Source: Halomonas alkalicola | GTDB taxonomy: Bacteria > Pseudomonadota > Gammaproteobacteria > Pseudomonadales > Halomonadaceae | Assembly: GCF_030704205.1 (NCBI RefSeq) | Contig: NZ_CP131913.1 | Location: 2,852,001 to 2,916,000 of the forward strand | Direction: 5' to 3' | DNA length: 64,000 nucleotides | Shown here: positions 1-64,000 of the stretch, one piece after another | How positions within the stretch are numbered: the first letter of the stretch is position 1 | How the letters are laid out: each line of letters starts with the position of its first letter | Made by a program: the position numbers and the translations under genes | The notes under the pieces: generated by a model | Database searches by the model: none | The model's input: the letters and a program-made list of their open reading frames with translations, nothing else | What the model was told of the DNA's origin: nothing

Positions 1-1233
1 CCGCAGGTAGCCGTTCTTGGTGTCGGTCCAGAAGGGCACGAAGAGGATGTCCATGTCCTGCTCGGCCAAGAGCCGCGGCAGCTCCGGGAACTCCACGTCG
101 TAGCAGATCAGGATGCCGACCCGGCCGGCGTCGGTGTCGAACACCTGCAGGTCGTCGCCCCCCTCGATGACCCAGTCGCGGCGCTCCTGGGGAGTGATAT
201 GCAGCTTGGCCTGGCTCTCGATCTCGCCGTCGCGGTGGCAGAGGTAGCTGACGTTGTAGAGCCGGTCGTCCTCGCCCACCTCGATCATGGAGCCGGCGAC
301 GATGTTGATGTTGTAGGAGACCGCCATGCGCGACAGCTCGGCCTTGAACTGCTCGGTGAAGCTGGCCAGGAAGCGCACGGCCGCCATCTGGTCGCGCTGG
401 GCGGCGCGGTCCTGCAGCCCCATCAGCGGGGCATTGAAGAGCTCCGGGAAGATCGCGAAGTCGCTCTTGTAGCCGGAGAGGGCGTCGACGAAGTACTCCA
501 CCTGCTGCAGCACCGCCTCCACCGAGTCGAACTCGCGCATCTGCCACTGCACCGCGCCGACCCGCACCTGGGTCTTGCGGTTGTCGAGCACCAGTTCGGC
601 GGGCTCATAGAGGAAGTTGTTCCACTCCAGCAGGGTGGCATAGCCCTGGGACTTCTCGTCCTCGGGGAGGTAGTCGCGCAGGAGGCGCTTGACCTGGAAG
701 TCGTTGGCCAGCTGGAAGGAGAGGATGGGGTCGTGGATCTCCTTGCGGGCCACCTGATCGATGTACTGGGTGGGGGAGAGCGTCTCGGCGTGCTGGTGAT
801 ACTGGGGGATGCGCCCGCCGGCGAGGATCGCCCGCAGGTTCAGCGAGCGGCACAGCTCCTTGCGGGCGTCGTAGAGGCGCCGACCCAGCCGGTAGCCGCG
901 GTACTCCGGGTGGATCAGCACGTCCAGGCCGTACATGGCGTCGCCGTCCTGGTCGTCGAGGATCACCTCGCGCTTGCCGATCAGGTCGTCGTACCTGTGC
1001 GGGTTGGTGAACTCGTCATAGTCCACCCGTGCGGTCAGCGCCATGCCCACCAGGCGGCCGTCGTCCTCGATGGCGAGCTGGCCGTCCGGGAAGGAGGCGA
1101 TCAGCGTCTCGATGGTGTGCTTCGACCAGGCGCCGCCGATGTCGTGATAGACCGCGTCCATCAGCGTCTCGAGCTGGGGATAGTCCTCGGGCGTCAGGTT
1201 GCGAAGCGTCAGGTGCAGGTCGTCGAGGGACAT
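1..1233 (-). CDS. GNAT acetyltransferase / carbon-nitrogen hydrolase fusion (partial, 3' end outside window)
   Basis: 411 residues are visible and the frame is open to the window edge, so the C-terminus is missing. Residues 1 to about 210 are a GNAT acetyltransferase domain; HPEYRGYRLGRRL near residue 108 is its acetyl-CoA loop. From about residue 222 a nitrilase-type carbon-nitrogen hydrolase domain follows, with the full catalytic triad: Glu264 (FPELF), Lys343 (QAKLHITPQ) and Cys377 (LICYDVEFPE). Proteins with this two-domain layout are usually about 500-540 residues. The substrate is not known: an amide or nitrile is hydrolysed in the cytoplasm and an acyl-CoA-dependent step is probably coupled. 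The start is the ATG at 1231-1233. The transcript is divergent from nothing nearby; the next gene upstream runs in the same direction. Confidence 0.88.
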   Translation of the reverse strand, partial: MSLDDLHLTLRNLTPEDYPQLETLMDAVYHDIGGAWSKHTIETLIASFPDGQLAIEDDGRLVGMALTARVDYDEFTNPHRYDDLIGKREVILDDQDGDAMYGLDVLIHPEYRGYRLGRRLYDARKELCRSLNLRAILAGGRIPQYHQHAETLSPTQYIDQVARKEIHDPILSFQLANDFQVKRLLRDYLPEDEKSQGYATLLEWNNFLYEPAELVLDNRKTQVRVGAVQWQMREFDSVEAVLQQVEYFVDALSGYKSDFAIFPELFNAPLMGLQDRAAQRDQMAAVRFLASFTEQFKAELSRMAVSYNINIVAGSMIEVGEDDRLYNVSYLCHRDGEIESQAKLHITPQERRDWVIEGGDDLQVFDTDAGRVGILICYDVEFPELPRLLAEQDMDILFVPFWTDTKNGYLR

Positions 1234-1273
1234 GGCGCATCCTTATCTGTCGTTCAGGGGGCGAAGTCCGAGT

Positions 1274-2191
1274 CTAGCACGGGCGGTCTGCATCGCTCGG
1301 TGCGGGTCGCGCGCGCAGCAGCGGCCGGGTGAGGGTCTGGGCCATGATCACCCCGGCCAGGATCAGCACGCCGCCCAGCAGGTGGAACAGCGCGATGCGC
1401 TCGCCGAGGGCCGCCATGGCGATCAGCGCGCTGAACAGCGGCATCAGGTTGATGAAGATGCTCGCCTGGCTGGCGCCGATCTGGCGGATCGCCAGCATCC
1501 ACAGGAAGGTGGTGACGATCGAGGCCGGGATGCCGGCATAGAGGATCAGGCCAATGTTGCTCGCGTCCACCGGGGTCATGGGGCCCATCAGGTAGGGCGG
1601 CAGCAGGAAGAGCACCGCGAAGATCACCTGGGCGTAGAGCAGTACCCAGGGCGGCAGGCCGATGGGCCAGCGCTTGAGCATCACCCCGTAGAGGGCGTAG
1701 CAGGTGGCGGCCACCAGCATCAGGGCGTCGCCCTTGGCCACGGTCAGCTCCAGCAGCGACAGCGGGTTGCCGCGGCCCAGCAGGATGGTCACCCCGAACA
1801 GCGCCAGGGCGCCGCCGGCCACGCCGCCGAGGCTCGGCGGCTCGCGCAGGATCAGGGCGCTGAGCAGCACGGTGAGCAGCGGCACCATGGCGGCCAGGAT
1901 GCCCATGTTGGTGGCGCTGGTGGTCTCGGCGGCCACGTAGGCGAGTCCCTGCCACAGCCCCATGCCGAGCAGGCCCAGCACGGCGAGCTTGGGCCACTCG
2001 CGGCGGATCGTCGCCCGGTGCTTCCAGGCCGCCGGGGCCGGGAAGGGGGTGAGCACGACGAGCGCCAGCACCCAGCGCAGGAAGGCGATGCTGGAGGGCG
2101 CGATGGCGCCCACGGTGAGCTGGTTGATGGTCATGTTGCCCGACCAGATCAGCACGGCGCCGAGCGGCGGCAGGAAATAGAGCAGGGGCAT
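1274..2191 (-). CDS. EamA/DMT-superfamily inner-membrane transporter
   Basis: About 305 residues, nearly all hydrophobic, with ten predicted membrane segments in two EamA halves (the second begins around LMLVAATCYALYGVMLKRW). Family members export amino acids, metabolites or drugs; the substrate cannot be told from the sequence. I place the start at the ATG at 2189-2191 because a GAGG Shine-Dalgarno lies just upstream. The longer alternatives (ATG at 2209, GTG at 2212) begin directly against a terminator-like hairpin and have no visible ribosome site. It lies downstream of glcG on the same strand and may be partly read through from that operon. Confidence 0.85.
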   Translation of the reverse strand: MPLLYFLPPLGAVLIWSGNMTINQLTVGAIAPSSIAFLRWVLALVVLTPFPAPAAWKHRATIRREWPKLAVLGLLGMGLWQGLAYVAAETTSATNMGILAAMVPLLTVLLSALILREPPSLGGVAGGALALFGVTILLGRGNPLSLLELTVAKGDALMLVAATCYALYGVMLKRWPIGLPPWVLLYAQVIFAVLFLLPPYLMGPMTPVDASNIGLILYAGIPASIVTTFLWMLAIRQIGASQASIFINLMPLFSALIAMAALGERIALFHLLGGVLILAGVIMAQTLTRPLLRARPAPSDADRPC

Positions 2192-2215
2192 GGCATCCTC
2201 GTTGGCCATCACGGA

Positions 2216-2239
2216 AGAGCCCCGCGGCGGCGGGGCTCT
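2216..2239 (-). terminator. hairpin between glcG and the EamA gene
   Basis: Perfect 10-bp inverted repeat AGAGCCCCGC/GCGGGGCTCT with a 4-nt loop, lying just after the glcG stop codon. There is no long T-run after it on the minus strand, so termination may be partial. Confidence 0.55.
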
Positions 2240-2262
2240 AAAGCTTACTTCAGCCAGGCGCT

Positions 2263-2664
2263 TCAGGCGATGGCGGCGACGCCGGCCTTGGCCACCTGAA
2301 CGTCCTGGTCGGGCTTGACGCCGGAGATGCCGACGCTGCCGGCCACCTCGCCATTCACCAGCACCGGCACGCCGCCGGCCAGCAGAGACTGCATGGGGGC
2401 GGTGACGAAGGCGGTGCGGCCGCCGTTGATCATCTCCTCGAAGGCCTGGGTCTCGCGGCGGCCCAGGGAGGCGTTGCGGGCCTTCTGGGTGGCCACGTCG
2501 GCGCTGAAGGGCGGGGCGGTGTCCATGCGGCGCAGGCCGAGCAGGTGGCCGCCGTCGTCGGCCACGGCGATGGTCACGCCCCAGCCGTTGGCCTCGGCCT
2601 CCTTCTCGGCGGCATCGAGGATGGCGTTGACGTCGGTCAGGGTCAGTACGGGCTTGGTCTTCAT
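2263..2664 (-). CDS. glcG: GlcG/HbpS-family heme-binding protein
   Basis: 133 residues of the GlcG/HbpS (DUF336) fold, recognisable from ILDAAEKEAEANGW, VAVADDGGHLLGL-like and SVGISG segments. Members bind heme or small ligands. GlcG is the conserved accessory gene of glycolate oxidase operons, with no agreed catalytic role. It starts 10 bp after the glcF stop on the same strand, so it is almost certainly co-transcribed and probably the last gene of glcDEFG. No signal peptide is evident. The length is typical for the family. Confidence 0.9.
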   Translation of the reverse strand: MKTKPVLTLTDVNAILDAAEKEAEANGWGVTIAVADDGGHLLGLRRMDTAPPFSADVATQKARNASLGRRETQAFEEMINGGRTAFVTAPMQSLLAGGVPVLVNGEVAGSVGISGVKPDQDVQVAKAGVAAIA

Positions 2665-2674
2665 GGGGTTGTCC

Positions 2675-3910
2675 TCAGGGGGTTAGTGCCTCGTCGACGA
2701 TCTCGATCCAGTGGCGTACCGGGGTGCGGTTGGCGCCGTTGAGGTGGGTCTGGCAGCCGATATTGGCGGTGACGATCACCTCGGGCTTGCCGGCCTCCAG
2801 GTTGTCGAGCTTGTTGTCGCGCAGCTGCGTCGAGAGCTCGGGCTGGGTGATGGAGTAGGTGCCCGCCGAGCCGCAGCAGAGGTGGGCATCGGCGACCGGG
2901 GTCAGCGAGAAGCCGAGCCGGGTCAGCACCGACTCCACGGCGCCGCCGAGCTTCTGGGCGTGCTGCAGGGTGCAGGGGCAGTGGAAGGCGAGCTTGCGGC
3001 TCTGCTTCACATCGAGGGCGTCTAGCGCCTCGTCGCGCAGCACCTCCACCAGGTCCCTGGCCAGCGCGCTCACCCGGGCCGCCTTCTCGGCGTAGGCCGG
3101 GTCGTCCTTGAGGATGTCGACGTACTCCTTGACGAAGGCGCCGCAGCCGCTGGCGGTCTGCACGATGGCCTCCGCGCCGGCCTCGACGTGCGGCCACCAG
3201 GCGTCGATGTTGGCCCGCGCCCGGGCGCGGCCGTCGTCGTGGGCGTTCAGGTGGAAGTCGATGGCGCCGCAGCAGCCGGCCTCCGCCACCGGCGTCAGGC
3301 CGATGCCGAGGCGGTCCAGCACCCGGGCGGTGGCGGCGTTGGTGTTGGGCGAAAGGCCCGGCTGCACGCAGCCCTCCAGGATCAGCATCTGGCGGGCGTG
3401 GCGGCTGCCCTCTGGGCGCTTGCCGGCATCCACGGGGGCGGGCGGCAGCTTGTCGCGCAGGGCGCCGGGCACCAGCGGCCGGAAGGTCTGGCCGAGCTTG
3501 AGCAGCGCCTGGAAGCGCTTCGGCTCCACCAGCATCTTGCGCAGCGCATAGCGCTGGGCGCGCTCGGCCGGCTTGCGGGGCACCCGCCGCTCGATCTCGG
3601 CGCGGCCGATGTCGAGCAGCTTGTGGTACTCCACGCCGGAGGGGCAGGTGGTCTCGCAGTTGCGGCAGGTCAGGCAGCGGTCCAGGTGCAGCCGGGTCTC
3701 CTCGGTCACCTTGTCGGCGCCCTCGGGGGCCTCGAGCATCTCCTTCATCAGGTAGATGCGCCCGCGGGGGCCGTCGCGCTCGTCGCCGAGCAGCTGGTAG
3801 GTGGGGCAGGTGGCGTTGCAGAAGCCGCAGTGCACGCAGGTGCGCAGCACCCGGTCGGCCTCGCGGATATGCGGCTTCTTGAGATCTTCCTCGGAAAAAT
3901 GCGTCTGCAT
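2675..3910 (-). CDS. glcF: glycolate oxidase iron-sulfur subunit GlcF
   Basis: 411 residues. Two ferredoxin-type 4Fe-4S motifs lie in the first 100 residues (CVHCGFCNATCP and CLTCRNCETTCP). They are followed by two CCG domains containing GCCGAIDFH and LCCGSAGTY, the layout of GlcF and related LUD/Glp C subunits. It passes electrons from the FAD-bearing GlcD/GlcE subunits to the membrane quinone pool during oxidation of glycolate to glyoxylate. The start ATG is 21 bp after the glcE stop. The length matches E. coli GlcF (about 407). Confidence 0.96.
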   Translation of the reverse strand: MQTHFSEEDLKKPHIREADRVLRTCVHCGFCNATCPTYQLLGDERDGPRGRIYLMKEMLEAPEGADKVTEETRLHLDRCLTCRNCETTCPSGVEYHKLLDIGRAEIERRVPRKPAERAQRYALRKMLVEPKRFQALLKLGQTFRPLVPGALRDKLPPAPVDAGKRPEGSRHARQMLILEGCVQPGLSPNTNAATARVLDRLGIGLTPVAEAGCCGAIDFHLNAHDDGRARARANIDAWWPHVEAGAEAIVQTASGCGAFVKEYVDILKDDPAYAEKAARVSALARDLVEVLRDEALDALDVKQSRKLAFHCPCTLQHAQKLGGAVESVLTRLGFSLTPVADAHLCCGSAGTYSITQPELSTQLRDNKLDNLEAGKPEVIVTANIGCQTHLNGANRTPVRHWIEIVDEALTP

Positions 3911-3931
3911 CTCGGCGTTATCCCCTCTGTC

Positions 3932-5047
3932 TCAGAATGCCGCGTAGAGCCGGCCCGGATTGAAGATCCCCTTGGGGTCCAGCTCTGCCTTGAGGTTCTG
4001 GTGGTACTTGGCCAGCACCGGGGCGAGCGGGGTGAAGGTCTCGTCCACCGGCTGGCCGTTGGCGCCGCGCCAGCAGGTGGCGTGGCCGCCGGCCCGGGAG
4101 ACCACCTCGCGCAGGGTCGCGGCGTCGAGGTCGCTTCTCAGCCAGCGCTGGGCACCGGCCCAGTCGTAGAGCACGTCGGCATCATTGACGCCGGGAAGCT
4201 CGAGCACCGGGGTGTGGTGGGGCAGCGAGAGGCGCCACAGGGCGCGGCCGTCATCCCTGGCGAAGAAGGCCAGGCGCTGCTCGTTCAGGGCGGCCCAGAA
4301 GTCGGGCTTGAGCTCGTCGCCGCCCAGCCGCTCGGCGGTGGCGGCCACCGAGCTCGGTCCGCCCTCCAGACGCAGGTGCAGGGCGCCGTCGAGCCAGGCG
4401 GCGGCGGTGATCGGCAGCGGCTGGCGGCCCCACTCGGAGAGCTTCTCCAGCGCCCGGGCCAGCGGCATGTCCAGGTGCAGGCTGCGGCTGGCGCCGGGCA
4501 GCGGCAGCACCTTCATGGAGACCTCGGTCAGCAGCCCCAGGGTGCCCTGGGCGCCCACCATCAGCCGCGAGAGGTCATAGCCGGCCACGTTCTTCATCAC
4601 CTGGCCGCCGAAGCGCTGCTCGCTGCCCTGGCGGGTGATGATCCGCGTACCCAGCACGAAGTCGCGCACGCTGCCGGCCCAGGGGCGGCGCGGGCCGGAG
4701 AGCCCGGTGGCGATCATGCCGCCCACGGTGGCGTCCTCGCCGAAGTGGGGCGGCTCGCAGGGCAGCATCTGGCCGTTGGCGGCCAGGGCGGCCTCCAGTT
4801 CGTGCAGCGGCGTGCCGGTACGCACCGAGACGATCAGCTCCACCGGGTCATACTCGGTGATGCCGCGGTGCTCCCGGGTCGAGAGCGCTTCGCCCTGAAC
4901 GTTACGACCATAGAAGGCCTTGGTGTCGCCGCCGACGATGCGCAGGGGGGTACCCTCGGCCTCGGCACGGCGGATGCGCTCCGCCAGCGCCTCGCTGGCG
5001 TCATGGCTGGGGATATCGTGCTGGGGGGTGTCGTGTGTGCTCACCAT
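3932..5047 (-). CDS. glcE: glycolate oxidase FAD-binding subunit GlcE
   Basis: 371 residues, an FAD_binding_4 (PCMH) protein with the motifs RIVGGDTKAFYG, VGGMIATGLSGPRRPW and KNVAGYDLSRL typical of GlcE. The open frame extends further upstream, but that part overlaps glcD and does not resemble the family. The ATG at 5045-5047 gives the expected N-terminus and follows the glcD stop by 14 bp. It forms the glycolate dehydrogenase core with GlcD and GlcF. Residues 1-20 are His/Asp-rich and poorly conserved. Confidence 0.95.
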   Translation of the reverse strand: MVSTHDTPQHDIPSHDASEALAERIRRAEAEGTPLRIVGGDTKAFYGRNVQGEALSTREHRGITEYDPVELIVSVRTGTPLHELEAALAANGQMLPCEPPHFGEDATVGGMIATGLSGPRRPWAGSVRDFVLGTRIITRQGSEQRFGGQVMKNVAGYDLSRLMVGAQGTLGLLTEVSMKVLPLPGASRSLHLDMPLARALEKLSEWGRQPLPITAAAWLDGALHLRLEGGPSSVAATAERLGGDELKPDFWAALNEQRLAFFARDDGRALWRLSLPHHTPVLELPGVNDADVLYDWAGAQRWLRSDLDAATLREVVSRAGGHATCWRGANGQPVDETFTPLAPVLAKYHQNLKAELDPKGIFNPGRLYAAF

Positions 5048-5061
5048 GTCGTCGAAGTCTC

Positions 5062-6567
5062 TCAGCCGTGGCTCTCTGGGGCCTGGGTCGGGGGGGGGGC
5101 GTCGCCGGCGCTCTTGGTCAGGCGGAACTCGGAGCAGCGCGCCGGGGTGGGAATGTTCTTGCCCGGGTTGAGCAGCTCGTCGGGGTCGAAGGCGCGCTTG
5201 GCGGCCCGGAAGGTGGCGAGCTCGCCGGGGCTGAACTGAACGCACATCTGGTGGATCTTCTCGCGACCCACCCCGTGCTCGCCGGTGATGGTGCCCCCCA
5301 CCTCGACGCACAGCTCTAGGATGCGCCCGCCGAGCTCCTCGGCGCGCTCGAATTCACCGGGCTGGTTGGCATCGAAGAGGATCAGCGGATGCATGTTACC
5401 GTCGCCGGCGTGGAAGACGTTGGCCACCCGCAGGCCGTACTCCTCGCCCAGATCGCCGATGCCTTTGAGCACCCGGGCCAGCTCGCGGCGGGGAATGGTG
5501 CCGTCCATGCAGTAGTAGTCCGGGGACATGCGGCCCACCGCCGGGAAGGCGTTCTTGCGCCCGGCCCAGAACAGCGCGCGCTCGGCCTCGTCGCGGGCCT
5601 GCTGGATGCCGGTGGCACCGGCCTGCTCCAGCACGCGGCGCACCGTTTCGCAGTCGTCGTCCACGTCTGCCTCGACGCCATCCAGCTCGCAAAGCAGGAT
5701 CGCCTCGGCCTCCACCGGGTAGCCGGCGCCGATGAAGTCCTCGGCGGCGCGGATCGCCAGGTTGTCCATCATCTCCAGGCCCCCGGGGATGATGCCCGCG
5801 GCGATGATGGCGCCCACGGCGTTGCCGGCCTTCTCGATGTCGTCGAAGCTTGCCATCAGCACCTTGGCGCTCTCCGGCTTGGGCAGCAACTTGACGGTCA
5901 CCTCGGTGACCACACCGAGCATGCCCTCGGAGCCGGTGAACAGGGCGAGCAGGTCGAAGCCGGGGGCGTCCAGGGCGTCGGAGCCGAGCGTCATGCGCTC
6001 GCCCTCGATGGTCAGCACCTCGACCCGGATCACGTTGTGCACGGTCAGTCCGTACTTCAGACAGTGCACGCCGCCGGCGTTCTCCGCCACGTTGCCGCCG
6101 ATGGAGCAGGCAATCTGGGAGGAGGGGTCCGGGGCGTAGTAGAGCCCGTAGGGCGCCGCCGCCTCGGAGATCGCCAGGTTGCGCACTCCGGGCTGGACCC
6201 GGGCGGTGCGCGCGTCGGGGTCGATCTCGAGGATGCGGTTGAAGCGCGACAGCACCAGCAGCACGCCGTGTTCCAGCGGCAGGGCGCCGCCGGAGAGGCC
6301 GGTACCGGCGCCGCGGGTCACCACCGGCACGCCCAGGGCGCGGCAGCGCTTGAGCAGGGTCTCGACCTGCTCGAGGGTCTCGGGCAGGGCGACCAGCATC
6401 GGCAGGGCGCGGTAGGCGGAGAGGCCGTCGCACTCGAAGGGACGCAGGTCCTCCTCGCGGTGCAGCAGGGTCATGCCGGGGAGTGCCTGGCGCAGGTCGG
6501 CGAGCACCTCGGCGGGGTCGCGCTGGGTCACTTCGCCATCGAGTCGTTCATCGAAGAGGGTGTTCAT
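5062..6567 (-). CDS. glcD: glycolate oxidase catalytic FAD subunit GlcD
   Basis: 501 residues. The N-terminal FAD_binding_4 domain has TRGAGTGLSGGALP. The C-terminal FAD-oxidase domain carries HAGDGNMHPLI and GEHGVGREK, the flavin and metal motifs of the GlcD/D-lactate dehydrogenase family. It oxidises glycolate to glyoxylate. Its place as first gene of glcDEFG supports GlcD over a D-lactate dehydrogenase. The start ATG follows a CTCCGGAGT ribosome site. The upstream 190 bp hold an IclR-like operator and a terminator of the preceding permease gene, so this operon likely has its own promoter. Confidence 0.96.
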   Translation of the reverse strand: MNTLFDERLDGEVTQRDPAEVLADLRQALPGMTLLHREEDLRPFECDGLSAYRALPMLVALPETLEQVETLLKRCRALGVPVVTRGAGTGLSGGALPLEHGVLLVLSRFNRILEIDPDARTARVQPGVRNLAISEAAAPYGLYYAPDPSSQIACSIGGNVAENAGGVHCLKYGLTVHNVIRVEVLTIEGERMTLGSDALDAPGFDLLALFTGSEGMLGVVTEVTVKLLPKPESAKVLMASFDDIEKAGNAVGAIIAAGIIPGGLEMMDNLAIRAAEDFIGAGYPVEAEAILLCELDGVEADVDDDCETVRRVLEQAGATGIQQARDEAERALFWAGRKNAFPAVGRMSPDYYCMDGTIPRRELARVLKGIGDLGEEYGLRVANVFHAGDGNMHPLILFDANQPGEFERAEELGGRILELCVEVGGTITGEHGVGREKIHQMCVQFSPGELATFRAAKRAFDPDELLNPGKNIPTPARCSEFRLTKSAGDAPPPTQAPESHG

Positions 6568-6616
6568 GATGACTCCGGAGGAGAGGGAGGTATCTCTTCA
6601 GTGTAGATGTCAATTG

Positions 6617-6653
6617 TATGAAAATATTTTCCATTTATCCATGGAAAATTATT
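6617..6653 (-). promoter_or_regulatory. IclR-like operator region of the glcDEFG promoter
   Basis: The 17-mer TATGAAAATATTTTCCA (6617-6633) contains a 15-bp palindrome close to the E. coli IclR consensus TGGAAATNATTTCCA. A second element, TGGAAAATTATT, lies at 6642-6653. On the coding strand of glcD a TACAAT -10-like box overlaps the edge of the palindrome, as expected for a repressor site. The same two elements occur in front of gcl (18520-18594). The regulator gene is not in this window. Confidence 0.6.
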
Positions 6654-6703
6654 CTATATGAAGCGGTATCGGCTCTGTTCTGGAGGGCGTTCGGCGGAAA
6701 ATG

Positions 6704-6736
6704 ACCGGGCCCCGCCGAGAGTCGGCGAGGCCCGGT
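6704..6736 (-). terminator. terminator of the LctP-family permease gene
   Basis: Inverted repeat ACCGGGCC...GGCCCGGT with an almost fully paired 15-bp stem and a short loop, 20 bp after the permease stop codon. On the minus strand it is followed by CATTTTCC. Confidence 0.65.
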
Positions 6737-6755
6737 GAGCGTCATGCTCGTGCCA

Positions 6756-8456
6756 TCATCCGGCCCGCATCAAGGGGTCGGTCACACCGATCACGTAGAA
6801 GGCGATCAGCGCGATGATGCCGGTGAAGATCAGGTAGTAGATCGTCGGCAGGATGGTCTTGCGGATGGTGATGCCCTCGCGGCCCAGCAGGCCCACGGTG
6901 GCAGAGGCCGCGACCACGTTGTGGATGGCGATCATGTTACCCGCCGCGGCGCCCACGGCCTGCAGGGAGACCATCATGGCGGTGGAGACACCCAGTTGCT
7001 GTGCCACGTTGAACTGGAAGTCCGCCAGCATCAGTTTGGCCACGGTGTTGGAGCCGGCAATGAAGGCGCCCAGGGCACCCACGGCCGGGGCGAAGAAGGG
7101 ATAGACCCCGCCCACACCGTCGGCGACGAACTGCGCCATGGCCACCGGCATGGAGACCAGGTCCGAGGCATTGACGCCGGAGTTGATCAGGATCCGCACC
7201 AGGGGGATGGTGAAGATCAGCACGAAGCCGGCGCCGAGGATGGTCTTCGAGGATTCGCCGAAGGCGGCCTTGAGCTCGCCCATGCGCATCTTGTGGAGCA
7301 CGGCGGTGATCAGCACCACCATCAGCAGGATGCCGCCCGGCAGGTAGAGGGGGGCAATGCTGCCGGAAACGCCGGCCTCACCGAGGATGTTGCTCCAGCC
7401 GAAGGTCCAGGCATTGAGGGCGTCGCGCAACGGCTCGATGGTGCGAGAGGCGACCAGGATCACGGCCAGCAGCACGTAGGGCACCCAGCCCATCAGGGTG
7501 GAGATCGGCGCCTTGCCGGCGATGTCATCCAGCTTGATTTCCAGCTTGCCGATCCACTCGTCCGGCCAGGACTTGCGCTCGGGGAAGTCCCAGACATCCT
7601 TGGGAATCAGGAAGCCGCGACGGGCCGCCGGCACGACGATGGCCAGGCCGACCATGGCGCCGATCATCGACGGGAATTCCGGGCCGAGCAGCACGCCTGC
7701 CAGCATGTAGGGGACCACGAAGGCCACGCCGGCGAAGATCGCGAAGGGGGCAATGGAGAGGCCCTCCTTCCAGGATTTGTTGGCACCGAAGAACTTGACC
7801 ATGATGACCACCATGATCAGCGGCATCAGGATACCGACGATGCCGTGGATCACGGCCACTTCTGCGGCGATCAGGCGGAAGTACTCCAGCCAGGTGTAGC
7901 CGCCGGCTTCCAGCGCCTCGGTGATGGCATCGCGGTTGATGCCGCCGGTGACACCCACCACGATGGGGGTGCCCACGGCGCCGAAGGAGACCGGGGTGGA
8001 CTGGATCATCATGCCCACGACCACGGCGGCCAGCGCCGGGAAGCCGAGGGCCACCATCAGCGGGGCGGCCACGGCGGCCGGGGTGCCGAAGCCGGAGGCG
8101 CCCTCGATGAAGCAGCCGAACAGCCAGGCGACGATGATGGCCTGGACGCGGCGGTCGGGGCTGATGCCGGAGAAGCCGTTGCGGATCGCGGTGATGCCGC
8201 CGGAGTGCTTCAGGGTGTTGAGCAGCAGGATGGCCCCGAAGATGATCCACAGGATCGACACGGTGAGGATCAGACCCTGAAGGGTCGAAGCCAGTACCCG
8301 GTTGAAGCTCATGTCCCAGGCGAGCAGGGCGATGAGGGCGGTGACCACGTAGACGGCCGGCATGGCGGTCTTGGCCGGCATCCGCAAGCCGATCAGCAGT
8401 ACACCGGCCAGCACCAGAGGCGTAAAGGCCAGCAGCGCAAGTAGGGTGTCATTCAT
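6756..8456 (-). CDS. glcA: L-lactate/glycolate permease (LctP family)
   Basis: 566 residues with about 12-14 membrane segments and the LctP-family segments [27 protein letters not shown] and [14 protein letters not shown]. Family members (LldP, GlcA) take up L-lactate, D-lactate and glycolate with protons. The gene lies immediately upstream of glcDEFG on the same strand, which favours a glycolate role, but lactate cannot be excluded. The 188-bp gap and terminator before glcD suggest separate transcription units. A PdhR/GlcC-type operator lies 130 bp upstream of the start. Confidence 0.9.
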
Positions 8457-8584
8457 GAGGCAGGTTTCCCCTCGACTGTTGTGATGATGTTGTCTGCAAT
8501 GAGGTGGCGCGACTCCGCCTGCCGGGGGCGCGGCTGATGCGCGAAAGATACGCCCTGGGAGCGTTGACTCGCCAGCGGTGGAAA

Positions 8585-8599
8585 ATTGGTATTACCAAT
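8585..8599. promoter_or_regulatory. PdhR/GlcC/LldR-type GntR operator
   Basis: The perfect palindrome ATTGGTATTACCAAT matches the ATTGGTNNNACCAAT consensus of FadR-subfamily GntR regulators that sense pyruvate, lactate or glycolate. It sits in the 358-bp gap between the permease (minus) and the GST gene (plus), 129 bp before the permease start. The rest of this gap (8457-8814) shows no gene. Confidence 0.6.
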
Positions 8600-8814
8600 C
8601 GATTTCTTGTTTTCGCAATACCTGAAATAAGGAAATGCCTTTTTCAACAATGGGTTGTTCGGAAGCGCTCGAGATCTGCCGCGAAACGGCGCCTCCTGAC
8701 TATAGACTAAAGGACAGGGAGGGCAGGGCCGGATGGACCACGGCATGCCGCGTGGCGGGGGCGGGAAAAGGCTGGCACACTGCCGGGACACGCCAATCGC
8801 AACGGGGGAACGTC

Positions 8815-9522
8815 ATGACACGGGTGCTCTTTGATCTCTGCGGCATCGATGAGGGGCTGCGCTTCTCGCCCTACTGCTGGCGGGTGCGCTATGCGCTTGC
8901 CCACAAGGGGCTGGAGGCCGAGACCCGCCCCTGGCGCTTCAATGACAGGGCGGCGCTGGCCTTTGCCGATCACGACAAGGTGCCGGTGCTGGTCGACGGT
9001 GACGAGACGATCACCGACAGCTACGCCATCCTGCGCTACCTGGATCGCGCCTACCCCGAGTCCCCGCTGTTCGGTGACGCCCTGGCCGAGGGGCGAGCGA
9101 GTTTCCTCAAGCACTACGCGGAGCGCTCCCTGCAGCCGGCCATGTTGCGCACCATCATCATGGATCTGCTCAACGCCATTCACCCCGACGATCGCGACTA
9201 CTTCCGCGAGACCCGCGAGAAGCGCCTCGGTCGCACCCTGGAGGAGTTCCACTCCCCGGCGAAGGGGCTCTCGCAGCTGGATGCGGCGCTCGAGCCGCTG
9301 CGCGGTCGCCTGAAGGAGGCGGACTACATCGACGGCGAGGCGCCCGCGGCCGGTGACTACCTGGTGTTCGGCAGCTTCATGTGGGCGCGCTGCGTGTCGA
9401 GCGCCGACCTGGTCTCCAATGCCGACCCGGTCTACGCCTGGCTCGAGCGCATGCTCGACCAGCACGGCGGCCTGGGTCGCCGCGCCATGCGCATCACCGA
9501 TATCGAGGGGGCCTACCGCTGA
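8815..9522 (+). CDS. glutathione S-transferase family protein
   Basis: 235 residues. The N-terminal thioredoxin-like domain has SPYCWRVRYALAHKGL, VPVLVDGD and ITDSYAILRYLD, the glutathione-binding layout of bacterial GSTs. An all-alpha C-terminal domain follows from about residue 90. The physiological substrate is unknown. The start is the ATG at 8815, preceded by GGGGGAA; the longer open frame from 8635 runs through the promoter region and is not supported. It is divergent from the permease. Confidence 0.88.
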   Translation: MTRVLFDLCGIDEGLRFSPYCWRVRYALAHKGLEAETRPWRFNDRAALAFADHDKVPVLVDGDETITDSYAILRYLDRAYPESPLFGDALAEGRASFLKHYAERSLQPAMLRTIIMDLLNAIHPDDRDYFRETREKRLGRTLEEFHSPAKGLSQLDAALEPLRGRLKEADYIDGEAPAAGDYLVFGSFMWARCVSSADLVSNADPVYAWLERMLDQHGGLGRRAMRITDIEGAYR

Positions 9523-9566
9523 CCGTAAGGAAGCGGCTGGAGGCATGAGCAGAATGGTCCTTCGCC

Positions 9567-9601
9567 ATGTTGCATCGCACAATATCGCCTGCTATGTTGC
9601 A
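9567..9601 (+). promoter_or_regulatory. direct repeat upstream of the phasin gene
   Basis: ATGTTGCA occurs at 9567-9574 and 9594-9601, 27 bp apart, and each copy is followed by a GCA-rich half (TCGCA, ATGCA). PhaR repressors of phasin genes bind TGC-rich sites, so this is a candidate operator, by analogy only. Confidence 0.35.
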
Positions 9602-9653
9602 ATGCAGCGCAGGGCGAAATGCCCTGTCTTCCCAAGGTAGACGGAGGTGTTCC

Positions 9654-10010
9654 ATGACCAAGGCAACCACCCAGAAGGCCACCGAGCAGTTCGAGGGCCT
9701 GTTCGTCGCGCCGGCCCGCGCCTATGGCTCCCTGACGCTCGAGTACTACGAGAAGCTGATGGCCGCCCAGATGGAAGCGGCCCGGACCTATACCGACCTC
9801 GGCCTGGCTCAGGCGCGCGCCTGGGTCGACGCCCGCGACGTCGAGGGCTTCAAGAAGACCATGGAGGGCCAGCAGAAGGCGGCCCAGGACCTGGGCGAGC
9901 GGATGAAGGCCGATGCCGAGAAGGTCAATGCCCTCGGCCAGGATTTCCTGCAGAAGAGCCAGAAGCTGGTCGAGGAGAGCATGAAGTCCGCGACCGCCGC
10001 CGCCAAGTAA
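9654..10010 (+). CDS. phaP: phasin family protein
   Basis: 118 residues with no membrane segment, mostly amphipathic helix rich in Ala, Glu, Lys and Gln. The stretch FEGLFVAPARAYGSLTLEYY followed by long helices fits the phasin family that coats polyhydroxyalkanoate granules. The start ATG at 9654 has a strong AGACGGAGGTG ribosome site; the longer frame from 9567 crosses the candidate operator. It is monocistronic, with a clear terminator at 10046-10074. PHA synthase genes are not in the window. Confidence 0.85.
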   Translation: MTKATTQKATEQFEGLFVAPARAYGSLTLEYYEKLMAAQMEAARTYTDLGLAQARAWVDARDVEGFKKTMEGQQKAAQDLGERMKADAEKVNALGQDFLQKSQKLVEESMKSATAAAK

Positions 10011-10045
10011 GGCAGGCGCCGGCGCTACGCCGGCCGCGACATCGA

Positions 10046-10074
10046 ACGGGCCGCCCCACCTCGGGGCGGCCCGT
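10046..10074. terminator. bidirectional terminator between phasin and phosphoribosyltransferase genes
   Basis: Perfect 12-bp stem ACGGGCCGCCCC/GGGGCGGCCCGT with a 5-nt loop between two convergent genes. The T-run is short on both sides. Confidence 0.75.
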
Positions 10075-10118
10075 GTCGTTGGTGGCCCGTGACGCTGGTG
10101 GCCGCCGAGGCGGCCGGC

Positions 10119-10742
10119 TCAGGGGGTCGCCTGACCCAGCAGGCGGATTACCTCGCTATCCTCCACCTGGCCGAAGTCGGCGAAGAACTGTCCCACCGCA
10201 CCGAAGCGGTTCGGGGCCTCGGGGCAGACCACCTCGTCGGCCAGGGCCTCAAGCCGTGCCAGGGTATCCGGGGGGGCCACGCCGAGGGCGGCGATGAGCC
10301 GGGCCGGTGCGCGCTGGCGCAGGGTGGCGAGTGCCGCGGCCATGGTGGCCCCGGTGGCGCTGCCGTCGTCCACCACCACCACCGTCCGCCCGACCGGGTC
10401 GATGGGCGAGCGCACCGGCGTATAGCGGCGGCGGCGTTCGTCGATCAGCTGGCGCTGCTCCTCGATCGCCCTGGTCAGCCACTCCTCGCGGCACTGCCCG
10501 GCCTGCTCCTCCAGGTGCACGCTGCCGTCCTCGCTGACCGCCCCGATGGCGTACTCGGGGTTGCCGGGCGCGCCGATCTTGCGCACCAGCACCACGTCCA
10601 GCTCGCCCTCCAGGGCGTCGGCGATCACCCGGCCCATGGGCACGCCGCCGCGGGGAATGGCCAGCACCAGGGGGCGCTCCCCCTTCAGGTGGCCCAGGGC
10701 CTCGGCCAGGCGCCTAGCCGCCTCCAGTCGGTCGCGGTACAT
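10119..10742 (-). CDS. phosphoribosyltransferase-domain protein
   Basis: 207 residues. It carries VVVVDDGSATGATM, the PRPP-binding loop of type I phosphoribosyltransferases, preceded by VLAIPRGGVPMG and VRKIGAPGNPEYAIGAV. This matches the stand-alone phosphoribosyltransferase group often annotated as ComF-like or erythromycin-esterase-associated; the true substrate is unknown. The start is the ATG at 10740-10742. The gene appears to be transcribed alone, with a shared terminator downstream. Confidence 0.82.
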   Translation of the reverse strand: MYRDRLEAARRLAEALGHLKGERPLVLAIPRGGVPMGRVIADALEGELDVVLVRKIGAPGNPEYAIGAVSEDGSVHLEEQAGQCREEWLTRAIEEQRQLIDERRRRYTPVRSPIDPVGRTVVVVDDGSATGATMAAALATLRQRAPARLIAALGVAPPDTLARLEALADEVVCPEAPNRFGAVGQFFADFGQVEDSEVIRLLGQATP

Positions 10743-10812
10743 GGCTATCCCTCCGCAATGCGTTCGAGAGAAGTCTAGCCGAGGTGGCCGGGGCGAGCAG
10801 GCGAAGACGTGC

Positions 10813-10837
10813 GCGCCGCCGGGGTCTCCGGCGGCGC
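10813..10837 (-). terminator. hairpin downstream of the NCS2 permease
   Basis: Perfect 10-bp inverted repeat GCGCCGCCGG/CCGGCGGCGC after the permease stop. No T-run follows, so the terminator call is tentative. Confidence 0.4.
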
Positions 10838-10895
10838 CTGGGTGGCGAAAAGGTGGTGGACAGGGGGCGGCTAGCAGGGGAGGCGAAGTCGGGCG

Positions 10896-12299
10896 TCAGG
10901 CGTTGGACTCGGCCTTGCCGGCCTCGGCCTTGCCGGCCTCGGCCTCGACGGCCTCGCCGCCGCGCTGGCGCTTCGGCTTGCCGGGCAGGATGGCGTCGAG
11001 CAGCAGGGCGGCCAGCGCCGCCGGGACCAGGCCCGACTTCAGCAGCAGTCCCACCTGGCCGGGCATGGTCTCGGAGATCGCCTCCACGGCGGGCAGGCCG
11101 ATGCCGAGGCTCAGGGAAACCGCAATGATCAGCATGGCGCGCTGGTCGAGCTCGCACTCCTGGATGATCTTGAGGCCCGCCGAGGCGATCATGCCGAACA
11201 TCACCACGCCGGCACCGCCCAGCACCGCGTGGGGCATGGCCGCCACCAGGCCGCCCAGCTTGGGAAACAGCCCCATGCAGATCAGCAGGATGCCACCGAT
11301 GGTCACCACATGGCGGCTAACCACGCCGGTCAGGGTGATCAGGCCCACGTTCTGGGCGTAGGCGGTGTTGGGCAGGGTGTTGAAGAGCGCGGCGAAGGAG
11401 GTGGCCACGCCGTCGGCCATCACGCCGCCCGAGAGCTCGCGGTCCTTGGCCGGGCGGCCCGCGCCGCCGGTGGTGATGGCCGAGATGTTGCCGATGGTCT
11501 CCAGCCCCACCACGAACATGATCAGCACCATGCCGACGATGGCGGTGAGGTGGAACTCCATCCCGTACTGCAGCGGTCTCGGCACGGCGAACCAGGCCGC
11601 CTCGCGCAGGTTGGTGAAGTCCACCATGCCCAGTGCGATGGCCACCAGGTAGCCGGCCAGCAGCCCGAAGAGGATCGAGGAGGCCTTGACGAAACCGCGG
11701 CCCAGCTGGTGAACGGCGATGCACACCACCAGCACGAAGAGCGCCAGCAGCAGGTTGGTGGGCGAGGCGAAGTCGTCGGATCCCACGCCGCCGGCGGCGT
11801 AGTTGAGGCCTACCGGCATCAGCGTGATGCCGATCAGCAGCACCACGATGCCCGTGACCACCGGCGAGAACCAGTGGCGGATCTTCCTGAGGAAGGCCCC
11901 CAGCACCACCTGCAGCAGGCCGGCGATCAAGGAGGCTCCGAGCACGGCGGCCAGCCCGAAGGCGTTGGCCAGGGGTAGCGCCACCGGCAGGAAGCCGAAG
12001 CTGGTGCCCTGGACGATGGGCAGGCGGGCGCCGATGGGGCCCACGCCAATGGTCTGGATCAGGGTCGAGACCCCGGCCACGAAGAGGGCCACCTGGATCA
12101 GGAAGATCGTCTCGCCGGTGGCGGCGCCGATCACGCCGGCGATGATGATCGGCGGGGTCACGTTGCCGGCGAACATCGCCATGATGTGCTGCAGCCCCAG
12201 GGGAATCGCCTTGGAGAGCGGCGGCATCGCGTCCGGGTCGCGGTTGATGGTGCGAGTGGGGTTCGTCTCGGGATGGGGCGCGGAACGGGGTCTGGTCAT
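10896..12299 (-). CDS. uacT: NCS2-family urate/xanthine permease
   Basis: 467 residues, with 12-14 membrane segments and the nucleobase:cation symporter-2 signatures GLQHIMAMFAGN, QTIGVGPIGARLPIVQGTSF and ETIGNISAIT. Its place next to uraD, uraH and puuD points to urate (or xanthine) as the substrate, which is an inference. The C-terminal tail has a short tandem repeat (EAEAGKAEAGKAE). The start is uncertain: ATG at 12299 or a second Met 24 codons later; neither has a strong ribosome site. A TGTACACA operator-like site lies 97 bp upstream. Confidence 0.88.
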   Translation of the reverse strand: MTRPRSAPHPETNPTRTINRDPDAMPPLSKAIPLGLQHIMAMFAGNVTPPIIIAGVIGAATGETIFLIQVALFVAGVSTLIQTIGVGPIGARLPIVQGTSFGFLPVALPLANAFGLAAVLGASLIAGLLQVVLGAFLRKIRHWFSPVVTGIVVLLIGITLMPVGLNYAAGGVGSDDFASPTNLLLALFVLVVCIAVHQLGRGFVKASSILFGLLAGYLVAIALGMVDFTNLREAAWFAVPRPLQYGMEFHLTAIVGMVLIMFVVGLETIGNISAITTGGAGRPAKDRELSGGVMADGVATSFAALFNTLPNTAYAQNVGLITLTGVVSRHVVTIGGILLICMGLFPKLGGLVAAMPHAVLGGAGVVMFGMIASAGLKIIQECELDQRAMLIIAVSLSLGIGLPAVEAISETMPGQVGLLLKSGLVPAALAALLLDAILPGKPKRQRGGEAVEAEAGKAEAGKAESNA

Positions 12300-12395
12300 G
12301 GTCGGGCTCGCAGCTTGGGTTGTTGTCGGTGCTGGCGTGCGGGTCGTGAGGCTGGCCGGTTGTTATCGTGATTGAGGCCAATCCATGCCTTTAAA

Positions 12396-12403
12396 TGTAC
12401 ACA
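12396..12403 (-). promoter_or_regulatory. TGTATACA-like operator of the urate permease
   Basis: AAATGTACACAATAT is a one-base variant of the TGTATACAA site found at 13197, 15036, 15880 and 27729. It lies in the 313-bp gap before uraD; the only other features there are the uraD terminator and the permease promoter. Confidence 0.5.
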
Positions 12404-12544
12404 ATATGACTCTGTTTGAAAGACATCTGGATGATTTCCCGGAACTCATTTTACGGATCCCTTGTTGATCAGTGGGTTATCCGTTATCTATTGACCGTTT
12501 GGTCATGTCGTGATCGAGTGCAGGGGGCCAGCCCGAACGACAAA

Positions 12545-12570
12545 AGCCCCGCGGAGGAAGCCGCGGGGCT
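12545..12570 (-). terminator. Rho-independent terminator of uraD
   Basis: Perfect 10-bp stem AGCCCCGCGG/CCGCGGGGCT with a 6-nt loop, followed on the minus strand by TTTTGTCGTT. Confidence 0.85.
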
Positions 12571-12612
12571 GGCATGAGGGGCGCCGAGCGAAGCGTGGGG
12601 TGAAGGAGAGCC

Positions 12613-13140
12613 CTAGCCCTCCGCGCGGGCCTGCAGGCGGAACAGGGCGATGCGATTGATCTGCTCCACCGCGGTGCGGCGCTCCTCGGCCGGGGTGTTC
12701 TCCAGGCGCACCTCGAAGGCGTCGAGGATGGCGAAGCGGTCGCTGCCCTTCACCGCCATCACGAAGGGAAAGCCGAACTTCGCCTTGTAGGCCTCGTTGA
12801 GCCGCTCGAAACGGGCCAGCTCCTCCGGCGAGCACTGGTCGAGGCCGGCGCCGGCCTGCTCGCGAGTGGAGTCGTCGGTGAGGGTGCCGGCCAGTGCCGC
12901 CTTGCCGGCCAGGTCCGGGTGGGCGCGGATCACTTCCAGCTGGCGCTCGGCGGGGGCGGAGGAGAGCACCTCGCCCATCGCCTCGGCCAGCCCTGCGGGG
13001 GTGTCCTGGGTGGCGGAGAGGCCCTTCTCCCAGGCCAGTTCGGCGACCCAGGGGGAGTGTTCGTAGATCTCGCCGTAGGCGGCCACGAAGGCGGCCTTGT
13101 CCAGCTGGCTGGGGCGCGGGTTCAGGTTCCGGTCGCTCAT
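12613..13140 (-). CDS. uraD: 2-oxo-4-hydroxy-4-carboxy-5-ureidoimidazoline (OHCU) decarboxylase
   Basis: 175 residues of the OHCU decarboxylase fold. The catalytic His is in IRAHPDLAGKAALAG, followed by EQAGAGLDQCSPEE and KFGFPFVMAVKG, all family hallmarks. It converts OHCU to S-allantoin, the third step of urate oxidation. It is divergent from uraH with a shared regulatory gap of 168 bp, and has its own terminator. Confidence 0.95.
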   Translation of the reverse strand: MSDRNLNPRPSQLDKAAFVAAYGEIYEHSPWVAELAWEKGLSATQDTPAGLAEAMGEVLSSAPAERQLEVIRAHPDLAGKAALAGTLTDDSTREQAGAGLDQCSPEELARFERLNEAYKAKFGFPFVMAVKGSDRFAILDAFEVRLENTPAEERRTAVEQINRIALFRLQARAEG

Positions 13141-13196
13141 GGTGATGCTCCTGCAGGGGGTGGTCTTGTCGCTGTCTGCGGTGTGTCTCGGTTAAA

Positions 13197-13205
13197 TGTA
13201 TACAA
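13197..13205. promoter_or_regulatory. GntR-type operator in the uraD/uraH divergent promoter
   Basis: AAATGTATACAAAA contains the palindrome TGTATACA. It is 57 bp before uraD and 104 bp before uraH and could serve both. The probable regulator is the GntR protein encoded at 15094. Confidence 0.6.
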
Positions 13206-13308
13206 AAAATGTTTTGAAATGTACTGCAAGAATGGCTAAAACTGTTTTCATGCTACGGCACCCGGTCCGATCACGACAATCCACAACGCGACACGAGGAG
13301 CACCCGCC

Positions 13309-13668
13309 ATGGGACGCCTGACTACCCACGTACTCGACACCGCCCAGGGGCGACCGGGCAAAGGTATCCGCATCGAGGTCTTTCGCCTGGAGGGCGAGCA
13401 GCGCATTCGCCTGAAGGAGGTCGTCACCAACGACGACGGCCGCTGCGATGCGCCGATCCTTGAGGGCGAGGGCTTCGCCGTCGGCCAGTACGAGCTGGTC
13501 TTCCACGCCGGCGACTACCTGCGTGCCCAGGCCCAGGGCGTCGAGGCCGAGGAGCCGCGCTTCCTGGATGTGATTCCGCTGCGCTTCGGGGTGGCCGATG
13601 CCGGCGCGCACTATCATGTGCCGCTGCTGCTCTCGCCCTATGGCTACTCCACCTACCGCGGCAGCTAG
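13309..13668 (+). CDS. uraH: 5-hydroxyisourate hydrolase
   Basis: 119 residues, a transthyretin-related protein. It starts [16 protein letters not shown] with the catalytic His and ends YRGS, the C-terminal tetrapeptide diagnostic of HIU hydrolase as opposed to transthyretin. It hydrolyses 5-hydroxyisourate to OHCU. The ribosome site GAGGAG lies upstream of the ATG. It reads into puuD 86 bp downstream. Confidence 0.96.
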
Positions 13669-13754
13669 CCGAGCGCTGGCGGCGCTCGCCAATCTTTCAG
13701 ACCAGGGCTGGTTGCCAGTCACCAACAACAATGCCATGAGTCGAGGCTCCCCTG

Positions 13755-14954
13755 ATGCAAGCCTATCTGCTGGACTTCGGAAACTTCATGCTGCGCTGGC
13801 TGCACGTCATCGCGGCCATCGCCTGGATCGGCGAGTCGATCTACTTCGTGATGCTGGACAACAGCCTGAGGAAGCCCAAGGCTGCCGAGGACCGCGACAA
13901 GGGGGTCTTCGGCGAGATGTGGGCGGTGCACGGTGGCGGCTTCTACCATAACCAGAAGTACGCTACGGCGCCGGCCAGGCTGCCCGATGACCTGCACTGG
14001 TCGTTCTGGAAGTCCTATACCACCTGGCTGTCGGGCTTTGCGCTCTTCGTGCTGCTCTACATGGCCAACCCGAGCTTCTATCTGGTCAACCCCAATGCCA
14101 GCTGGGAGTGGGCCGCCACCATGAGCGGCTGGCAGGCCAACGTGCTGGCGCTGCTCTTCCTGGTCGGTGGCTGGGTGGTCTACAACGAGCTGTGCAAGCG
14201 CATCAGCCCCGACATGACCCGGGATGGCCTGCTGAGCATCGCGGTGGCCGTGATGATGGTCGTGGTGGCCTGGCTCAGCACCCAGCTCTTCGCCGGCCGC
14301 GCCGCCTTCCTGATCACCGGCGCGGTGATGGCCACGGCGATGTCCGCCAACGTCTTCTTCTGGATCATTCCCGGCCAGCGCCGCATGGTGGCCGCCATGA
14401 AGGCGGGCGAGGCCCCCAACCCCCTGGACGGCAAGCGCGGCAAGCAGCGCTCGGTGCACAACACCTACTTCACCCTGCCGGTGGTGCTGCTGATGATCAG
14501 CAACCACTACTCCTTCGCCTACTCCCACCAGCAGGCCTGGGTGATCATGTCGCTGTTCATCTTCGCCGGGGCCCTGATCCGTCAGTTCTTCGTGCTGATG
14601 CATGCCGGCAGCGTCAAGCCCGCCTACCCGGCGGCCGGCGTGGCGCTGATCGCCTTGGCGTTCTGGATCGCCGCCCCCGCGCCGTCACCCGCCGCCGACC
14701 CGGATCGTGCCGCGGTGAGCCTCGAGGAGGTCCACGCCATCATGGAGACCCGCTGCGCCTCCTGCCATGCCAGCCAGCCCACCCAGCCCGGCTTCAACGC
14801 GCCGCCGGCCGGGGTCGCCTATGACTCCCCGCAGCAGACCGCCGCCCAGCGTGCCCAGATCCAGCAGGTGGTGGCCAGCGGCTACATGCCCCTGGGCAAC
14901 ATGACCGGCATGACCGACGAGGAGCGCGAGGCCATCGCCGCCTGGTCCCGATGA
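13755..14954 (+). CDS. puuD: membrane urate hydroxylase PuuD with C-terminal cytochrome c domain
   Basis: 399 residues. The N-terminal about 310 residues form an eight-helix membrane domain of the PuuD (DUF989) family, starting near MLRWLHVIAAIAWIGES. The last 66 residues are a cytochrome c domain with CASCH at about 334-338 and a distal Met in GYMPLGNMTGM. This enzyme hydroxylates urate to 5-hydroxyisourate and passes electrons to the respiratory chain, replacing soluble uricase. It lies downstream of uraH, probably in one operon, with a terminator after it. Confidence 0.95.
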   Translation: MQAYLLDFGNFMLRWLHVIAAIAWIGESIYFVMLDNSLRKPKAAEDRDKGVFGEMWAVHGGGFYHNQKYATAPARLPDDLHWSFWKSYTTWLSGFALFVLLYMANPSFYLVNPNASWEWAATMSGWQANVLALLFLVGGWVVYNELCKRISPDMTRDGLLSIAVAVMMVVVAWLSTQLFAGRAAFLITGAVMATAMSANVFFWIIPGQRRMVAAMKAGEAPNPLDGKRGKQRSVHNTYFTLPVVLLMISNHYSFAYSHQQAWVIMSLFIFAGALIRQFFVLMHAGSVKPAYPAAGVALIALAFWIAAPAPSPAADPDRAAVSLEEVHAIMETRCASCHASQPTQPGFNAPPAGVAYDSPQQTAAQRAQIQQVVASGYMPLGNMTGMTDEEREAIAAWSR

Positions 14955-14980
14955 CGCCCCTCTGTGCTCGCGCCCGGCAG

Positions 14981-15002
14981 GGACCCGCCTCGCGGCGGGT
15001 CC
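14981..15002 (+). terminator. terminator of uraH-puuD
   Basis: Perfect 9-bp stem GGACCCGCC/GGCGGGTCC with a 4-nt loop, followed by TTGTCGTT. Confidence 0.75.
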
Positions 15003-15035
15003 TTGTCGTTGAAGAGATGACTCTGCCCGCCTGGC

Positions 15036-15043
15036 GTATACAA
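15036..15043 (+). promoter_or_regulatory. candidate autoregulatory site of the GntR gene
   Basis: GCGTATACAATC at 51 bp before the regulator start is a member of the TGTATACA site family, with one end base changed. Confidence 0.5.
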
Positions 15044-15093
15044 TCATCTCCAGACGCCCGCCACGGGCGGCCAACTGCTACCGGGAGAGAGGG

Positions 15094-15828
15094 ATGAGTC
15101 AGCGCCATATCGAGAGCCAGCGCAAGGCGTCGGGAAGCGGACGCGGCAAGGACGGCGACGGCGCCGAGCGTCACGAGGCCATCTATCGCTCGATCAGCGA
15201 TGCGATCATCGAGCACCGGCTCAAGCCCGGCGCCCGCCTGCGTGAGGATGCCCTCGCCGAGGTGTTCGGCGTCAGCCGCACCGGTATCCGCAAGATCCTG
15301 CAGCGCCTGGCGCTTGAGCAGCTGGTCACCCTGACCCCCCGCCGCGGGGCCAGCGTCACGCGCCCCACCGCCGACGAGGCCAAGGATGTCTTCGATGCCC
15401 GCCAGATGGTGGAGTGCGGCCTGATGCCCGAGGTGGCCCGGCGCATCACCACCGAGGAGGCGGGCGAGCTGCGTCTGCTCAGCGAGCGCGAGCAGCGGGC
15501 GGTGAAGGAGGGGGAGCATAGTGCGGGCATCCGCCTCTCCGCGGAGTTCCATACCCGCCTGGCCAGGGTCTCGGGGAACGCTACCCTGGCCGAATTCGTC
15601 GGCCGGCTCTGTTCGCGCTCCTCGCTGATCCTCGCCGTCTATGGCAATGCCGGCCATCTGGGTTGCGAGACCCATGATCATGATGCCCTGATCGCATGCC
15701 TGGAGGCCGGTGAAGGCGAAACGGCGGCCGCGCTGATGTCGCAGCACCTGAAAGCCGTGGAGGCCACGCTCTCCATGGTGGAGGAGGAGGAGGAGGCTCC
15801 CGACCTGCAGGCCATCTTCGCATCCTGA
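15094..15828 (+). CDS. GntR-family (FadR/FCD) regulator of urate catabolism
   Basis: 244 residues. The N-terminal winged helix contains LREDALAEVFGVSRTGIRKI and RRGASVTRPT; an FCD ligand-binding domain follows from about residue 95, with helical Asp/His metal-type positions. It probably senses a purine or allantoin intermediate. Evidence for local control is its position between puuD and puuE and the TGTATACA sites at the surrounding promoters, including its own. A second, related regulator is encoded at 27813. A highly charged N-terminal leader (residues 1-27) precedes the domain. Confidence 0.88.
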   Translation: MSQRHIESQRKASGSGRGKDGDGAERHEAIYRSISDAIIEHRLKPGARLREDALAEVFGVSRTGIRKILQRLALEQLVTLTPRRGASVTRPTADEAKDVFDARQMVECGLMPEVARRITTEEAGELRLLSEREQRAVKEGEHSAGIRLSAEFHTRLARVSGNATLAEFVGRLCSRSSLILAVYGNAGHLGCETHDHDALIACLEAGEGETAAALMSQHLKAVEATLSMVEEEEEAPDLQAIFAS

Positions 15829-15879
15829 ACCTTGCGGGTTCGGGCTTGCATGACGAAGGCGACAGCGCTAAATTCATTA

Positions 15880-15888
15880 TGTATACAA
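15880..15888 (+). promoter_or_regulatory. GntR-type operator upstream of puuE
   Basis: TATGTATACAATAAATAC includes the full palindrome TGTATACA, 23-31 bp before the puuE start, where it would overlap the transcription start. Confidence 0.6.
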
Positions 15889-15910
15889 TAAATACAGGAA
15901 TTGAGTGCAA

Positions 15911-16840
15911 ATGACGATCGCCGACTACCCTCGCGACCTGATCGGCTACGGCCGCAACCCGCCCCATGCCAACTGGCCCGGCCGGGCGAGGATCGCCGTG
16001 CAGTTCGTGCTCAACTACGAGGAGGGGGGCGAGAACTGCGTGCTGCACGGCGACGCCGGCTCCGAGCAGTTTCTCTCCGAGATCATCGGGGCGGCGGCCT
16101 ATCCGGACCGCCACCTGAGCATGGAATCGATCTACGAGTACGGCTCCCGGGCGGGGGTATGGCGGATCCTGCGCGAGTTCGAGCGCCGCGGCCTGCCGCT
16201 CACCGTCTTCGGGGTGGCCATGGCGCTGGAGCGCCACCCGGAGGTGGCCCACGCCTTCAAGGAGCTGGGCCACGAGGTCGCCTGCCACGGCTATCGCTGG
16301 ATCCACTACCAGGAGATGCCGGAGGCACAGGAGCGCGAGCACCTGAAGCAGGCCATGGCGATCTTCCAGCGCCTCTATGGCGAGAAGCCCCAGGGCTGGT
16401 ACACCGGTCGCGACAGCCCCAACACCCGCCGGCTGGTGCTGGACGAGGGCGGCTTCCTCTATGACAGCGACTACTATGGTGACGACCTGCCGTTCTGGAC
16501 CCGCGAGCGCGACAGCCAGGGGGTCGAGCACGACCACCTGATCGTGCCCTACACCCTGGACAGCAACGACATGCGCTTCGCCGCGCCCCAGGGCTTCAAC
16601 ACCGCCGACCACTTCTTCACCTACCTGCGTGACGCCTTCGACGTGCTCTATGCAGAGGGGGAGGAGTCGCCCAAGATGCTCTCCATCGGCATGCACTGCC
16701 GCCTGCTGGGGCGGCCGGGCCGCTTCCGCGCCCTGCAGCGCTTCCTGGACCATATCGAGAGCCATGACCGGGTCTGGGTGGCGCGTCGGGTGGATATTGC
16801 CCGCCACTGGGCCGAGCATCATCCGGCACCGCAAGCCTGA
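15911..16840 (+). CDS. puuE: allantoinase PuuE (polysaccharide deacetylase family)
   Basis: 309 residues. It begins YPRDLIGYGRNPPHANWPG, the PuuE signature, and carries the NodB-like barrel segments LNYEEGGENCVLHGD and HEVACHGYRWIHY. It opens the allantoin ring to allantoate and is unrelated to metal-dependent AllB. I chose the ATG at 15911; a GTG at 15905 gives two more residues and cannot be excluded. AllE follows 9 bp later, so the two are co-transcribed. Confidence 0.93.
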   Translation: MTIADYPRDLIGYGRNPPHANWPGRARIAVQFVLNYEEGGENCVLHGDAGSEQFLSEIIGAAAYPDRHLSMESIYEYGSRAGVWRILREFERRGLPLTVFGVAMALERHPEVAHAFKELGHEVACHGYRWIHYQEMPEAQEREHLKQAMAIFQRLYGEKPQGWYTGRDSPNTRRLVLDEGGFLYDSDYYGDDLPFWTRERDSQGVEHDHLIVPYTLDSNDMRFAAPQGFNTADHFFTYLRDAFDVLYAEGEESPKMLSIGMHCRLLGRPGRFRALQRFLDHIESHDRVWVARRVDIARHWAEHHPAPQA

Positions 16841-16849
16841 GGACATACC

Positions 16850-17683
<834 letters not shown>

Positions 17684-17733
17684 GCATTCAGGCGGCTGCC
17701 CGAGACTCGCGAGCTGCGTTGGCGGGGCTCGAG

Positions 17734-17935
17734 GCTGATCCGGCGACAGGCCCCGGGGTGCCGGACCAGATCGGGGGCGCTGTGAACCCCTCCCTGGGCG
17801 CAGATGCCCTGCTTCGCTCTCGCGTCCTGCTCCGCTTGCAGGACCGGTGCTGGCCCTCCATGGCCAGCCCGTTCGAAGCAGTGCTTCTCACCCCTGGCAT
17901 AGGACCCCCTCCAGGCCTGTCCCCGGCGCCTCTCG
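17734..17935 (-). repeat. dispersed intergenic repeat, copy 1 (minus orientation)
   Basis: The allE-allA gap (277 bp, no gene) holds a non-coding repeat. Its 26-bp core at 17776-17801 is the exact reverse complement of 22030-22055. A second block at 17891-17905 (CCTGGCATAGGACC) matches 22003-22016. This copy has about 85 bp between the blocks where copy 2 has about 13. It also shares a flanking GGCGACAGGCC. Confidence 0.7.
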
Positions 17936-17960
17936 CATCCAACGTCGGAGATACAAGAAC

Positions 17961-18446
17961 ATGCTGGAACTGAAAGCCGAACCGCTGACCGCCGAGGCCT
18001 TCGCCCCCTTCGGCGAGGTGATCGACGCCCGGGCGTCGGCGTGGTTTCCCATCAACGCCGGGCGCACCCGGCGCCACCACGACCTGGCGACGGTCGAGAC
18101 CCTGGGGGAGGGCGCGCGGACGCTGATCAGCCTCTTCGTCAGCCAGCCGGTGACGGTCCCCCTGGAACTCGACTTCCTGGAGCGCCATCCTCTGGGCAGC
18201 CAGGCCTTCATGCCGCTCCATGAAGAAAGGTTTGTGGTGGTCGTGGCGCCGCCGGGCGAGACCATCGATCCCGCCGAGGTGCGCGCCTTCGTCACCGACG
18301 GCCGTCAGGGGGTCAACTACCGCGCCGGCACCTGGCACGCCATCCAGTCGGTGCTGGAGCGGGAAGGGGAGTTTCTCGTCGTCGATCGCGGCGGCGAGGG
18401 GAACAACTGCGACGAGCATCCGCTGGCGCTGCGCGTGACGCTCTGA
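17961..18446 (+). CDS. allA: ureidoglycolate lyase
   Basis: 161 residues of the AllA cupin fold, starting LKAEPLTAEAFAPFGEVI with NYRAGTWHAIQSVL near the C-terminus. It splits ureidoglycolate into glyoxylate and urea, completing urate breakdown and feeding gcl. The start ATG is at 17961. A strong terminator follows at 18474, so it is not transcribed into the glyoxylate genes. Confidence 0.93.
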   Translation: MLELKAEPLTAEAFAPFGEVIDARASAWFPINAGRTRRHHDLATVETLGEGARTLISLFVSQPVTVPLELDFLERHPLGSQAFMPLHEERFVVVVAPPGETIDPAEVRAFVTDGRQGVNYRAGTWHAIQSVLEREGEFLVVDRGGEGNNCDEHPLALRVTL

Positions 18447-18473
18447 TCAGGGCGCTTCCGGACTGAGGTTCTG

Positions 18474-18513
18474 TACCCAAGCGGCTGATACTGCTTGGGT
18501 ATTTTCTTTTTTG
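18474..18513 (+). terminator. Rho-independent terminator of allA
   Basis: Stem TACCCAAGC/GCTTGGGTA with a 10-nt loop, followed by TTTTCTTTTTTG. Confidence 0.9.
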
Positions 18514-18519
18514 AGTTTT

Positions 18520-18594
18520 TATGAAAATATTTTCCAGTATTCGTTGACGGCGCGCCGTTTCGGTCCTAATCTCGATATACAAAATAATTTTCCA
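18520..18594 (+). promoter_or_regulatory. original gcl promoter with IclR-like operators
   Basis: The 17-mer at 18520-18536 is identical to the glcD operator at 6617-6633. A promoter follows: TTGACG (18544-18549), a 17-bp spacer and TAATCT (18567-18572). The 12-mer AATAATTTTCCA (18583-18594) is the second element shared with glcD. The region lies after the allA terminator and is cut off from gcl by the IS66 copy that begins at 18596. Confidence 0.65.
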
Positions 18595-18595
18595 A

Positions 18596-20144
18596 GTAAC
18601 TATTCAGCACCGGTTGGCTGAGTCGGGGCTTCTTGCTGCATGAAGGCTGGCACCTCCCCCGCAAACAGTTGCTCCAGTGCGGTATGCGCCGCTACCCCTT
18701 GCTTGACGGCGGTCGAGAGAAAGCTACGCATGCGGCAGAAGATCTCAGCACCCTCCCAGGAGCGGAAACAGCCCGAGATTTTCTGCTGGACCTTGGTCAT
18801 TCGCAGATCGCGCTCCCCCTGGTTGTTGGTGAAGGGAGCGGCAGGGTCGTCGAGGAAGCGCAACACGTCGTCCTCGTACGCCTGGAGGCGTTCCAGGAGG
18901 TTGCGCGACTTGGTGCGCTTGGCCCGGCCTCGCGTTCCAGGTGGCGGTTTCACCGGCGGGGGGCACTCGGCGTCCCCTTTCGCCAGGCAATCTCGATAGC
19001 GCTGCCGCCCAGGCTCGGGTCTCATCGGCCGAGAGGCAGCCGTCGGCCACCTCCACGGCGCGATGCATCTCCAACAACAGGTCATGCAAGGCCTTGGCCC
19101 ATGCCTGGCCATCGTTCTCCCAGGCCGCTGTCAGCTCCCGAAGGTGGTGCGCATTACAGAGCGCGTGCCGGCAATCCGGATAGCGGTAGTAGGGCTTCCA
19201 GTGATCATGCACCAGCACGCCACGCACGAAGGGCAATACGCCGATGGCGTCCATCGCTTCCTGGCCGCGCTTGGGGTGCGGGGCCAACCAGGTCAGGGCC
19301 TCGTTGGAGGCGCTGTGTAGCCAGTAGCGTTTGCCACCGACCTGCATTCCGGTTTCATCGGCATGGACGGTGGCTGCTTCACGTAGCGCCGGGATCACCC
19401 ACTCGGCGAACGCCTCGGCCCGCTGGTAGGCCTCCTGGTTGAAGGCGAACAGGGTGCCGGTGCTCAGCGACAGGCCGCACTGCGAGGTGAGCAACTCGCG
19501 GATATACGCGCATAGGGCAACAGCTGATACTGGGAGAGATAGACGACATGCGCCTTGAGGCGAGGGCCATACTGGATGGGGCGAGTCACGCCCTCGGGGA
19601 ATGGCGCCACGTAGCGTTGCCCCTGATCATCTTCGAGGACCTCAGCCTGATATTCGGTGACCACGGCCTGGATTACGATGTCCTGCACTTGGCGCGTTTC
19701 GACGCCGACCGGGCGGTAAGAACGCCCCTTGGGGAGTTGCCGACGATCGACACGGAGCTTGACCACCTCGTCGGGGTCCGTCACCGGCGCCAACGTCTTA
19801 CCCTCATGCCCTGGCTGTCCGCCGGGGCGCCGCTCGCCTTTGGCGCGCGAGCGGCGCTGGCGATTGGGATCCTGGGACGGTGGCTTGCTGCTGTTGCGGC
19901 TACTGGTGGCCAGGCGATCGGCCATGAGCTTGACCAGCAGCATCAGCACATCGATGGCGGCACGCAGCGACGGCGAGACCGTCTGGTCTTCCTTGAGCTG
20001 CTGCCGGACCCGCTCCAGGGCCTCGTCGACGTTGATATCGCTGATGGTCATATCACCGCATAGGTGTGCCGAATGATGCTGTGCACTATGCCAGAAAAAT
20101 CAGCTGGTTGGCGATACCCCATCCGCAGCCACCTGAATAGTTAC
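18596..20144 (-). mobile_element. IS66-family insertion sequence, copy A
   Basis: 1549 bp bounded by perfect terminal inverted repeats GTAACTATTCAG/CTGAATAGTTAC and flanked by an 8-bp target duplication TTTTCCAA (18588-18595 and 20145-20152), as expected for IS66 elements. Only a TnpC-type transposase is present (no TnpA or TnpB), as in the ISBst12 subgroup. It is nearly identical to copy B at 46503-48053, differing by four small indels. It sits between the gcl promoter and gcl, with its transposase antisense to gcl. Confidence 0.95.
18600..20051 (-). pseudogene. tnpC: IS66 transposase, frameshifted (copy A)
   Basis: The reading frame is broken twice relative to copy B: a 2-bp TA insertion at about 19502-19506 (after LLPYARI) and an extra C in a CCC run at about 19008-19010 (after ADETRAW). 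The protein pieces show the IS66 zinc-finger region, [29 protein letters not shown] and [12 protein letters not shown], which carry the DDE-type residues. A full-length enzyme of about 483 residues would result if both indels were removed. Confidence 0.88.
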
Positions 20145-20182
20145 TTTTCCAAAAACAAAATCCCTCACTGGAGGATCCCGTC

Positions 20183-21958
20183 ATGGCCCGCATGACCGCT
20201 GCAGAAGCCGCCGTTCACGTTCTCAGGAAGGAAGGCATCGAGGTCGCTTTCGGGGTGCCCGGCGCCGCCATCAACCCCTTCTACGCCGCCCTGCGCCAGG
20301 TGGGGGGCATCGACCATATCCTCGCCCGCCACGTCGAGGGCGCCTCCCACATGGCCGAGGGCTATACCCGGACGAAGGCCGGCAATATCGGGGTGTGCGT
20401 CGGCACCTCCGGTCCCGCCGGTACCGACATGATCACCGGGCTCTATTCGGCCAGCGCCGATTCCATCCCGATCCTCTGCATCACCGGCCAGGCGCCCCGC
20501 CCCCGGATGCACAAGGAGGACTTCCAGGCGGTGGATATCCAGGCGATCGCCGGCCCCGTCACCAAGTGGGCGGTCACCGTGCTGGAGCCCGCCCAGGTGC
20601 CGCGGGTCTTCCAGCAGGCCTTCCACCTGATGCGCTCCAGCCGCCCGGGCCCGGTGCTGATCGACCTGCCCATCGACGTGCAGATGAGCGAGATCGAGTT
20701 CGACCCCGACACCTACGAGCCGCTTCCCGCCTTCAAGCCCCGTGCCACCCGTGCCCAGGCCGAGAAGGCCATCGCCATGCTGCAGGCGGCCGAGCGCCCG
20801 CTGATCGTGGCCGGCGGCGGCATCTTCAACGCCGACGCCAGCGACCTGCTGCTCGAGTTCGCCGAGCTCACCGGGGTGCCGGTGATCCCGACCCTGATGG
20901 GCTGGGGTGCCATCCCCGACGACCATCCGCTGATGGCCGGCATGGTGGGGCTGCAGACCTCCCACCGCTACGGCAATGCCACCCTGCTCGCCGCGGACTT
21001 CGTGATGGGCATCGCCAACCGCTGGGCCAATCGCCACACCGGCAACGTCGAGACCTACACCCGGGGCCGCACCTTCGTGCACGTGGACATCGAGCCGACC
21101 CAGATCGGGCGCATCTTCGGGCCGGACTACGGCATCGTCTCCGACGCCCGGGCGGCGCTCGAACTCTTCATCGAGGTGGCCCGCGAGCTCGACGCGGCCG
21201 GCCGGCTCAAGCGCCGTGGCCGCTGGGCGGAGGAGTGCCAGGAGCGCAAGCGCACCCTGCTGCGCAAGACCCACTTCGACAACGTGCCGGTCAAGCCCCA
21301 GCGGGTCTTTGAAGAGATGAACCGCGTCTTCGGCCGCAACACCCGCTATGTCAGCACCATCGGGCTGTCACAGATCGCCGGTGCCCAGTTCCTGCACGTC
21401 TATCAGCCGCGCCACTGGATCAACTGCGGCCAGGCGGGCCCGCTGGGCTGGACCATCCCGGCGGCCCTGGGGGTACGGCGCGCTGACCCGGAGGCCGAGG
21501 TGGTAGCCCTCTCCGGCGACTATGATTTCCAGTTCATGGTCGAGGAGCTGGCCGCCGGTGCCCAGTTCAACCTGCCCTGGATCCACGTGCTGGTGAACAA
21601 CTCCTACCTGGGGCTGATTCGCCAGGCCCAGCGCGGCTTCGACATGGACTACTGCGTGCAGCTCTCCTTCGAGAATATCAACTGCCCGGAGATCAACGGC
21701 TACGGAGTGGATCACGTCTCGGTGGTGGAGGGGCTGGGCTGCAAGGCGCTGCGCGTCACCCGGCCCGAGGAGATCGCCCCGGCGCTGGAGGAGGCCCGCC
21801 GCCTGATCGCCGAGCACCGCGTGCCGGTGGTGGTGGAGGTGATCCTCGAGCGGGTGACCAATATCGCCATGGGCACCGACCTGGACGGCGTGAACGAGTT
21901 CGAGGCCCTGGCCGAGAACCACGAGGATGCGCCTACCTCCATCGCCGCCCTCGTTTGA
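20183..21958 (+). CDS. gcl: glyoxylate carboligase
   Basis: 591 residues, a thiamine-diphosphate enzyme of the acetolactate synthase family. The segment [18 protein letters not shown] has Val51 where other family members have the catalytic Glu, the diagnostic feature of Gcl. The C-terminal ThDP domain has [14 protein letters not shown] and [11 protein letters not shown]. It condenses two glyoxylates to tartronate semialdehyde with release of CO2. The ribosome site GGAGG is only 38 bp from the IS66 end, so its native promoter is displaced by 1.5 kb. Confidence 0.97.
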
Positions 21959-22002
21959 ATCTTTCACCTCATCGAAGGGCGCTGGGGGCAGGCCAGAGAG
22001 GA

Positions 22003-22075
22003 GGTCCTATGCCAGGGATGGCGTCGGTAGCGCCCAGGGAGGGGTTCACAGCGCCTCCGAACAGGCCTGTCGCCA
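22003..22075 (+). repeat. dispersed intergenic repeat, copy 2 (plus orientation)
   Basis: In the gcl-hyi gap (156 bp). It contains GGTCCTATGCCAGG (22003-22016), the 26-bp core 22030-22055 shared in inverted form with 17776-17801, and GGCCTGTCGCC. No coding capacity is seen. Confidence 0.7.
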
Positions 22076-22114
22076 GACAAGCCCGGACAACTATAGCGAC
22101 CCAAGGAGTTTCCC

Positions 22115-22894
22115 ATGCCCAAGTTTGCCGCCAACCTCAGCATGCTGTTCACCGAGGTGGAGTTTCTCGACCGCTTCGAGGCCGCCGCCCGGGCCGGCTT
22201 CAAGGGAGTGGAGTACCTCTTTCCCTATGACTACCCGGCCGAGGAGCTCAAGCGGCGCCTGGACGCCAACGGCCTGACCCAGGTGCTCTTCAACCTGCCT
22301 GCCGGCGACTGGGCCGCCGGGGAGCGTGGCATCGCCTGCCACCCAGATCGCGTCGAGGAGTTCCGCGAGGGCGTTGAGCGCGCCATCGCCTATGCCCGAG
22401 TGCTGGGCAATACCCAGGTCAACTGCCTGGCCGGCATCAAGCCCGAGGGGGGGAGCGACGACCAGGCGCGCGCCACCCTGGTGGAGAACCTGCGCTTCGC
22501 CGCCGAGAAGCTCGCGGCTGCCGGCATCCGGCTGATCGCCGAGCCGATCAACACCCGGGACATCCCCGGCTTTTTCCTCAATCGCACCGAGCAGGCGCTC
22601 GCCATCTTCGACGAGGTGGGCAGCGACAACCTCAAGCTGCAGTACGACATCTACCACATGCAGATCATGGAGGGGGACCTGGCGCCGACCATGGAGAAGC
22701 ACCTCGCGCGCCTCGCCCACGTGCAGATCGCCGACACCCCCGGCCGCCACGAGCCCGGCACCGGCGAGATCCACTACCCCTTCCTGTTCGCCCATCTGGA
22801 CCGGCTGGGCTACGACGGCTGGATCGGCGCCGAGTACAAGCCGGCCGGCCGCACCGAGGAAGGGCTGGGCTGGCTGGACGCGGTGCGGAGCTGA
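22115..22894 (+). CDS. hyi: hydroxypyruvate isomerase
   Basis: 259 residues, an AP-endonuclease-2 type TIM barrel. It begins PKFAANLSMLFTEVEFLDRF and contains LIAEPINTRDIPGFFL, LQYDIYHMQIMEGDL and HVQIADTPGRHEPGTGEI, with the metal-binding Glu, Asp and His residues of Hyi. It interconverts hydroxypyruvate and tartronate semialdehyde. It is the second gene of the gcl-hyi-glxR set. Confidence 0.95.
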   Translation: MPKFAANLSMLFTEVEFLDRFEAAARAGFKGVEYLFPYDYPAEELKRRLDANGLTQVLFNLPAGDWAAGERGIACHPDRVEEFREGVERAIAYARVLGNTQVNCLAGIKPEGGSDDQARATLVENLRFAAEKLAAAGIRLIAEPINTRDIPGFFLNRTEQALAIFDEVGSDNLKLQYDIYHMQIMEGDLAPTMEKHLARLAHVQIADTPGRHEPGTGEIHYPFLFAHLDRLGYDGWIGAEYKPAGRTEEGLGWLDAVRS

Positions 22895-22983
22895 GAGCGC
22901 TGTTCATAGCGAGAGGCGCCGGAACAGCCTCGCGCGGTAAGTAGCCTTCTAGCCAGGATGACAACGACAAGAGGAGAGTGACG

Positions 22984-23886
22984 ATGAGCAAGATTGGATT
23001 TATTGGCCTCGGCATCATGGGCCGCCCCATGGCGGGCCACCTGCTGGACGCCGGCCACGAGGTCGTTACCGTCAGGCGCGGCACGCTGGACGCCACCCTG
23101 GCCGAGAAGGGCCTGCGCGAGCTCGATAGCCCCGCGGCGGTGGCCGCCGAGGCCGAGGTGATCATCACCATGGTCCCGGATACCCCGGACGTCGAGGAGG
23201 TGCTGTTCGGCGAGGGGGGCGTCATCGAGGGGCTCAAGCCCGGCACCCTGGTGATCGACATGAGTTCCATCGCCCCCATCGCGACCCAGGGCTTCGCCAG
23301 GCGCATCCATGAGGCGGGCGGCGAGTACGTCGACGCCCCGGTCTCCGGCGGCGAGGGCGGGGCCATCAATGCGGCCCTGACCATCATGGTGGGCGCCACC
23401 GACGAGGGCTTCGAGCGCGCCCGCCCGATCCTGGAGGTGATGGGCAAGACCATCACCCATATCGGCGGCCATGGCGCCGGCCAGACCTGCAAGGGGGCCA
23501 ACCAGATCGTGGTGGCCCTGACCATCGAGGCGGTGGCCGAGGGGCTGCTGTTCGCCTCCAAGGCCGGTGCCGACGTGGCCAAGGTGCGCGAGTCGCTGCT
23601 CGGCGGCCTCGCCCAGTCGAAGATCCTCGACGTCCACGGCGCGCGCATGATCGAGCGCACCTTCGACCCGGGCTTCCGCATCCGGCTGCACCAGAAGGAC
23701 CTCAACCTGGCCCTCGAGGGGGCGCGCAGCCTCGACCTGGCGCTGCCCGGTACCGCCAACGCCCAGCAGCTGTTCCAGGCCTGCGCCGCCCTGGGCGGCG
23801 GTGACTGGGACCACGCCGGCATCCTGCGCGCCCTGGAAGCGCTGGCCGGCCATGAGGTCGGCCAGTCGCCGGCCAACCCGGCATGA
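22984..23886 (+). CDS. glxR: 2-hydroxy-3-oxopropionate (tartronate semialdehyde) reductase
   Basis: 300 residues of the beta-hydroxyacid dehydrogenase family: NAD(P)-binding GFIGLGIMGRPMAGHL, substrate loop DAPVSGGEGGA, and catalytic Lys in GAGQTCKGANQIVV. It reduces tartronate semialdehyde to D-glycerate. The ATG at 22984 follows GAGGAG; the GTG at 22978 is too close to that site. It is followed by two hairpins, one a strong terminator. Confidence 0.95.
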   Translation: MSKIGFIGLGIMGRPMAGHLLDAGHEVVTVRRGTLDATLAEKGLRELDSPAAVAAEAEVIITMVPDTPDVEEVLFGEGGVIEGLKPGTLVIDMSSIAPIATQGFARRIHEAGGEYVDAPVSGGEGGAINAALTIMVGATDEGFERARPILEVMGKTITHIGGHGAGQTCKGANQIVVALTIEAVAEGLLFASKAGADVAKVRESLLGGLAQSKILDVHGARMIERTFDPGFRIRLHQKDLNLALEGARSLDLALPGTANAQQLFQACAALGGGDWDHAGILRALEALAGHEVGQSPANPA

Positions 23887-23994
23887 GTCGGTTCGCCGCC
23901 CCGGTTCTCGGGGCGGCGGCGACAGGGAGGTGACTGCTCCCTGAGGGCAGGCGTCGGGTCGTCGTCTGCCTTCCGGTCGCCGCAAGGCGACCTT

Positions 23995-24037
23995 GCCCGG
24001 CGGCGGGAGGCAGCCCCGCCTGTCGCCGGGCTTTTTT
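23995..24037 (+). terminator. terminator after glxR
   Basis: GCCCGGCG...CGCCGGGC stem with inner GC pairing, followed by a run of six T. Another hairpin, GGTCGCC/GGCGACC, lies just before it (23975-23992). This would separate glxR from the glycerate kinase remnant. Confidence 0.8.
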
Positions 24038-24112
24038 CGACCCCCGAATTCCCTATCGTATTCTTCCGCCGGCGGTGCCCCCGTCGACGCCGGCCCGCCG
24101 CGAGGAGCACCC

Positions 24113-24988
24113 ATGACCGCGATCTCATCCCCGGAGACACCGCTGCTGCCCTGCGAGGTCGATTCCCTCGCCTGGCTGCGCGAGCTGGCCGACACCGCCG
24201 TGGCCGCGGTGCACCCCGATGCCCTGCTCGAGGGGCAGCTGCCCGAGCCCCCCGCCGGGCGCACCCTGGTGGTGGGCGCCGGCAAGGCCGCCGCCGCCAT
24301 GGCCGCCGCCCTGGAGCGCGCCTGGCAGGCCCACCATCCCGAGGCCCCGCTCTCGGGGCTGGTGGTGACCCGCTATGGCCATGGCACGGCCTGCGAGCGC
24401 ATCGAGGTGCTCGAGGCCTCGCACCCCATGCCCGACGACCCTGGCTTCGCCCGGGACGAGACCCGGGTGCTGGCGCGTGCGGCGGACGCCCTCGAGGCCG
24501 CCCGCGCCGCCGCCGAGGCGGCCGGGGTCGAGGTGCGCCTGCTCGGCGATGACCTGGAGGGCGAGGCCCGCGAACTCGGCCGCGCCCAGGCGCGCCTGGC
24601 GCTCTCCCTGCGCGACGTGCCGCGGGACAGGCCCCTGCTGCTGCTCTCCGGCGGCGAGACCAGCGTCACCGTCACGGGCCACGGCCGCGGCGGGCGCAAC
24701 GTCGAGTACCTGCTGGGGCTCTTCGAGGCCCTGCGCGGGGCCGAGGGCATTCACGCCCTGGCCGTCGACACCGACGGCATCGATGGCTCCGAGGACAATG
24801 CCGGTGCGCTGTTCGGGCCCGACGACTGGCACCGGGCCGAGGCGCTGCGTCTCGAGGCGCGCGATTACCTGTCACGCAATGACGCGTATACTTTCTTCCA
24901 GGCGCTCGACCGGCTGATCGTGACCGGGCCGACGCGCACCAATGTCAACGATTTCCGTGCCATTCTGGTCTTGCCGAGGACACCATGA
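24113..24988 (+). pseudogene. ttuD: glycerate 2-kinase / hydroxypyruvate reductase (MOFRL family) with internal deletion
   Basis: 291 residues against about 420 for the family. The N-terminal part (TLVVGAGKAAAAMAAALE, LVVTRYGHG, ASHPMPDDPG) and the C-terminal MOFRL part (LLSGGETSVTV, GRGGRNVEYLL, DTDGIDGSEDNAGAL, VTGPTRTNVNDFRAI) are both good. They join directly near 24475-24495. Missing is the region of about 130 residues that normally holds the glycine-rich SGGGS loop, the catalytic Lys segment and SDVPGD. The frame is preserved across the join. Activity is therefore unlikely. The stop overlaps the pyk start (ATGA). Confidence 0.8.
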
Positions 24989-26482
24989 CGCTTCCCCCCC
25001 ACGCCCCCATCCATGACCCCATCCGCCGCACCAAGATCGTCGCCACCCTGGGCCCGGCCAGCGATCGCGAGGGCGTGCTGGAGGCCATGATCGCGGCCGG
25101 CGTCGACGTGGTGCGCCTCAACTTCTCCCACGGCTCCCCCGACGACCACCGCCAGCGCCTGACGCCTGACCCGGGTGCGCGAGATCGCCGACCGCCTGGG
25201 CCGGAGCGTCGCCGCCCTCGGCGACCTCCAGGGGCCCAAGATCCGCATCGCTCGCTTCGCCGAGGGCGCCGTCGAGCTCGCCGAGGGTGCCCCCTTCGTG
25301 CTCGACATGGCCCTCGACGGCAACGCCGGCACGCCGGAGCGGGTCGGCTGCGACTACCAGCAGCTGATCGACGATGTCGCCCCGGGCGACCGCCTGCTGC
25401 TCGACGACGGCCGGGTGGTGCTCGACGTCACCGCCGTCGAGGGGCGCGAGGTCCACACCACCGTGGTGGTAGGCGGCAGGCTCTCCAACAACAAAAGGGC
25501 ATCAACAAGCAGGGCGGCGGCCTCTCGGCTCCGGCGCTCACCGACAAGGACCGCGCCGACCTCGCCACCGCCGTGGCGATCGGCGTCGACTACCTGGCGG
25601 TGTCGTTTCCGCGCAGCGCCGCCGACATGGCCGAGGCCCGCGCGCTGCTCGGCGAGGCCGGGCGCGAGATCGGCCTGGTGGCCAAGCTGGAGCGCGCCGA
25701 GGCCGTGGCCTGTGAGGCGACCCTGGACGGCATCATCGAGGCCTCTGAAGCGGTGATGGTGGCCCGCGGCGATCTCGGCGTGGAGATCGGCGACGCCCAG
25801 CTGATCGGCATGCAGAAGCGCATCATCAAGCGCGCCCGCACCCTCAATCGGGCGGTGATCACCGCCACCCAGATGATGGAGTCGATGATCGAAGCGCCGC
25901 TGCCCACCCGGGCCGAGGTGTTCGACGTGGCCAACGCCGTGCTCGACGGCACCGACGCGGTGATGCTCTCCGCCGAGACCGCCGCCGGGCGCGCTTCCCG
26001 GTGGAGACCATCGAGGCCATGGACCGGGTCTGCCTGGGGGCGCCGAGCGGGAGAGGGTCGCCCAGGCCTCCGGCCACCGCATCCACGAGGGTTTCTCGCG
26101 CATCGACGAGACCATCGCGCTGTCCGCCATGTATGCCGCCAACCACCTCTCGGGCGTGGCGGCCATCGCCTGCATGACCTCCACCGGCTACACGCCGCTG
26201 ATCGCCTCGCGGATCCGCTCCGGCCTGCCCATCGTCGGGCTCGCCCACAGCCCGGTGGCGCAGCGGCGCATGGCGCTCTACCGTGGGGTGGTCTCGCTAC
26301 CCTTCGATACCCAGGACATGGCCCCCACCGAGCTCAACGACCGGGCGCTGGCGCTGCTGGTGGAGAAGGGCATCGCGACGGAGGGGGATCACGTGATCCT
26401 GACCCGGGGCGACCACATGAATGCCCATGGCGGCACCAATACCCTGAAGATCCTCGACGTGAACGAGCGGCATGTCGGCTGA
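24985..26482 (+). pseudogene. pyk: pyruvate kinase, multiply frameshifted
   Basis: All parts of a pyruvate kinase are present in order: RRTKIVATLGPASD, VVRLNFSHG, LGDLQGPKIRI, the metal/substrate segment VAKLERAEAV, VMVARGDLGVEI, ATQMMESMIEAPLPTRAEV and the C-terminal domain ending RHVG. The frame is broken four times: a 7-bp tandem duplication GCCTGACGCCTGAC (25157-25170), an AA insertion near 25494, a GC insertion near 25990 and a 2-bp insertion near 26041. Without them it would be about 494 residues. In pseudomonads gcl-hyi-glxR-ttuD-pykF is the usual order, which this locus preserves in decayed form. Confidence 0.88.
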
Positions 26483-27725
26483 GCCGGGCGAGCACCGCCC
26501 GGACCCGCTCGCCGATGAGTTCCCGGGAGACAAGGGCTGCCCGGAAACCGGCCGCGGGCTGCTTGCCGGTATCAGCCTGCCGGCGGCGGTGGTCCGTGAG
26601 GCGCCGCTGGCCCACAACCTGATCTGGATGCGGCGCTTCGCCGAGGCGCGCGGGGCGCACCTGGCGCCCCACGGCAAGACCACCATGGCCCCGGCGCTCT
26701 TCCGGCGCCAGCTCGAGGCCGGCGCCTGGGGAATGACCCTGGCCACCGCGCCCCAGTGCCGGGCCGCCTTCGCCCACGGCATCAGGCGCCTGCTGCTGGC
26801 CAACCAGCTGGTGGGCGAGGCCAACATGGCGATCGTCGCCGGGCTGATCGAGGCCGGCGCCGAGCTCTTCGTGGTGGTGGATGGCGAGGCGAACGTGGCG
26901 GCGCTGGACCGCTACTTCGCTGCCCGCGGCCTGCGTCTCCCCGTACTGATCGAGCTCGGCATCCCGGGCGGGCGCTGCGGCTGTCGCAGCGCCGAGGCGG
27001 TGCTGGCCCTGGCCGAGCGGGTGAACCAGGCGCCGGCGCTGCTGCTGGCGGGCCTCGAGGGCTACGAGGGGGTGGTGTCGGGCGACGACCCGGAAGGGGC
27101 GGTGCGCGCCTACGCCCGTGAGCTGGTCACGGCGGCCCATACCCTGGCCGGGAAAGGCCTGTTCGAGCGCGAGGTACCGCTGGTGACCGCCGCCGGTTCG
27201 GCCTGGTACGACCTGATCGCCGAGGCCTTCCACACCCTGGCGCCGTCCCAGGCCTTTGCGCCGGTGCTGCGCCCGGGCTGCTATGTGGTGCACGACCATG
27301 GCCTCTACGCCGAGGCCCAGCGCCACCTGCTGGCCCGCGAGGGCGAGGCGGAGGGGCTGCGCCCGGCGCTGGAGGTGTTCGCCCAGGTGCAGTCGCTGCC
27401 GGAGCCGGGCCTGGCCATCGTCGCCATGGGGCGGCGCGACGTGGGCGGCGACCGCATGCCGCTGGCGCTGCGTCGCTACCGCGAGGGGGGCGACCCGGCG
27501 GCGGTGCTCCCGGTGGCAGGCTGGGAGGTGGTCAAGCTGATGGACCAGCACGCCTTCGTGCGCCTGCCCGAGTCGGCCGGCGACATGGGCGTGGGCGACG
27601 TGCGCGTAGGCGATATCGTCGCCTTCGGGGTCTCCCATCCCTGTCTCACCTTCGACAAGTGGCGCGCCGTGCTGCGGGTCGACGACCGGCTCGAGGTGCA
27701 GGAAGTGATGGCCACCTGCTTCTGA
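26472..27725 (+). CDS. DSD1/D-threonine aldolase-type PLP enzyme
   Basis: 417 residues. An alanine-racemase-type N-terminal barrel carries the PLP lysine in LAPHGKTTMAPALF. The C-terminal D-serine-dehydratase-like domain carries FGVSHPCLTFDKW, with the His-Cys pair used for metal binding. Relatives are D-threonine aldolases, D-serine dehydratases and 'amino acid deaminases'; the exact substrate is not fixed by sequence. Its start overlaps the end of the pyk frame by 11 bp, so it may depend on the same transcript, and it is followed by its own GntR regulator gene. Confidence 0.85.
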   Translation: MSAEPGEHRPDPLADEFPGDKGCPETGRGLLAGISLPAAVVREAPLAHNLIWMRRFAEARGAHLAPHGKTTMAPALFRRQLEAGAWGMTLATAPQCRAAFAHGIRRLLLANQLVGEANMAIVAGLIEAGAELFVVVDGEANVAALDRYFAARGLRLPVLIELGIPGGRCGCRSAEAVLALAERVNQAPALLLAGLEGYEGVVSGDDPEGAVRAYARELVTAAHTLAGKGLFEREVPLVTAAGSAWYDLIAEAFHTLAPSQAFAPVLRPGCYVVHDHGLYAEAQRHLLAREGEAEGLRPALEVFAQVQSLPEPGLAIVAMGRRDVGGDRMPLALRRYREGGDPAAVLPVAGWEVVKLMDQHAFVRLPESAGDMGVGDVRVGDIVAFGVSHPCLTFDKWRAVLRVDDRLEVQEVMATCF

Positions 27726-27728
27726 TCC

Positions 27729-27736
27729 TGTATACA
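27729..27736 (+). promoter_or_regulatory. TGTATACA operator upstream of the second GntR gene
   Basis: CCTGTATACACGG, a perfect palindrome four bases after the PLP-enzyme stop and 77 bp before the regulator start. Same core as the purine-cluster sites. Confidence 0.55.
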
Positions 27737-27812
27737 CGGATGTGGCAAAGTGTGGCCAGTCGGCGCAAAAAGTGCGAAGGTGCCCTCAGGATCATCACCG
27801 TCGAGACACGCC

Positions 27813-28544
27813 ATGAGCCACTCCTGGAGGGAAGACGTCGAGGCCGCCGTGAAGGCGGGCGAGCGGATCAGCGACCGGCATATCGTCGACCAGGTGCGCC
27901 AGGCGGTGCTGACCCAGCGGCTGCCCCCCGGCACGCGCCTGCCCGAGGTGGCCCTGGGCGAGATCTTCGGGGTGAGTCGTTCGGTGGTGCGCCGGGCCCT
28001 GACCCGGCTGGCCGCCGACCACGTGGTCGACCAGCGGCCGAACCAGGTCTCCCGGGTGCGCGCGCCCAGCGTGGAGGAGACCCGCGAGACCTTCGACGCC
28101 CGCCGTCTGGTGGAGGGGGAGGTCGCCGCCCTGCTGGCCGGCCGACTCTCTCCCGATGCCCTGACGGCCCTGCAGGCGGAGGCGCGTGCGGAGGCCGCTG
28201 CCCATGAGCGCAGCGATGAGCCGGCGCGTATCGCCCACTCCCTGGCCATTCACCACCGCCTGGCCGAGCTCTCTCCCAACCGGGTGCTCGGCGCCATGCT
28301 CACCGATCTGGTGTTGCGCACCTCCATTGTCATCGCCCTCTACAAGCGCCCTACGCTGGCCTCCTGCTTTCTGCAGGGTGACCACCCGCGGCTCCTCGAG
28401 GCCCTGAGCTCAGGCGATGCCGAGGGCGCCCGCCATGCCGTGGTGCGCCACCTGGAGAGCCTCGAGGGACTGCTCGATCTCGGCAGCCGGGAGAGCGTCA
28501 CCGACCTCAAGGCGATCTTCGGCGTAGCCGCCGCCGAGCCCTGA
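27813..28544 (+). CDS. GntR-family (FadR/FCD) regulator, second copy
   Basis: 243 residues, closely similar in layout to the regulator at 15094: the helix-turn-helix segment LPEVALGEIFGVSRSVVRRA against LREDALAEVFGVSRTGIRKI, then an FCD domain. It probably controls the upstream PLP-enzyme and glyoxylate genes or its own promoter, which carries TGTATACA. The ATG at 27813 is used; an in-frame start at 27750 would include the promoter. Confidence 0.85.
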   Translation: MSHSWREDVEAAVKAGERISDRHIVDQVRQAVLTQRLPPGTRLPEVALGEIFGVSRSVVRRALTRLAADHVVDQRPNQVSRVRAPSVEETRETFDARRLVEGEVAALLAGRLSPDALTALQAEARAEAAAHERSDEPARIAHSLAIHHRLAELSPNRVLGAMLTDLVLRTSIVIALYKRPTLASCFLQGDHPRLLEALSSGDAEGARHAVVRHLESLEGLLDLGSRESVTDLKAIFGVAAAEP

Positions 28545-28640
28545 CCCAGATCGCGGTCGTCTGCGTCGGCCTGTCAACTTGTGGTTTCCTCTTGGCCTGA
28601 ACGACAATGCGCGCTGTTCGCTCGCTCAGGAGGTCCCTAC

Positions 28641-29468
28641 ATGCGTTCACGATACGCAGCCTGGCTGCTCGGCCTGGCGCTGCTGCTGCCGGCTGGCCTG
28701 CTCAAGGCCGATGTGCCTACGGTGGCGGCGGCCTCGGATCTGCAGTTTGCCCTCACCGAGGCCGCCGAGCGCTTCCGCGCCGAGACCGGCCGCGACCTGG
28801 GCCTCAACTTCGGCTCCTCCGGCAACTTCCGCCGCCAGATCAGTCAGGGGGCACCCTTCGAGCTCTACCTCTCCGCCGATGAGGCCTATGTGCTGGCGCT
28901 CCATGATGAGGGGCGCACCGAGGATGCGGGCGTGGTCTACGCCATCGGCCGGCTGGTGTGGATGCAGCGCCCCGGTCGCGATGATCTGCCGGGCGAGGAA
29001 GCTCCCCTGGCAGGAGTGCGTGAGGCGCTGGCGGCTCATGCGGCAGGGCAGGGCAGGCCACGCCTGGCGCTGGCCAACCCCGAGCACGCCCCCTACGGGG
29101 TGGCGGCCAGGCAGGTGCTGGAACATGCCGGGCTCTGGGAGGCGACGGCGCCGCTGAGGGTGCTGGGTGAGAACGTCTCCCAGGCCGCCCAGTTCGCGCT
29201 GACCAGCGACGCCCGGGGCGGCCTGGTGGCCTGGTCCCTGGCGCTGGCCCCGGCGATGGCCGAGCGCAGCGACCATGTGCTGATTCCCGAGGCCTGGCAT
29301 GCCCCCCTGGTGCAGCGCATGGCGCTGGTCAAGGGGGCCGGCGAGACCGCGCGGGCCTTCTACGCCTGGCTGCAGGAGGAGGAAGCCCGGACGATCCTGG
29401 CCGACTACGGCTTCCGTCTGCCCGATCCTGAAGCCACGCCCGCCGACGAGGGAGACGCCACGCCCTGA
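28641..29468 (+). CDS. modA: molybdate ABC transporter, periplasmic binding protein ModA
   Basis: 275 residues with a Sec signal peptide (about 1-24, cleaved after LLKA). The mature start VPTVAAASDLQFALTEAAE and GSSGNFRRQISQGAPFELYLSAD carry the ModA oxyanion-binding positions. It captures molybdate (or tungstate) in the periplasm. AGGAGG lies just before the ATG. The stop overlaps the modB start (TGATG), so the operon is translationally coupled. Confidence 0.93.
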   Translation: MRSRYAAWLLGLALLLPAGLLKADVPTVAAASDLQFALTEAAERFRAETGRDLGLNFGSSGNFRRQISQGAPFELYLSADEAYVLALHDEGRTEDAGVVYAIGRLVWMQRPGRDDLPGEEAPLAGVREALAAHAAGQGRPRLALANPEHAPYGVAARQVLEHAGLWEATAPLRVLGENVSQAAQFALTSDARGGLVAWSLALAPAMAERSDHVLIPEAWHAPLVQRMALVKGAGETARAFYAWLQEEEARTILADYGFRLPDPEATPADEGDATP

Positions 29469-30136
29469 TGGACTGGACGGCTCTCTCGGTCTCGCTGCGC
29501 CTGGCCGCTTTCACCTGCCTGCTGCTGCTGCCGGTGGGGCTCTGGATGGGGCGGACCCTGGCCACCACCCGCTTTCGCGGCAAGCCCCTCTGCGAGGCCC
29601 TGGTCGCCCTGCCGCTGGTGATGCCGCCCACGGTGCTGGGTTTCTACCTGATGCAGGCCTTCGGGGTCGAGGCGCCCTTCGGCGGGCTCTGGGCCAGGGT
29701 GTTCGGCTCGGGGCTCAATTTCACCTTCACCGGCATCCTGATCGCTTCCCTGGTGGCCAACCTGCCCTTCGCGGTGCAGCCGATCCAGCGCGCCTTCGAG
29801 ACGGTGCCGCCCAACCTGCGCGAGGCGGCCTGGTGCAGCGGGCTCTCTCCCTGGCAGACCTTCCTGCGTATCGAGCTGCCCCTGGTGTGGCCAGGCATCA
29901 TCTCCGCCCTGGCCCTCACCTTCGCCCACACCCTCGGCGAGTTCGGGGTGATCCTGATGGTGGGCGGTGCCATCGACGGCGAGACCCGTACCCTGGCCAT
30001 CGCCATCTACGACCGGGTGCAGGCCTTCGACGAGGCGGGGGCGGGGATCATGTCGGCCATGCTGCTGCTGGTCTCCTTCCTGACCATCGGCGTGGTCTAC
30101 GGCCTGGCGGGCCGGCGGAGGTGGCGACGTGCCTGA
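29468..30136 (+). CDS. modB: molybdate ABC transporter permease ModB
   Basis: 222 residues, five to six membrane helices. The cytoplasmic EAA loop is EAAWCSGLSPWQTFLRIELP. The segment LPLVMPPTVLGFYLM is typical of ModB. It forms the membrane channel with ModC. It starts inside the modA stop and ends 8 bp after the modC start. Confidence 0.94.
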   Translation: MDWTALSVSLRLAAFTCLLLLPVGLWMGRTLATTRFRGKPLCEALVALPLVMPPTVLGFYLMQAFGVEAPFGGLWARVFGSGLNFTFTGILIASLVANLPFAVQPIQRAFETVPPNLREAAWCSGLSPWQTFLRIELPLVWPGIISALALTFAHTLGEFGVILMVGGAIDGETRTLAIAIYDRVQAFDEAGAGIMSAMLLLVSFLTIGVVYGLAGRRRWRRA

Positions 30137-31271
30137 GCGTCCTGGATCCCCTGCCTCGCTCTCAGTGAGTCTGCACCAGCCGGGCCCCATCCCTCTGTCA
30201 GCGGAGTTCCACTGCGAGGCCGGCGAACTGCTCGCCCTGGTGGGCCCTTCCGGCAGCGGCAAGACCACCCTGCTGCGCGCCATCGCCGGGCTCTATCGCC
30301 CTGCCCAGGGGCGCATTGCCTGTGGCGGCGAGGCCTGGTTCGATTCGGGCCGGCGCCTCTCCCTGCCGCCCCAGGGGCGCCGGGTGGGGCTGGTGTTCCA
30401 GGACTATGCGCTCTTTCCCCACCTCACAGCCCTGGGCAACGTCATGGTGGCCCTGGACCACCTGCCGCCCCGTGAGCGCCGTCGAGGGGCCGGCGCCTGG
30501 CTGTCGCGGGTGCACCTGACGGGGCTGGAGGCGCGCTACCCGGGACAGCTCTCCGGTGGCCAGCGGCAGCGGGTGGCCCTGGCCCGGGCCCTGGCTCGAA
30601 ACCCCCGGGTGCTGCTGCTGGACGAGCCCTTCTCGGCGGTGGATCAGGTGACGCGCCGCCGCCTGCAGCGGGAGCTGGCCATGCTGCGCGAGCAGATTCG
30701 CATCCCCATCGTGCTGGTGACCCATGACCTGGATGAGGCGGCGGCCCTGGCCGACCGGCTCTGCGTGCTGCACGGCGGCCGCAGCCTGCAGGCGGGACCG
30801 CCGGAGGCGCTGTTTCGCCGTCCGTCCTCGGCGGAGGTAGCCCGGGTACTGGACCGCCACAACCTCTTCGAGGGCGAGGTGGTGGAGGAGGGCGGCGAGC
30901 GACGCCTCGCCTGGGGCCCCTGGCGGCTGGAAGTGGCAGAGGGGCTTGCGGCACTGCCCCTCGGCGGGCGGGTGAGCTGGTACCTGCCGCCCTCCGACGT
31001 GGTGCTGCACCGCCGTGATCGACCCTCCCAGGGCGAGCGCGAGAACCCGGTGCGCGCCCGGGTCGAGTCCCTGGTGGTGCTGGGGGGCATCACCGCGGTA
31101 TCGCTCGCCTTCGACCATACTGGGCAGACCCTCAGCTTCGATATCGCCACTCATGCGGCCCGGCGCAACGGCCTGGCCAGGGGGGAGCCGGTTCAGGTAT
31201 CGCTGCTGGCGGCGGGCATTCACCTGATGCCGGCGGAGGATGCGCCGGAGGAGACGAGGACGCCGAGATGA
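30129..31271 (+). CDS. modC: molybdate ABC transporter ATPase ModC
   Basis: 380 residues. Walker A is GPSGSGKTTLLRAIAG, the Q-loop is VFQDYALFPHL, the signature LSGGQRQRVALARALA, Walker B VLLLDEPFSAVD and the switch His in VTHDLDEA. A C-terminal MOP-type domain (about residues 300-370) binds molybdate. The start codon is GTG. It overlaps modB by 8 bp and the DUF192 gene by 4 bp. Confidence 0.94.
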   Translation: MPERPGSPASLSVSLHQPGPIPLSAEFHCEAGELLALVGPSGSGKTTLLRAIAGLYRPAQGRIACGGEAWFDSGRRLSLPPQGRRVGLVFQDYALFPHLTALGNVMVALDHLPPRERRRGAGAWLSRVHLTGLEARYPGQLSGGQRQRVALARALARNPRVLLLDEPFSAVDQVTRRRLQRELAMLREQIRIPIVLVTHDLDEAAALADRLCVLHGGRSLQAGPPEALFRRPSSAEVARVLDRHNLFEGEVVEEGGERRLAWGPWRLEVAEGLAALPLGGRVSWYLPPSDVVLHRRDRPSQGERENPVRARVESLVVLGGITAVSLAFDHTGQTLSFDIATHAARRNGLARGEPVQVSLLAAGIHLMPAEDAPEETRTPR

Positions 31272-31849
31272 GCCGATACGGGCAGGGAACGGAAACGCCG
31301 GGGCCGGACACCCGGAGGCCGCAGCAGGGCCTGGGGAGGGTGTGGCTGGGCATCGCGGGGCTGGTGGTATTGCTGGCGCTCTCACCGGCGCTGCTGGCCG
31401 AGGCGCGTGCGCCGTCGGGCCTGGCGGTAGTGCCTCTCACGGTGCACGCCGCCGAGGACGTGCACCGTTTCGAGGTGGAGGTGGCCCGCACCATTCCCGA
31501 GCGCCGCCGCGGCCTGATGGAGCGCGATCACCTCGACGAGGACGCCGGCATGCTGTTTCTCTACCGGGACACCCAGTCGCCCCGCAACGGCTTCTGGATG
31601 TATCGCACCCTGATTCCGCTGGATATCGCCTTTATCGGCGAGGATGAGCGCATTGCTGCCATCTTCACCATGTGGCCCTGCGGCTCGGCCAACCCTTCGG
31701 AGTGCCCGGTGACCTACCCCGGCGTGCCCTACCGGGCGGCGCTGGAGGTCAATGCTGGCCTCTTCGAGGCCTGGGGTATCGAGGAGGGCGACTGCGTCAG
31801 CTGGCCCGGCAGCGCGGGCCGCTGCCTGTCATCTGCTGCCGAAGAATGA
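31268..31849 (+). CDS. DUF192 domain protein with N-terminal membrane anchor
   Basis: 193 residues. One hydrophobic segment (about 27-45, LGIAGLVVLLALSPALLAEA) is followed by a DUF192 domain containing ARTIPERRRGLMERDHL, AGMLFLYRD and FWMYRTLIPLDIAFIG. The function of DUF192 is unknown; many members are secreted. The start overlaps the modC stop (ATGA), so it is translated with modABC, which is unusual context for this family. Confidence 0.85.
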   Translation: MSRYGQGTETPGPDTRRPQQGLGRVWLGIAGLVVLLALSPALLAEARAPSGLAVVPLTVHAAEDVHRFEVEVARTIPERRRGLMERDHLDEDAGMLFLYRDTQSPRNGFWMYRTLIPLDIAFIGEDERIAAIFTMWPCGSANPSECPVTYPGVPYRAALEVNAGLFEAWGIEEGDCVSWPGSAGRCLSSAAEE

Positions 31850-32002
31850 AGGGGCCCGGTCGAGTAGTGTGCGGCCGGCTGTCATTCAACGCTGGTATTC
31901 GTAGAATATCTGCCTTGACGGCCGCGCCGCCGCGCCTGGCCGCCCGCTCCATAATGACAACTGTGGCCCGAGCCCCTTGGGCCCCCGAAGCAAGGACACG
32001 CC

Positions 32003-33013
32003 ATGACACTCCATCGACCGCTTGCCAAGCTGGCCGCCGCCCTGGCGGGTGCCGCCCTGCTCAGCGCCTCGCTCTCCGCCCAGGCCCGCGAGCTCTCCAT
32101 CTCTACCGTGCTCTCCGACGCCTTCCCCTGGGGGCAGGCCGCCGAGCGCTGGGCCGAGCTCGTGGAAGAGCGCACCGAAGGCCGCATCACCATGCGGGTC
32201 TACCCCAACTCCCAGCTGGTGGCCGGTGACCAGACCCGCGAGTTCTCCGCCATGCGCTCCGGGCTGATCGACGCCGCCGTGGGCTCCACCATCAACTGGT
32301 CGCCCCAGGTGCCGGAGCTCAACCTCTTCTCGCTGCCCTTCTTCCTGCCCGACGAGGCGGCGGTGGACGCGGTGACCGGCGGCGCCGCCGGCGAGATGGT
32401 CTTCGAGGCGATCGAGTCCCGCGACGTCATCCCGCTGGCCTGGGGCGAGAACGGCTTCCGCCAGCTCTCCAACTCCCGCGGCCCGATCAGCGAGCCTGGC
32501 GACCTCGATGGCCTGAAGATCCGCGTGGTGGGCTCGCCGCTCTTCCAGGACACCTTCAACGCCCTGGGCGCCGACCCCACCCAGATGAGCTGGACCGACG
32601 CCCAGCCGGCGCTGACCACCGGCGCGGTGGACGGCCAGGAGAACCCGCTCTCGGTGTTCGACGTGGCGCGCATCGATCAGGTGGGCCAGCAGCACCTGAC
32701 CCTGTGGAACTACATGAACGACCCGCTGATCTTCGCCGTGAACCGCCAGGTGTGGGACTCCCTGGACGAGGGCGACCGCGAGATCCTGCGCGAGGCGGCC
32801 ATCGAGGCCGGCCAGTGGGAGATCGCCATGACCCGGGAGGAGGAGGGCGAGCGGCTGGCCGCCATCCAGGAGCGCGGCGTCACCGTCACCGAGCTGACTG
32901 ACGAGCAGTACCAGGCCTTCGTCGAGGCCACCGCCGAGGTTCACGACAAGTGGGTGCCGCGCATCGGCGAGGCCCTGGTGGAAGCGGCCCGCGAGGCCGT
33001 CGAAGCACGCTGA
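32003..33013 (+). CDS. dctP: TRAP transporter substrate-binding protein DctP
   Basis: 336 residues with a Sec signal peptide (cleavage near AQARE, about residue 28). The DctP fold is shown by WAELVEERTEGRITMRVYPN, VAGDQTREFSAMRSGLIDAA and LDGLKIRVVGSPLF, where the Arg contacts a carboxylate. The ligand is probably an organic acid, not identifiable further. The partner permeases follow directly. Confidence 0.93.
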   Translation: MTLHRPLAKLAAALAGAALLSASLSAQARELSISTVLSDAFPWGQAAERWAELVEERTEGRITMRVYPNSQLVAGDQTREFSAMRSGLIDAAVGSTINWSPQVPELNLFSLPFFLPDEAAVDAVTGGAAGEMVFEAIESRDVIPLAWGENGFRQLSNSRGPISEPGDLDGLKIRVVGSPLFQDTFNALGADPTQMSWTDAQPALTTGAVDGQENPLSVFDVARIDQVGQQHLTLWNYMNDPLIFAVNRQVWDSLDEGDREILREAAIEAGQWEIAMTREEEGERLAAIQERGVTVTELTDEQYQAFVEATAEVHDKWVPRIGEALVEAAREAVEAR

Positions 33014-33034
33014 GCCCCCACCACACGCCACACT

Positions 33035-33060
33035 CGTCGCCCCCGGAAACGGGGGCGACG
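33035..33060 (+). terminator. intra-operon hairpin between dctP and dctQ
   Basis: Perfect 10-bp stem CGTCGCCCCC/GGGGGCGACG with a 6-nt loop. It has no T-run. Such hairpins often keep binding-protein mRNA more abundant than permease mRNA. Confidence 0.55.
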
Positions 33061-33077
33061 TCATTCATGAGGTCCCT

Positions 33078-33557
33078 ATGACACCCTCTCCTGATGCCCG
33101 GCCGGAGCGCTGGCTCGCCTCCCTGGCGCTGATCATCATCGCGGTGATCAGCCTCGGCAACGTGGTCACCCGCTATATCACCGGGGGCTCGCTGGCCTTT
33201 ACCGAGGAGTTCTCGGTCTTCCTGCTGGTGGTGCTCACCTTCGCCGGCGCCGCGGTGGCCCTGCGCCGCAACGGCCATATCCGCGTGGGCCTGCTGGAGC
33301 GGGCGCTGCCCGCCGCGCCGCGCCGTGCACTGATCCTCTTCCAGTGGAGCTGCGGCATGGCGGTGCTGGGTCTGATCACCTGGTTCGGCGGCAAGCTCGC
33401 CTGGCAGGAGTACCAGTGGGAGTCGCTCTCGCCGGGGCTGGGGCTGCCGCAGTGGTGGTACATCGTCTGGCTGCCGCTGCTCTCGGCGGCGATGATGATC
33501 CGCCAGACCCAGCAGACCTGGGATCGCCTGCGCGGGAGGCTCAGTGATGAGCCCTGA
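33078..33557 (+). CDS. dctQ: TRAP transporter small permease DctQ
   Basis: 159 residues with four membrane helices and the family segments NVVTRYITGGSLAFTEEFSVFLLVVLTF and RRNGHIRVGLL (first written in part here). It pairs with DctM to form the sodium-driven TRAP permease. It overlaps the dctM start. Confidence 0.92.
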   Translation: MTPSPDARPERWLASLALIIIAVISLGNVVTRYITGGSLAFTEEFSVFLLVVLTFAGAAVALRRNGHIRVGLLERALPAAPRRALILFQWSCGMAVLGLITWFGGKLAWQEYQWESLSPGLGLPQWWYIVWLPLLSAAMMIRQTQQTWDRLRGRLSDEP

Positions 33558-34869
33558 TCTGTGGATGCTGCTGGCCTTCGCGGGCCTGCTGATTGCCGGG
33601 GTGCCGGTGGCCTTCTCCCTGGGCCTGGCCGGCGCCGTGGGCATCCTGGCCGGCCTGCCGCCGGCCATGCTCGCCACGCTCGGCACCAACACCTACAACA
33701 GCATCGCCAAGTACCCGCTGATCGCCATTCCGCTGTTCATCCTCACCGGGCTGATCTTCGAGCGCTCGGGGGTGGCGCTGCGCCTGGTGCGCTTCGCCCA
33801 GGCGCTGATCGGCCCGCGCCACGGCGGTCTGGCCTTGGTGGCGGTGCTGGTGTGCATGATCATGGGCGGCATGAGCGGGTCGGGGCCGGCGGACGCCGCG
33901 GCGGTGGCCATGGTGATGCTGCCCAGCATGACCAAGGCGGGCTACCCCAAGCCCTTCTCGGCGACGCTGATCGCCGCCTCGGCCTCCACGGCGATCCTGA
34001 TCCCGCCCTCGGTGGCGCTGATCCTCTACTCCATCGTGGTGCCAGGGGTCGACCTGCGGGCGCTCTTCGCCGCCGGGCTCTTCCCCGGGATCCTGGCCGG
34101 CCTGGCGCTGCTGGTGCCGGCGCTGATCGTCTCGAGGCGCTATGGTTGGGAAGGGCGGGGCTGGGAGGGCGGCACGCCGGTGGAGGGAGCCGAGCGCCTC
34201 AAGGTGGGCGAGACCTTCAAGCAGGCGCTGCCGGCGCTCTTCGCCCCGGTGCTGATCCTCGGCGGGCTGCGCTCCGGGCTCTTCACCCCCACCGAGGCGG
34301 CGGTGGTGGCGGTGGCCTACGGGGTGGCGATCGGGCTGTTCGTGACCCGCGAGATCGGGGTGCGCGACCTGTGGCGGCTGTTCGGCGAGGCGGCGGTGAT
34401 CTCAGGCGTGGTGATGCTGATCATCGCGCTGGCCGGCATCTTCGCCTGGGCCGGCACCATGCTCGGCACCTTCCGCGACATGGCCCAGTGGATCATCGCG
34501 CTCACCGACAACGGGGTGCTGCTGCTGATCCTTATCATGCTGGCGGTGCTGGCCGCCGGCATGCTGCTCGATGCCATCTCCATCTACCTGATCCTGATGC
34601 CGATCCTGATCCCGGTGATGCAGCACTTCGAGTGGAACCCGGTGTGGTTCGGCATCCTGCTGGCCATGAACATCGCCATCGGCCAGTTCACGCCACCGGT
34701 GGCGGTGAACCTGATGGTGACCACCGAGGTGGCGAAGATCCGCCTGGAGCAGACGGTGGGCTGGGCGCTGCTCTTCGTGGTGGCCATGGCCAGCGCCCTG
34801 GCGCTCGTCGCCGTGTTCCCGGAGATCGCCCTGTGGTTGCCGCGGACGCTGGGCTACAACGTGGGGTAG
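33547..34869 (+). CDS. dctM: TRAP transporter large permease DctM
   Basis: 440 residues, about 12 membrane segments. The family motif MGGMSGSGPADAAAVAMVML lies near residue 110 and the C-terminal GQFTPPVAVNLMV near 380. It overlaps dctQ by 11 bp; the ATG at 33547 is preferred over the preceding GTG. The last codons and stop lie inside the first unit of a 77-bp tandem repeat. Confidence 0.93.
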   Translation: MSPDLWMLLAFAGLLIAGVPVAFSLGLAGAVGILAGLPPAMLATLGTNTYNSIAKYPLIAIPLFILTGLIFERSGVALRLVRFAQALIGPRHGGLALVAVLVCMIMGGMSGSGPADAAAVAMVMLPSMTKAGYPKPFSATLIAASASTAILIPPSVALILYSIVVPGVDLRALFAAGLFPGILAGLALLVPALIVSRRYGWEGRGWEGGTPVEGAERLKVGETFKQALPALFAPVLILGGLRSGLFTPTEAAVVAVAYGVAIGLFVTREIGVRDLWRLFGEAAVISGVVMLIIALAGIFAWAGTMLGTFRDMAQWIIALTDNGVLLLILIMLAVLAAGMLLDAISIYLILMPILIPVMQHFEWNPVWFGILLAMNIAIGQFTPPVAVNLMVTTEVAKIRLEQTVGWALLFVVAMASALALVAVFPEIALWLPRTLGYNVG

Positions 34870-34985
34870 GGCGCTTGTGGCGCTCTTCATGCTGCCCGGA
34901 GATCGCGCTGTGGCTGCCGCGGACGCTGGGCTACAACGTGGGGTAGGGCGCTAGTCGCGTGCTTCGGGCTGCCCGGAGCTCGCAC
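34821..34985 (+). repeat. 77-bp tandem repeat of the dctM 3' end
   Basis: GGAGATCGCCCTGTGG at 34821 recurs at 34898 and, partly, as GGAGCTCGCA at 34975: a constant 77-bp period. Units 1 and 2 differ at a few positions and both contain GGGCTACAACGTGGGGTAG, the dctM stop region. Units 2 and 3 are untranslated. The remaining gap to 35224 holds only the kamA promoter region. Confidence 0.85.
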
Positions 34986-35104
34986 TGATCCTGGTCGGGG
35001 CCCCGCGTCTTCAGCGCCTCGCGGCGAAGCTGATCCGCCAGCCCGCCCGGTGAGCCGGGAGCGAACGAACTGTTGCGCCTTGTGCGTCGTTTCGCGACAT
35101 TCGT

Positions 35105-35128
35105 TGCAAATCGGCGCATAAATTTGCA
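35105..35128 (+). promoter_or_regulatory. inverted repeat upstream of the KamA-family gene
   Basis: TGCAAAT-N10-ATTTGCA, in an AT-rich pocket about 97 bp before the start. It could be an operator; the cognate regulator is unknown. Confidence 0.35.
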
Positions 35129-35224
35129 CTTTTCTCACCGACTCTGTACCAATGGCCTCCCCCGATGAGAAGACGGCGGCGCTGCCTCCCTGGCCGGCGC
35201 CCCGGACAACGAAGAGGAGGCGAG

Positions 35225-36613
35225 ATGAACCAGCGCGTCAATATCGAGCTCGGCAGCCCCGAGGCCGAGGCCTTCGAGGCCCGACAGTTCAAGGTCTACA
35301 CCCACCGCCAGCTCGACAAGATCGAGGCGATACAGAACCTGCCTGACGACCTGCGCTTCGACATGCGGGTCGTCAGCCAGGTGCTGCCGTTCCGGGTCAA
35401 CGAGTACGTGATCGAGGAGCTGATCGACTGGAGCAACATTCCCGACGATCCGATCTTCCAGCTCACCTTTCCCCAGCGCGGCATGCTGCGTCCCGAGCAC
35501 TACGACGAAGTGGCCGAGCTGGTGCGCCGCGATGCCGACGCCGCCGAGATGAAGCCGGTGATCGAGCGCATCCGCGGTGAGCTCAACCCCCATCCGGCGG
35601 GGCAGATGGACCTCAACCTGCCGCTGCTCGACGGCGAGCCGCTACCCGGCATGCAGCACAAGTACCGCGAGACGGTGCTCTTCTTCCCGAGCCAGGGGCA
35701 GGTGTGTCACAGCTACTGCACCTTCTGCTTCCGCTGGGCGCAGTTCGTGGGCGACAAGGACCTCAAGTTCGCCTCCAGCGAAGCCGACTCCCTGCACCGC
35801 TACCTGGCCGAGCATACCGAGGTCACCGACCTGCTGATGACCGGCGGCGATCCCATGGTGATGAAGGCCAAGCACCTGAGGATGTACCTGGAGGGCCTGA
35901 TGAAGCCCGAGCTGGATCACGTCCAGGACATCCGCATCGGCTCCAAGAGCCTCACCTTCTGGCCCTATCGCGTCGTCACTGACCCGGACGCCGAGGATAT
36001 CCTCGCGCTGTTCCGCGAGCTGACCGCGGCCGGTAAGCATGTGGCCTTCATGGCGCACTTCAACCACTGGAAGGAGATGGATACCCCCATCTGCCGCGAG
36101 GCGATCCGCCGCATCCGCGCCACCGGGGCCGAGATCCGCACCCAGGCGCCGCTTCTCAGGCACATCAACGACGACGCCGACCAGTGGGCCAAGATGTGGA
36201 CCCAGCAGGTGCGCCTGGGGATGATCCCCTACTACCTGTTCGTGGAGCGCGACACCGGCGCCCGCCACTACTTCGAGGTGCCGCTGGTGCGCGCCTGGGA
36301 GATCTACCGCGAGGCGATGAAGCAGGTGCCGGGCCTTGCGCGTACCGCCCGGGGGCCGTCGATGTCCGCCGATCCCGGCAAGGTGGAGATCCAGGGCGTC
36401 ACCGAGATCAACGGCGAGAAGGTGTTCGTGCTGCGCTTCATCCAGGGGCGCGAAAGCGACTGGGTGCAGCGTCCCTTCTTCGCGAAATACGACGAAGAGG
36501 CCACCTGGCTCAACCATCTGGAGCCTGCGCTTGGGGAGAGCGAGTTCTTCTTCGAGGCCGAGTTTGCCGCCATGAAGGACGAGAAGCAGGCGCTGATCAT
36601 GAAGGCTTCCTGA
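35225..36613 (+). CDS. KamA-family radical SAM protein (lysine 2,3-aminomutase-like)
   Basis: 462 residues. The radical SAM cluster motif is CHSYCTFC (Cys161, Cys165, Cys168). TDLLMTGGDPMVM is the GGDP motif that binds S-adenosylmethionine, and RTQAPLLRHIND and GMIPYYLF follow, as in KamA proteins. It is longer than the EF-P modifying EpmB, and no acetyltransferase partner (AblB) is adjacent, so neither the EF-P nor the N-acetyl-beta-lysine role is supported. The substrate is unknown. GAGGAGG precedes the ATG; it is monocistronic with its own terminator. Confidence 0.88.
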   Translation: MNQRVNIELGSPEAEAFEARQFKVYTHRQLDKIEAIQNLPDDLRFDMRVVSQVLPFRVNEYVIEELIDWSNIPDDPIFQLTFPQRGMLRPEHYDEVAELVRRDADAAEMKPVIERIRGELNPHPAGQMDLNLPLLDGEPLPGMQHKYRETVLFFPSQGQVCHSYCTFCFRWAQFVGDKDLKFASSEADSLHRYLAEHTEVTDLLMTGGDPMVMKAKHLRMYLEGLMKPELDHVQDIRIGSKSLTFWPYRVVTDPDAEDILALFRELTAAGKHVAFMAHFNHWKEMDTPICREAIRRIRATGAEIRTQAPLLRHINDDADQWAKMWTQQVRLGMIPYYLFVERDTGARHYFEVPLVRAWEIYREAMKQVPGLARTARGPSMSADPGKVEIQGVTEINGEKVFVLRFIQGRESDWVQRPFFAKYDEEATWLNHLEPALGESEFFFEAEFAAMKDEKQALIMKAS

Positions 36614-36655
36614 GGGGCGCCGTGACGTGCCGCTGGCATTTTCACGCTGGAAACG

Positions 36656-36680
36656 GAACCGCGCCACGGCGCGGTTCTTT
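36656..36680 (+). terminator. Rho-independent terminator of the KamA-family gene
   Basis: GAACCGC-GCCACG-linked stem pairing with GCGGTTC, followed by TTTCGTTCT. The rest of the 283-bp gap to 36896 is the promoter region of the TAXI gene, with no further gene seen. Confidence 0.8.
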
Positions 36681-36896
36681 CGTTCTGTCCTGCCATGGCC
36701 CCAACGCGCGATAAACGCTGCCAGGGGCTAGACTGATGGGAGTCATCTTTCCGCTTTTCGTTGAGGGAGGTTGGTTACCCGTAAGCAGTTTTTTCCGCTA
36801 AAGTAGAAGAGATTGGTAGATTCCCCGACCAGGGTGTCGGAGCTGCCACCAACGATTGCCTACAACCGAATGCCTACAACGCAAAGAGGTGTGTTC

Positions 36897-37877
36897 ATGA
36901 AACGCCATGCTTTCTCGGCTGCTGCCTTCTCCGGCGCCCTGCTCGGTGCTGCGATGTTCTCGGCCCCGGCCGTGGCCCAGGATCGCTTCATCACCATCGG
37001 CACCGGCGGCCAGACCGGCGTCTACTACGTGGTCGGCCAGTCGGTCTGCCGCATGGTCAACCGCGGCAGCGACGAGCACAACATCCGCTGCAACGCCCCC
37101 TCCACCGGCGGCTCCGTGGCCAACGTCAATGGCATGAAGAGCGGCGAGCTGGACATGGGCGTGGTGCAGTCCGACGTCCAGTATCGCGCCTACCACGGCG
37201 AGGACAACTTCGCCGAGGATGGCGCCTGGGAAGAGATGCGCGCCGTCTTCACCATGCACGGCGAGCCGCTGACCGTGGTGGCCCGCGCCGACTCCGGCAT
37301 CGAGCACATCAGCGACTTCCCGGGCAAGCGCGTCAATATCGGCAACCCGGGTTCCGGCCAGCGCAACACCATGAACGTCGTCATGGAGGCCATGGGCTGG
37401 GATACCAGCGTCTTCTCCCTGGCCTCCCAGCTGGATGCCGCCGAGCAGGCCGCGGCCCTCTCCGACAACAACATCGATGCCATGGTCTACGTGGTGGGCC
37501 ACCCCAACGGCTCCATCCAGGAGGCCACCACCACCATCGATGCGCGCCTGATCCCGGTGACCGGCCCGGAGATCGAGGAGATCATCGAGGCCAATCCCTA
37601 CTACACCCACGCGGTGATTCCGGGTGGCATGTACCGCGGCAACGACGAGGACGTCGAGACCTTCGGCGTGGCGGCGACCTTCGTCACCTCTGCGGAGGTG
37701 GACGAGGAGATCGTCTACGAGACGGTCAAGGCGGTGTTCGAGAACTTCGATCGCTTCAAGCGCCTGCACCCGGCCTTCGAGAACCTGCAGGAGGAGCAGA
37801 TGATCTCCGAGGGTCTGACTGCGCCGCTGCATGACGGTGCGGCCCGCTACTATCGCGAGCGCGGCTGGATCGAGTGA
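36897..37877 (+). CDS. TAXI-family TRAP transporter substrate-binding protein
   Basis: 326 residues with a Sec signal peptide cleaved after PAVAQ (about residue 28). The TAXI hallmark ITIGTGGQTGVYYVVG comes next, then NAPSTGGSVANVNGMKSGEL and VNIGNPGSGQRNTM. It binds an unknown anion such as glutamate or 2-oxoglutarate. It is encoded upstream of the fused TAXI permease. The ATG at 36897 starts the signal peptide; earlier in-frame starts lack a ribosome site. Confidence 0.92.
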   Translation: MKRHAFSAAAFSGALLGAAMFSAPAVAQDRFITIGTGGQTGVYYVVGQSVCRMVNRGSDEHNIRCNAPSTGGSVANVNGMKSGELDMGVVQSDVQYRAYHGEDNFAEDGAWEEMRAVFTMHGEPLTVVARADSGIEHISDFPGKRVNIGNPGSGQRNTMNVVMEAMGWDTSVFSLASQLDAAEQAAALSDNNIDAMVYVVGHPNGSIQEATTTIDARLIPVTGPEIEEIIEANPYYTHAVIPGGMYRGNDEDVETFGVAATFVTSAEVDEEIVYETVKAVFENFDRFKRLHPAFENLQEEQMISEGLTAPLHDGAARYYRERGWIE

Positions 37878-37911
37878 TTCCAGCGGCGTCAGCCAATCAC
37901 CCGTGGTGATC

Positions 37912-37944
37912 GATGCGCGGACCCCCTCGGGGCGTCCGCGCATC
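37912..37944 (+). terminator. hairpin between TAXI binding protein and permease
   Basis: GATGCGCGGA/TCCGCGCATC, a 10-bp outer stem with a GC-rich inner stem. No T-run; a partial terminator or mRNA stabiliser. Confidence 0.55.
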
Positions 37945-38020
37945 TCGTTGGGGCCCCGCCTGGGGCCATCCACCACGGGCAGGGATAGACACAACACTTG
38001 ACTGCGGGCAGGGCCAGCAC

Positions 38021-40624
38021 ATGACTGACGAGAACACCAAACCCCGCGCCTCGGAGGTAGACCTGGAGGATATGGTCGCCTCCAGCGACTCCGGGGCGCG
38101 CAAGCCGCTGGGAGCGCCCGGCAAGCTGCTGGTAGGCATTGCAGCCAGCTGGTCGCTGTTCCAGCTGTGGATTGCGTCGCCGCTCCCCTACATGTTCCGC
38201 TTCGGTGTCTTCAACGCCACCGAGGCGCGTTCGATCCACCTGGCATTCGCCCTCTTCCTGGCCTTCATGGCCTACCCGGCGCTGAAGCGCTCGCCTCGTG
38301 ATCGCATCCCGATCCAGGACTGGATCTTCGCGGCGGTGGCCGCCTTCTGCGGCGCCTACATGTTCCTCTTCTACGAGCAGCTCTCCAACCGGCCGGGGGC
38401 ACCGATCACCCAGGACGTGATCGTCGGCGTGATCGGCCTGGTGATGCTGCTGGAGGCCACCCGCCGGGCGCTGGGGCCACCCCTGATGATCGTGGCCTCG
38501 GTCTTCATCCTCTATTCCCTGTTTGGCCCCCAGATGCCGGGCATCCTGGCCCACCGCGGCGTCAGCCTGAACGGTCTGATCAACCACCAGTGGCTGACCG
38601 CCCAGGGGGTGTTCGGCATCGCCCTCGGGGTCTCGACCAGCTTCGTCTTCCTGTTCGTGCTCTTCGGCGCCCTGCTCGACAAGGCCGGGGCCGGCAACTA
38701 CTTCATCAAGGTGGCCTTCTCGCTGCTCGGTCACTACAAGGGCGGCCCTGCCAAGGCGGCGGTGGTGGCCTCCGGGATGACCGGCCTGATCTCCGGTTCG
38801 TCGATTGCCAATACCGTCACCACCGGCACCTTTACCATCCCCATGATGAAGCGGGTCGGCTTCTCGGCGGAGAAGGCCGGCGCCGTGGAGGTCTCCTCCT
38901 CGGTGAATGGCCAGATCATGCCGCCGGTGATGGGGGCCGCGGCCTTCCTGATGGTCGAGTATGTCGGCATTCCCTACGTGGAGGTGATCAAGCACGCCTT
39001 CCTGCCGGCGTTGATCTCCTATATCGCCCTGATCTACATCGTCCATCTGGAGGCGCTCAAGGCCAACATGCAGGGCCTGCCCTCGAGCAATCCCGCGCGC
39101 CCCTTCCTCAACAAGGTCATCGGCTTCCTGACCGGCCTGCTGCTGCTGATGGCGCTCTCCTTTGCCGTCTACTACGGCCTCGGCTGGCTCAAGCCGGTGC
39201 TCGGCGATGCCACCCCCTGGGTGGTGGCCGTGGGGCTGGCGGTGATCTATGTGGCGCTGCTCAAGGTGGGCGCCAGGTATCCGGAGCTGGAGCTCGACGA
39301 CCCGAGCTCCAAGGTGGTCAAGCTGCCCGAGACCCGGCCCACGGTGATGGTCGGCCTGCACTACATCCTGCCGGTGATCGTGCTGGTGTGGTGCCTGATG
39401 GTGGAGCGCCTCTCGCCCGGGCTTTCCGCCTTCTGGGCCACGGTGTTCATGATCTTCATCATGGTCACCCAGCGCCCCCTGATCGCGCTCTTCCGCGGTC
39501 GCAGCAAGGTCGCTGGGGACATCAAGGAGGGCTTCAAGGACCTGTGGGATGGCCTGGTGGCCGGTGCCCGCAACATGATCGGCATCGGTATCGCCACGGC
39601 GGCGGCGGGCATCATCGTCGGGGCGGTCTCCCAGACCGGTGTCGGCCTGGTGCTGGCCGACGTGGTGGAGATCCTCTCCATGGGCAACCTGATGCTGATC
39701 CTGCTGCTCACCGCGCTGCTCAGCCTGATCCTCGGCATGGGCCTGCCCACCACCGCCAACTACATCGTGGTCTCGGCGCTGATGGCGCCGGTGATCGTGA
39801 TGCTGGGGCAGCAGAACGGCCTGATCGTGCCGCTGATCGCGGTGCACCTCTTCGTCTTCTACTTCGGCATCATGGCCGACGTGACCCCCCCGGTGGGCCT
39901 GGCGTCGTTCGCGGCGGCGGCGGTCTCCGGCGGCGATCCGCTGCGCACCGGTTTCCAGGCCTTCTACTACTACTACAGCCTGCGCACCGCGGCGCTGCCC
40001 TTCCTGTTCATCTTCAACACCGACCTGCTGCTGATCGATGTCGGGTGGCTGCAGGGGATAGTGATCTTCATCATCGCCACCATCGCCATGCTGATCTTCG
40101 CTGCGGGTACCCAGGGCTACATGATCGTGCGCAACCGCTGGTATGAGTCGGTGCTGCTGCTGCTGGTGGCCTTCACCCTGTTCCGCCCGGGGTTCTGGAT
40201 GGACAAGGTCCACGACCCCTACGAGGCGGTGCCCCCCAGCCAGTTCGTCCAGGCCCTGGGTGACGTGGAGGACGGCAGCAACCTGCGGGTGCAGATCGCC
40301 GGCGAGGACGCCTTCGGCGATCCCATGACCACCTATGTGCTGGTGCCGGTGCCCCGCGGCGATACCGGCGAGGAGCGCATGGAGCGTCTCGGCATGGAGC
40401 TGTGGGTCGATGGCGATCAGGCCATGGTGGACTTCGTCGAGTTCGGCAGCCTGGCGGCCGACCTGGGGTTCGACTTCGACCAGGAGATCCTCGAGGTACT
40501 GGCCCCGGTGGATCGCTGGGCCAAGGAGTGGATGTGGATACCGGGCTTCCTGGTGTTTGGCCTGGTGGTGATGCTGCAGCGTCGCCGTCGTGAACCCGGT
40601 ACCGGCCAGGCGGCTACTGCCTGA
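38021..40624 (+). CDS. fused TRAP transporter permease (4TM/12TM) of the TAXI type
   Basis: 867 residues: a DctQ-like four-helix part at about residues 35-170, then a DctM-like part with GLISGSSIANTVTTGTFTIP and ILGMGLPTTANYIVVSALMA. A C-terminal extension beyond residue 690 carries two more helices around a hydrophilic region rich in Asp/Glu. Fused permeases are normal for TAXI systems. The ATG at 38021 is chosen because the open frame upstream crosses the hairpin. UspA follows 13 bp later. Confidence 0.93.
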   Translation: MTDENTKPRASEVDLEDMVASSDSGARKPLGAPGKLLVGIAASWSLFQLWIASPLPYMFRFGVFNATEARSIHLAFALFLAFMAYPALKRSPRDRIPIQDWIFAAVAAFCGAYMFLFYEQLSNRPGAPITQDVIVGVIGLVMLLEATRRALGPPLMIVASVFILYSLFGPQMPGILAHRGVSLNGLINHQWLTAQGVFGIALGVSTSFVFLFVLFGALLDKAGAGNYFIKVAFSLLGHYKGGPAKAAVVASGMTGLISGSSIANTVTTGTFTIPMMKRVGFSAEKAGAVEVSSSVNGQIMPPVMGAAAFLMVEYVGIPYVEVIKHAFLPALISYIALIYIVHLEALKANMQGLPSSNPARPFLNKVIGFLTGLLLLMALSFAVYYGLGWLKPVLGDATPWVVAVGLAVIYVALLKVGARYPELELDDPSSKVVKLPETRPTVMVGLHYILPVIVLVWCLMVERLSPGLSAFWATVFMIFIMVTQRPLIALFRGRSKVAGDIKEGFKDLWDGLVAGARNMIGIGIATAAAGIIVGAVSQTGVGLVLADVVEILSMGNLMLILLLTALLSLILGMGLPTTANYIVVSALMAPVIVMLGQQNGLIVPLIAVHLFVFYFGIMADVTPPVGLASFAAAAVSGGDPLRTGFQAFYYYYSLRTAALPFLFIFNTDLLLIDVGWLQGIVIFIIATIAMLIFAAGTQGYMIVRNRWYESVLLLLVAFTLFRPGFWMDKVHDPYEAVPPSQFVQALGDVEDGSNLRVQIAGEDAFGDPMTTYVLVPVPRGDTGEERMERLGMELWVDGDQAMVDFVEFGSLAADLGFDFDQEILEVLAPVDRWAKEWMWIPGFLVFGLVVMLQRRRREPGTGQAATA

Positions 40625-40637
40625 AGGAGACGATGAC

Positions 40638-41066
40638 ATGTACAACAAGATCCTGATGCCGGTGGACCTCAACGAGGAGAGCTCCTGGAAGAAGGCGCTG
40701 CCCACGGCGGTGACCCTGTGCCGCACCTTTGGCGCCTCGCTGCATGTGGTGACGGTGCTGCCGGACTACCGGATGCCCCTGGTGGGCTCCTACTTTCCGA
40801 AGGACTTCGCCAAGAAGGCCCACGAGGCCGTTACCGAGGCCCAGCACCGGTTCATCCAGGAGCACGTGCCCGAGGACATCAAGGTGCAGACGGTGATTGT
40901 CGACGGCTCGCCCTGGGAGGCGATCATCAAGGCGGCCAAGAAGCTCGAGGTCGACCTGATCGTGATGGCCTCCCACAACAAGCGCAAGTTCGCCGACTAC
41001 GTGCTGGGTCCCAACGCCGAGCACGTGGTGCACCACTCCAAGATGTCGGTGATGATCGTGCGGTAA
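40638..41066 (+). CDS. universal stress protein UspA family (TRAP-associated, TeaD-like)
   Basis: 142 residues, with KILMPVDLNEESSWKKALP at the N-terminus. VDLIVMASHNKRKFADYVLGPNAEHVVHHS (given here only by its ends VDLIVMASHN and AEHVVHHS) holds the ATP-binding G-x2-G-x9-G type loop in a degenerate form. It follows the TAXI permease by 13 bp. In the ectoine transporter of Halomonas a UspA protein (TeaD) regulates transport, and this may act similarly. Confidence 0.88.
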   Translation: MYNKILMPVDLNEESSWKKALPTAVTLCRTFGASLHVVTVLPDYRMPLVGSYFPKDFAKKAHEAVTEAQHRFIQEHVPEDIKVQTVIVDGSPWEAIIKAAKKLEVDLIVMASHNKRKFADYVLGPNAEHVVHHSKMSVMIVR

Positions 41067-41106
41067 GCGGCCGCTCTCCACGGGCGCCCCCGGTGCCCCC
41101 TTGCAG

Positions 41107-41142
41107 CGCAGGCGCCCCGGCCAACTGGCGGGGGCGCCTGCG
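41107..41142. terminator. bidirectional terminator between uspA and the SoxYZ gene
   Basis: Perfect 12-bp stem CGCAGGCGCCCC/GGGGCGCCTGCG with a 12-nt loop between two convergent genes. Confidence 0.75.
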
Positions 41143-41164
41143 TTCGGGTGGGTGGAGTCGCCGA

Positions 41165-41980
41165 TCAGCCGACGCTGAGTCTCGCCTCGTGGCGGGCGCT
41201 CTCGCCGCTGTCGTCCTGCCATTCGATGACCAGCTCGGCGTCCTCCTGCGGCGCCAGGTGGAAGCGCAGGTAGGGGTTGGCCGATATTGACTGGTGGAGG
41301 TCGGCGGCGAAGGCGGTCTCGCCGTCGAGGGTCACGGTGAAGCGCTCGATGATGTGGCGCGGCAGCGTCTCGCCGTCGCTGCCCTCGCGCAGCCCGGTCT
41401 CCATGGGGTGGCTGATCAGGGTGCGAACCTCGCCTGGCACGCCGGCGGTGAAGCGCTCGGGCAGGCTGAGGCTGACTCGCGGGTTGGTCAGCGGCTCGGG
41501 GCCCTGGTCGTCACCGCGCATCAGGCAGCCGCTGACGGTGATGCGTACCTCTCGGGCGGTGGCGAAGGTCTCGCCCTGCTGGGTGCGTGCGATGGCGATC
41601 ACCTGCTGGGTCTCGTTGAGGCGCACCCGAGTGGAGATCTCCGGCAGGCCGGCCGCGGGGCCGAGCGAGAAGCTGGCGATCTCGGGAGAGGGGTTGCCGG
41701 TGGCGAAGAGGTGGATCTCGGTCAGGTAATCGTCGTCGGCGAGGCTGCCGTCGAAGCTGATGGTGAGGGGGACGGCCGAGCCGTCTTCCGACACGTGGGG
41801 CAGATCGAGGACCAGTCCTTCGGTAGCCGGGGTGGTGCCCCCGAGCAGCTCGCTGGCGGCCTCCAGGCGTTGCCAGGGGCCGTCGGCCAGCGCGACTGGC
41901 GCGAGGAGCATCAGGCCAGCACCAATCAGCAGGCGGCGTCGTGAGAGCAGGCGTCGGGTCAGGGGGTGGGGCATGGGCAA
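41165..41980 (-). CDS. SoxYZ-fusion sulfur carrier protein
   Basis: 271 residues. A Tat-like leader (SRRRLLIGAGLMLLAPVALA) is followed by a SoxY-type domain (about 35-150) and a SoxZ-type domain (about 165-271) with GEVRTLISHPMETGLR. The mature part has a single Cys, Cys152 in TVSGCLM; the GGCGG carrier tail of classical SoxY is absent. It could carry sulfur on Cys152. It is last in a minus-strand set with a YeeE transporter and flavocytochrome c sulfide dehydrogenase, with no SoxAX, SoxB or SoxCD nearby. Confidence 0.88.
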   Translation of the reverse strand: MPMPHPLTRRLLSRRRLLIGAGLMLLAPVALADGPWQRLEAASELLGGTTPATEGLVLDLPHVSEDGSAVPLTISFDGSLADDDYLTEIHLFATGNPSPEIASFSLGPAAGLPEISTRVRLNETQQVIAIARTQQGETFATAREVRITVSGCLMRGDDQGPEPLTNPRVSLSLPERFTAGVPGEVRTLISHPMETGLREGSDGETLPRHIIERFTVTLDGETAFAADLHQSISANPYLRFHLAPQEDAELVIEWQDDSGESARHEARLSVG

Positions 41981-41996
41981 TTTCCTGGAGGGTTAG

Positions 41997-43028
41997 TCAG
42001 GTCGTCGAATTGGACAGCGAAAGCGGCCCCTTGATCCCCAGCCAGGCGCCGAGGAGGATGCCGGCCAGGGCGGCGAAGGTGGGCAGCGCCAGGGTCGAGA
42101 AGCCCGACAGCCCCTGGCCGATGGAGCAGCCCAGGGCCAGCACGCCGCCGATGCCCATCAGGCTGCCGCCGGCCATGCTGCGCCCCATGTGGCCTGGACC
42201 ACTGAAGCCCTGCCAGCGGAAGTCGCGGCGGGCGAGTGCCATCACCAGGGCGCCCGCCAGCACCCCGGCCACCACGCTGACGCCGAAGCCGAGCCGGCTG
42301 CCGGTGGAGAGCATGGCGTACTGCAGGCTGTCGCCGATGGGGGCGATGAAGGTGAGGGTGGCCAGGCGCACCGGCTCGAAGTCGTCGAAGCCCAGCACGC
42401 CGGTGGCAAGCCAGCCGGCCGGTACCAGGGCGCCGATGACCAGCCCGCCGAGCCAGTCTCGCGGCGAAGCGCGAAAGTCGCGGCTGGCAAGCGCCCAGGC
42501 GATGAGTGCGCCGCCGAGCACCAGGGCCGGCAGCCAGGCGGGAACGCCGAGCAGCCCGGGCAGATCCCGGGCGGGGAGGGCGAGGGTGGTGGCACCCTCG
42601 AGCCAGACCCGCAGCGGAGCGAGCAGGCCGGAGAGGGTCATGGCGGCCGAAAGGCCCAGGCAGACCAGCACCACGAAGCTCCTCAGGTTGCCGCTGCCGA
42701 GCAGCACCAGCGAGCGGGCGCCGCAGCCGTTGGCCAGCACCATGCCGTAGCCGAACAGCGCACCGCCCAGGGGCACCGCCAGCCAGGAGGCGCTGGGCGG
42801 CAGGTAGAGGGCGCCCCCCAGCGACAGGACGCCCGTGGCCACGAGCGCCTGACTGCCCAGCAGCGCCACGGCCATGGCCAGGGCGAAGGCGCGCAGCTTG
42901 ACGGTGTCGCCTCGCGTCCAGGCGTTGGCCAGCCCGCGCATCAGGCAGAATCCGGTGGCCTGGGCGGTGGCGCCGAAGGCCAGGCCGATCACCAGGCCCG
43001 ACCAGGCCACCAGCTCGGTATGGCTCAT
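41997..43028 (-). CDS. YeeE/YedE (TsuA)-family sulfur-compound transporter
   Basis: 343 residues, about nine membrane segments. Three conserved cysteines fit the thiosulfate channel family: GFCLMRGLANAW, LANGCGARSLVLLGSGNLR and LALGCSIGQGLSGFSTLALP. It would move thiosulfate or another sulfane-sulfur anion across the inner membrane. It precedes the soxYZ gene by 16 bp. Confidence 0.88.
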   Translation of the reverse strand: MSHTELVAWSGLVIGLAFGATAQATGFCLMRGLANAWTRGDTVKLRAFALAMAVALLGSQALVATGVLSLGGALYLPPSASWLAVPLGGALFGYGMVLANGCGARSLVLLGSGNLRSFVVLVCLGLSAAMTLSGLLAPLRVWLEGATTLALPARDLPGLLGVPAWLPALVLGGALIAWALASRDFRASPRDWLGGLVIGALVPAGWLATGVLGFDDFEPVRLATLTFIAPIGDSLQYAMLSTGSRLGFGVSVVAGVLAGALVMALARRDFRWQGFSGPGHMGRSMAGGSLMGIGGVLALGCSIGQGLSGFSTLALPTFAALAGILLGAWLGIKGPLSLSNSTT

Positions 43029-43057
43029 GGAAAACTCCTCGATCCTTCAACGAAACG

Positions 43058-43077
43058 GGGCCACCCGAAGGTGGCCC
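43058..43077 (-). terminator. hairpin between fccB and yeeE
   Basis: Stem GGGCCACC/GGTGGCCC with a CGAA/TTCG tetraloop, followed on the minus strand by CGTTTCGTT. It may partly separate yeeE-soxYZ from the sulfide dehydrogenase genes. Confidence 0.6.
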
Positions 43078-43105
43078 TGCGCATCATATCACTGCCGCTC
43101 CCGGG

Positions 43106-44422
43106 TCAGACGCTGGTGCCCCAGGTGTCCTGGCAGATGGCGTTGTACCAGCCCACGGCGTACTCGGCCTCGAGTGCCCGGATATGGTCCGGGGCGTCGG
43201 CCGGGCTGAGCCCGCCGGCGCCCTCCACCTCGGCGATGACGCCTTCCTGGACCCGGTAGACCCCGGCCACCGAGATGCCGTACTCGGGGCCGATCAGGCT
43301 GTAGCAGGTGTTGGTCCAGTAGGGCTCCGGGGCGGCACGGCCCGAGAGGTCCGCGGCGATGGCGGCGGCCACCACCTTGGCCTGGTTATTGGCGCAGAAG
43401 CCCGACTTGGGCATCGGCGCGGCCACCGTGGCATCGCCCACCACATAGATGTCGCGGACCCGCTCGGACTCGAAGGTCTCGGCCTTGACCGGCACCCAGC
43501 CGGACTCATCGGTGACGCCTGCGCGCTCGGCGATGAAGCCCGCCTTCTGGGGCGGGATCACATTGAGCACATCGGCCCGGTGGCGGGTGCCGAACTCGGT
43601 CTCCACCTCGAGGTTCTCGGCATCCACCCGGGTCACGCGGCCGTCGCCGGAGAGGCCCACCCACTCGATGCGGTCGCCGTAGAGGCGTTCCCAGCCGGCG
43701 GTGAACAGCCCCTGCTTGGAGAAGTTGTCCTTGGCGTCGAGGATCAGCACCTTCGAGTTGGGCTTATGCTGGCTGAAGTAGTGGGCCACCATGCTGGCGC
43801 GCTCGTAGGGTCCCGGCGGGCAGCGGAAGGGGTTCTCGGGGGCCACCATCACGAAGGTACCGCCGTCGTCCATCTCCTCGAGCTGGCGGCGCAGCAGCTC
43901 GGATTGGGCGCCGGCCTTCCAGGCGTGGGGCGCGAGCTCGGCGGCCGCCTCGTCGTACCCCTCGGGGGCGTTCCAGCGGAAGTCGATGCCCGGCGAGAGC
44001 ACCAGGCGATCGTAGGCCAGGGTCTCGCCGTTGGAGAGGCGCACGCGGTGCCCGTGGGGGTCGACGTCCTCGGCCAGGGCATGCACCACCCGCACGCCGT
44101 AGCGATCGCGCAGTTCGTCATAGCCGTGGGCGATGGAGCGCATGTCGCGCAGGCCGCCCAGGAAGAGGTTGCTGAACGGGCAGGTGTAGAAGACCTCCGC
44201 GGGCTCCACCAGGGTGACCTCGATGGCCGGATTGGCCCGCTTGAGGTACTTGGCGGCGGTGGCGCCACCGAAGCCGCCACCGATCACCACCACGCGGCCG
44301 GCGGGGCCGTTGGCGATGGCGAAGGGAGAGAGGCCACCTAACAGGGGCAGGGTGGAGGCGGCGCCGAGGCCCTGGAGGAAGCGACGCCGGGAAACGCCCT
44401 GGCGTTGGGAATCATGACTCAT
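43106..44422 (-). CDS. fccB: flavocytochrome c sulfide dehydrogenase, flavoprotein subunit
   Basis: 438 residues. A Tat signal (SRRRFLQGLGAASTLPLLGG) directs it to the periplasm. The FAD site is RVVVIGGGFGGATAAKYLKR. The redox-active cysteines are in FYTCPFSNLF and SGFCANNQAK. It oxidises sulfide to sulfane sulfur and passes electrons to the adjacent cytochrome c. The cytochrome gene is 9 bp upstream, so they form one unit. Confidence 0.94.
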   Translation of the reverse strand: MSHDSQRQGVSRRRFLQGLGAASTLPLLGGLSPFAIANGPAGRVVVIGGGFGGATAAKYLKRANPAIEVTLVEPAEVFYTCPFSNLFLGGLRDMRSIAHGYDELRDRYGVRVVHALAEDVDPHGHRVRLSNGETLAYDRLVLSPGIDFRWNAPEGYDEAAAELAPHAWKAGAQSELLRRQLEEMDDGGTFVMVAPENPFRCPPGPYERASMVAHYFSQHKPNSKVLILDAKDNFSKQGLFTAGWERLYGDRIEWVGLSGDGRVTRVDAENLEVETEFGTRHRADVLNVIPPQKAGFIAERAGVTDESGWVPVKAETFESERVRDIYVVGDATVAAPMPKSGFCANNQAKVVAAAIAADLSGRAAPEPYWTNTCYSLIGPEYGISVAGVYRVQEGVIAEVEGAGGLSPADAPDHIRALEAEYAVGWYNAICQDTWGTSV

Positions 44423-44431
44423 GGGGCCTCC

Positions 44432-44764
44432 TCAGGGCGCGTCGATGGTGGCGAAGTGGCCGGCCAGCGCCGAGAGTTCCTCGTCGCTGAAGCCGCGGGC
44501 GATACGGTTCATCACCGTGGTGTCCGGAATCTCATCGCGCTTGAAGGCGAGCAGGCGCGACTCCAGCACGGCCTGGGGCCGGCCGGCGATGGCGGGCACC
44601 GGACCGGAGAGGCGGCCATCGGTGCCGTGGCAACTGGCGCAGCCCCCGGCCATCACCTCGAGCTGCTCGCGGGAGAATTCATCATCGGCATGGGCGGCCA
44701 GGGCCAGGCCGCCAAGTAGCAGGGCCCCCAGCAGGGAGACCGCCATGGGTCGTGGCAGGGTCAT
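44432..44764 (-). CDS. fccA: class I cytochrome c (flavocytochrome c partner)
   Basis: 110 residues with a Sec signal peptide cleaved near AAHADD (residue 26). One heme site, CASCH, lies at residues 42-46. It is a small single-heme cytochrome, shorter than diheme FccA, and serves as electron acceptor of the flavoprotein. First gene of the minus-strand sulfide operon. A CRP/FNR-type box lies 177 bp upstream. Confidence 0.92.
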   Translation of the reverse strand: MTLPRPMAVSLLGALLLGGLALAAHADDEFSREQLEVMAGGCASCHGTDGRLSGPVPAIAGRPQAVLESRLLAFKRDEIPDTTVMNRIARGFSDEELSALAGHFATIDAP

Positions 44765-44940
44765 CGTCAGGTTCCTTGGGCTGGGCCCCGAGGGGGCTTT
44801 TCTTCTGGTTCTGGTCTGGAGTTATGGCAGAACGCCATGCTAGGGCAGCCATGGCCAGTCTGACAAAGAACCAATCGTGATCAGCTTATGTATCTCACGC
44901 CGGAAAGCGTGGAATTCGCGAGGGTGGCCAGGCGGCAGGA

Positions 44941-44954
44941 TTGACTCCGGTCAA
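44941..44954. promoter_or_regulatory. CRP/FNR-family box in the fccA-DUF2189 divergent region
   Basis: TTGACTCCGGTCAA is a perfect TTGA-N6-TCAA palindrome, fitting ANR/DNR-type regulators. It is 177 bp from fccA and 107 bp from the DUF2189 start. The 296-bp region shows nothing else clear. Confidence 0.5.
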
Positions 44955-45060
44955 CTACATTAATCCTGAGTTAACTGGTTAAGGCGGCATTAGGTCGCAG
45001 GCCGGTGCCGGAACCGTCCCGCGGGAAGCGGGAATTACATGGCGCAACAGGGGTGACACC

Positions 45061-45888
45061 ATGAACGCGGCAACAACAAAAGCGGATCACAAGGCTGCAG
45101 CGCCCAGGGTCAAGATCACCATCAACCCGGTGGGCATGGATCGGCCGAGGGCCTGGCTGGCGGCCGGCATCGAGGATTTCCGCCAGGCCACGGCGGTGAG
45201 CCTCGCCTACGGCATGTTCTGGGTGGGCCTGAGCATCGCCATCACCGCCGGGGCCATCACCCTGGGGCTTTGGCACTGGCTGCTGCCCATGGTGGCAGGC
45301 TTCATGTTCATCGGCCCGCTGGTGGCGGTGGGTTCCTACGGCGTCAGTCGCGCCCTGGAGGCGAATCGGGCTCCCCACCTGGGAGATGCCTTCGGGGCCT
45401 GGCGGCCTCACGCCGGCCAGCTCGCAATGATGGGCGTGATGATGATGATCTTCTTCCTGGCCTGGATTCGGCTGGCGACCCTGCTCTTCGCCCTCTTCTT
45501 CGGTTTCGAGGTGCCGAGCCCGGCCACCCTCTACTCCGCCCTGCTGACTACCCCCGAGGGCCTCGGGATGATCGCCGTGGGCAGCGTGCTGGGGGGCATC
45601 CTCGCCTTCGGCGCCTTCGCCATCAGCGTGGTGGCCATTCCGACCCTGATGCACCACGACCTCACCTTCATGGAGGGCATCGAGGCCAGCGTGCGTTCCG
45701 TGGGGCGCAACTTCCGCCCGATGCTGCTGTGGGCGGCGATCCTGACCGGCTGTGTGCTTGTCGGTGTGCTGACCTTCTACATCGGCCTGGCGCTGATCCT
45801 GCCGGTGCTGGGCTTCGCCAGCTGGCACGCCTACGAGGATCTGGTGCGTGTCGACGTGATCGAGGAGGACGGCGAACTGCACGGCTGA
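45061..45888 (+). CDS. DUF2189 membrane protein
   Basis: 275 residues, about six membrane helices in the second half, with FMFIGPLVAVGSYGVSRALE, which is typical of DUF2189. The function is unknown; members are often near respiratory or cytochrome genes. A charged N-terminal 50 residues precede the first helix. The possible FNR-type box upstream hints at oxygen-responsive control. Confidence 0.85.
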   Translation: MNAATTKADHKAAAPRVKITINPVGMDRPRAWLAAGIEDFRQATAVSLAYGMFWVGLSIAITAGAITLGLWHWLLPMVAGFMFIGPLVAVGSYGVSRALEANRAPHLGDAFGAWRPHAGQLAMMGVMMMIFFLAWIRLATLLFALFFGFEVPSPATLYSALLTTPEGLGMIAVGSVLGGILAFGAFAISVVAIPTLMHHDLTFMEGIEASVRSVGRNFRPMLLWAAILTGCVLVGVLTFYIGLALILPVLGFASWHAYEDLVRVDVIEEDGELHG

Positions 45889-45985
45889 GCCCGCTCGCCC
45901 TGCCGGGGCCAGGGCACTATGCTGGGGGGCGTTGACGCCCCCCTTTTCGTTGCTGGCGCCATCCCGGCCCCCACAAGGTGATGCC

Positions 45986-46465
45986 ATGCCGATACTTCGC
46001 CCGCTTGCCTGCCTCCTGCTCCTGTTTCCCCTGGTGCCGCTGCATGCCCAGACGCTGTCGCCCGCGGGCGGAGGCCAGACCATTGCCCATGAGCTCGATG
46101 CCTGCCTGGCGGAGGCCCAGTGGCTGTCCGAACCCGCCCTGGCGTGTGCCCGGGAGGCCGGGATACGCTGGGAGGAGGAGGTGGAGCGCCTCGGTGCACG
46201 GCTCGACAAGGTGCTCGGGCGGGAGGCGCGCCTGGCCCTGGAGGCCTCTCGGGCGGCCTGGGAAGAGGGGCGAGAGGCCGACCTGGCTCTGGTCGAGGCC
46301 TATCATGGTCAGCTCGCCGAGGCGCGGCTGGGCGACCCGGACCTGCTGCCGCTGTCCCGGCAGCTGCACCGTAACGCCGTGTGGGAGCAGCGTGCCCGCT
46401 ATCTGCAGCGGCTGCTGGAGGGCCTCGAGGAGCAGCGGCCTGACCCGGTCCGGGAGAGCCCCTGA
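45986..46465 (+). CDS. LprI-like (DUF1311) secreted protein
   Basis: 159 residues. It has a Sec signal peptide (about 1-21, LLLLFPLVPLHAQ) and a mature alpha-helical part with the DUF1311 pattern: Cys pair in ELDACLAEA and ALACAREAG, then LDKVLGREARLALEASRAAW. LprI-type proteins inhibit lysozyme in mycobacteria; the role here is inferred only from the domain. The ATG at 45986 starts the signal peptide; an in-frame TTG at 45932 would add 18 residues. Confidence 0.75.
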   Translation: MPILRPLACLLLLFPLVPLHAQTLSPAGGGQTIAHELDACLAEAQWLSEPALACAREAGIRWEEEVERLGARLDKVLGREARLALEASRAAWEEGREADLALVEAYHGQLAEARLGDPDLLPLSRQLHRNAVWEQRARYLQRLLEGLEEQRPDPVRESP

Positions 46466-46502
46466 CGGCAACGGGCAGATCATCCCTTTTCCTAACTGAT
46501 CT

Positions 46503-48053
46503 GTAACTATTCAGCACCGGTTGGCTGAGTCGGGGCTTCTTGCTGCATGAAGGCTGGCACCTCCCCCGCAAACAGTTGCTCCAGTGCGGTATGCGCCGCT
46601 ACCCCTTGCTTGACGGCGGTCGAGAGAAAGCTACGCATGCGGCAGAAGATCTCAGCACCCTCCCAGGAGCGGAAACAGCCCGAGATTTTCTGCTGGACCT
46701 TGGTCATTCGCAGATCGCGCTCCCCCTGGTTGTTGGTGAAGGGAGCGGCAGGGTCGTCGAGGAAGCGCAACACGTCGTCCTCGTACGCCTGGAGGCGTTC
46801 CAGGAGGTTGCGCGACTTGGTGCGCTTGGCCCGGCCTCGCGTTCCAGGTGGCGGTTTCACCGGCGGGGGGCACTCGGCGTCCCCTTTCGCCAGGCAATCT
46901 CGATAGCGCTGCCGCCAGGCTCGGGTCTCATCGGCCGAGAGGCAGCCGTCGGCCACCTCCACGCGGCGCGATGCATCTCCAACAACAGGTCATGCAAGGC
47001 CTTGGCCCATGCCTGGCCATCGTTCTCCCAGGCCGCTGTCAGCTCCCGAAGGTGGTGCGCATTACAGAGCGCGTGCCGGCAATCCGGATAGCGGTAGTAG
47101 GGCTTCCAGTGATCATGCACCAGCACGCCACGCACGAAGGGCAATACGCCGATGGCGTCCATCGCTTCCTGGCCGCGCTTGGGGTGCGGGGCCAACCAGG
47201 TCAGGGCCTCGTTGGAGGCGCTGTGTAGCCAGTAGCGTTTGCCACCGACCTGCATTCCGGTTTCATCGGCATGGACGGTGGCTGCTTCACGTAGCGCCGG
47301 GATCACCCACTCGGCGAACGCCTCGGCCCGCTGGTAGGCCTCCTGGTTGAAGGCGAACAGGGTGCCGGTGCTCAGCGACAGGCCGCACTGCGAGGTGAGC
47401 AACTCGCGGATACGCGCATAGGGCAACAGCTGATACTGGGAGAGATAGACGACATGCGCCTTGAGGCGGCGAGGGCCATACTGGATGGGGCGAGTCACGC
47501 CCTCGGGGAATGGCGCCACGTAGCGTTGCCCCTGATCATCTTCGAGGACCTCAGCCTGATATTCGGTGACCACGGCCTGGATTACGATGTCCTGCACTTG
47601 GCGCGTTTCGACGCCGACCGGGCGGTAAGAACGCCCCTTGGGGAGTTGCCGACGATCGACACGGAGCTTGACCACCTCGTCGGGGTCCGTCACCGGCGCC
47701 AACGTCTTACCCTCATGCCCTGGCTGTCCGCCGGGGCGCCGCTCGCCTTTGGCGCGCGAGCGGCGCTGGCGATTGGGATCCTGGGACGGTGGCTTGCTGC
47801 TGTTGCGGCTACTGGTGGCCAGGCGATCGGCCATGAGCTTGACCAGCAGCATCAGCACATCGATGGCGGCACGCAGCGACGGCGAGACCGTCTGGTCTTC
47901 CTTGAGCTGCTGCCGGACCCGCTCCAGGGCCTCGTCGACGTTGATATCGCTGATGGTCATATCACCGCATAGGTGTGCCGAATGATGCTGTGCACTATGC
48001 CAGAAAAATCAGCTGGTTGGCGATACCCCATCCGCAGCCACCTGAATAGTTAC
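46503..48053 (-). mobile_element. IS66-family insertion sequence, copy B
   Basis: 1551 bp with the same 12-bp inverted ends as copy A and an 8-bp target duplication ACTGATCT (46495-46502 and 48054-48061). Both copies are in the same orientation, about 26 kb apart, and have different target duplications, so they inserted separately and do not form a compound transposon. Confidence 0.95.
46507..47960 (-). pseudogene. tnpC: IS66 transposase, frameshifted (copy B)
   Basis: The N-terminal part (about 330 residues) reads well, then the frame shifts at 46961-46968, where copy B has ACGCGGCGC against ACGGCGC in copy A. The C-terminal 151 residues continue in another frame to the end of the element. 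Copy A is intact at this position but broken elsewhere, so the parental enzyme can be reconstructed (about 483 residues). Confidence 0.88.
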
Positions 48054-48120
48054 ACTGATCTTTGTCTTCTGATCGGGTAGGCTTGTGCCACTCCCGGATC
48101 TCTCCACAGGATTGCCCTCC

Positions 48121-48636
48121 ATGCGCCAACGCATCCTGCCCCTGCTGCTTGCCCTGGTGTCACTCTCGTGCCTGGCGCCGTCCGCCGTCGCCGAGGAGAC
48201 GCTGCCGGCGCCGAGCGGCGAGGTGCTGCTCACCATCAGCGGCAACCTCGACTTCCCCAATGGGGAGGACGAGGCCCGCTTCGATCGCGAGATGCTGATG
48301 GCCATCGCGCCCACCGTAATCGAGACCCGCACCCCCTGGCACGCCGACCGCGGCCGCTACGAGGGCCCGCTGCTGCGGGAGGTGCTGGCGGCCGCCGGCG
48401 TGCGCAGCGATCGTGTCCTGGTGCGGGCGCTCAACGACTTCGAGGCGGAGATCCCGCTCGCCGACCTCCACGACTATGACGTCATCCTGGCCATGAGTCG
48501 CAACGGCTCGCCGATGCAGATCCGCGAGTTCGGCCCGCTGTTCGTGCTCTATCCCTTCGACGACCACCCGGAGCTGCACAACGAGTCCGTGCGCTTTCGT
48601 TCGGTGTGGCAGGTCGTGCACATTCACGCCCCCTGA
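48121..48636 (+). CDS. small periplasmic molybdopterin-oxidoreductase-fold protein
   Basis: 171 residues with a Sec signal peptide (1-24, ending SAVAEE). The mature part resembles the oxidoreductase molybdopterin-binding fold, for example [30 protein letters not shown] and [12 protein letters not shown]. The molybdopterin-ligating Cys of YedY-type enzymes is not visible, so this is more likely a ligand-binding relative. It reads into a hybrid kinase 23 bp downstream, for which it may be a periplasmic partner. Confidence 0.72.
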
Positions 48637-48659
48637 GGGCCCGCTATCGGGAGCGTCCC

Positions 48660-50837
48660 ATGCTGCGCCTGCCCCTGCGCGTCAAGCTCGGCGCCATCAG
48701 CGCGCTGCTGCTGCTGGCGGCGGCGCTGGTGGTGGTAGGCCTGGTCTCCTGGTGCCAGGACAGCTTGGCCCAGAGCGTGGGCGGGGATGCCTCCTGGCAC
48801 GCCTACAAGCTCGACCGCGACGTGGTGCAGCTGCGCAACTACCTGGCGCAGCCGGACGCCGACCATGCGGGCCTGGCGCTGCGCTTCGAGCTCTTCTACA
48901 GCCGGCTCTTCCTGATGCGAGGGGGGGGCGATATCACCGAGCTGCTGGCCACGATTCCCGCGGCCAGCGCTCTGCTGGACGAGATCGAGCAGCGCATCGA
49001 TGCCCTCGACCTCATGATCGATGCGCTCGAGGCGCTGCACGAGAGCGACCGCCTTGCCCTGGACCAGCACCTCGATACCCTGGGCAATCGTACCGAGCGG
49101 CTGGTGATCGCCATCAATGGCCACCTGGCCGAGACCACCACCCGTGAGCGTGGCCAGCTGCAGCGGCTCTATGCCCTGCTGCTGGTGCTGATCCTGGCGA
49201 TGAGCCTCTCGGCCATGCTGGTGGCGCTGATCCTGTTCCGCGAGGCCCGTGACAACGCGGCGGCGCGGCGTGACCTGGAGGTGCTGAGCCGGGAGCTGGA
49301 GGCGACCGCTCGGCAGGCGGAGTCGGCCAACCAGGCCAAGTCGGAGTTTCTGGCCACCGTCAGCCACGAGATCCGCACCCCGCTCAACGGGGTCATCGGC
49401 ATGAGTGATGTGCTGCTGGAGCACCGGCTCGAGGGGGAGGCGCGCCAGTGCGTGACCACCATCCACGACCGCGCCGGGCTCTTGCTGGAGCTGATCAACG
49501 ACCTGCTGGACTTCTCCAAGATCGAGGCGGGACGCCTGGAGCTGGAGCAGCGCGCCATGGCGCTGGATGAACTCGTCGATGGCGTGGTGGCGCTGCTGGC
49601 GCCGCGCGCCGAGGCTCGCGGCGTGGCATTGCGGACGCGGCTGGACCCGCAACTGCCGGCACGGGTACTGGCCGATCCGGGGCGCTTGCGCCAGGTGCTG
49701 ATCAACCTGGTCTCCAACGCGGTGAAGTTCACCGCGCAGGGCGAGATTCGCCTGGAGGTGAGCGCCGAAGGGGGCGGGCGATTCCGCTTCGAGGTGGTGG
49801 ATACCGGCTGCGGTATCGCTCCCGAACAGCTCACGCGGATCTTCGAGCCGTTCCGGCAGGGCAATGCCTCCACTGCTCGGCGCTTCGGTGGCACTGGGCT
49901 GGGCCTGGCGATCTGTCGCCGGCTGGTGGAGGCCATGGGGGGGCGCATCGAGGTCGCCAGCGAACCCGGGGTGGGCAGCCGCTTCTGGTTTGTGCTGTCG
50001 CTGGCGACCGCCGAGGCGCCTGATCCGGACGCGCTGCCGGCGGCAGGGCGCTCTCGCCACCTGGACCTGCAGAGCACCCACCTGCTGGTAGTGGAGGACA
50101 ATCCCGTCAATCAGCAGGTGGCCAGGGCCATGCTGGAGCGCCTTGGCTGTTCGGTCACCATGGCTGACTCCGGTGCGGCCGCCCTGCAGCTGGCCGCGGC
50201 AGGCCGCTTCGACCTGATCTTCATGGATATCCAGATGCCGGATATGGACGGCCTGGAGGTGACCCGTCGGCTGCGCGCCCGTGATGGCTGGACGGGCCAG
50301 GTGCCGATCGTGGCAATGACGGCCGGTGGTCCCGGAGGCGAGCAGGCCCGCTGCCTGGCCGCCGGCATGAACGGCTACCTCACCAAGCCCCTGCGCCAGG
50401 AAGAGTTGCTGGAGGCGCTGTTCCGCCACCTGAGCGGAGGGGGTGCGCATGAACCCGTGCGCGCCGCGGTGCCCGCCTCCGGGCGCGACAGCCTGATCGA
50501 TCCGCTGACGCTGCAGGCGCTGCGCGACTCCGTGGGCGAGGAGGGGCTTGCGTCGCTGATGGTGCTCTTCTGTGGCCAGGTCGAGGCGCGACTGGCGACC
50601 CTCGCGCGAGCCCTCGGCGAGGGCGATCTGCAGGAGGCGCAACATGCGGCTCACCAGCTCAAGGGCGAGTCGGCGAGCCTGGGTGCCGTCAAGGTGGCCG
50701 GCCTCGCCACGCGCCTCGAGCGCCTAGCCCAGTCCGGTGACCGGCAGGCGGCCCGGGGGCTGCTGGGAGAACTGAAGCGCTGCCTGGAGGCCACCATGGA
50801 GGCACTGCAGGCCTGGCGGGTGCCGCCGAACCGCTGA
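48660..50837 (+). CDS. hybrid sensor histidine kinase with receiver and HPt domains
   Basis: 725 residues. Two membrane helices (about 10-32 and 170-193) enclose a periplasmic sensor part. The kinase core has His236 in [13 protein letters not shown], the N box NLVSNAVKF and G boxes DTGCGI and GTGLGLAI. A receiver domain has Asp523 in [11 protein letters not shown]. The C-terminal HPt domain has His665 in [12 protein letters not shown]. No output regulator is adjacent. It probably reads signals from the periplasmic protein encoded just upstream. Confidence 0.92.
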
Positions 50838-50904
50838 CCCCGGCGTTTGTGGGGCGCACGCCGGGACGCCTACACTGGGGCGAGCGTTGACACCGGAGTC
50901 CGCA

Positions 50905-52098
50905 ATGCCAGATGCCATGAGCCTCTCCCCCTCTGCTGCACAGGCCGGCGCGTCCCCGCTGCGCACCGCGGTCAGCCTTCTCTCCGACCCGGCCGAGGCC
51001 GTGGCGGAGCTCGCCGCCGAGCTGCGGCACGGGTCGCTGGGCTTCGTGCTCTTCTTCTGCAGCGTCGAGTATCCGCTCGAGGCCCTCTCCCATGCCCTCC
51101 GGAGCGCCTTCGAGGGGTTGCCCGTGGCCGGCTGCACCACGGCCGGCGAGATCACCCCGGCGGGCTACGCCCGGGGCGGGATCGTGGCGATCGGCTTCGA
51201 TCGGCGCCACTTCGTGCCGGCGACGGCCCTGGTAGAGCGTTTGGAGGCCTTCGACCTGCCCCGCGCCCAGCGGCTGGTGGATGACCTTCTCGGGCGATGT
51301 CGCGAGCGGGCCCTGGCGCCCCTGGCCGGCAACAGCTTCGTGGTGACCCTCCTCGATGGCCTCTCGAGCAGCGAGGAGAGCGTGATCGCGACCCTCGATG
51401 CCGCCCTCGGCAGCATTCCCAGCTTCGGCGGCTCGGCGGGGGACGACAACCGGCTCGCCCGCACCCACGTCTTCTGTGACGGGCGGTTTCACGCCGAGGC
51501 GGCCGTGGTGCTGCTGGTCAACACCCCGCTGCCCTTCGAGGTCTTCTCCACCCACCACCTGCGGCCCCGGCATGAGAAGCTGGTGGTCACCGGCGTCGAC
51601 CGGGAGTCGCGGCGGGTGCTGGAGCTCAACGCTGCCCCCGCCGTGGCGGCCTATGCTCAGCTGGTGGGGCAGCCGGAGTCACGGCTCGGCCCGGAGCTGT
51701 TTGCCCGGCACCCGCTGGCGGTGCGCATCGGCGACCACTACTACGTGCGCTCCATCCAGCGGGCCAACGAGGACGGCAGCCTGAGCTTCTACTGTGCGGT
51801 GGAGAACGGCATTGTGCTCACGGCCATGGCCTGTGCCCCTATCCATGACGATCTGGCGCAGACACTCGCGGGACTCGAGGGCCGCCTGGGCGCCACCGAG
51901 CTGGTGATCGGATGCGACTGCTTCCTGAGGCGCCTGGAGCTGGAGGTGCTGGGCCAGGAGGCCGAGGTCTCGGACCTGCTGAGCCGGCGCCGGGTGATCG
52001 GCTTCAACACCTACGGGGAGCAGTACCATGGCATGCACATCAACCAAACCTTCACCGGGGTGGCCATTGGCACCGCTCGACCCGACGACGCTGCCTGA
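50905..52098 (+). CDS. FIST sensory-domain protein
   Basis: 397 residues with FIST_N (GCTTAGEITPAGYARGG near residue 75) and FIST_C (FARHPLAVRIGDHYYVRSI, IGCDCFLRRLEL) domains, which bind small ligands such as amino acids. No catalytic or membrane part. It overlaps the start of the NahK-like kinase by 71 bp, so the two probably act as a split sensor. The ATG at 50905 is used. Confidence 0.88.
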   Translation: MPDAMSLSPSAAQAGASPLRTAVSLLSDPAEAVAELAAELRHGSLGFVLFFCSVEYPLEALSHALRSAFEGLPVAGCTTAGEITPAGYARGGIVAIGFDRRHFVPATALVERLEAFDLPRAQRLVDDLLGRCRERALAPLAGNSFVVTLLDGLSSSEESVIATLDAALGSIPSFGGSAGDDNRLARTHVFCDGRFHAEAAVVLLVNTPLPFEVFSTHHLRPRHEKLVVTGVDRESRRVLELNAAPAVAAYAQLVGQPESRLGPELFARHPLAVRIGDHYYVRSIQRANEDGSLSFYCAVENGIVLTAMACAPIHDDLAQTLAGLEGRLGATELVIGCDCFLRRLELEVLGQEAEVSDLLSRRRVIGFNTYGEQYHGMHINQTFTGVAIGTARPDDAA

Positions 52099-53443
52099 GG
52101 CGCCCGCGGCTCGGGCGGCCCTGCTGGCCGAGGAGAACGCTCGCCTGCGGCGCATCTGCGCGGCACTGATCGAGCGGGTGGAGTCCAGCGGTGTGCCCGG
52201 CGGGGCACCCTATGCGGCCTTCGAGCACTCGGTGCTGCTGGCCGAGCAGGTCCGCGAGCGCACCGAGACCCTGCAGCGCACCCTGGGGGAGCTGCACCGG
52301 GCCAAGGCGGAGGCCGAGGCGGCCAACCTCTCCAAGACCAAGTTTCTCGCCGCGGTGAGTCATGACCTGCTGCAGCCGCTCAACGCCGCGCGGCTCTTCG
52401 CCAGCGCCCTGGAGGAGCAGCCGCTGCCGCCGGGCTCCCGCCGGCTGGTCGGCAACATCGGGCGCTCGCTCAAGGACGTCGAGTCGCTGATCGGCAGCCT
52501 GGTGGACATATCGCGGCTCGATGCCGGGGTGCTCAGGCCGGACGTGGCCAGCTTCCCCGCCGAGGAGCTGCTCGGGGTGCTGGCCGAGGAGTATCGCCAG
52601 CTGGCCGCCAGCCGCGGCCTCGAGCTGCGCTATGTGCCGACCCGGGCGGTGATCGCCTCCGACCTGGCGCTGCTGGCGCGGGTGGTCCGCAACTTCCTGA
52701 GCAATGTCGTGCGCTATACCCGCCAGGGGCGCATCCTGCTCGGCTGCCGCCGTCGTCCCGAGGGGCTTGAGATCCTGGTCGGCGATACCGGGCCGGGCAT
52801 CGCCCCGGCCCAGCAGCGGCTGATCTTCGAGGAGTTCCGTCGCCTCGGGGCGGCCGAGGAGGGCGACGACCGCGGCCTGGGCCTGGGGCTGGCCATCGTC
52901 GAGCGCATCGGCGGCATGCTCGGCCACCCGCTCGGGCTGGTCTCGCGGCCGGGGCACGGCGCGCTGTTCTCGGTGACGGTGCCCTACGCCACGGCATCCC
53001 GGTCGGCCCGGTCGGCCGGGCCGCCACGGGAGCCGCTGCCGAGCGGGCAGCCGCTGGCCGGTGAGGTCATCTGGGTGCTGGACAACGATGCGGCGATCCG
53101 CGAGGGCATGGAGGCCCTGCTGGGGGGCTGGGGCTGTCGGGTGGTGGCCGCGAATTCGCCGGCCGAGCTGCTGGGACGGATCAAGGCGCCCGGCGCCGCG
53201 CTGCTGGTGGACTTCCATCTGGGGGAGGGGCAGCCCGACGGCCTCGAGGTCGCCGCCCGGCTGCGCGAGCGCCATCCCGGGCTGCCGGTGGTGGTGATCA
53301 CCGCCAATCATGACGCGGCGCTGAAGGCGCGGATACGCCAGGCCGGCTACGACTGCCTGCTCAAGCCCGTCAAGCCGCTGCGCCTGCGTCTGCTGCTCAC
53401 CTCGCTGCTGGGGCGTCAGCCGGAGCGGCGCCTCGCCCGGTAG
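52028..53443 (+). CDS. NahK/ErcS'-type hybrid sensor histidine kinase
   Basis: 471 residues, soluble. A coiled coil (about 25-105) leads into the phosphoacceptor His112 in AAVSHDLLQPLNAARLF, the DLLQPLNA variant of the NahK group. ATPase motifs are NFLSNVVRYT, GDTGPGIAP and GLGLGLAIVERI. A C-terminal receiver domain has Asp395 in LLVDFHLGEG. The start at 52028 is inside the FIST gene and is not certain; a TTG at 52067 is possible. In Pseudomonas this group controls ethanol oxidation together with an ErbR-like regulator. Confidence 0.88.
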   Translation: MACTSTKPSPGWPLAPLDPTTLPEAPAARAALLAEENARLRRICAALIERVESSGVPGGAPYAAFEHSVLLAEQVRERTETLQRTLGELHRAKAEAEAANLSKTKFLAAVSHDLLQPLNAARLFASALEEQPLPPGSRRLVGNIGRSLKDVESLIGSLVDISRLDAGVLRPDVASFPAEELLGVLAEEYRQLAASRGLELRYVPTRAVIASDLALLARVVRNFLSNVVRYTRQGRILLGCRRRPEGLEILVGDTGPGIAPAQQRLIFEEFRRLGAAEEGDDRGLGLGLAIVERIGGMLGHPLGLVSRPGHGALFSVTVPYATASRSARSAGPPREPLPSGQPLAGEVIWVLDNDAAIREGMEALLGGWGCRVVAANSPAELLGRIKAPGAALLVDFHLGEGQPDGLEVAARLRERHPGLPVVVITANHDAALKARIRQAGYDCLLKPVKPLRLRLLLTSLLGRQPERRLAR

Positions 53444-54096
53444 CGGGCCAGCTCCAGCTCGCCGGCCAGCAGGACCGCCTGGACCCGGCTCGCCACCCCC
53501 AGTTTTCTCAGGATGGCCGAGACATGGGTCTTCACCGTGGTCTCGGCGACGTTCAGCTCCCGGGCGATGCCCTTGTTGGAGGCGCCCCGGCTGAGCAGCT
53601 CGAGCACTTCGAGCTGCTTGTCGGTGAGCCCCGTGAGGCGCGGGTCGGGCGCCGCGGCTCCGGTGACCGCCGGAGCCGGGTGGGCGGGCGGCGGGCGGCG
53701 CATGACCTGAGGCGGCAGGTAGAGCTGCCCCTCGAGGAGCTGATGCAGGGCGGCCAGCAGGTCGTCGCGGGGGGTCGACTTGGGGATATAGCCCACCGCG
53801 CCCATCTCGATGGCCGCCAGCACCGTGCGCCGATCCTGCTCCGCCGAGAGGATGGCCACCGGCAGCGACGGCAGCACCTCCCGCAGGCGGCGCAGCCCGT
53901 CGAGGCCCTCGGCGTCGGGCAGGTTCAGGTCCAGCAGCAGCAGGTCGAGCGCCTCCTCGTGGCGCTCGGCCTCCTTCAGGGCCAGCGCCAGGCTGTCCGC
54001 CTCCAGCAGCCGGGTGCCCGGCAGCCCCGCCGCGATCACCGCGCCGATGGCGTCGCGGAACAGCGGATGGTCATCGGCGACCATCAGGGTCGTCAT
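53416..54096 (-). CDS. LuxR-type response regulator (ErbR/AgmR-like)
   Basis: 226 residues. Receiver domain with MVADDHPLFRDAIG and phosphoacceptor Asp56 in LLLDLNLPDAEG, then a LuxR helix-turn-helix with LTDKQLEVLELLSRGASNKG and ELNVAETTVKTHVSAILRKL. It likely controls the divergent aldehyde dehydrogenase gene 131 bp away. Its 3' end overlaps the tail of the convergent kinase gene by 28 bp. The ATG at 54094-54096 gives the receiver start; the longer frame lies in the promoter. Confidence 0.9.
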   Translation of the reverse strand: MTTLMVADDHPLFRDAIGAVIAAGLPGTRLLEADSLALALKEAERHEEALDLLLLDLNLPDAEGLDGLRRLREVLPSLPVAILSAEQDRRTVLAAIEMGAVGYIPKSTPRDDLLAALHQLLEGQLYLPPQVMRRPPPAHPAPAVTGAAAPDPRLTGLTDKQLEVLELLSRGASNKGIARELNVAETTVKTHVSAILRKLGVASRVQAVLLAGELELARYRARRRSG

Positions 54097-54227
54097 CGCG
54101 TTCTCCCGTCGGGCTCTCCTCCCAAGGGAGGAGAGCATCTCATGCCACCGGAGTATGTCGCAGAAGCGCGGCCTGACCAAGACTGTGAAGTGACCCGACA
54201 TAACCACAACAGCTCTGGAGTCACGTC

Positions 54228-55748
54228 ATGATCTACGCCAACCCCGGCCAGTCCGGTTCCGTCATCACCTTCGAGCAGCGCTACGGCAACTACATCGGCG
54301 GCGAATTCGTCCCGCCGGTCAAGGGCGGCTACTTCGACAACGTCAGCCCGGTCAACGGCGAGGTGTTCTGCCAGATTCCCCGCTCCACCGCCGAGGATAT
54401 CGACAAGGCGCTGGACGCGGCCCACGCCGCCGCCCCGGCCTGGGGCAGGACCTCCGCCGCCGAGAGCAGCAACATCCTGCTCAGGATCGCCGACCGCATC
54501 GAGCAGAACCTCGAGATGCTGGCCGTGGCCGAGACCTGGGACAACGGCAAGGCGGTGCGCGAGACTCTGAATGCCGACCTGCCGCTGGCCGTCGACCACT
54601 TCCGCTACTTCGCCGGTTGCATCCGCGCCCAGGAGGGCACCGCCGCCGACATCGACGCCAACACCGTGGCCTACCACTTCCACGAGCCGCTGGGCGTGGT
54701 GGGGCAGATCATCCCCTGGAACTTCCCGCTGCTGATGGCGGTGTGGAAGCTGGCCCCGGCCCTGGCGGCGGGCAACTGCGTGGTGCTCAAGCCCGCCGAG
54801 CAGACCCCGGCCTCGATCCTGGAGCTGATGAAGCTGGTCGGCGACCTGCTGCCGCCGGGGGTGGTCAACGTCGTCAACGGCTACGGCGCCGAGGCGGGCC
54901 AGGCGCTCGCCACCAGCAAGCGCATCGCCAAGATCGCCTTCACCGGCTCCACCCCGGTAGGCTCGCATATCCTCAAGTGCGCCGCCGAGAACATCATCCC
55001 CTCCACGGTGGAGCTGGGCGGCAAGTCCCCCAACATCTACTGCGCCGACATCATGAACGCCGAGCCGGAGTTCATCGACAAGGCGGCGGAGGGCCTGGTG
55101 CTGGCCTTCTTCAACCAGGGCGAGGTGTGCACCTGCCCCTCCCGGGCGCTGATCCAGGAGTCCATGTACGACGCCTTCATGGCCAGGGTCATGGAGAAGG
55201 TAGGCAGGATCAAGCGCGGCAACCCGCTCGACACCGACGTCCAGGTGGGCGCCCAGGCCTCCCAGGAGCAGTTCGACAAGATCATGTCCTACATGGAGAT
55301 CGCGCGCGAAGAGGGCGCCGAGTTCCTCACCGGCGGCGACAAGGAGAGCCTGGACCCGAGCATCGACAAGGGCTTCTACATCCAGCCGACACTCCTCAAG
55401 GGCAACAACAAGATGCGCGTCTTCCAGGAGGAGATCTTCGGCCCGGTGGTGGCCGTCACCACCTTCAAGGACGAGGCGGAGGCGCTGGCCATCGCCAACG
55501 ACACCGAGTTCGGCCTCGGCGCCGGGGTGTGGAGCCGCGACATCAACGTCGCCTTCCGTATGGGCCGCGGCATCCAGGCCGGCCGGGTGTGGACCAACTG
55601 CTACCACCAGTACCCGGCCCACGCCGCCTTCGGCGGCTACAAGAAGTCCGGCGTCGGCCGCGAGACCCACAAGGTGGCGCTCGAGCACTACCAGCAGACC
55701 AAGAACCTGCTGGTCAGCTATGACACCAACCCGCTGGGCTTCTTCTGA
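54228..55748 (+). CDS. exaC: NAD-dependent acetaldehyde/aldehyde dehydrogenase
   Basis: 506 residues. Catalytic Cys301 in [11 protein letters not shown] and Glu262 in [11 protein letters not shown]. It matches the AldB/ExaC group that oxidises acetaldehyde to acetate (it starts [20 protein letters not shown]). It is divergent from the LuxR-type regulator and is followed by an alcohol dehydrogenase, giving a complete ethanol-to-acetate route. Confidence 0.94.
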
Positions 55749-55877
55749 TCCTTGCGCCGTCCGGATTCGCCGGGCGGCGCTCCTTTCCCAGCAGAGGGTG
55801 GGCCACCACCTCGTTCCCCGGGCGATGCCCCGAGCCCGACAGGGGCTCTCCACTCGAGCAACAGCAGGAGTAAGATA

Positions 55878-56906
55878 ATGGACAAGACGATGAAGGCCGC
55901 TGTAGTACGCAAGTTCGGTGAGCCCTTGGCTATCGAGGAGGTAGAGACGCCTCGGCCCCAGAAGGGCGAGATCCTGGTCAAGGTGGCCGCTTCGGGCGTC
56001 TGCCATACCGATCTGCATGCCGCTCACGGTGACTGGCCGGTGAAGCCCAATCCGCCGTTCATTCCCGGCCACGAGGGCGTCGGGCATATTGTCGCCATCG
56101 GCGAGGGCGTGAAACACGTCAAGGAGGGCGATCGTGTTGGCGTTCCCTGGCTCTATTCGGCCTGTGGCCACTGTGAGCACTGCCTGGGCGGCTGGGAGAC
56201 GCTGTGCGAGTCGCAGCAAAATACCGGCTACTCGGTGAACGGAGGCTTCGCCGATTACACATTGGCCGATGCGGGATTCGTCGGCCTCCTGCCCGATAAT
56301 GTCGACTTTCTAGAGATCGCTCCGGTGCTGTGTGCCGGCGTGACCGTCTACAAGGGGCTCAAGATGACCGACACTCGCCCAGGGCAGTGGGTGGTGGTTT
56401 CGGGCATCGGCGGGCTTGGCCACATGGCCGTGCAGTACGCTCGTGCCATGGGGCTCAACGTGGCGGCGGTGGACATCGATGACGGCAAGCTGGCGTTGGC
56501 CGAAAGGCTTGGGGCGACGGTCACTGTCAATGCCATGAAGACCGATCCGGTCGACTACCTGAAGCGCGAGATCGGCGGCGCTCATGGGGCGCTGGTCACG
56601 GCGGTATCGCCCAAAGCCTTCGATCAGGGCCAGCGCATGCTGCGTCGCGGCGGCACCCTGGTGCTCAACGGCCTGCCGCCGGGCGACTTCCCGCTGCCGA
56701 TCTTCGATACCGTGCTCAACGGCATCACCGTGCGGGGCTCCATCGTCGGCACCCGTCAGGATCTGCAGGAGGCGCTGGACTTTGCCGGCGAGGGCAAGGT
56801 GAAGGCCACCGTCGCCACCGACAGGCTGGAGAACATCAACGATGTCTTCCAGCGCATGATCGATGGCAAGATCGAAGGGCGCATCGTGCTCGATATGGCC
56901 GACTGA
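55878..56906 (+). CDS. adhP: zinc-dependent alcohol dehydrogenase AdhP
   Basis: 342 residues, medium-chain dehydrogenase. Catalytic zinc ligands Cys42 ([16 protein letters not shown]), His65-Glu66 (PGHEGVG) and a later Cys ([11 protein letters not shown]). The structural zinc site is [15 protein letters not shown]. The NAD site is [16 protein letters not shown]. It oxidises ethanol and similar primary alcohols. It has less extreme codon GC bias than its neighbours, perhaps due to high expression or a different history. The ATG is at 55878 after an AGGAG site. Confidence 0.94.
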
Positions 56907-56927
56907 TGTCACCGGCCCAGCGGTCCC

Positions 56928-56950
56928 AGGGGCGCTTCGGCGCCCCTTTT
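56928..56950 (+). terminator. Rho-independent terminator of adhP
   Basis: AGGGGCGC-TTCG-GCGCCCCT stem-loop followed by TTTT. Confidence 0.92.
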
Positions 56951-57032
56951 GGCTGTCTTGGCATCGGTCTCCTGCAGATCCTGACGGGTGTCGACGTTGA
57001 GCCAGCGAGTGACCTGCAGCGGGGATAGGGAC

Positions 57033-58787
57033 TTACCCATGGTGTCGCGCCTCCAAGGCCAGCCAGCGCTCGGCCAGGCGGGCGGCATGGGCCTGGCTGG
57101 CGACCATGGCCAGCCGGCCCGCCTCGCGGCGGACGCCGGCCCGCTTGAGCTTGATCACCATCCGCGCCGGCAGGCCGACGAAGATGACGCCGACCCGCTC
57201 GATGCGAAGCTCCTCCACCAGCGACTGCAGGGCGACGATGGCGGTGCCATCCAGGCTCGGTACATCGCGCATGTCCAGCATCATCACCCTCACCTCCGGG
57301 TCTACCACCCGCAGCGACGAGACGGCCTTCTCGGCAGCGCCAAAGAACAGCGGGCCGTTGATATCGTAGCAAGCCACCCCGCGGGGCAGCGTCGGCGGTG
57401 CCTCGCGTTCGCCGGCATGCAGCTGGCGCGTCTCGGTGAGGCTGGCCATGCGGCGGATGAACAGCGCCGCGGCCAGGCCCATGCCCACGGCCACCGCCAG
57501 CACCATATCGAAGACCACCGTGAGCGCGAAGCAGATCACCAGTACCGCCACGTCGCTTCCCGGGGCACTCTTCAGGGTATGGGCGAAGTGGCGCGCTTCG
57601 CTCATATTCCAGGCGATGATGAAGAGCAGGGCGGCCAGCGCCGCCATGGGCACGTAGCCCAGCACCCCGGCCAGCAGCACCACCGCCAGCAGCACCACCA
57701 GGGCATGGACCACCGCGGCCAGCGGCGAGACCGCGCCGCTGCGGATATTGGTGGCGGTGCGCGCCAGGGCCGCGGTGGCGGTGATGCCACCGAAGAAGGG
57801 CACCACCATGTTGCCGAGCCCCTGGCCGATCAACTCGGCGTTGGGGTCGTGACGGGTGCGGGTCAGGCCGTCGGCCACCACCGCGCAGAGCAGTGATTCG
57901 ATGGCCGCCAGCATGGCGATGGCCAGCGCCGGACCAAGCAGTTCGCGAATCAGCGCAAAGTCCACCACCAGTGGCGTGCCGTCGGGCCCTGGCAGTCGCC
58001 AGGGGACCACCAGCCCGGGAGCGAAGGGCGGGATGCCACTGCCGCCCTGGCCCTGGAACTCCCAACTGAAGCGCGAGGCGATGGTGGCGACCTCGACCCC
58101 GGCGGCGCTCACTGCCAGGGCCGCCAGGGTGCCTGCGATCAGGCCTACCAGGGGAGCCGGCACCGGAATCTTCAAGCGTGGCCAGAGGATCAGGGTGGCC
58201 AGGGTCACCAGGCCGATGCCCAGCTCGGCCGGGGCCAGGGTCGGCGCGGCGCGAACGATGGCGGCCAGGTTGTGCGGGGTGCTGTCGCCGAGCTCGACTC
58301 CGGCCAGTCCCAGGAAGTGGGGGAGCTGCAGCAGGGCAATCACTACCGCGATGCCGGCGGTGAAGCCGAGCACCACCGGGTAGGGCACGAACTGGATCAG
58401 GCTGCCCAGCCGGGCGAGGCCCAGGGCCGTAAGGATCAATCCCGCCATCTGGGTGGCGATCAGCAACCCGCCGACGCCGTGGCTGGCGACGATGGGAAAG
58501 AGGATCACCACGAAGGCCGCGGTGGGGCCGGAAATGTTGAATCGGGAGCCGCCGGTCAGGGCGATGATGGCGCCGGCCACGATGGCGGTGTAGAGCCCGT
58601 GCTGGGGAGGTACCCCGGTGGCGATGGCCAGCGCCATGGAGAGCGGCACCGCGACGATGCCGATGGTCAGGCCGGCCATCAGGTCGTGACGCAGTTCGGC
58701 CAGGCCGTAGCCCGCGCGCCAGGCGGCCAGCAGGGCGCTGCCGGGCACGGGAAGACGATAGCCGCTCCTGGGGGTAGACCGGGACAT
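57033..58787 (-). CDS. SulP-family anion transporter with STAS domain
   Basis: 584 residues. The membrane part (about 30-440) has the SulP segments AGLTIGIVAVPLSMALAIAT, NISGPTAAFVVILFPIV and GQGLGNMVVPFFGGITATAA. The cytoplasmic STAS domain (about 460-570) has MMLDMRDVPSLDGTAI. Members carry sulfate, bicarbonate or dicarboxylates; the substrate is not clear. No carbonic anhydrase lies alongside. It is convergent with adhP. Confidence 0.92.
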   Translation of the reverse strand: MSRSTPRSGYRLPVPGSALLAAWRAGYGLAELRHDLMAGLTIGIVAVPLSMALAIATGVPPQHGLYTAIVAGAIIALTGGSRFNISGPTAAFVVILFPIVASHGVGGLLIATQMAGLILTALGLARLGSLIQFVPYPVVLGFTAGIAVVIALLQLPHFLGLAGVELGDSTPHNLAAIVRAAPTLAPAELGIGLVTLATLILWPRLKIPVPAPLVGLIAGTLAALAVSAAGVEVATIASRFSWEFQGQGGSGIPPFAPGLVVPWRLPGPDGTPLVVDFALIRELLGPALAIAMLAAIESLLCAVVADGLTRTRHDPNAELIGQGLGNMVVPFFGGITATAALARTATNIRSGAVSPLAAVVHALVVLLAVVLLAGVLGYVPMAALAALLFIIAWNMSEARHFAHTLKSAPGSDVAVLVICFALTVVFDMVLAVAVGMGLAAALFIRRMASLTETRQLHAGEREAPPTLPRGVACYDINGPLFFGAAEKAVSSLRVVDPEVRVMMLDMRDVPSLDGTAIVALQSLVEELRIERVGVIFVGLPARMVIKLKRAGVRREAGRLAMVASQAHAARLAERWLALEARHHG

Positions 58788-58973
58788 GGCGACTCCTTTG
58801 CGTGCTAATGAGCAAGAGCCAATACGTTACGCCTCTCTGCTGCGCCGCCGCAAGCAGACCTGCGGGTGAGGGGGATGGAGGGCAGCAGGTCGAGGGGGAC
58901 TCTCCCGCGTTGAATGCGGGAGGTGCAGCGCACCTTCCGGCTGCTGGTCTTCGTGGCCATGTTCGAAAAGACC

Positions 58974-58998
58974 GGACCCGACGCAGGGCGTCGGGTCC
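58974..58998 (-). terminator. terminator downstream of the Spy-like gene
   Basis: Perfect 11-bp stem GGACCCGACGC/GCGTCGGGTCC, followed on the minus strand by GGTCTTTTCG. A second hairpin (59016-59045, AGCTGCCG/CGGCAGCT) is nearer the gene. The 294-bp region 58788-59081 has no convincing gene. Confidence 0.75.
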
Positions 58999-59081
58999 GG
59001 GGGAGGGCTTCTCTTAGCTGCCGTCGGCCTGGGCCGGCGGCAGCTCTTGTGCTTCAGTGGCCGCGCTTGGGTTGCAGTGTG

Positions 59082-59783
59082 TCAGTTGCCACGCATCTCG
59101 CCATGGCCGCGGTAGGCCTTGCCATGACCTTTGCCATAGCCGCGCTCGCCGCGCTGCATCATGGTCTCGCGCAGCTCCTCGAGCTGCTCTTCGCTGAGGA
59201 GCTCGGCCAGGGCCTCCTGGTGGCGGTCGCGCATCTCGCGCATGGCATCGCGGCGCTCCTCGCGGGAGTCGAAGTCGCGGCCGCGCAGCTCGGCCATGTC
59301 GGCGTAGATCGCCTCGCGGGTCTCACGCAGGGCCTCGCGCTCCTCGTCGGAGAGGCCCCACTCATCGACCAGCGCCTCGAGGCGCTCCTGCATGCTGGCG
59401 CGGCGCTGCTCCATCATCTCGGCGCGACGCTCCTCGCGCATCTCCCGGCGGGCCTCCTCCAGGGCGGCGCGCTGCTCATCATCGAGGATCTCGGCCAGGC
59501 GCTCCTGATGCTGCTCGTGGAGCTGACGCATCGCCTCGCGGTGCTCGGTGCGGGCCTCGTCCAGGGCTTCGCGGGTCGCCTCGTCGATGCCGGCGCGCTC
59601 GAAGAGCGCCTGGCGCTGTTCGGCCCGGTACTCGGCGCGGGCCTCCTTCCATTGCTCGCGCTGCTCCTGAGACTGCTCGACCCCCTTGCCGTGGTGGGCG
59701 GCGGTGGCGGAGAGCGCCAGGGGGGCGATGGCGATGGCCAGCAGGGCCGGCGCCAGCAGCTTGCGGGAAACGGTCATCTTCAT
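59082..59783 (-). CDS. Spy/CpxP-like periplasmic helical protein
   Basis: 233 residues. A signal peptide (about 1-28, ending SATAAHH) precedes a very charged, entirely helical mature part rich in Glu, Arg and Ala. Two repeated units each end in an LxxEQ motif, ILDDEQRAALEE and LLSEEQLEELRE, like the LTxxQ motif of Spy/CpxP chaperones. It has a GYGKGHGKAYRGHGE-type Gly/His tail. It lies just downstream of a BaeSR-like system on the same strand, the usual regulator of spy. Confidence 0.72.
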   Translation of the reverse strand: MKMTVSRKLLAPALLAIAIAPLALSATAAHHGKGVEQSQEQREQWKEARAEYRAEQRQALFERAGIDEATREALDEARTEHREAMRQLHEQHQERLAEILDDEQRAALEEARREMREERRAEMMEQRRASMQERLEALVDEWGLSDEEREALRETREAIYADMAELRGRDFDSREERRDAMREMRDRHQEALAELLSEEQLEELRETMMQRGERGYGKGHGKAYRGHGEMRGN

Positions 59784-59875
59784 GGGGTCACTCCTTCGTG
59801 CCTCGGGTTGATGGTTCCAGTCTCACCCGGCGCGGTGCAAGGTCGGTGCAGCGAGCGTGCAAAGGTGGTGCATGC

Positions 59876-60595
59876 TCACTCCTCGGGCTGGTACTTGTAG
59901 CCCACCCCGTAGACCGAGCGGATCACCTCGCGTTCCGGCCACACCTCGCTGATCTTGCGGCGCAGCTTCTTGACGTGGCTGTCCACGGTGCGCTCGGAGA
60001 CGATGCGGTGGTCACGGTACATGTGGTCCATCAGCTGGTCCCGGGAGAAGATCCGTCCCGGGGCGTGCATCATCACCTTGAGCAGCTGGAACTCCACGGC
60101 GGTGAGGGCCAGGTCCTGGCCGTCGGCCAGCGCCCGCCAGCCCTCCTCGTCGAGGAGCAGGTCGCTGCCCGCGGCCTGCTCGGCGCCGTCGTTGCCCTGG
60201 CTGCGGCGCAGCACCGCCTTGACCCGGGCCACCACCTCCCGGGGGCTGAAGGGTTTGCAGATATAGTCGTCGGCGCCCAGCTCGAGCCCCAGCAGGCGGT
60301 CCACCTCCTCGACCCGGGCGGTGAGCATGATCACCGGCAGCGCAGGCCAGCGCTGGCGGATCTCGCGGCACAGGGTCAGGCCATCGGTGCCGGGCAGCAT
60401 CAGGTCGAGCAGCACCAGCGCGGGCCCCTGCCCCCCCTGACGCGCCTCGGCCAGCCACGGCAGCACGGCGTCGCCGTGATCCAGGTGGTGGGTGGCGAAG
60501 CCGCTGCCGGCCAGGTAGTCGGCCACCAGCCGGGCGATCTTGGGTTCATCCTCGACGATCAGGACCTGCTGTCCCTCGTGTTCCCTTGATGTCAT
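59876..60595 (-). CDS. baeR: OmpR-family response regulator (BaeR-like)
   Basis: 239 residues. Receiver with VLIVEDEPKIARLVADYL, phosphoacceptor Asp64 in LVLLDLMLPGTDG and Lys in DYICKPFSPRE. Winged-helix domain with LTAVEFQLLKVMMHAPGRIF and RTVDSHVKKLRRKI. The start overlaps the kinase stop (ATGA). Known BaeR proteins switch on RND pumps and spy in envelope stress, and both are encoded here. Confidence 0.9.
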   Translation of the reverse strand: MTSREHEGQQVLIVEDEPKIARLVADYLAGSGFATHHLDHGDAVLPWLAEARQGGQGPALVLLDLMLPGTDGLTLCREIRQRWPALPVIMLTARVEEVDRLLGLELGADDYICKPFSPREVVARVKAVLRRSQGNDGAEQAAGSDLLLDEEGWRALADGQDLALTAVEFQLLKVMMHAPGRIFSRDQLMDHMYRDHRIVSERTVDSHVKKLRRKISEVWPEREVIRSVYGVGYKYQPEE

Positions 60596-62031
60596 GCGAT
60601 CTCCTCCCTGATGCGGTCGTCATCGAGCGGTGGAAAGGTGAGCGTCCAGCATAACCCACCCAGCGGCGAGGACGAGGGGTGCATCTCGCCGCCGTGGGCC
60701 TTGACCAGGGCCGCGGCGATAGAGAGTCCAAGGCCGCTACCGCCGCTGGCGCGATTGCGCGAGCCCTCAACCCGGTAGAGACGCTCGGTGAGCCGGGCAA
60801 GCTCGCCCTCGGGCACCCCGGGGGCGCTGTCCTCCCAGGTGAGCCGGATGCCCCGGGGGGTGGCGTCGAGGGTGACCCGCAGCCGGCCCGGGGCCCGGGT
60901 ATAGGCGCAGGTGTTGTCGAGCAGGTTGTTCCACAGCTGGCGCAGGCGCTGGACGTCGCCGCGCATCCAGGCCTCGGCCTGGATGCGGGTCTCCAGGGTG
61001 ATGCCGCTGTCGGTGAGCCAGCCCTCGGCCTCGTCGAGTCGGTCGGCGAGGCTCTCGGCCAGGTCCAGCGGCGCGAGCAGCACTTTCAGGGCGCCGGCGT
61101 CGCTCTGGGAGAGCAGCCGCAGGTCGGTCACCAGTCGCTCGAGCTGGCCCACCTCCTGGGCCAGGGAGTGCAGGCTGTCCTGGTCGAGGCGGCGGATGCC
61201 ATCCTGCATCGCCTCGATCTCGCCGCGCAGCACGGCGAGCGGCGTGCGCAGCTCGTGGGCGATGTCGGAGACCCAGCGGCTGCGCGCCTCGCGGCTCGCC
61301 TCCAGGGTGGCGGCCAGCACGTTGAAGTCCCGGGAGAGCCGCGACAGCTCGTCCTGGCCGCTCTCCGGCAGGCGGATGCTGTAGTCGCCCTCGGTGAGGC
61401 GGCGGGTGGCGAGTGCCATGCTGCGGGTGCGCCGCCCCAGCCACCAGGAGAGCCCGCCGGCCAGCAGCAGCGAGGCGACCCCCAGGGAGCCGATGATGAT
61501 CGCCAGGTTGCGCTGCTGGCGGGAGAGGAAGATATGGTCCATGCGCGCCATCAGCTGCTCCGGGGGGCGATAGCCCAGGGTGCCGACCCGCTCCCCCTCG
61601 TGGAGGATCGGCAGCCAGCGCAGGGTGGCGGCCTCCTCCTCGTCGTCCGGTGGCAGGCCGATCACCGGCAGGCCCGAGGCGTCGTGGAGTACGAAGTCCT
61701 TGGGGTCGCCCAGGCGGCGCTCGATGCCCTGGGGCGGCATGCCGGCCCCGGGCCACAGCTGCTGGCGCACCAGCCGATGCCAGGCCGAGGGCGAGGCGCG
61801 CAGCCATTGCCAGTCGCCGCCGCGGCTCGCCCACTCCTCGCCGAGCCCCTCGGCCAGGGTCTCGGCGCGGTTGGCCTGGGTGGTGTCCAGGTACTCGATG
61901 AAGCCGCGGTCGAGGCTGCGCGAGATGCCCAGGAACACCAGACCCGAGATGGCCACATTGACCGACAGGATCACCACGAACAGCTTGACGCCCAGCCGGG
62001 AGACGGCGGGCCGGGGCAGACGCAGGCTCAT
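60592..62031 (-). CDS. baeS: sensor histidine kinase (BaeS-like)
   Basis: 479 residues. Two membrane helices (about 14-36 and 176-198) flank a periplasmic sensor part; a HAMP linker follows. His259 in DIAHELRTPLAVLRGEIE is the phosphoacceptor. ATPase motifs NNLLDNTCAY, EDSAPGVPE and GSGLGLSIAAAL. The ATG at 62031 lies 32 bp after the RND gene, so pump, kinase and regulator may form one operon. Confidence 0.9.
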   Translation of the reverse strand: MSLRLPRPAVSRLGVKLFVVILSVNVAISGLVFLGISRSLDRGFIEYLDTTQANRAETLAEGLGEEWASRGGDWQWLRASPSAWHRLVRQQLWPGAGMPPQGIERRLGDPKDFVLHDASGLPVIGLPPDDEEEAATLRWLPILHEGERVGTLGYRPPEQLMARMDHIFLSRQQRNLAIIIGSLGVASLLLAGGLSWWLGRRTRSMALATRRLTEGDYSIRLPESGQDELSRLSRDFNVLAATLEASREARSRWVSDIAHELRTPLAVLRGEIEAMQDGIRRLDQDSLHSLAQEVGQLERLVTDLRLLSQSDAGALKVLLAPLDLAESLADRLDEAEGWLTDSGITLETRIQAEAWMRGDVQRLRQLWNNLLDNTCAYTRAPGRLRVTLDATPRGIRLTWEDSAPGVPEGELARLTERLYRVEGSRNRASGGSGLGLSIAAALVKAHGGEMHPSSSPLGGLCWTLTFPPLDDDRIREEIA

Positions 62032-62063
62032 GGGGAGGCCTCCTCGGGTTGGGGGCTGCGGCC

Positions 62064-64000
62064 CTAAACGCGCGCGCGCACCCCCTCCAGCATCAGGTAG
62101 AGGCAAGGCACCAGCAGCAGCAGGATAACGGTGGCGAAGAGCATGCCGAAGCCCAGCGAGATCGCCATGGGAATGATGAAGCGGGCCTGGCGCGAGGTCT
62201 CGAAGATCATCGGCGCGAGCCCCAGGAAGGTGGTCAGGGTGGTCATCATGATCGGGCGCAGGCGCCGGGTGGCGGCGGCGACGATCGCCTCCCGGGCGCC
62301 CATGCCCTCGCGGCGCCGGCGGTTGGCGTAGTCGATCAGCACCAGGGCATCGTTGATCACCACCCCGGAGAGCGCCAGCATGCCCATCAGGCTGACCACC
62401 GAGAGGCCGAAGCCCATGATCATATGGCCGGCCACCGCGCCGATGATGCCGAAGGGAATGGCGGCCAGCACCAGCAGCGGCTGCAGGTAGCTGCGGAAGG
62501 GAATCGCCAGCAGGGCATAGAGGGCGATCAGGGTCAGCCAGGAGGCCTTGGTGAGTGCCGAGACGTTGTCGGCGGTCTCCTGCTGGCGCCCGCCCGGGGA
62601 GATCTCGAGCCCCGGCCAGCCGGCCCTCAGGGCGGGGAAGACGTCGGCCTCCAGGGTGCCCAGCACCTGATTGATGCGCTCATCGCCGGCGGCATCGGCG
62701 GTGACGTTGATGATGCGCCGGCCGTCGATGCGCTGCAGGGTGGTGGCGGCCCGGCCCAGCTCGATCTCGGCGACCCGGGCCAGCGGCACCTGGCGCCCGT
62801 CCGGGGTGCGGATCGGCAGCCGGTAGAGGTCGGCGAGGCTCTGGCGCGCCTCCGCGGGCAGGCGCACCTCGACGCTGATCTCGTGGCGGCCGATGAACTG
62901 CTCGAGCGCCGTGATGCCCTGCAGGGGCGCGCGCAGCTGGCCGGCCAGGTCGCCGCCGGTAAGGCCCAGGGCGCGCCCCTCCGGCGAGAGGCGAATCTCC
63001 AGCTGGGGCTTGCCGTCGGCCAGGCCGCTGTCGATGTCGGTGATCCCCTCGAACTCACCCAGCGCCTCGGCGAGCCGCGTGGCGGCACCCTCCAGCGCAC
63101 GGCTGTCGGGGTGCGAGAGGCGCAGGGTCAGGCCGGCCCCGGCGCCGGGGCCGCCCACGTCGGACTCGAAGCGCACCGCCTGGGCGCCGCTGAACTCGCC
63201 GGCCAGCTCGCGCCACTCCCGGGCGACCCGGGAGGGGGGCCAGGCGTCGAGGCTCGCGCGCTCCAGGGTCAGCTGCACGCTGAGCCGGTCACCGTCGATC
63301 TGGGCGCGGTTGGCGGTAAAGGCGGGGCCGTCGTCGCGAGCGGCCAAGGCCTCTGCGGCGGCCAGCAGGCGGTCGCGGATGGCGCGGTCGTCGGCGATGG
63401 GGCTGCCCACCGGCAGGGTCACCGTGGCCTGGACCCGGTGAGATTCCACCCGGGGCATCAGCGAGAAGCCGAGCCGCCCGCTCATGGCCCAGGCCAGGGC
63501 CACCGCCAGCAACGCCACGGCGAGGCTCACGGTCAGCAGCCGCTGGTCCAGGCAGCGCTCGAGGAAGGGGGAAAAACGCTGCTGGGTGACGCGAGACAGC
63601 CAGGCCTGCAGGGCCTTGCGCACCCGGTCGAGGGGACGCCGCCAAGCCGGCGCCTCGCGGCCGCCGGCGCGATGGGCCAGGTGGGCCGGCAGGATGAACA
63701 GCGCCTCCAGCCAGGAGGCCAGGAACACCGTGATCACCACCAGCGGCACCACGGCGAAGATCATGCCCAGGAAGCCGGGCAGGAAGAGCAGCGGCAGGAA
63801 GGCGACGATGTTGGAGAGGATGGCGAAGCTGATCGGCACCGCCATCTCCCGGGCGCCGCGCACCGCCGCCTCGCGCAGGGAGTGGCCCTGCTCCCGGTAG
63901 CTGTGGATGTTCTCGCCCACCATGATGGCGTCGTCCACCACGATGCCCAGCGCGATGATGAAGGCAAACATCGACATCATGTTCAGCGACACCCCGAACC
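62064..64000 (-). CDS. RND-family efflux pump inner-membrane subunit (partial, 5' end outside window)
   Basis: At least 645 residues are visible, the C-terminal part of an AcrB/HAE1-like protein. The proton-relay Asp pair lies in ALGIVVDDAIMVGENI; later helices include SWLTLIALYALLAIPFRSYL and VINDALVLIDYANRRRREG. The porter domain has two repeats as expected. The substrate and the adaptor protein are not visible, since the gene continues past base 64000. The position before baeSR suggests an MdtABC-like role. Confidence 0.93.
   Translation of the reverse strand, partial: FGVSLNMMSMFAFIIALGIVVDDAIMVGENIHSYREQGHSLREAAVRGAREMAVPISFAILSNIVAFLPLLFLPGFLGMIFAVVPLVVITVFLASWLEALFILPAHLAHRAGGREAPAWRRPLDRVRKALQAWLSRVTQQRFSPFLERCLDQRLLTVSLAVALLAVALAWAMSGRLGFSLMPRVESHRVQATVTLPVGSPIADDRAIRDRLLAAAEALAARDDGPAFTANRAQIDGDRLSVQLTLERASLDAWPPSRVAREWRELAGEFSGAQAVRFESDVGGPGAGAGLTLRLSHPDSRALEGAATRLAEALGEFEGITDIDSGLADGKPQLEIRLSPEGRALGLTGGDLAGQLRAPLQGITALEQFIGRHEISVEVRLPAEARQSLADLYRLPIRTPDGRQVPLARVAEIELGRAATTLQRIDGRRIINVTADAAGDERINQVLGTLEADVFPALRAGWPGLEISPGGRQQETADNVSALTKASWLTLIALYALLAIPFRSYLQPLLVLAAIPFGIIGAVAGHMIMGFGLSVVSLMGMLALSGVVINDALVLIDYANRRRREGMGAREAIVAAATRRLRPIMMTTLTTFLGLAPMIFETSRQARFIIPMAISLGFGMLFATVILLLLVPCLYLMLEGVRARV

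Follow-up and report, generated by a model that had tools for sequence, protein, structure and literature searches.

A putative IclR-type operator shared by glycolate, glyoxylate and pyruvate dehydrogenase promoters in the Halomonadaceae

Introduction

Several regulators act at the branch of bacterial metabolism where glyoxylate, glycolate and pyruvate meet. In Escherichia coli, IclR and AllR are repressors. DNA binding by E. coli IclR and by BhcR of Paracoccus denitrificans is described as weaker with glyoxylate and stronger with pyruvate, and that by AllR as weaker with glyoxylate (PMC11323563). The same source gives gcl and allS-allA as the places of reported AllR binding, and describes BhcR as activating the beta-hydroxyaspartate cycle, its putative site lying ahead of the -35 element. 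Pyruvate dehydrogenase in E. coli is controlled by PdhR (PMC7660256), and in Pseudomonas fluorescens the RpiR-family protein RccR, whose consensus palindrome is TGTAGT/ACTACA, controls aceEF, glcB and aceA (PMC5489143). In Pseudomonas aeruginosa, the GntR-family protein UgmR binds upstream of gcl and the allantoin genes and represses them, urate relieves this repression, and what mediates the induction of gcl by allantoin is described as not yet known (PMC12694930).

To relate these systems to the Halomonadaceae, we analysed a 64,000-nucleotide stretch of the Halomonas alkalicola chromosome (genome positions 2852001-2916000; henceforth the window) together with its whole genome, as one of 101 genomes of the family. 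The starting point was a prediction, made from the letters of the window alone, that an identical operator precedes the glcDEFG and gcl operons and that one IclR-type repressor may control both. We find that the shared sequence is very probably the operator of a single regulator of the IclR/AllR/BhcR clade, with boxes at gcl, glcDEFG, glcB, aceE and the regulator's own gene.

Results

Exact searches of the window recovered the 17-mer TATGAAAATATTTTCCA at 6617-6633 and at 18520-18536, both on the plus strand, as well as the 12-mer AATAATTTTCCA at 18583-18594 (plus strand) and its reverse complement TGGAAAATTATT at 6642-6653, so that both shared sequences lie where the original prediction had placed them, one copy of each per promoter. 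No further copy of the 17-mer was found in the window at up to 3 mismatches, and none appeared in 100 dinucleotide shuffles. The whole genome (one contig of 3,611,010 bases) contained the exact 17-mer twice and a further 3 sites with 3 mismatches, compared with 1 for the reversed control pattern; this genome scan had been proposed as a check, and one of the three next-best copies (1985367-1985383) precedes the gene for malate synthase G (glcB). The palindrome within the 17-mer, TGAAAATATTTTCCA, had been said to lie two positions away from the E. coli IclR consensus, and indeed positions 3 and 9 depart from TGGAAATNATTTCCA, the consensus that Table 1 of PMC8222616 gives.

We then described the box by a weight matrix trained on the gcl boxes of 28 relatives, with the studied genome left out, and took thresholds from 2688 first-order resampled sequences (7.87 bits at the 1% level and 12.72 bits at the 0.1% level). 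Over the window, this matrix gave three sites above the 1% threshold, at 6619 (22.4 bits), 6642 (13.4 bits) and 18522 (22.4 bits). Two of them belong to the glcD promoter, both on the minus strand: box A (6619-6633; minus-strand sequence TGGAAAATATTTTCA) lies 51 bp upstream of the glcD ATG, and box B (6642-6656; plus-strand sequence TGGAAAATTATTCTA), which is second and weaker, contains the shared 12-mer. The gene itself (glycolate oxidase subunit D; 5062-6567, minus strand) scores above the cut-off of NCBIfam model NF008408 and is followed by glcE-, glcF- and glcG-like open reading frames, named by translation only, which extend down to 2263. Downstream of the IclR box, the glcD promoters of many relatives also carry a TGGTC-N2-ACCA-type element, which we take to be GntR/FadR-like and which was not seen in the glcD upstream region of the studied genome.

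The third site is box 1 of gcl (TGAAAATATTTTCCA; 18522-18536, plus strand), located 7 bp upstream of the -35 element of the ancestral core promoter (18544-18572, plus strand; TTGACG at 18544-18549, a 17-bp spacer and TAATCT at 18567-18572). A half-conserved box 2 (CAAAATAATTTTCCA; 18580-18594, plus strand) reaches only 3.4 bits. The original prediction had spoken of an "original" gcl promoter, and the wording is apt: an IS66-family insertion (18596-20144; 1549 bp, PF03050, with 12-bp inverted ends GTAACTATTCAG and CTGAATAGTTAC) now separates gcl from its ancestral promoter, bordering on the weaker second box, and has left an 8-bp target duplication (TTTTCCAA; 18588-18595 and 20145-20152). Behind it lie gcl (glyoxylate carboligase; 20183-21958, plus strand; TIGR01504) and, at 22115-23886 on the same strand, hyi (hydroxypyruvate isomerase; TIGR03234) and glxR (2-hydroxy-3-oxopropionate reductase; TIGR01505), all above the cut-offs of their models. 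The insertion has probably disconnected the operator from gcl in this strain, and gcl itself may have left the regulon here. The minus-strand transposase frames of the element (19464-20051, 18745-19494 and 18600-19112) appear interrupted, so the element may be inactive. Farther along, a pyruvate kinase-like gene (24985-26622), located after a glycerate kinase-like gene, seems split over frames (25175-25756, 24985-26622 and 26129-26482), possibly by a frameshift or a sequencing error.

The genome encodes a sole IclR-family protein, at 2007849-2008670 and hence outside the window. A second proposed check was to look for an IclR-family gene near another copy of the site, and the promoter of this very gene carries one (TGGAAGTGATTTCCG, 12.2 bits). 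Defining the family by an IclR_C effector domain combined with an N-terminal winged helix-turn-helix, the protein is a member (PF01614, E 2.6e-50), and it aligns over nearly its full length with E. coli IclR (44.6% identity) and AllR (42.9%); its best PDB matches are the effector domains of AllR (1tf1) and IclR (2o99). Its highest-scoring NCBIfam model is the BhcR equivalog NF045644 (345.3 bits, below the cut-off of 350), and it also stays below the cut-offs of the IclR (NF008601; 281.2 versus 380 bits) and AllR equivalogs (NF007548; 232.3 versus 406 bits). Judged by its sequence, the regulator belongs to the IclR/AllR/BhcR clade. Using the positions of the IclR pocket residues from Table 1 of PMC11323563, we found four of the five residues that contact ligand oxygens (G160, A161, D212, S239 and S241) to be identical, with A161 replaced by V (I in BhcR). 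In the hydrophobic patch, M146 and L220 are kept (2/4 identical to IclR), L143 is M as in AllR, and L154 is A.

An orthologue of the regulator (72-100% identity) was present in 63 of the 101 family genomes, with a 47% relative in 3 more. Among genomes with the orthologue 29/63 carry gcl, compared with 0/38 of those without, so all 29 gcl-bearing genomes have the regulator. In 16 of these 29, iclR lies 9-22 kb from gcl; the remaining 13 have it at a greater distance or on a different contig. In one such genome (G049) the order, with names given by translation, is pyrB-like, iclR, uraD-like, uraH-like, urate-oxidase-like, GntR, further genes, allE-like, allA-like and gcl; the order in G008 resembles it from iclR onward, and the uraD-like gene adjoins iclR in both. 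In the studied genome, iclR is flanked by an enoyl-CoA hydratase-like gene on one side and a MarR-like gene on the other (again named by translation) and lies away from gcl, yet a pyrB-like gene is found within 4 kb of it, which fits a rearrangement.

To quantify the box across the family, we counted sites within 350 bp upstream of each gene at the 1% level, at which 3/224 reversed sequences also pass. The studied genome was scored with its gcl promoter at the ancestral place, before the insertion, and gave 22.4 bits at gcl, 22.4 and 13.4 bits at glcD, 21.2 bits at glcB, 16.2 bits at aceE and 12.2 bits at iclR. The gcl box was found in 29/29 genomes, 28 of which form the training set. For glcD, a box was present in 52/61 genomes with the orthologue (45/53 outside a genus that we call g4 and 7/8 within it) and in 0/8 without; for aceE (pyruvate dehydrogenase E1), the figures were 37/63 (36/55 outside g4 and 1/8 within) and 1/29. 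The glcB box occurred in 12/12 chosen genomes, with at least 12.9 bits and 65-97 bp upstream of the start codon, but all 12 carry the orthologue, which leaves this count with no negative set. By contrast, aceA (isocitrate lyase) had a box in 0/12 chosen genomes, all with the orthologue, and was rejected as a target. Fisher tests gave 2.9e-6 for the glcD box, 1.5e-7 for the aceE box and 4.8e-8 for the presence of gcl, values that are too small because the genomes share descent.

These counts have a defined scope. The glcD upstream regions come from 69 of 74 matching genomes, after dropping G006 and G037 (split genes) and G008, G044 and G078 (58-65% identity, possible paralogues); those of aceE come from 92 of 101, leaving out G042, G050, G065, G072, G076, G082, G086, G094 and G097, and the one of G098 is only 131 bp long. 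The sets without the orthologue include genomes with the 47% relative (G016 for glcD; G016, G017 and G037 for aceE). The 350-bp limit also misses sites, such as an exact box about 377 bp before the aceE start in G005.

At the regulator's own gene, only 27/55 promoters outside g4 (and 0/8 within it) pass the gcl-trained matrix because the iclR boxes are variant. The variant form, TGGAA-N5-TTCC[A/G], precedes iclR in 53/55 genomes outside g4 and in 0/8 within it, the own-promoter box expected of an autoregulated gene. In 80 named loci (two of them from one contig) it was found in 77, and the loci contain only 82 matches of this kind over their entire 1.41 Mb; matches to the gcl matrix at 12.72 bits numbered 5, of which 2 lie within 200 bp before iclR, 1 at 243 bp and 2 elsewhere. 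The pattern has exceptions that count against the proposed regulon: the eight g4 genomes retain the regulator but lack the iclR box (0/8) and nearly always the aceE box (1/8), and outside g4 the box is missing at glcD in 8/53 orthologue-bearing genomes, including G099 and G052 of the same genus as the studied strain, and at aceE in 19/55.

We used E. coli as a yardstick for what the matrix recognises. In 9 kb around allR-gcl, its only hits were the gcl (25.4 bits) and allS-allA (20.2 bits) boxes, and in 12 kb around aceBAK-iclR it found the iclR box (20.3 bits) and two weak hits (9.0 and 8.4 bits). A matrix built from Halomonadaceae gcl promoters is thus able to pick out three E. coli boxes (gcl, allA and iclR), and its A/T-rich palindrome TGGAAA-N3-TTTCCA qualifies as an operator of IclR/AllR type. 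The aceB site of E. coli IclR reached 4.8 bits, under the threshold, and together with the missing aceA boxes this indicates that the classical IclR target is not shared. Control of the glyoxylate bypass from an operator at aceA or aceBAK was not seen in the 12 genomes examined, where the box is found at glcB (12/12) and not at aceA (0/12).

The position of the boxes bears on whether the regulator represses or activates. By eye, they lie upstream of the -35 element at gcl (6-8 bp in 29/29 genomes), iclR (about 5 bp) and aceE (about 12 bp); at gcl the -35 is TTGAC in 26/29, with a weaker hexamer, picked by eye, in G081, G089 and G099. Such positions would suit activation, as by BhcR, and are equally open to interference from upstream. 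We consider the chances even that the regulator is mainly a BhcR-like activator at gcl, aceE and iclR, a reading that is compatible with a single IclR-type reader of the box and that gains from BhcR, the best-scoring model, being itself an activator whose putative site precedes the -35. Against it, both E. coli relatives, IclR and AllR, are repressors, the spacing differs between gcl and aceE by about half a turn, and two boxes have repressor-like positions. The first of these is the glcB box, which by eye follows a TAGCAT-like -10 in several relatives and could lie between TTTACA and CAAAAT in the studied strain; as it overlaps the putative core promoter either way, it fits repression, which is the most likely sign at glcB given where the box lies. 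The second is the TTTCCA-type box after the gcl -10, found in 8/8 gcl-bearing genomes of the strain's own genus (5/8 over the 1% threshold; 3.4 bits in the strain itself, 7.7 in G052 and 3.3 in G099) and in 0/21 others, all of which score below -6 bits. This would be compatible with a tetramer that represses by bridging two sites. Of the predicted IclR-type repressor shared by both operons, comparison supports the IclR-type reader, while the repressor part is weakened by a gcl box position that would suit activation too.

A different reader of the box has also been considered. The purine cluster of the window contains a GntR/FCD regulator gene (15094-15828, plus strand), by position a candidate counterpart of UgmR (PA1520), and given that, in P. 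aeruginosa, UgmR is reported to bind ahead of both gcl and the allantoin genes (PMC12694930), this UgmR/GclR-like protein, or a GlcC-like one, might bind the shared box and co-control both operons. We regard this as improbable. The motif GTATACAA occurs at 13198, 15036 (before the GntR gene) and 15881, beside purine-pathway open reading frames (named by translation), and is a candidate UgmR-type operator; an exact GTATAC follows the gcl -10 in 11/29 gcl-bearing genomes, separate from the TGGAAA box; and the TGGTC-N2-ACCA-type element beside the box in many glcD promoters is distinct again, whereas the box itself matches IclR/AllR operators. The separate GTATACAA motif in particular sets the GntR protein apart as a box reader, and it is instead a possible second input at gcl.

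Still less probable, to the point of being very unlikely, is an RpiR-family reader, as in Pseudomonas, where the RccR targets aceEF, glcB and aceA (PMC5489143) overlap the target set found here; an RpiR-like gene does lie between the purine genes and gcl in G049. Searching the same upstream regions for TGTAGT-N3-ACTACA with up to 2 mismatches, we found this RccR/HexR-type palindrome at aceE in 65/92 and at aceA in 12/12 genomes, yet at gcl in 0/29, glcD in 0/69, glcB in 0/12 and iclR in 0/63; reversed sequences gave 1/92 for aceE, 1/69 for glcD and 0 for the other four sets. The two palindromes therefore divide these promoters and meet at aceE, and on these counts the TGGAAA box is not an RccR site. 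Moreover, the RpiR-like protein of G049 has no counterpart (E <= 1e-40) in the studied genome, G008, G013 or G052, all with a boxed gcl, while it is present in G030, G045 and G057, which have no IclR orthologue and whose glcD upstream regions lack the box, and on presence/absence as well as motif it was rejected as the reader. Finally, chance or local duplication, in which AT-rich sequence passed from one promoter to that of a nearby operon and no regulator is involved, would explain two copies 12 kb apart and identical over 17 bases. It is hardly credible given that their flanks differ, that 29/29 genomes keep the box at its place before gcl, that other genera have it at glcD, glcB, aceE and iclR, and that the matrix seldom matches strongly (5 times in the 1.41 Mb of named loci).

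The box was also sought beyond these promoters. A motif common genome-wide at unrelated genes would have spoken against the original prediction, and this was not what we saw: across 10 relatives we counted 32 exact symmetric boxes, compared with 0 for the reversed pattern, and several of these sites are without an obvious glyoxylate link. In the studied genome, 10 sites match TGGAAA-N3-TTTCCA with one mismatch, four of which are those at gcl, glcD, glcB and aceE. The site at 2679864 falls within a 525-amino-acid coding frame and was rejected as a target, and a brief look established no glyoxylate link at 534662, 1370699, 2398900, 3093146 or 3252511. At up to 2 mismatches there are 58 sites versus 29 for the reversed control, so roughly half of them may be chance.

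Some individual sites are worth recording. The one-mismatch box at 2398900 (TGGAAAGTATTTCTA; region 2396500-2401500 of the studied genome) lies upstream of an NMT1_3 (TAXI-type) receptor gene, a possible further target. An exact box precedes a DUF1499 gene, beside an endonuclease V-like gene, in three genera (G005, G008 and G049), with no known glyoxylate link. In G008 and G013 an exact box lies between a gene of the VOC/glyoxalase superfamily and an ABM-domain gene, and in G008 another is found upstream of a tenA-like gene followed by a thiC-like gene, neither with a clear glyoxylate link. Both the gcl product and pyruvate dehydrogenase require thiamine diphosphate.

Discussion

Comparison shows that the box exists and is conserved, that it occurs together with the regulator, and that it resembles operators of E. 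coli. We propose that the sole IclR-type regulator would bind TGGAAA-N3-TTTCCA before gcl, glcDEFG, glcB, aceE and its own gene, and that, as with E. coli IclR and P. denitrificans BhcR, glyoxylate would weaken and pyruvate strengthen this binding. One regulator at these promoters would place the oxidation of glycolate and of pyruvate, as well as both routes that consume glyoxylate, under a single sensor.

Like E. coli AllR, the regulator is of the IclR family, is associated with TGGAAA-N3-TTTCCA arms at gcl, keeps most of the glyoxylate pocket residues and, in 16/29 gcl-bearing relatives, is encoded near gcl and purine genes; unlike AllR (42.9% identity, 232 of 406 bits), its predicted targets include glcD, glcB and aceE, and its gcl box lies upstream of -35. 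With E. coli IclR it shares 44.6% identity, malate synthase as a type of target and a similar box at the iclR gene of E. coli (TGAAAATGATTTCCA, compared with TGAAAATATTTTCCA here), but it reaches only 281 of 380 bits, aceA is without a box, and the malate synthase here is of G type. BhcR is the closest NCBIfam model, likewise has a residue other than alanine at 161 and a site upstream of -35; the regulator nevertheless falls just under the model's cut-off, and in P. denitrificans BhcR controls the bhc genes while glycolate oxidase is under the GntR-type GlcR. RccR resembles it in scope, since one regulator links aceEF and glcB with opposite effects at different sites, but differs in family (RpiR), ligand (RccR is a KDPG sensor) and motif (TGTAGT/ACTACA). 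The UgmR (PA1520) system of P. aeruginosa likewise places a purine cluster and gcl under one regulator, and a GntR gene lies in the cluster here, but UgmR is of a different family and its counterpart would be a second input at gcl rather than the reader of the shared box.

The proposed regulon predicts that pyruvate dehydrogenase belongs with the glyoxylate genes. In the accessible portions of the literature around PMC11323563, PMC12694930, PMC8222616, PMC9755347 and PMC5489143, we found no description of pyruvate dehydrogenase under an IclR/AllR-type regulator. A more specific scheme, which we put forward as a speculation with rather less than even prospects, is a two-way switch in the Halomonadaceae: the IclR-type protein would read the pyruvate-to-glyoxylate balance, drive gcl, aceE and iclR from upstream of -35, block glcB and proximal-type glcD promoters over the core promoter, and share aceE with an RccR/HexR-type regulator that keeps aceA. 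If true, malate synthase and isocitrate lyase, two steps that RccR couples in Pseudomonas, would be split between two sensors, and the studied strain would be a natural loss of one arm through an IS insertion at the edge of the second gcl operator.

For P. aeruginosa, an IclR-type protein would be worth considering as the factor by which allantoin switches on gcl. Pseudomonas reaches a similar end via the unrelated RccR, which invites a comparison of the two protein families as separate answers to the task. For the Halomonadaceae, a family with biotechnology uses, the analysis assigns a putative reader, a box and a list of predicted targets to glyoxylate and glycolate metabolism.
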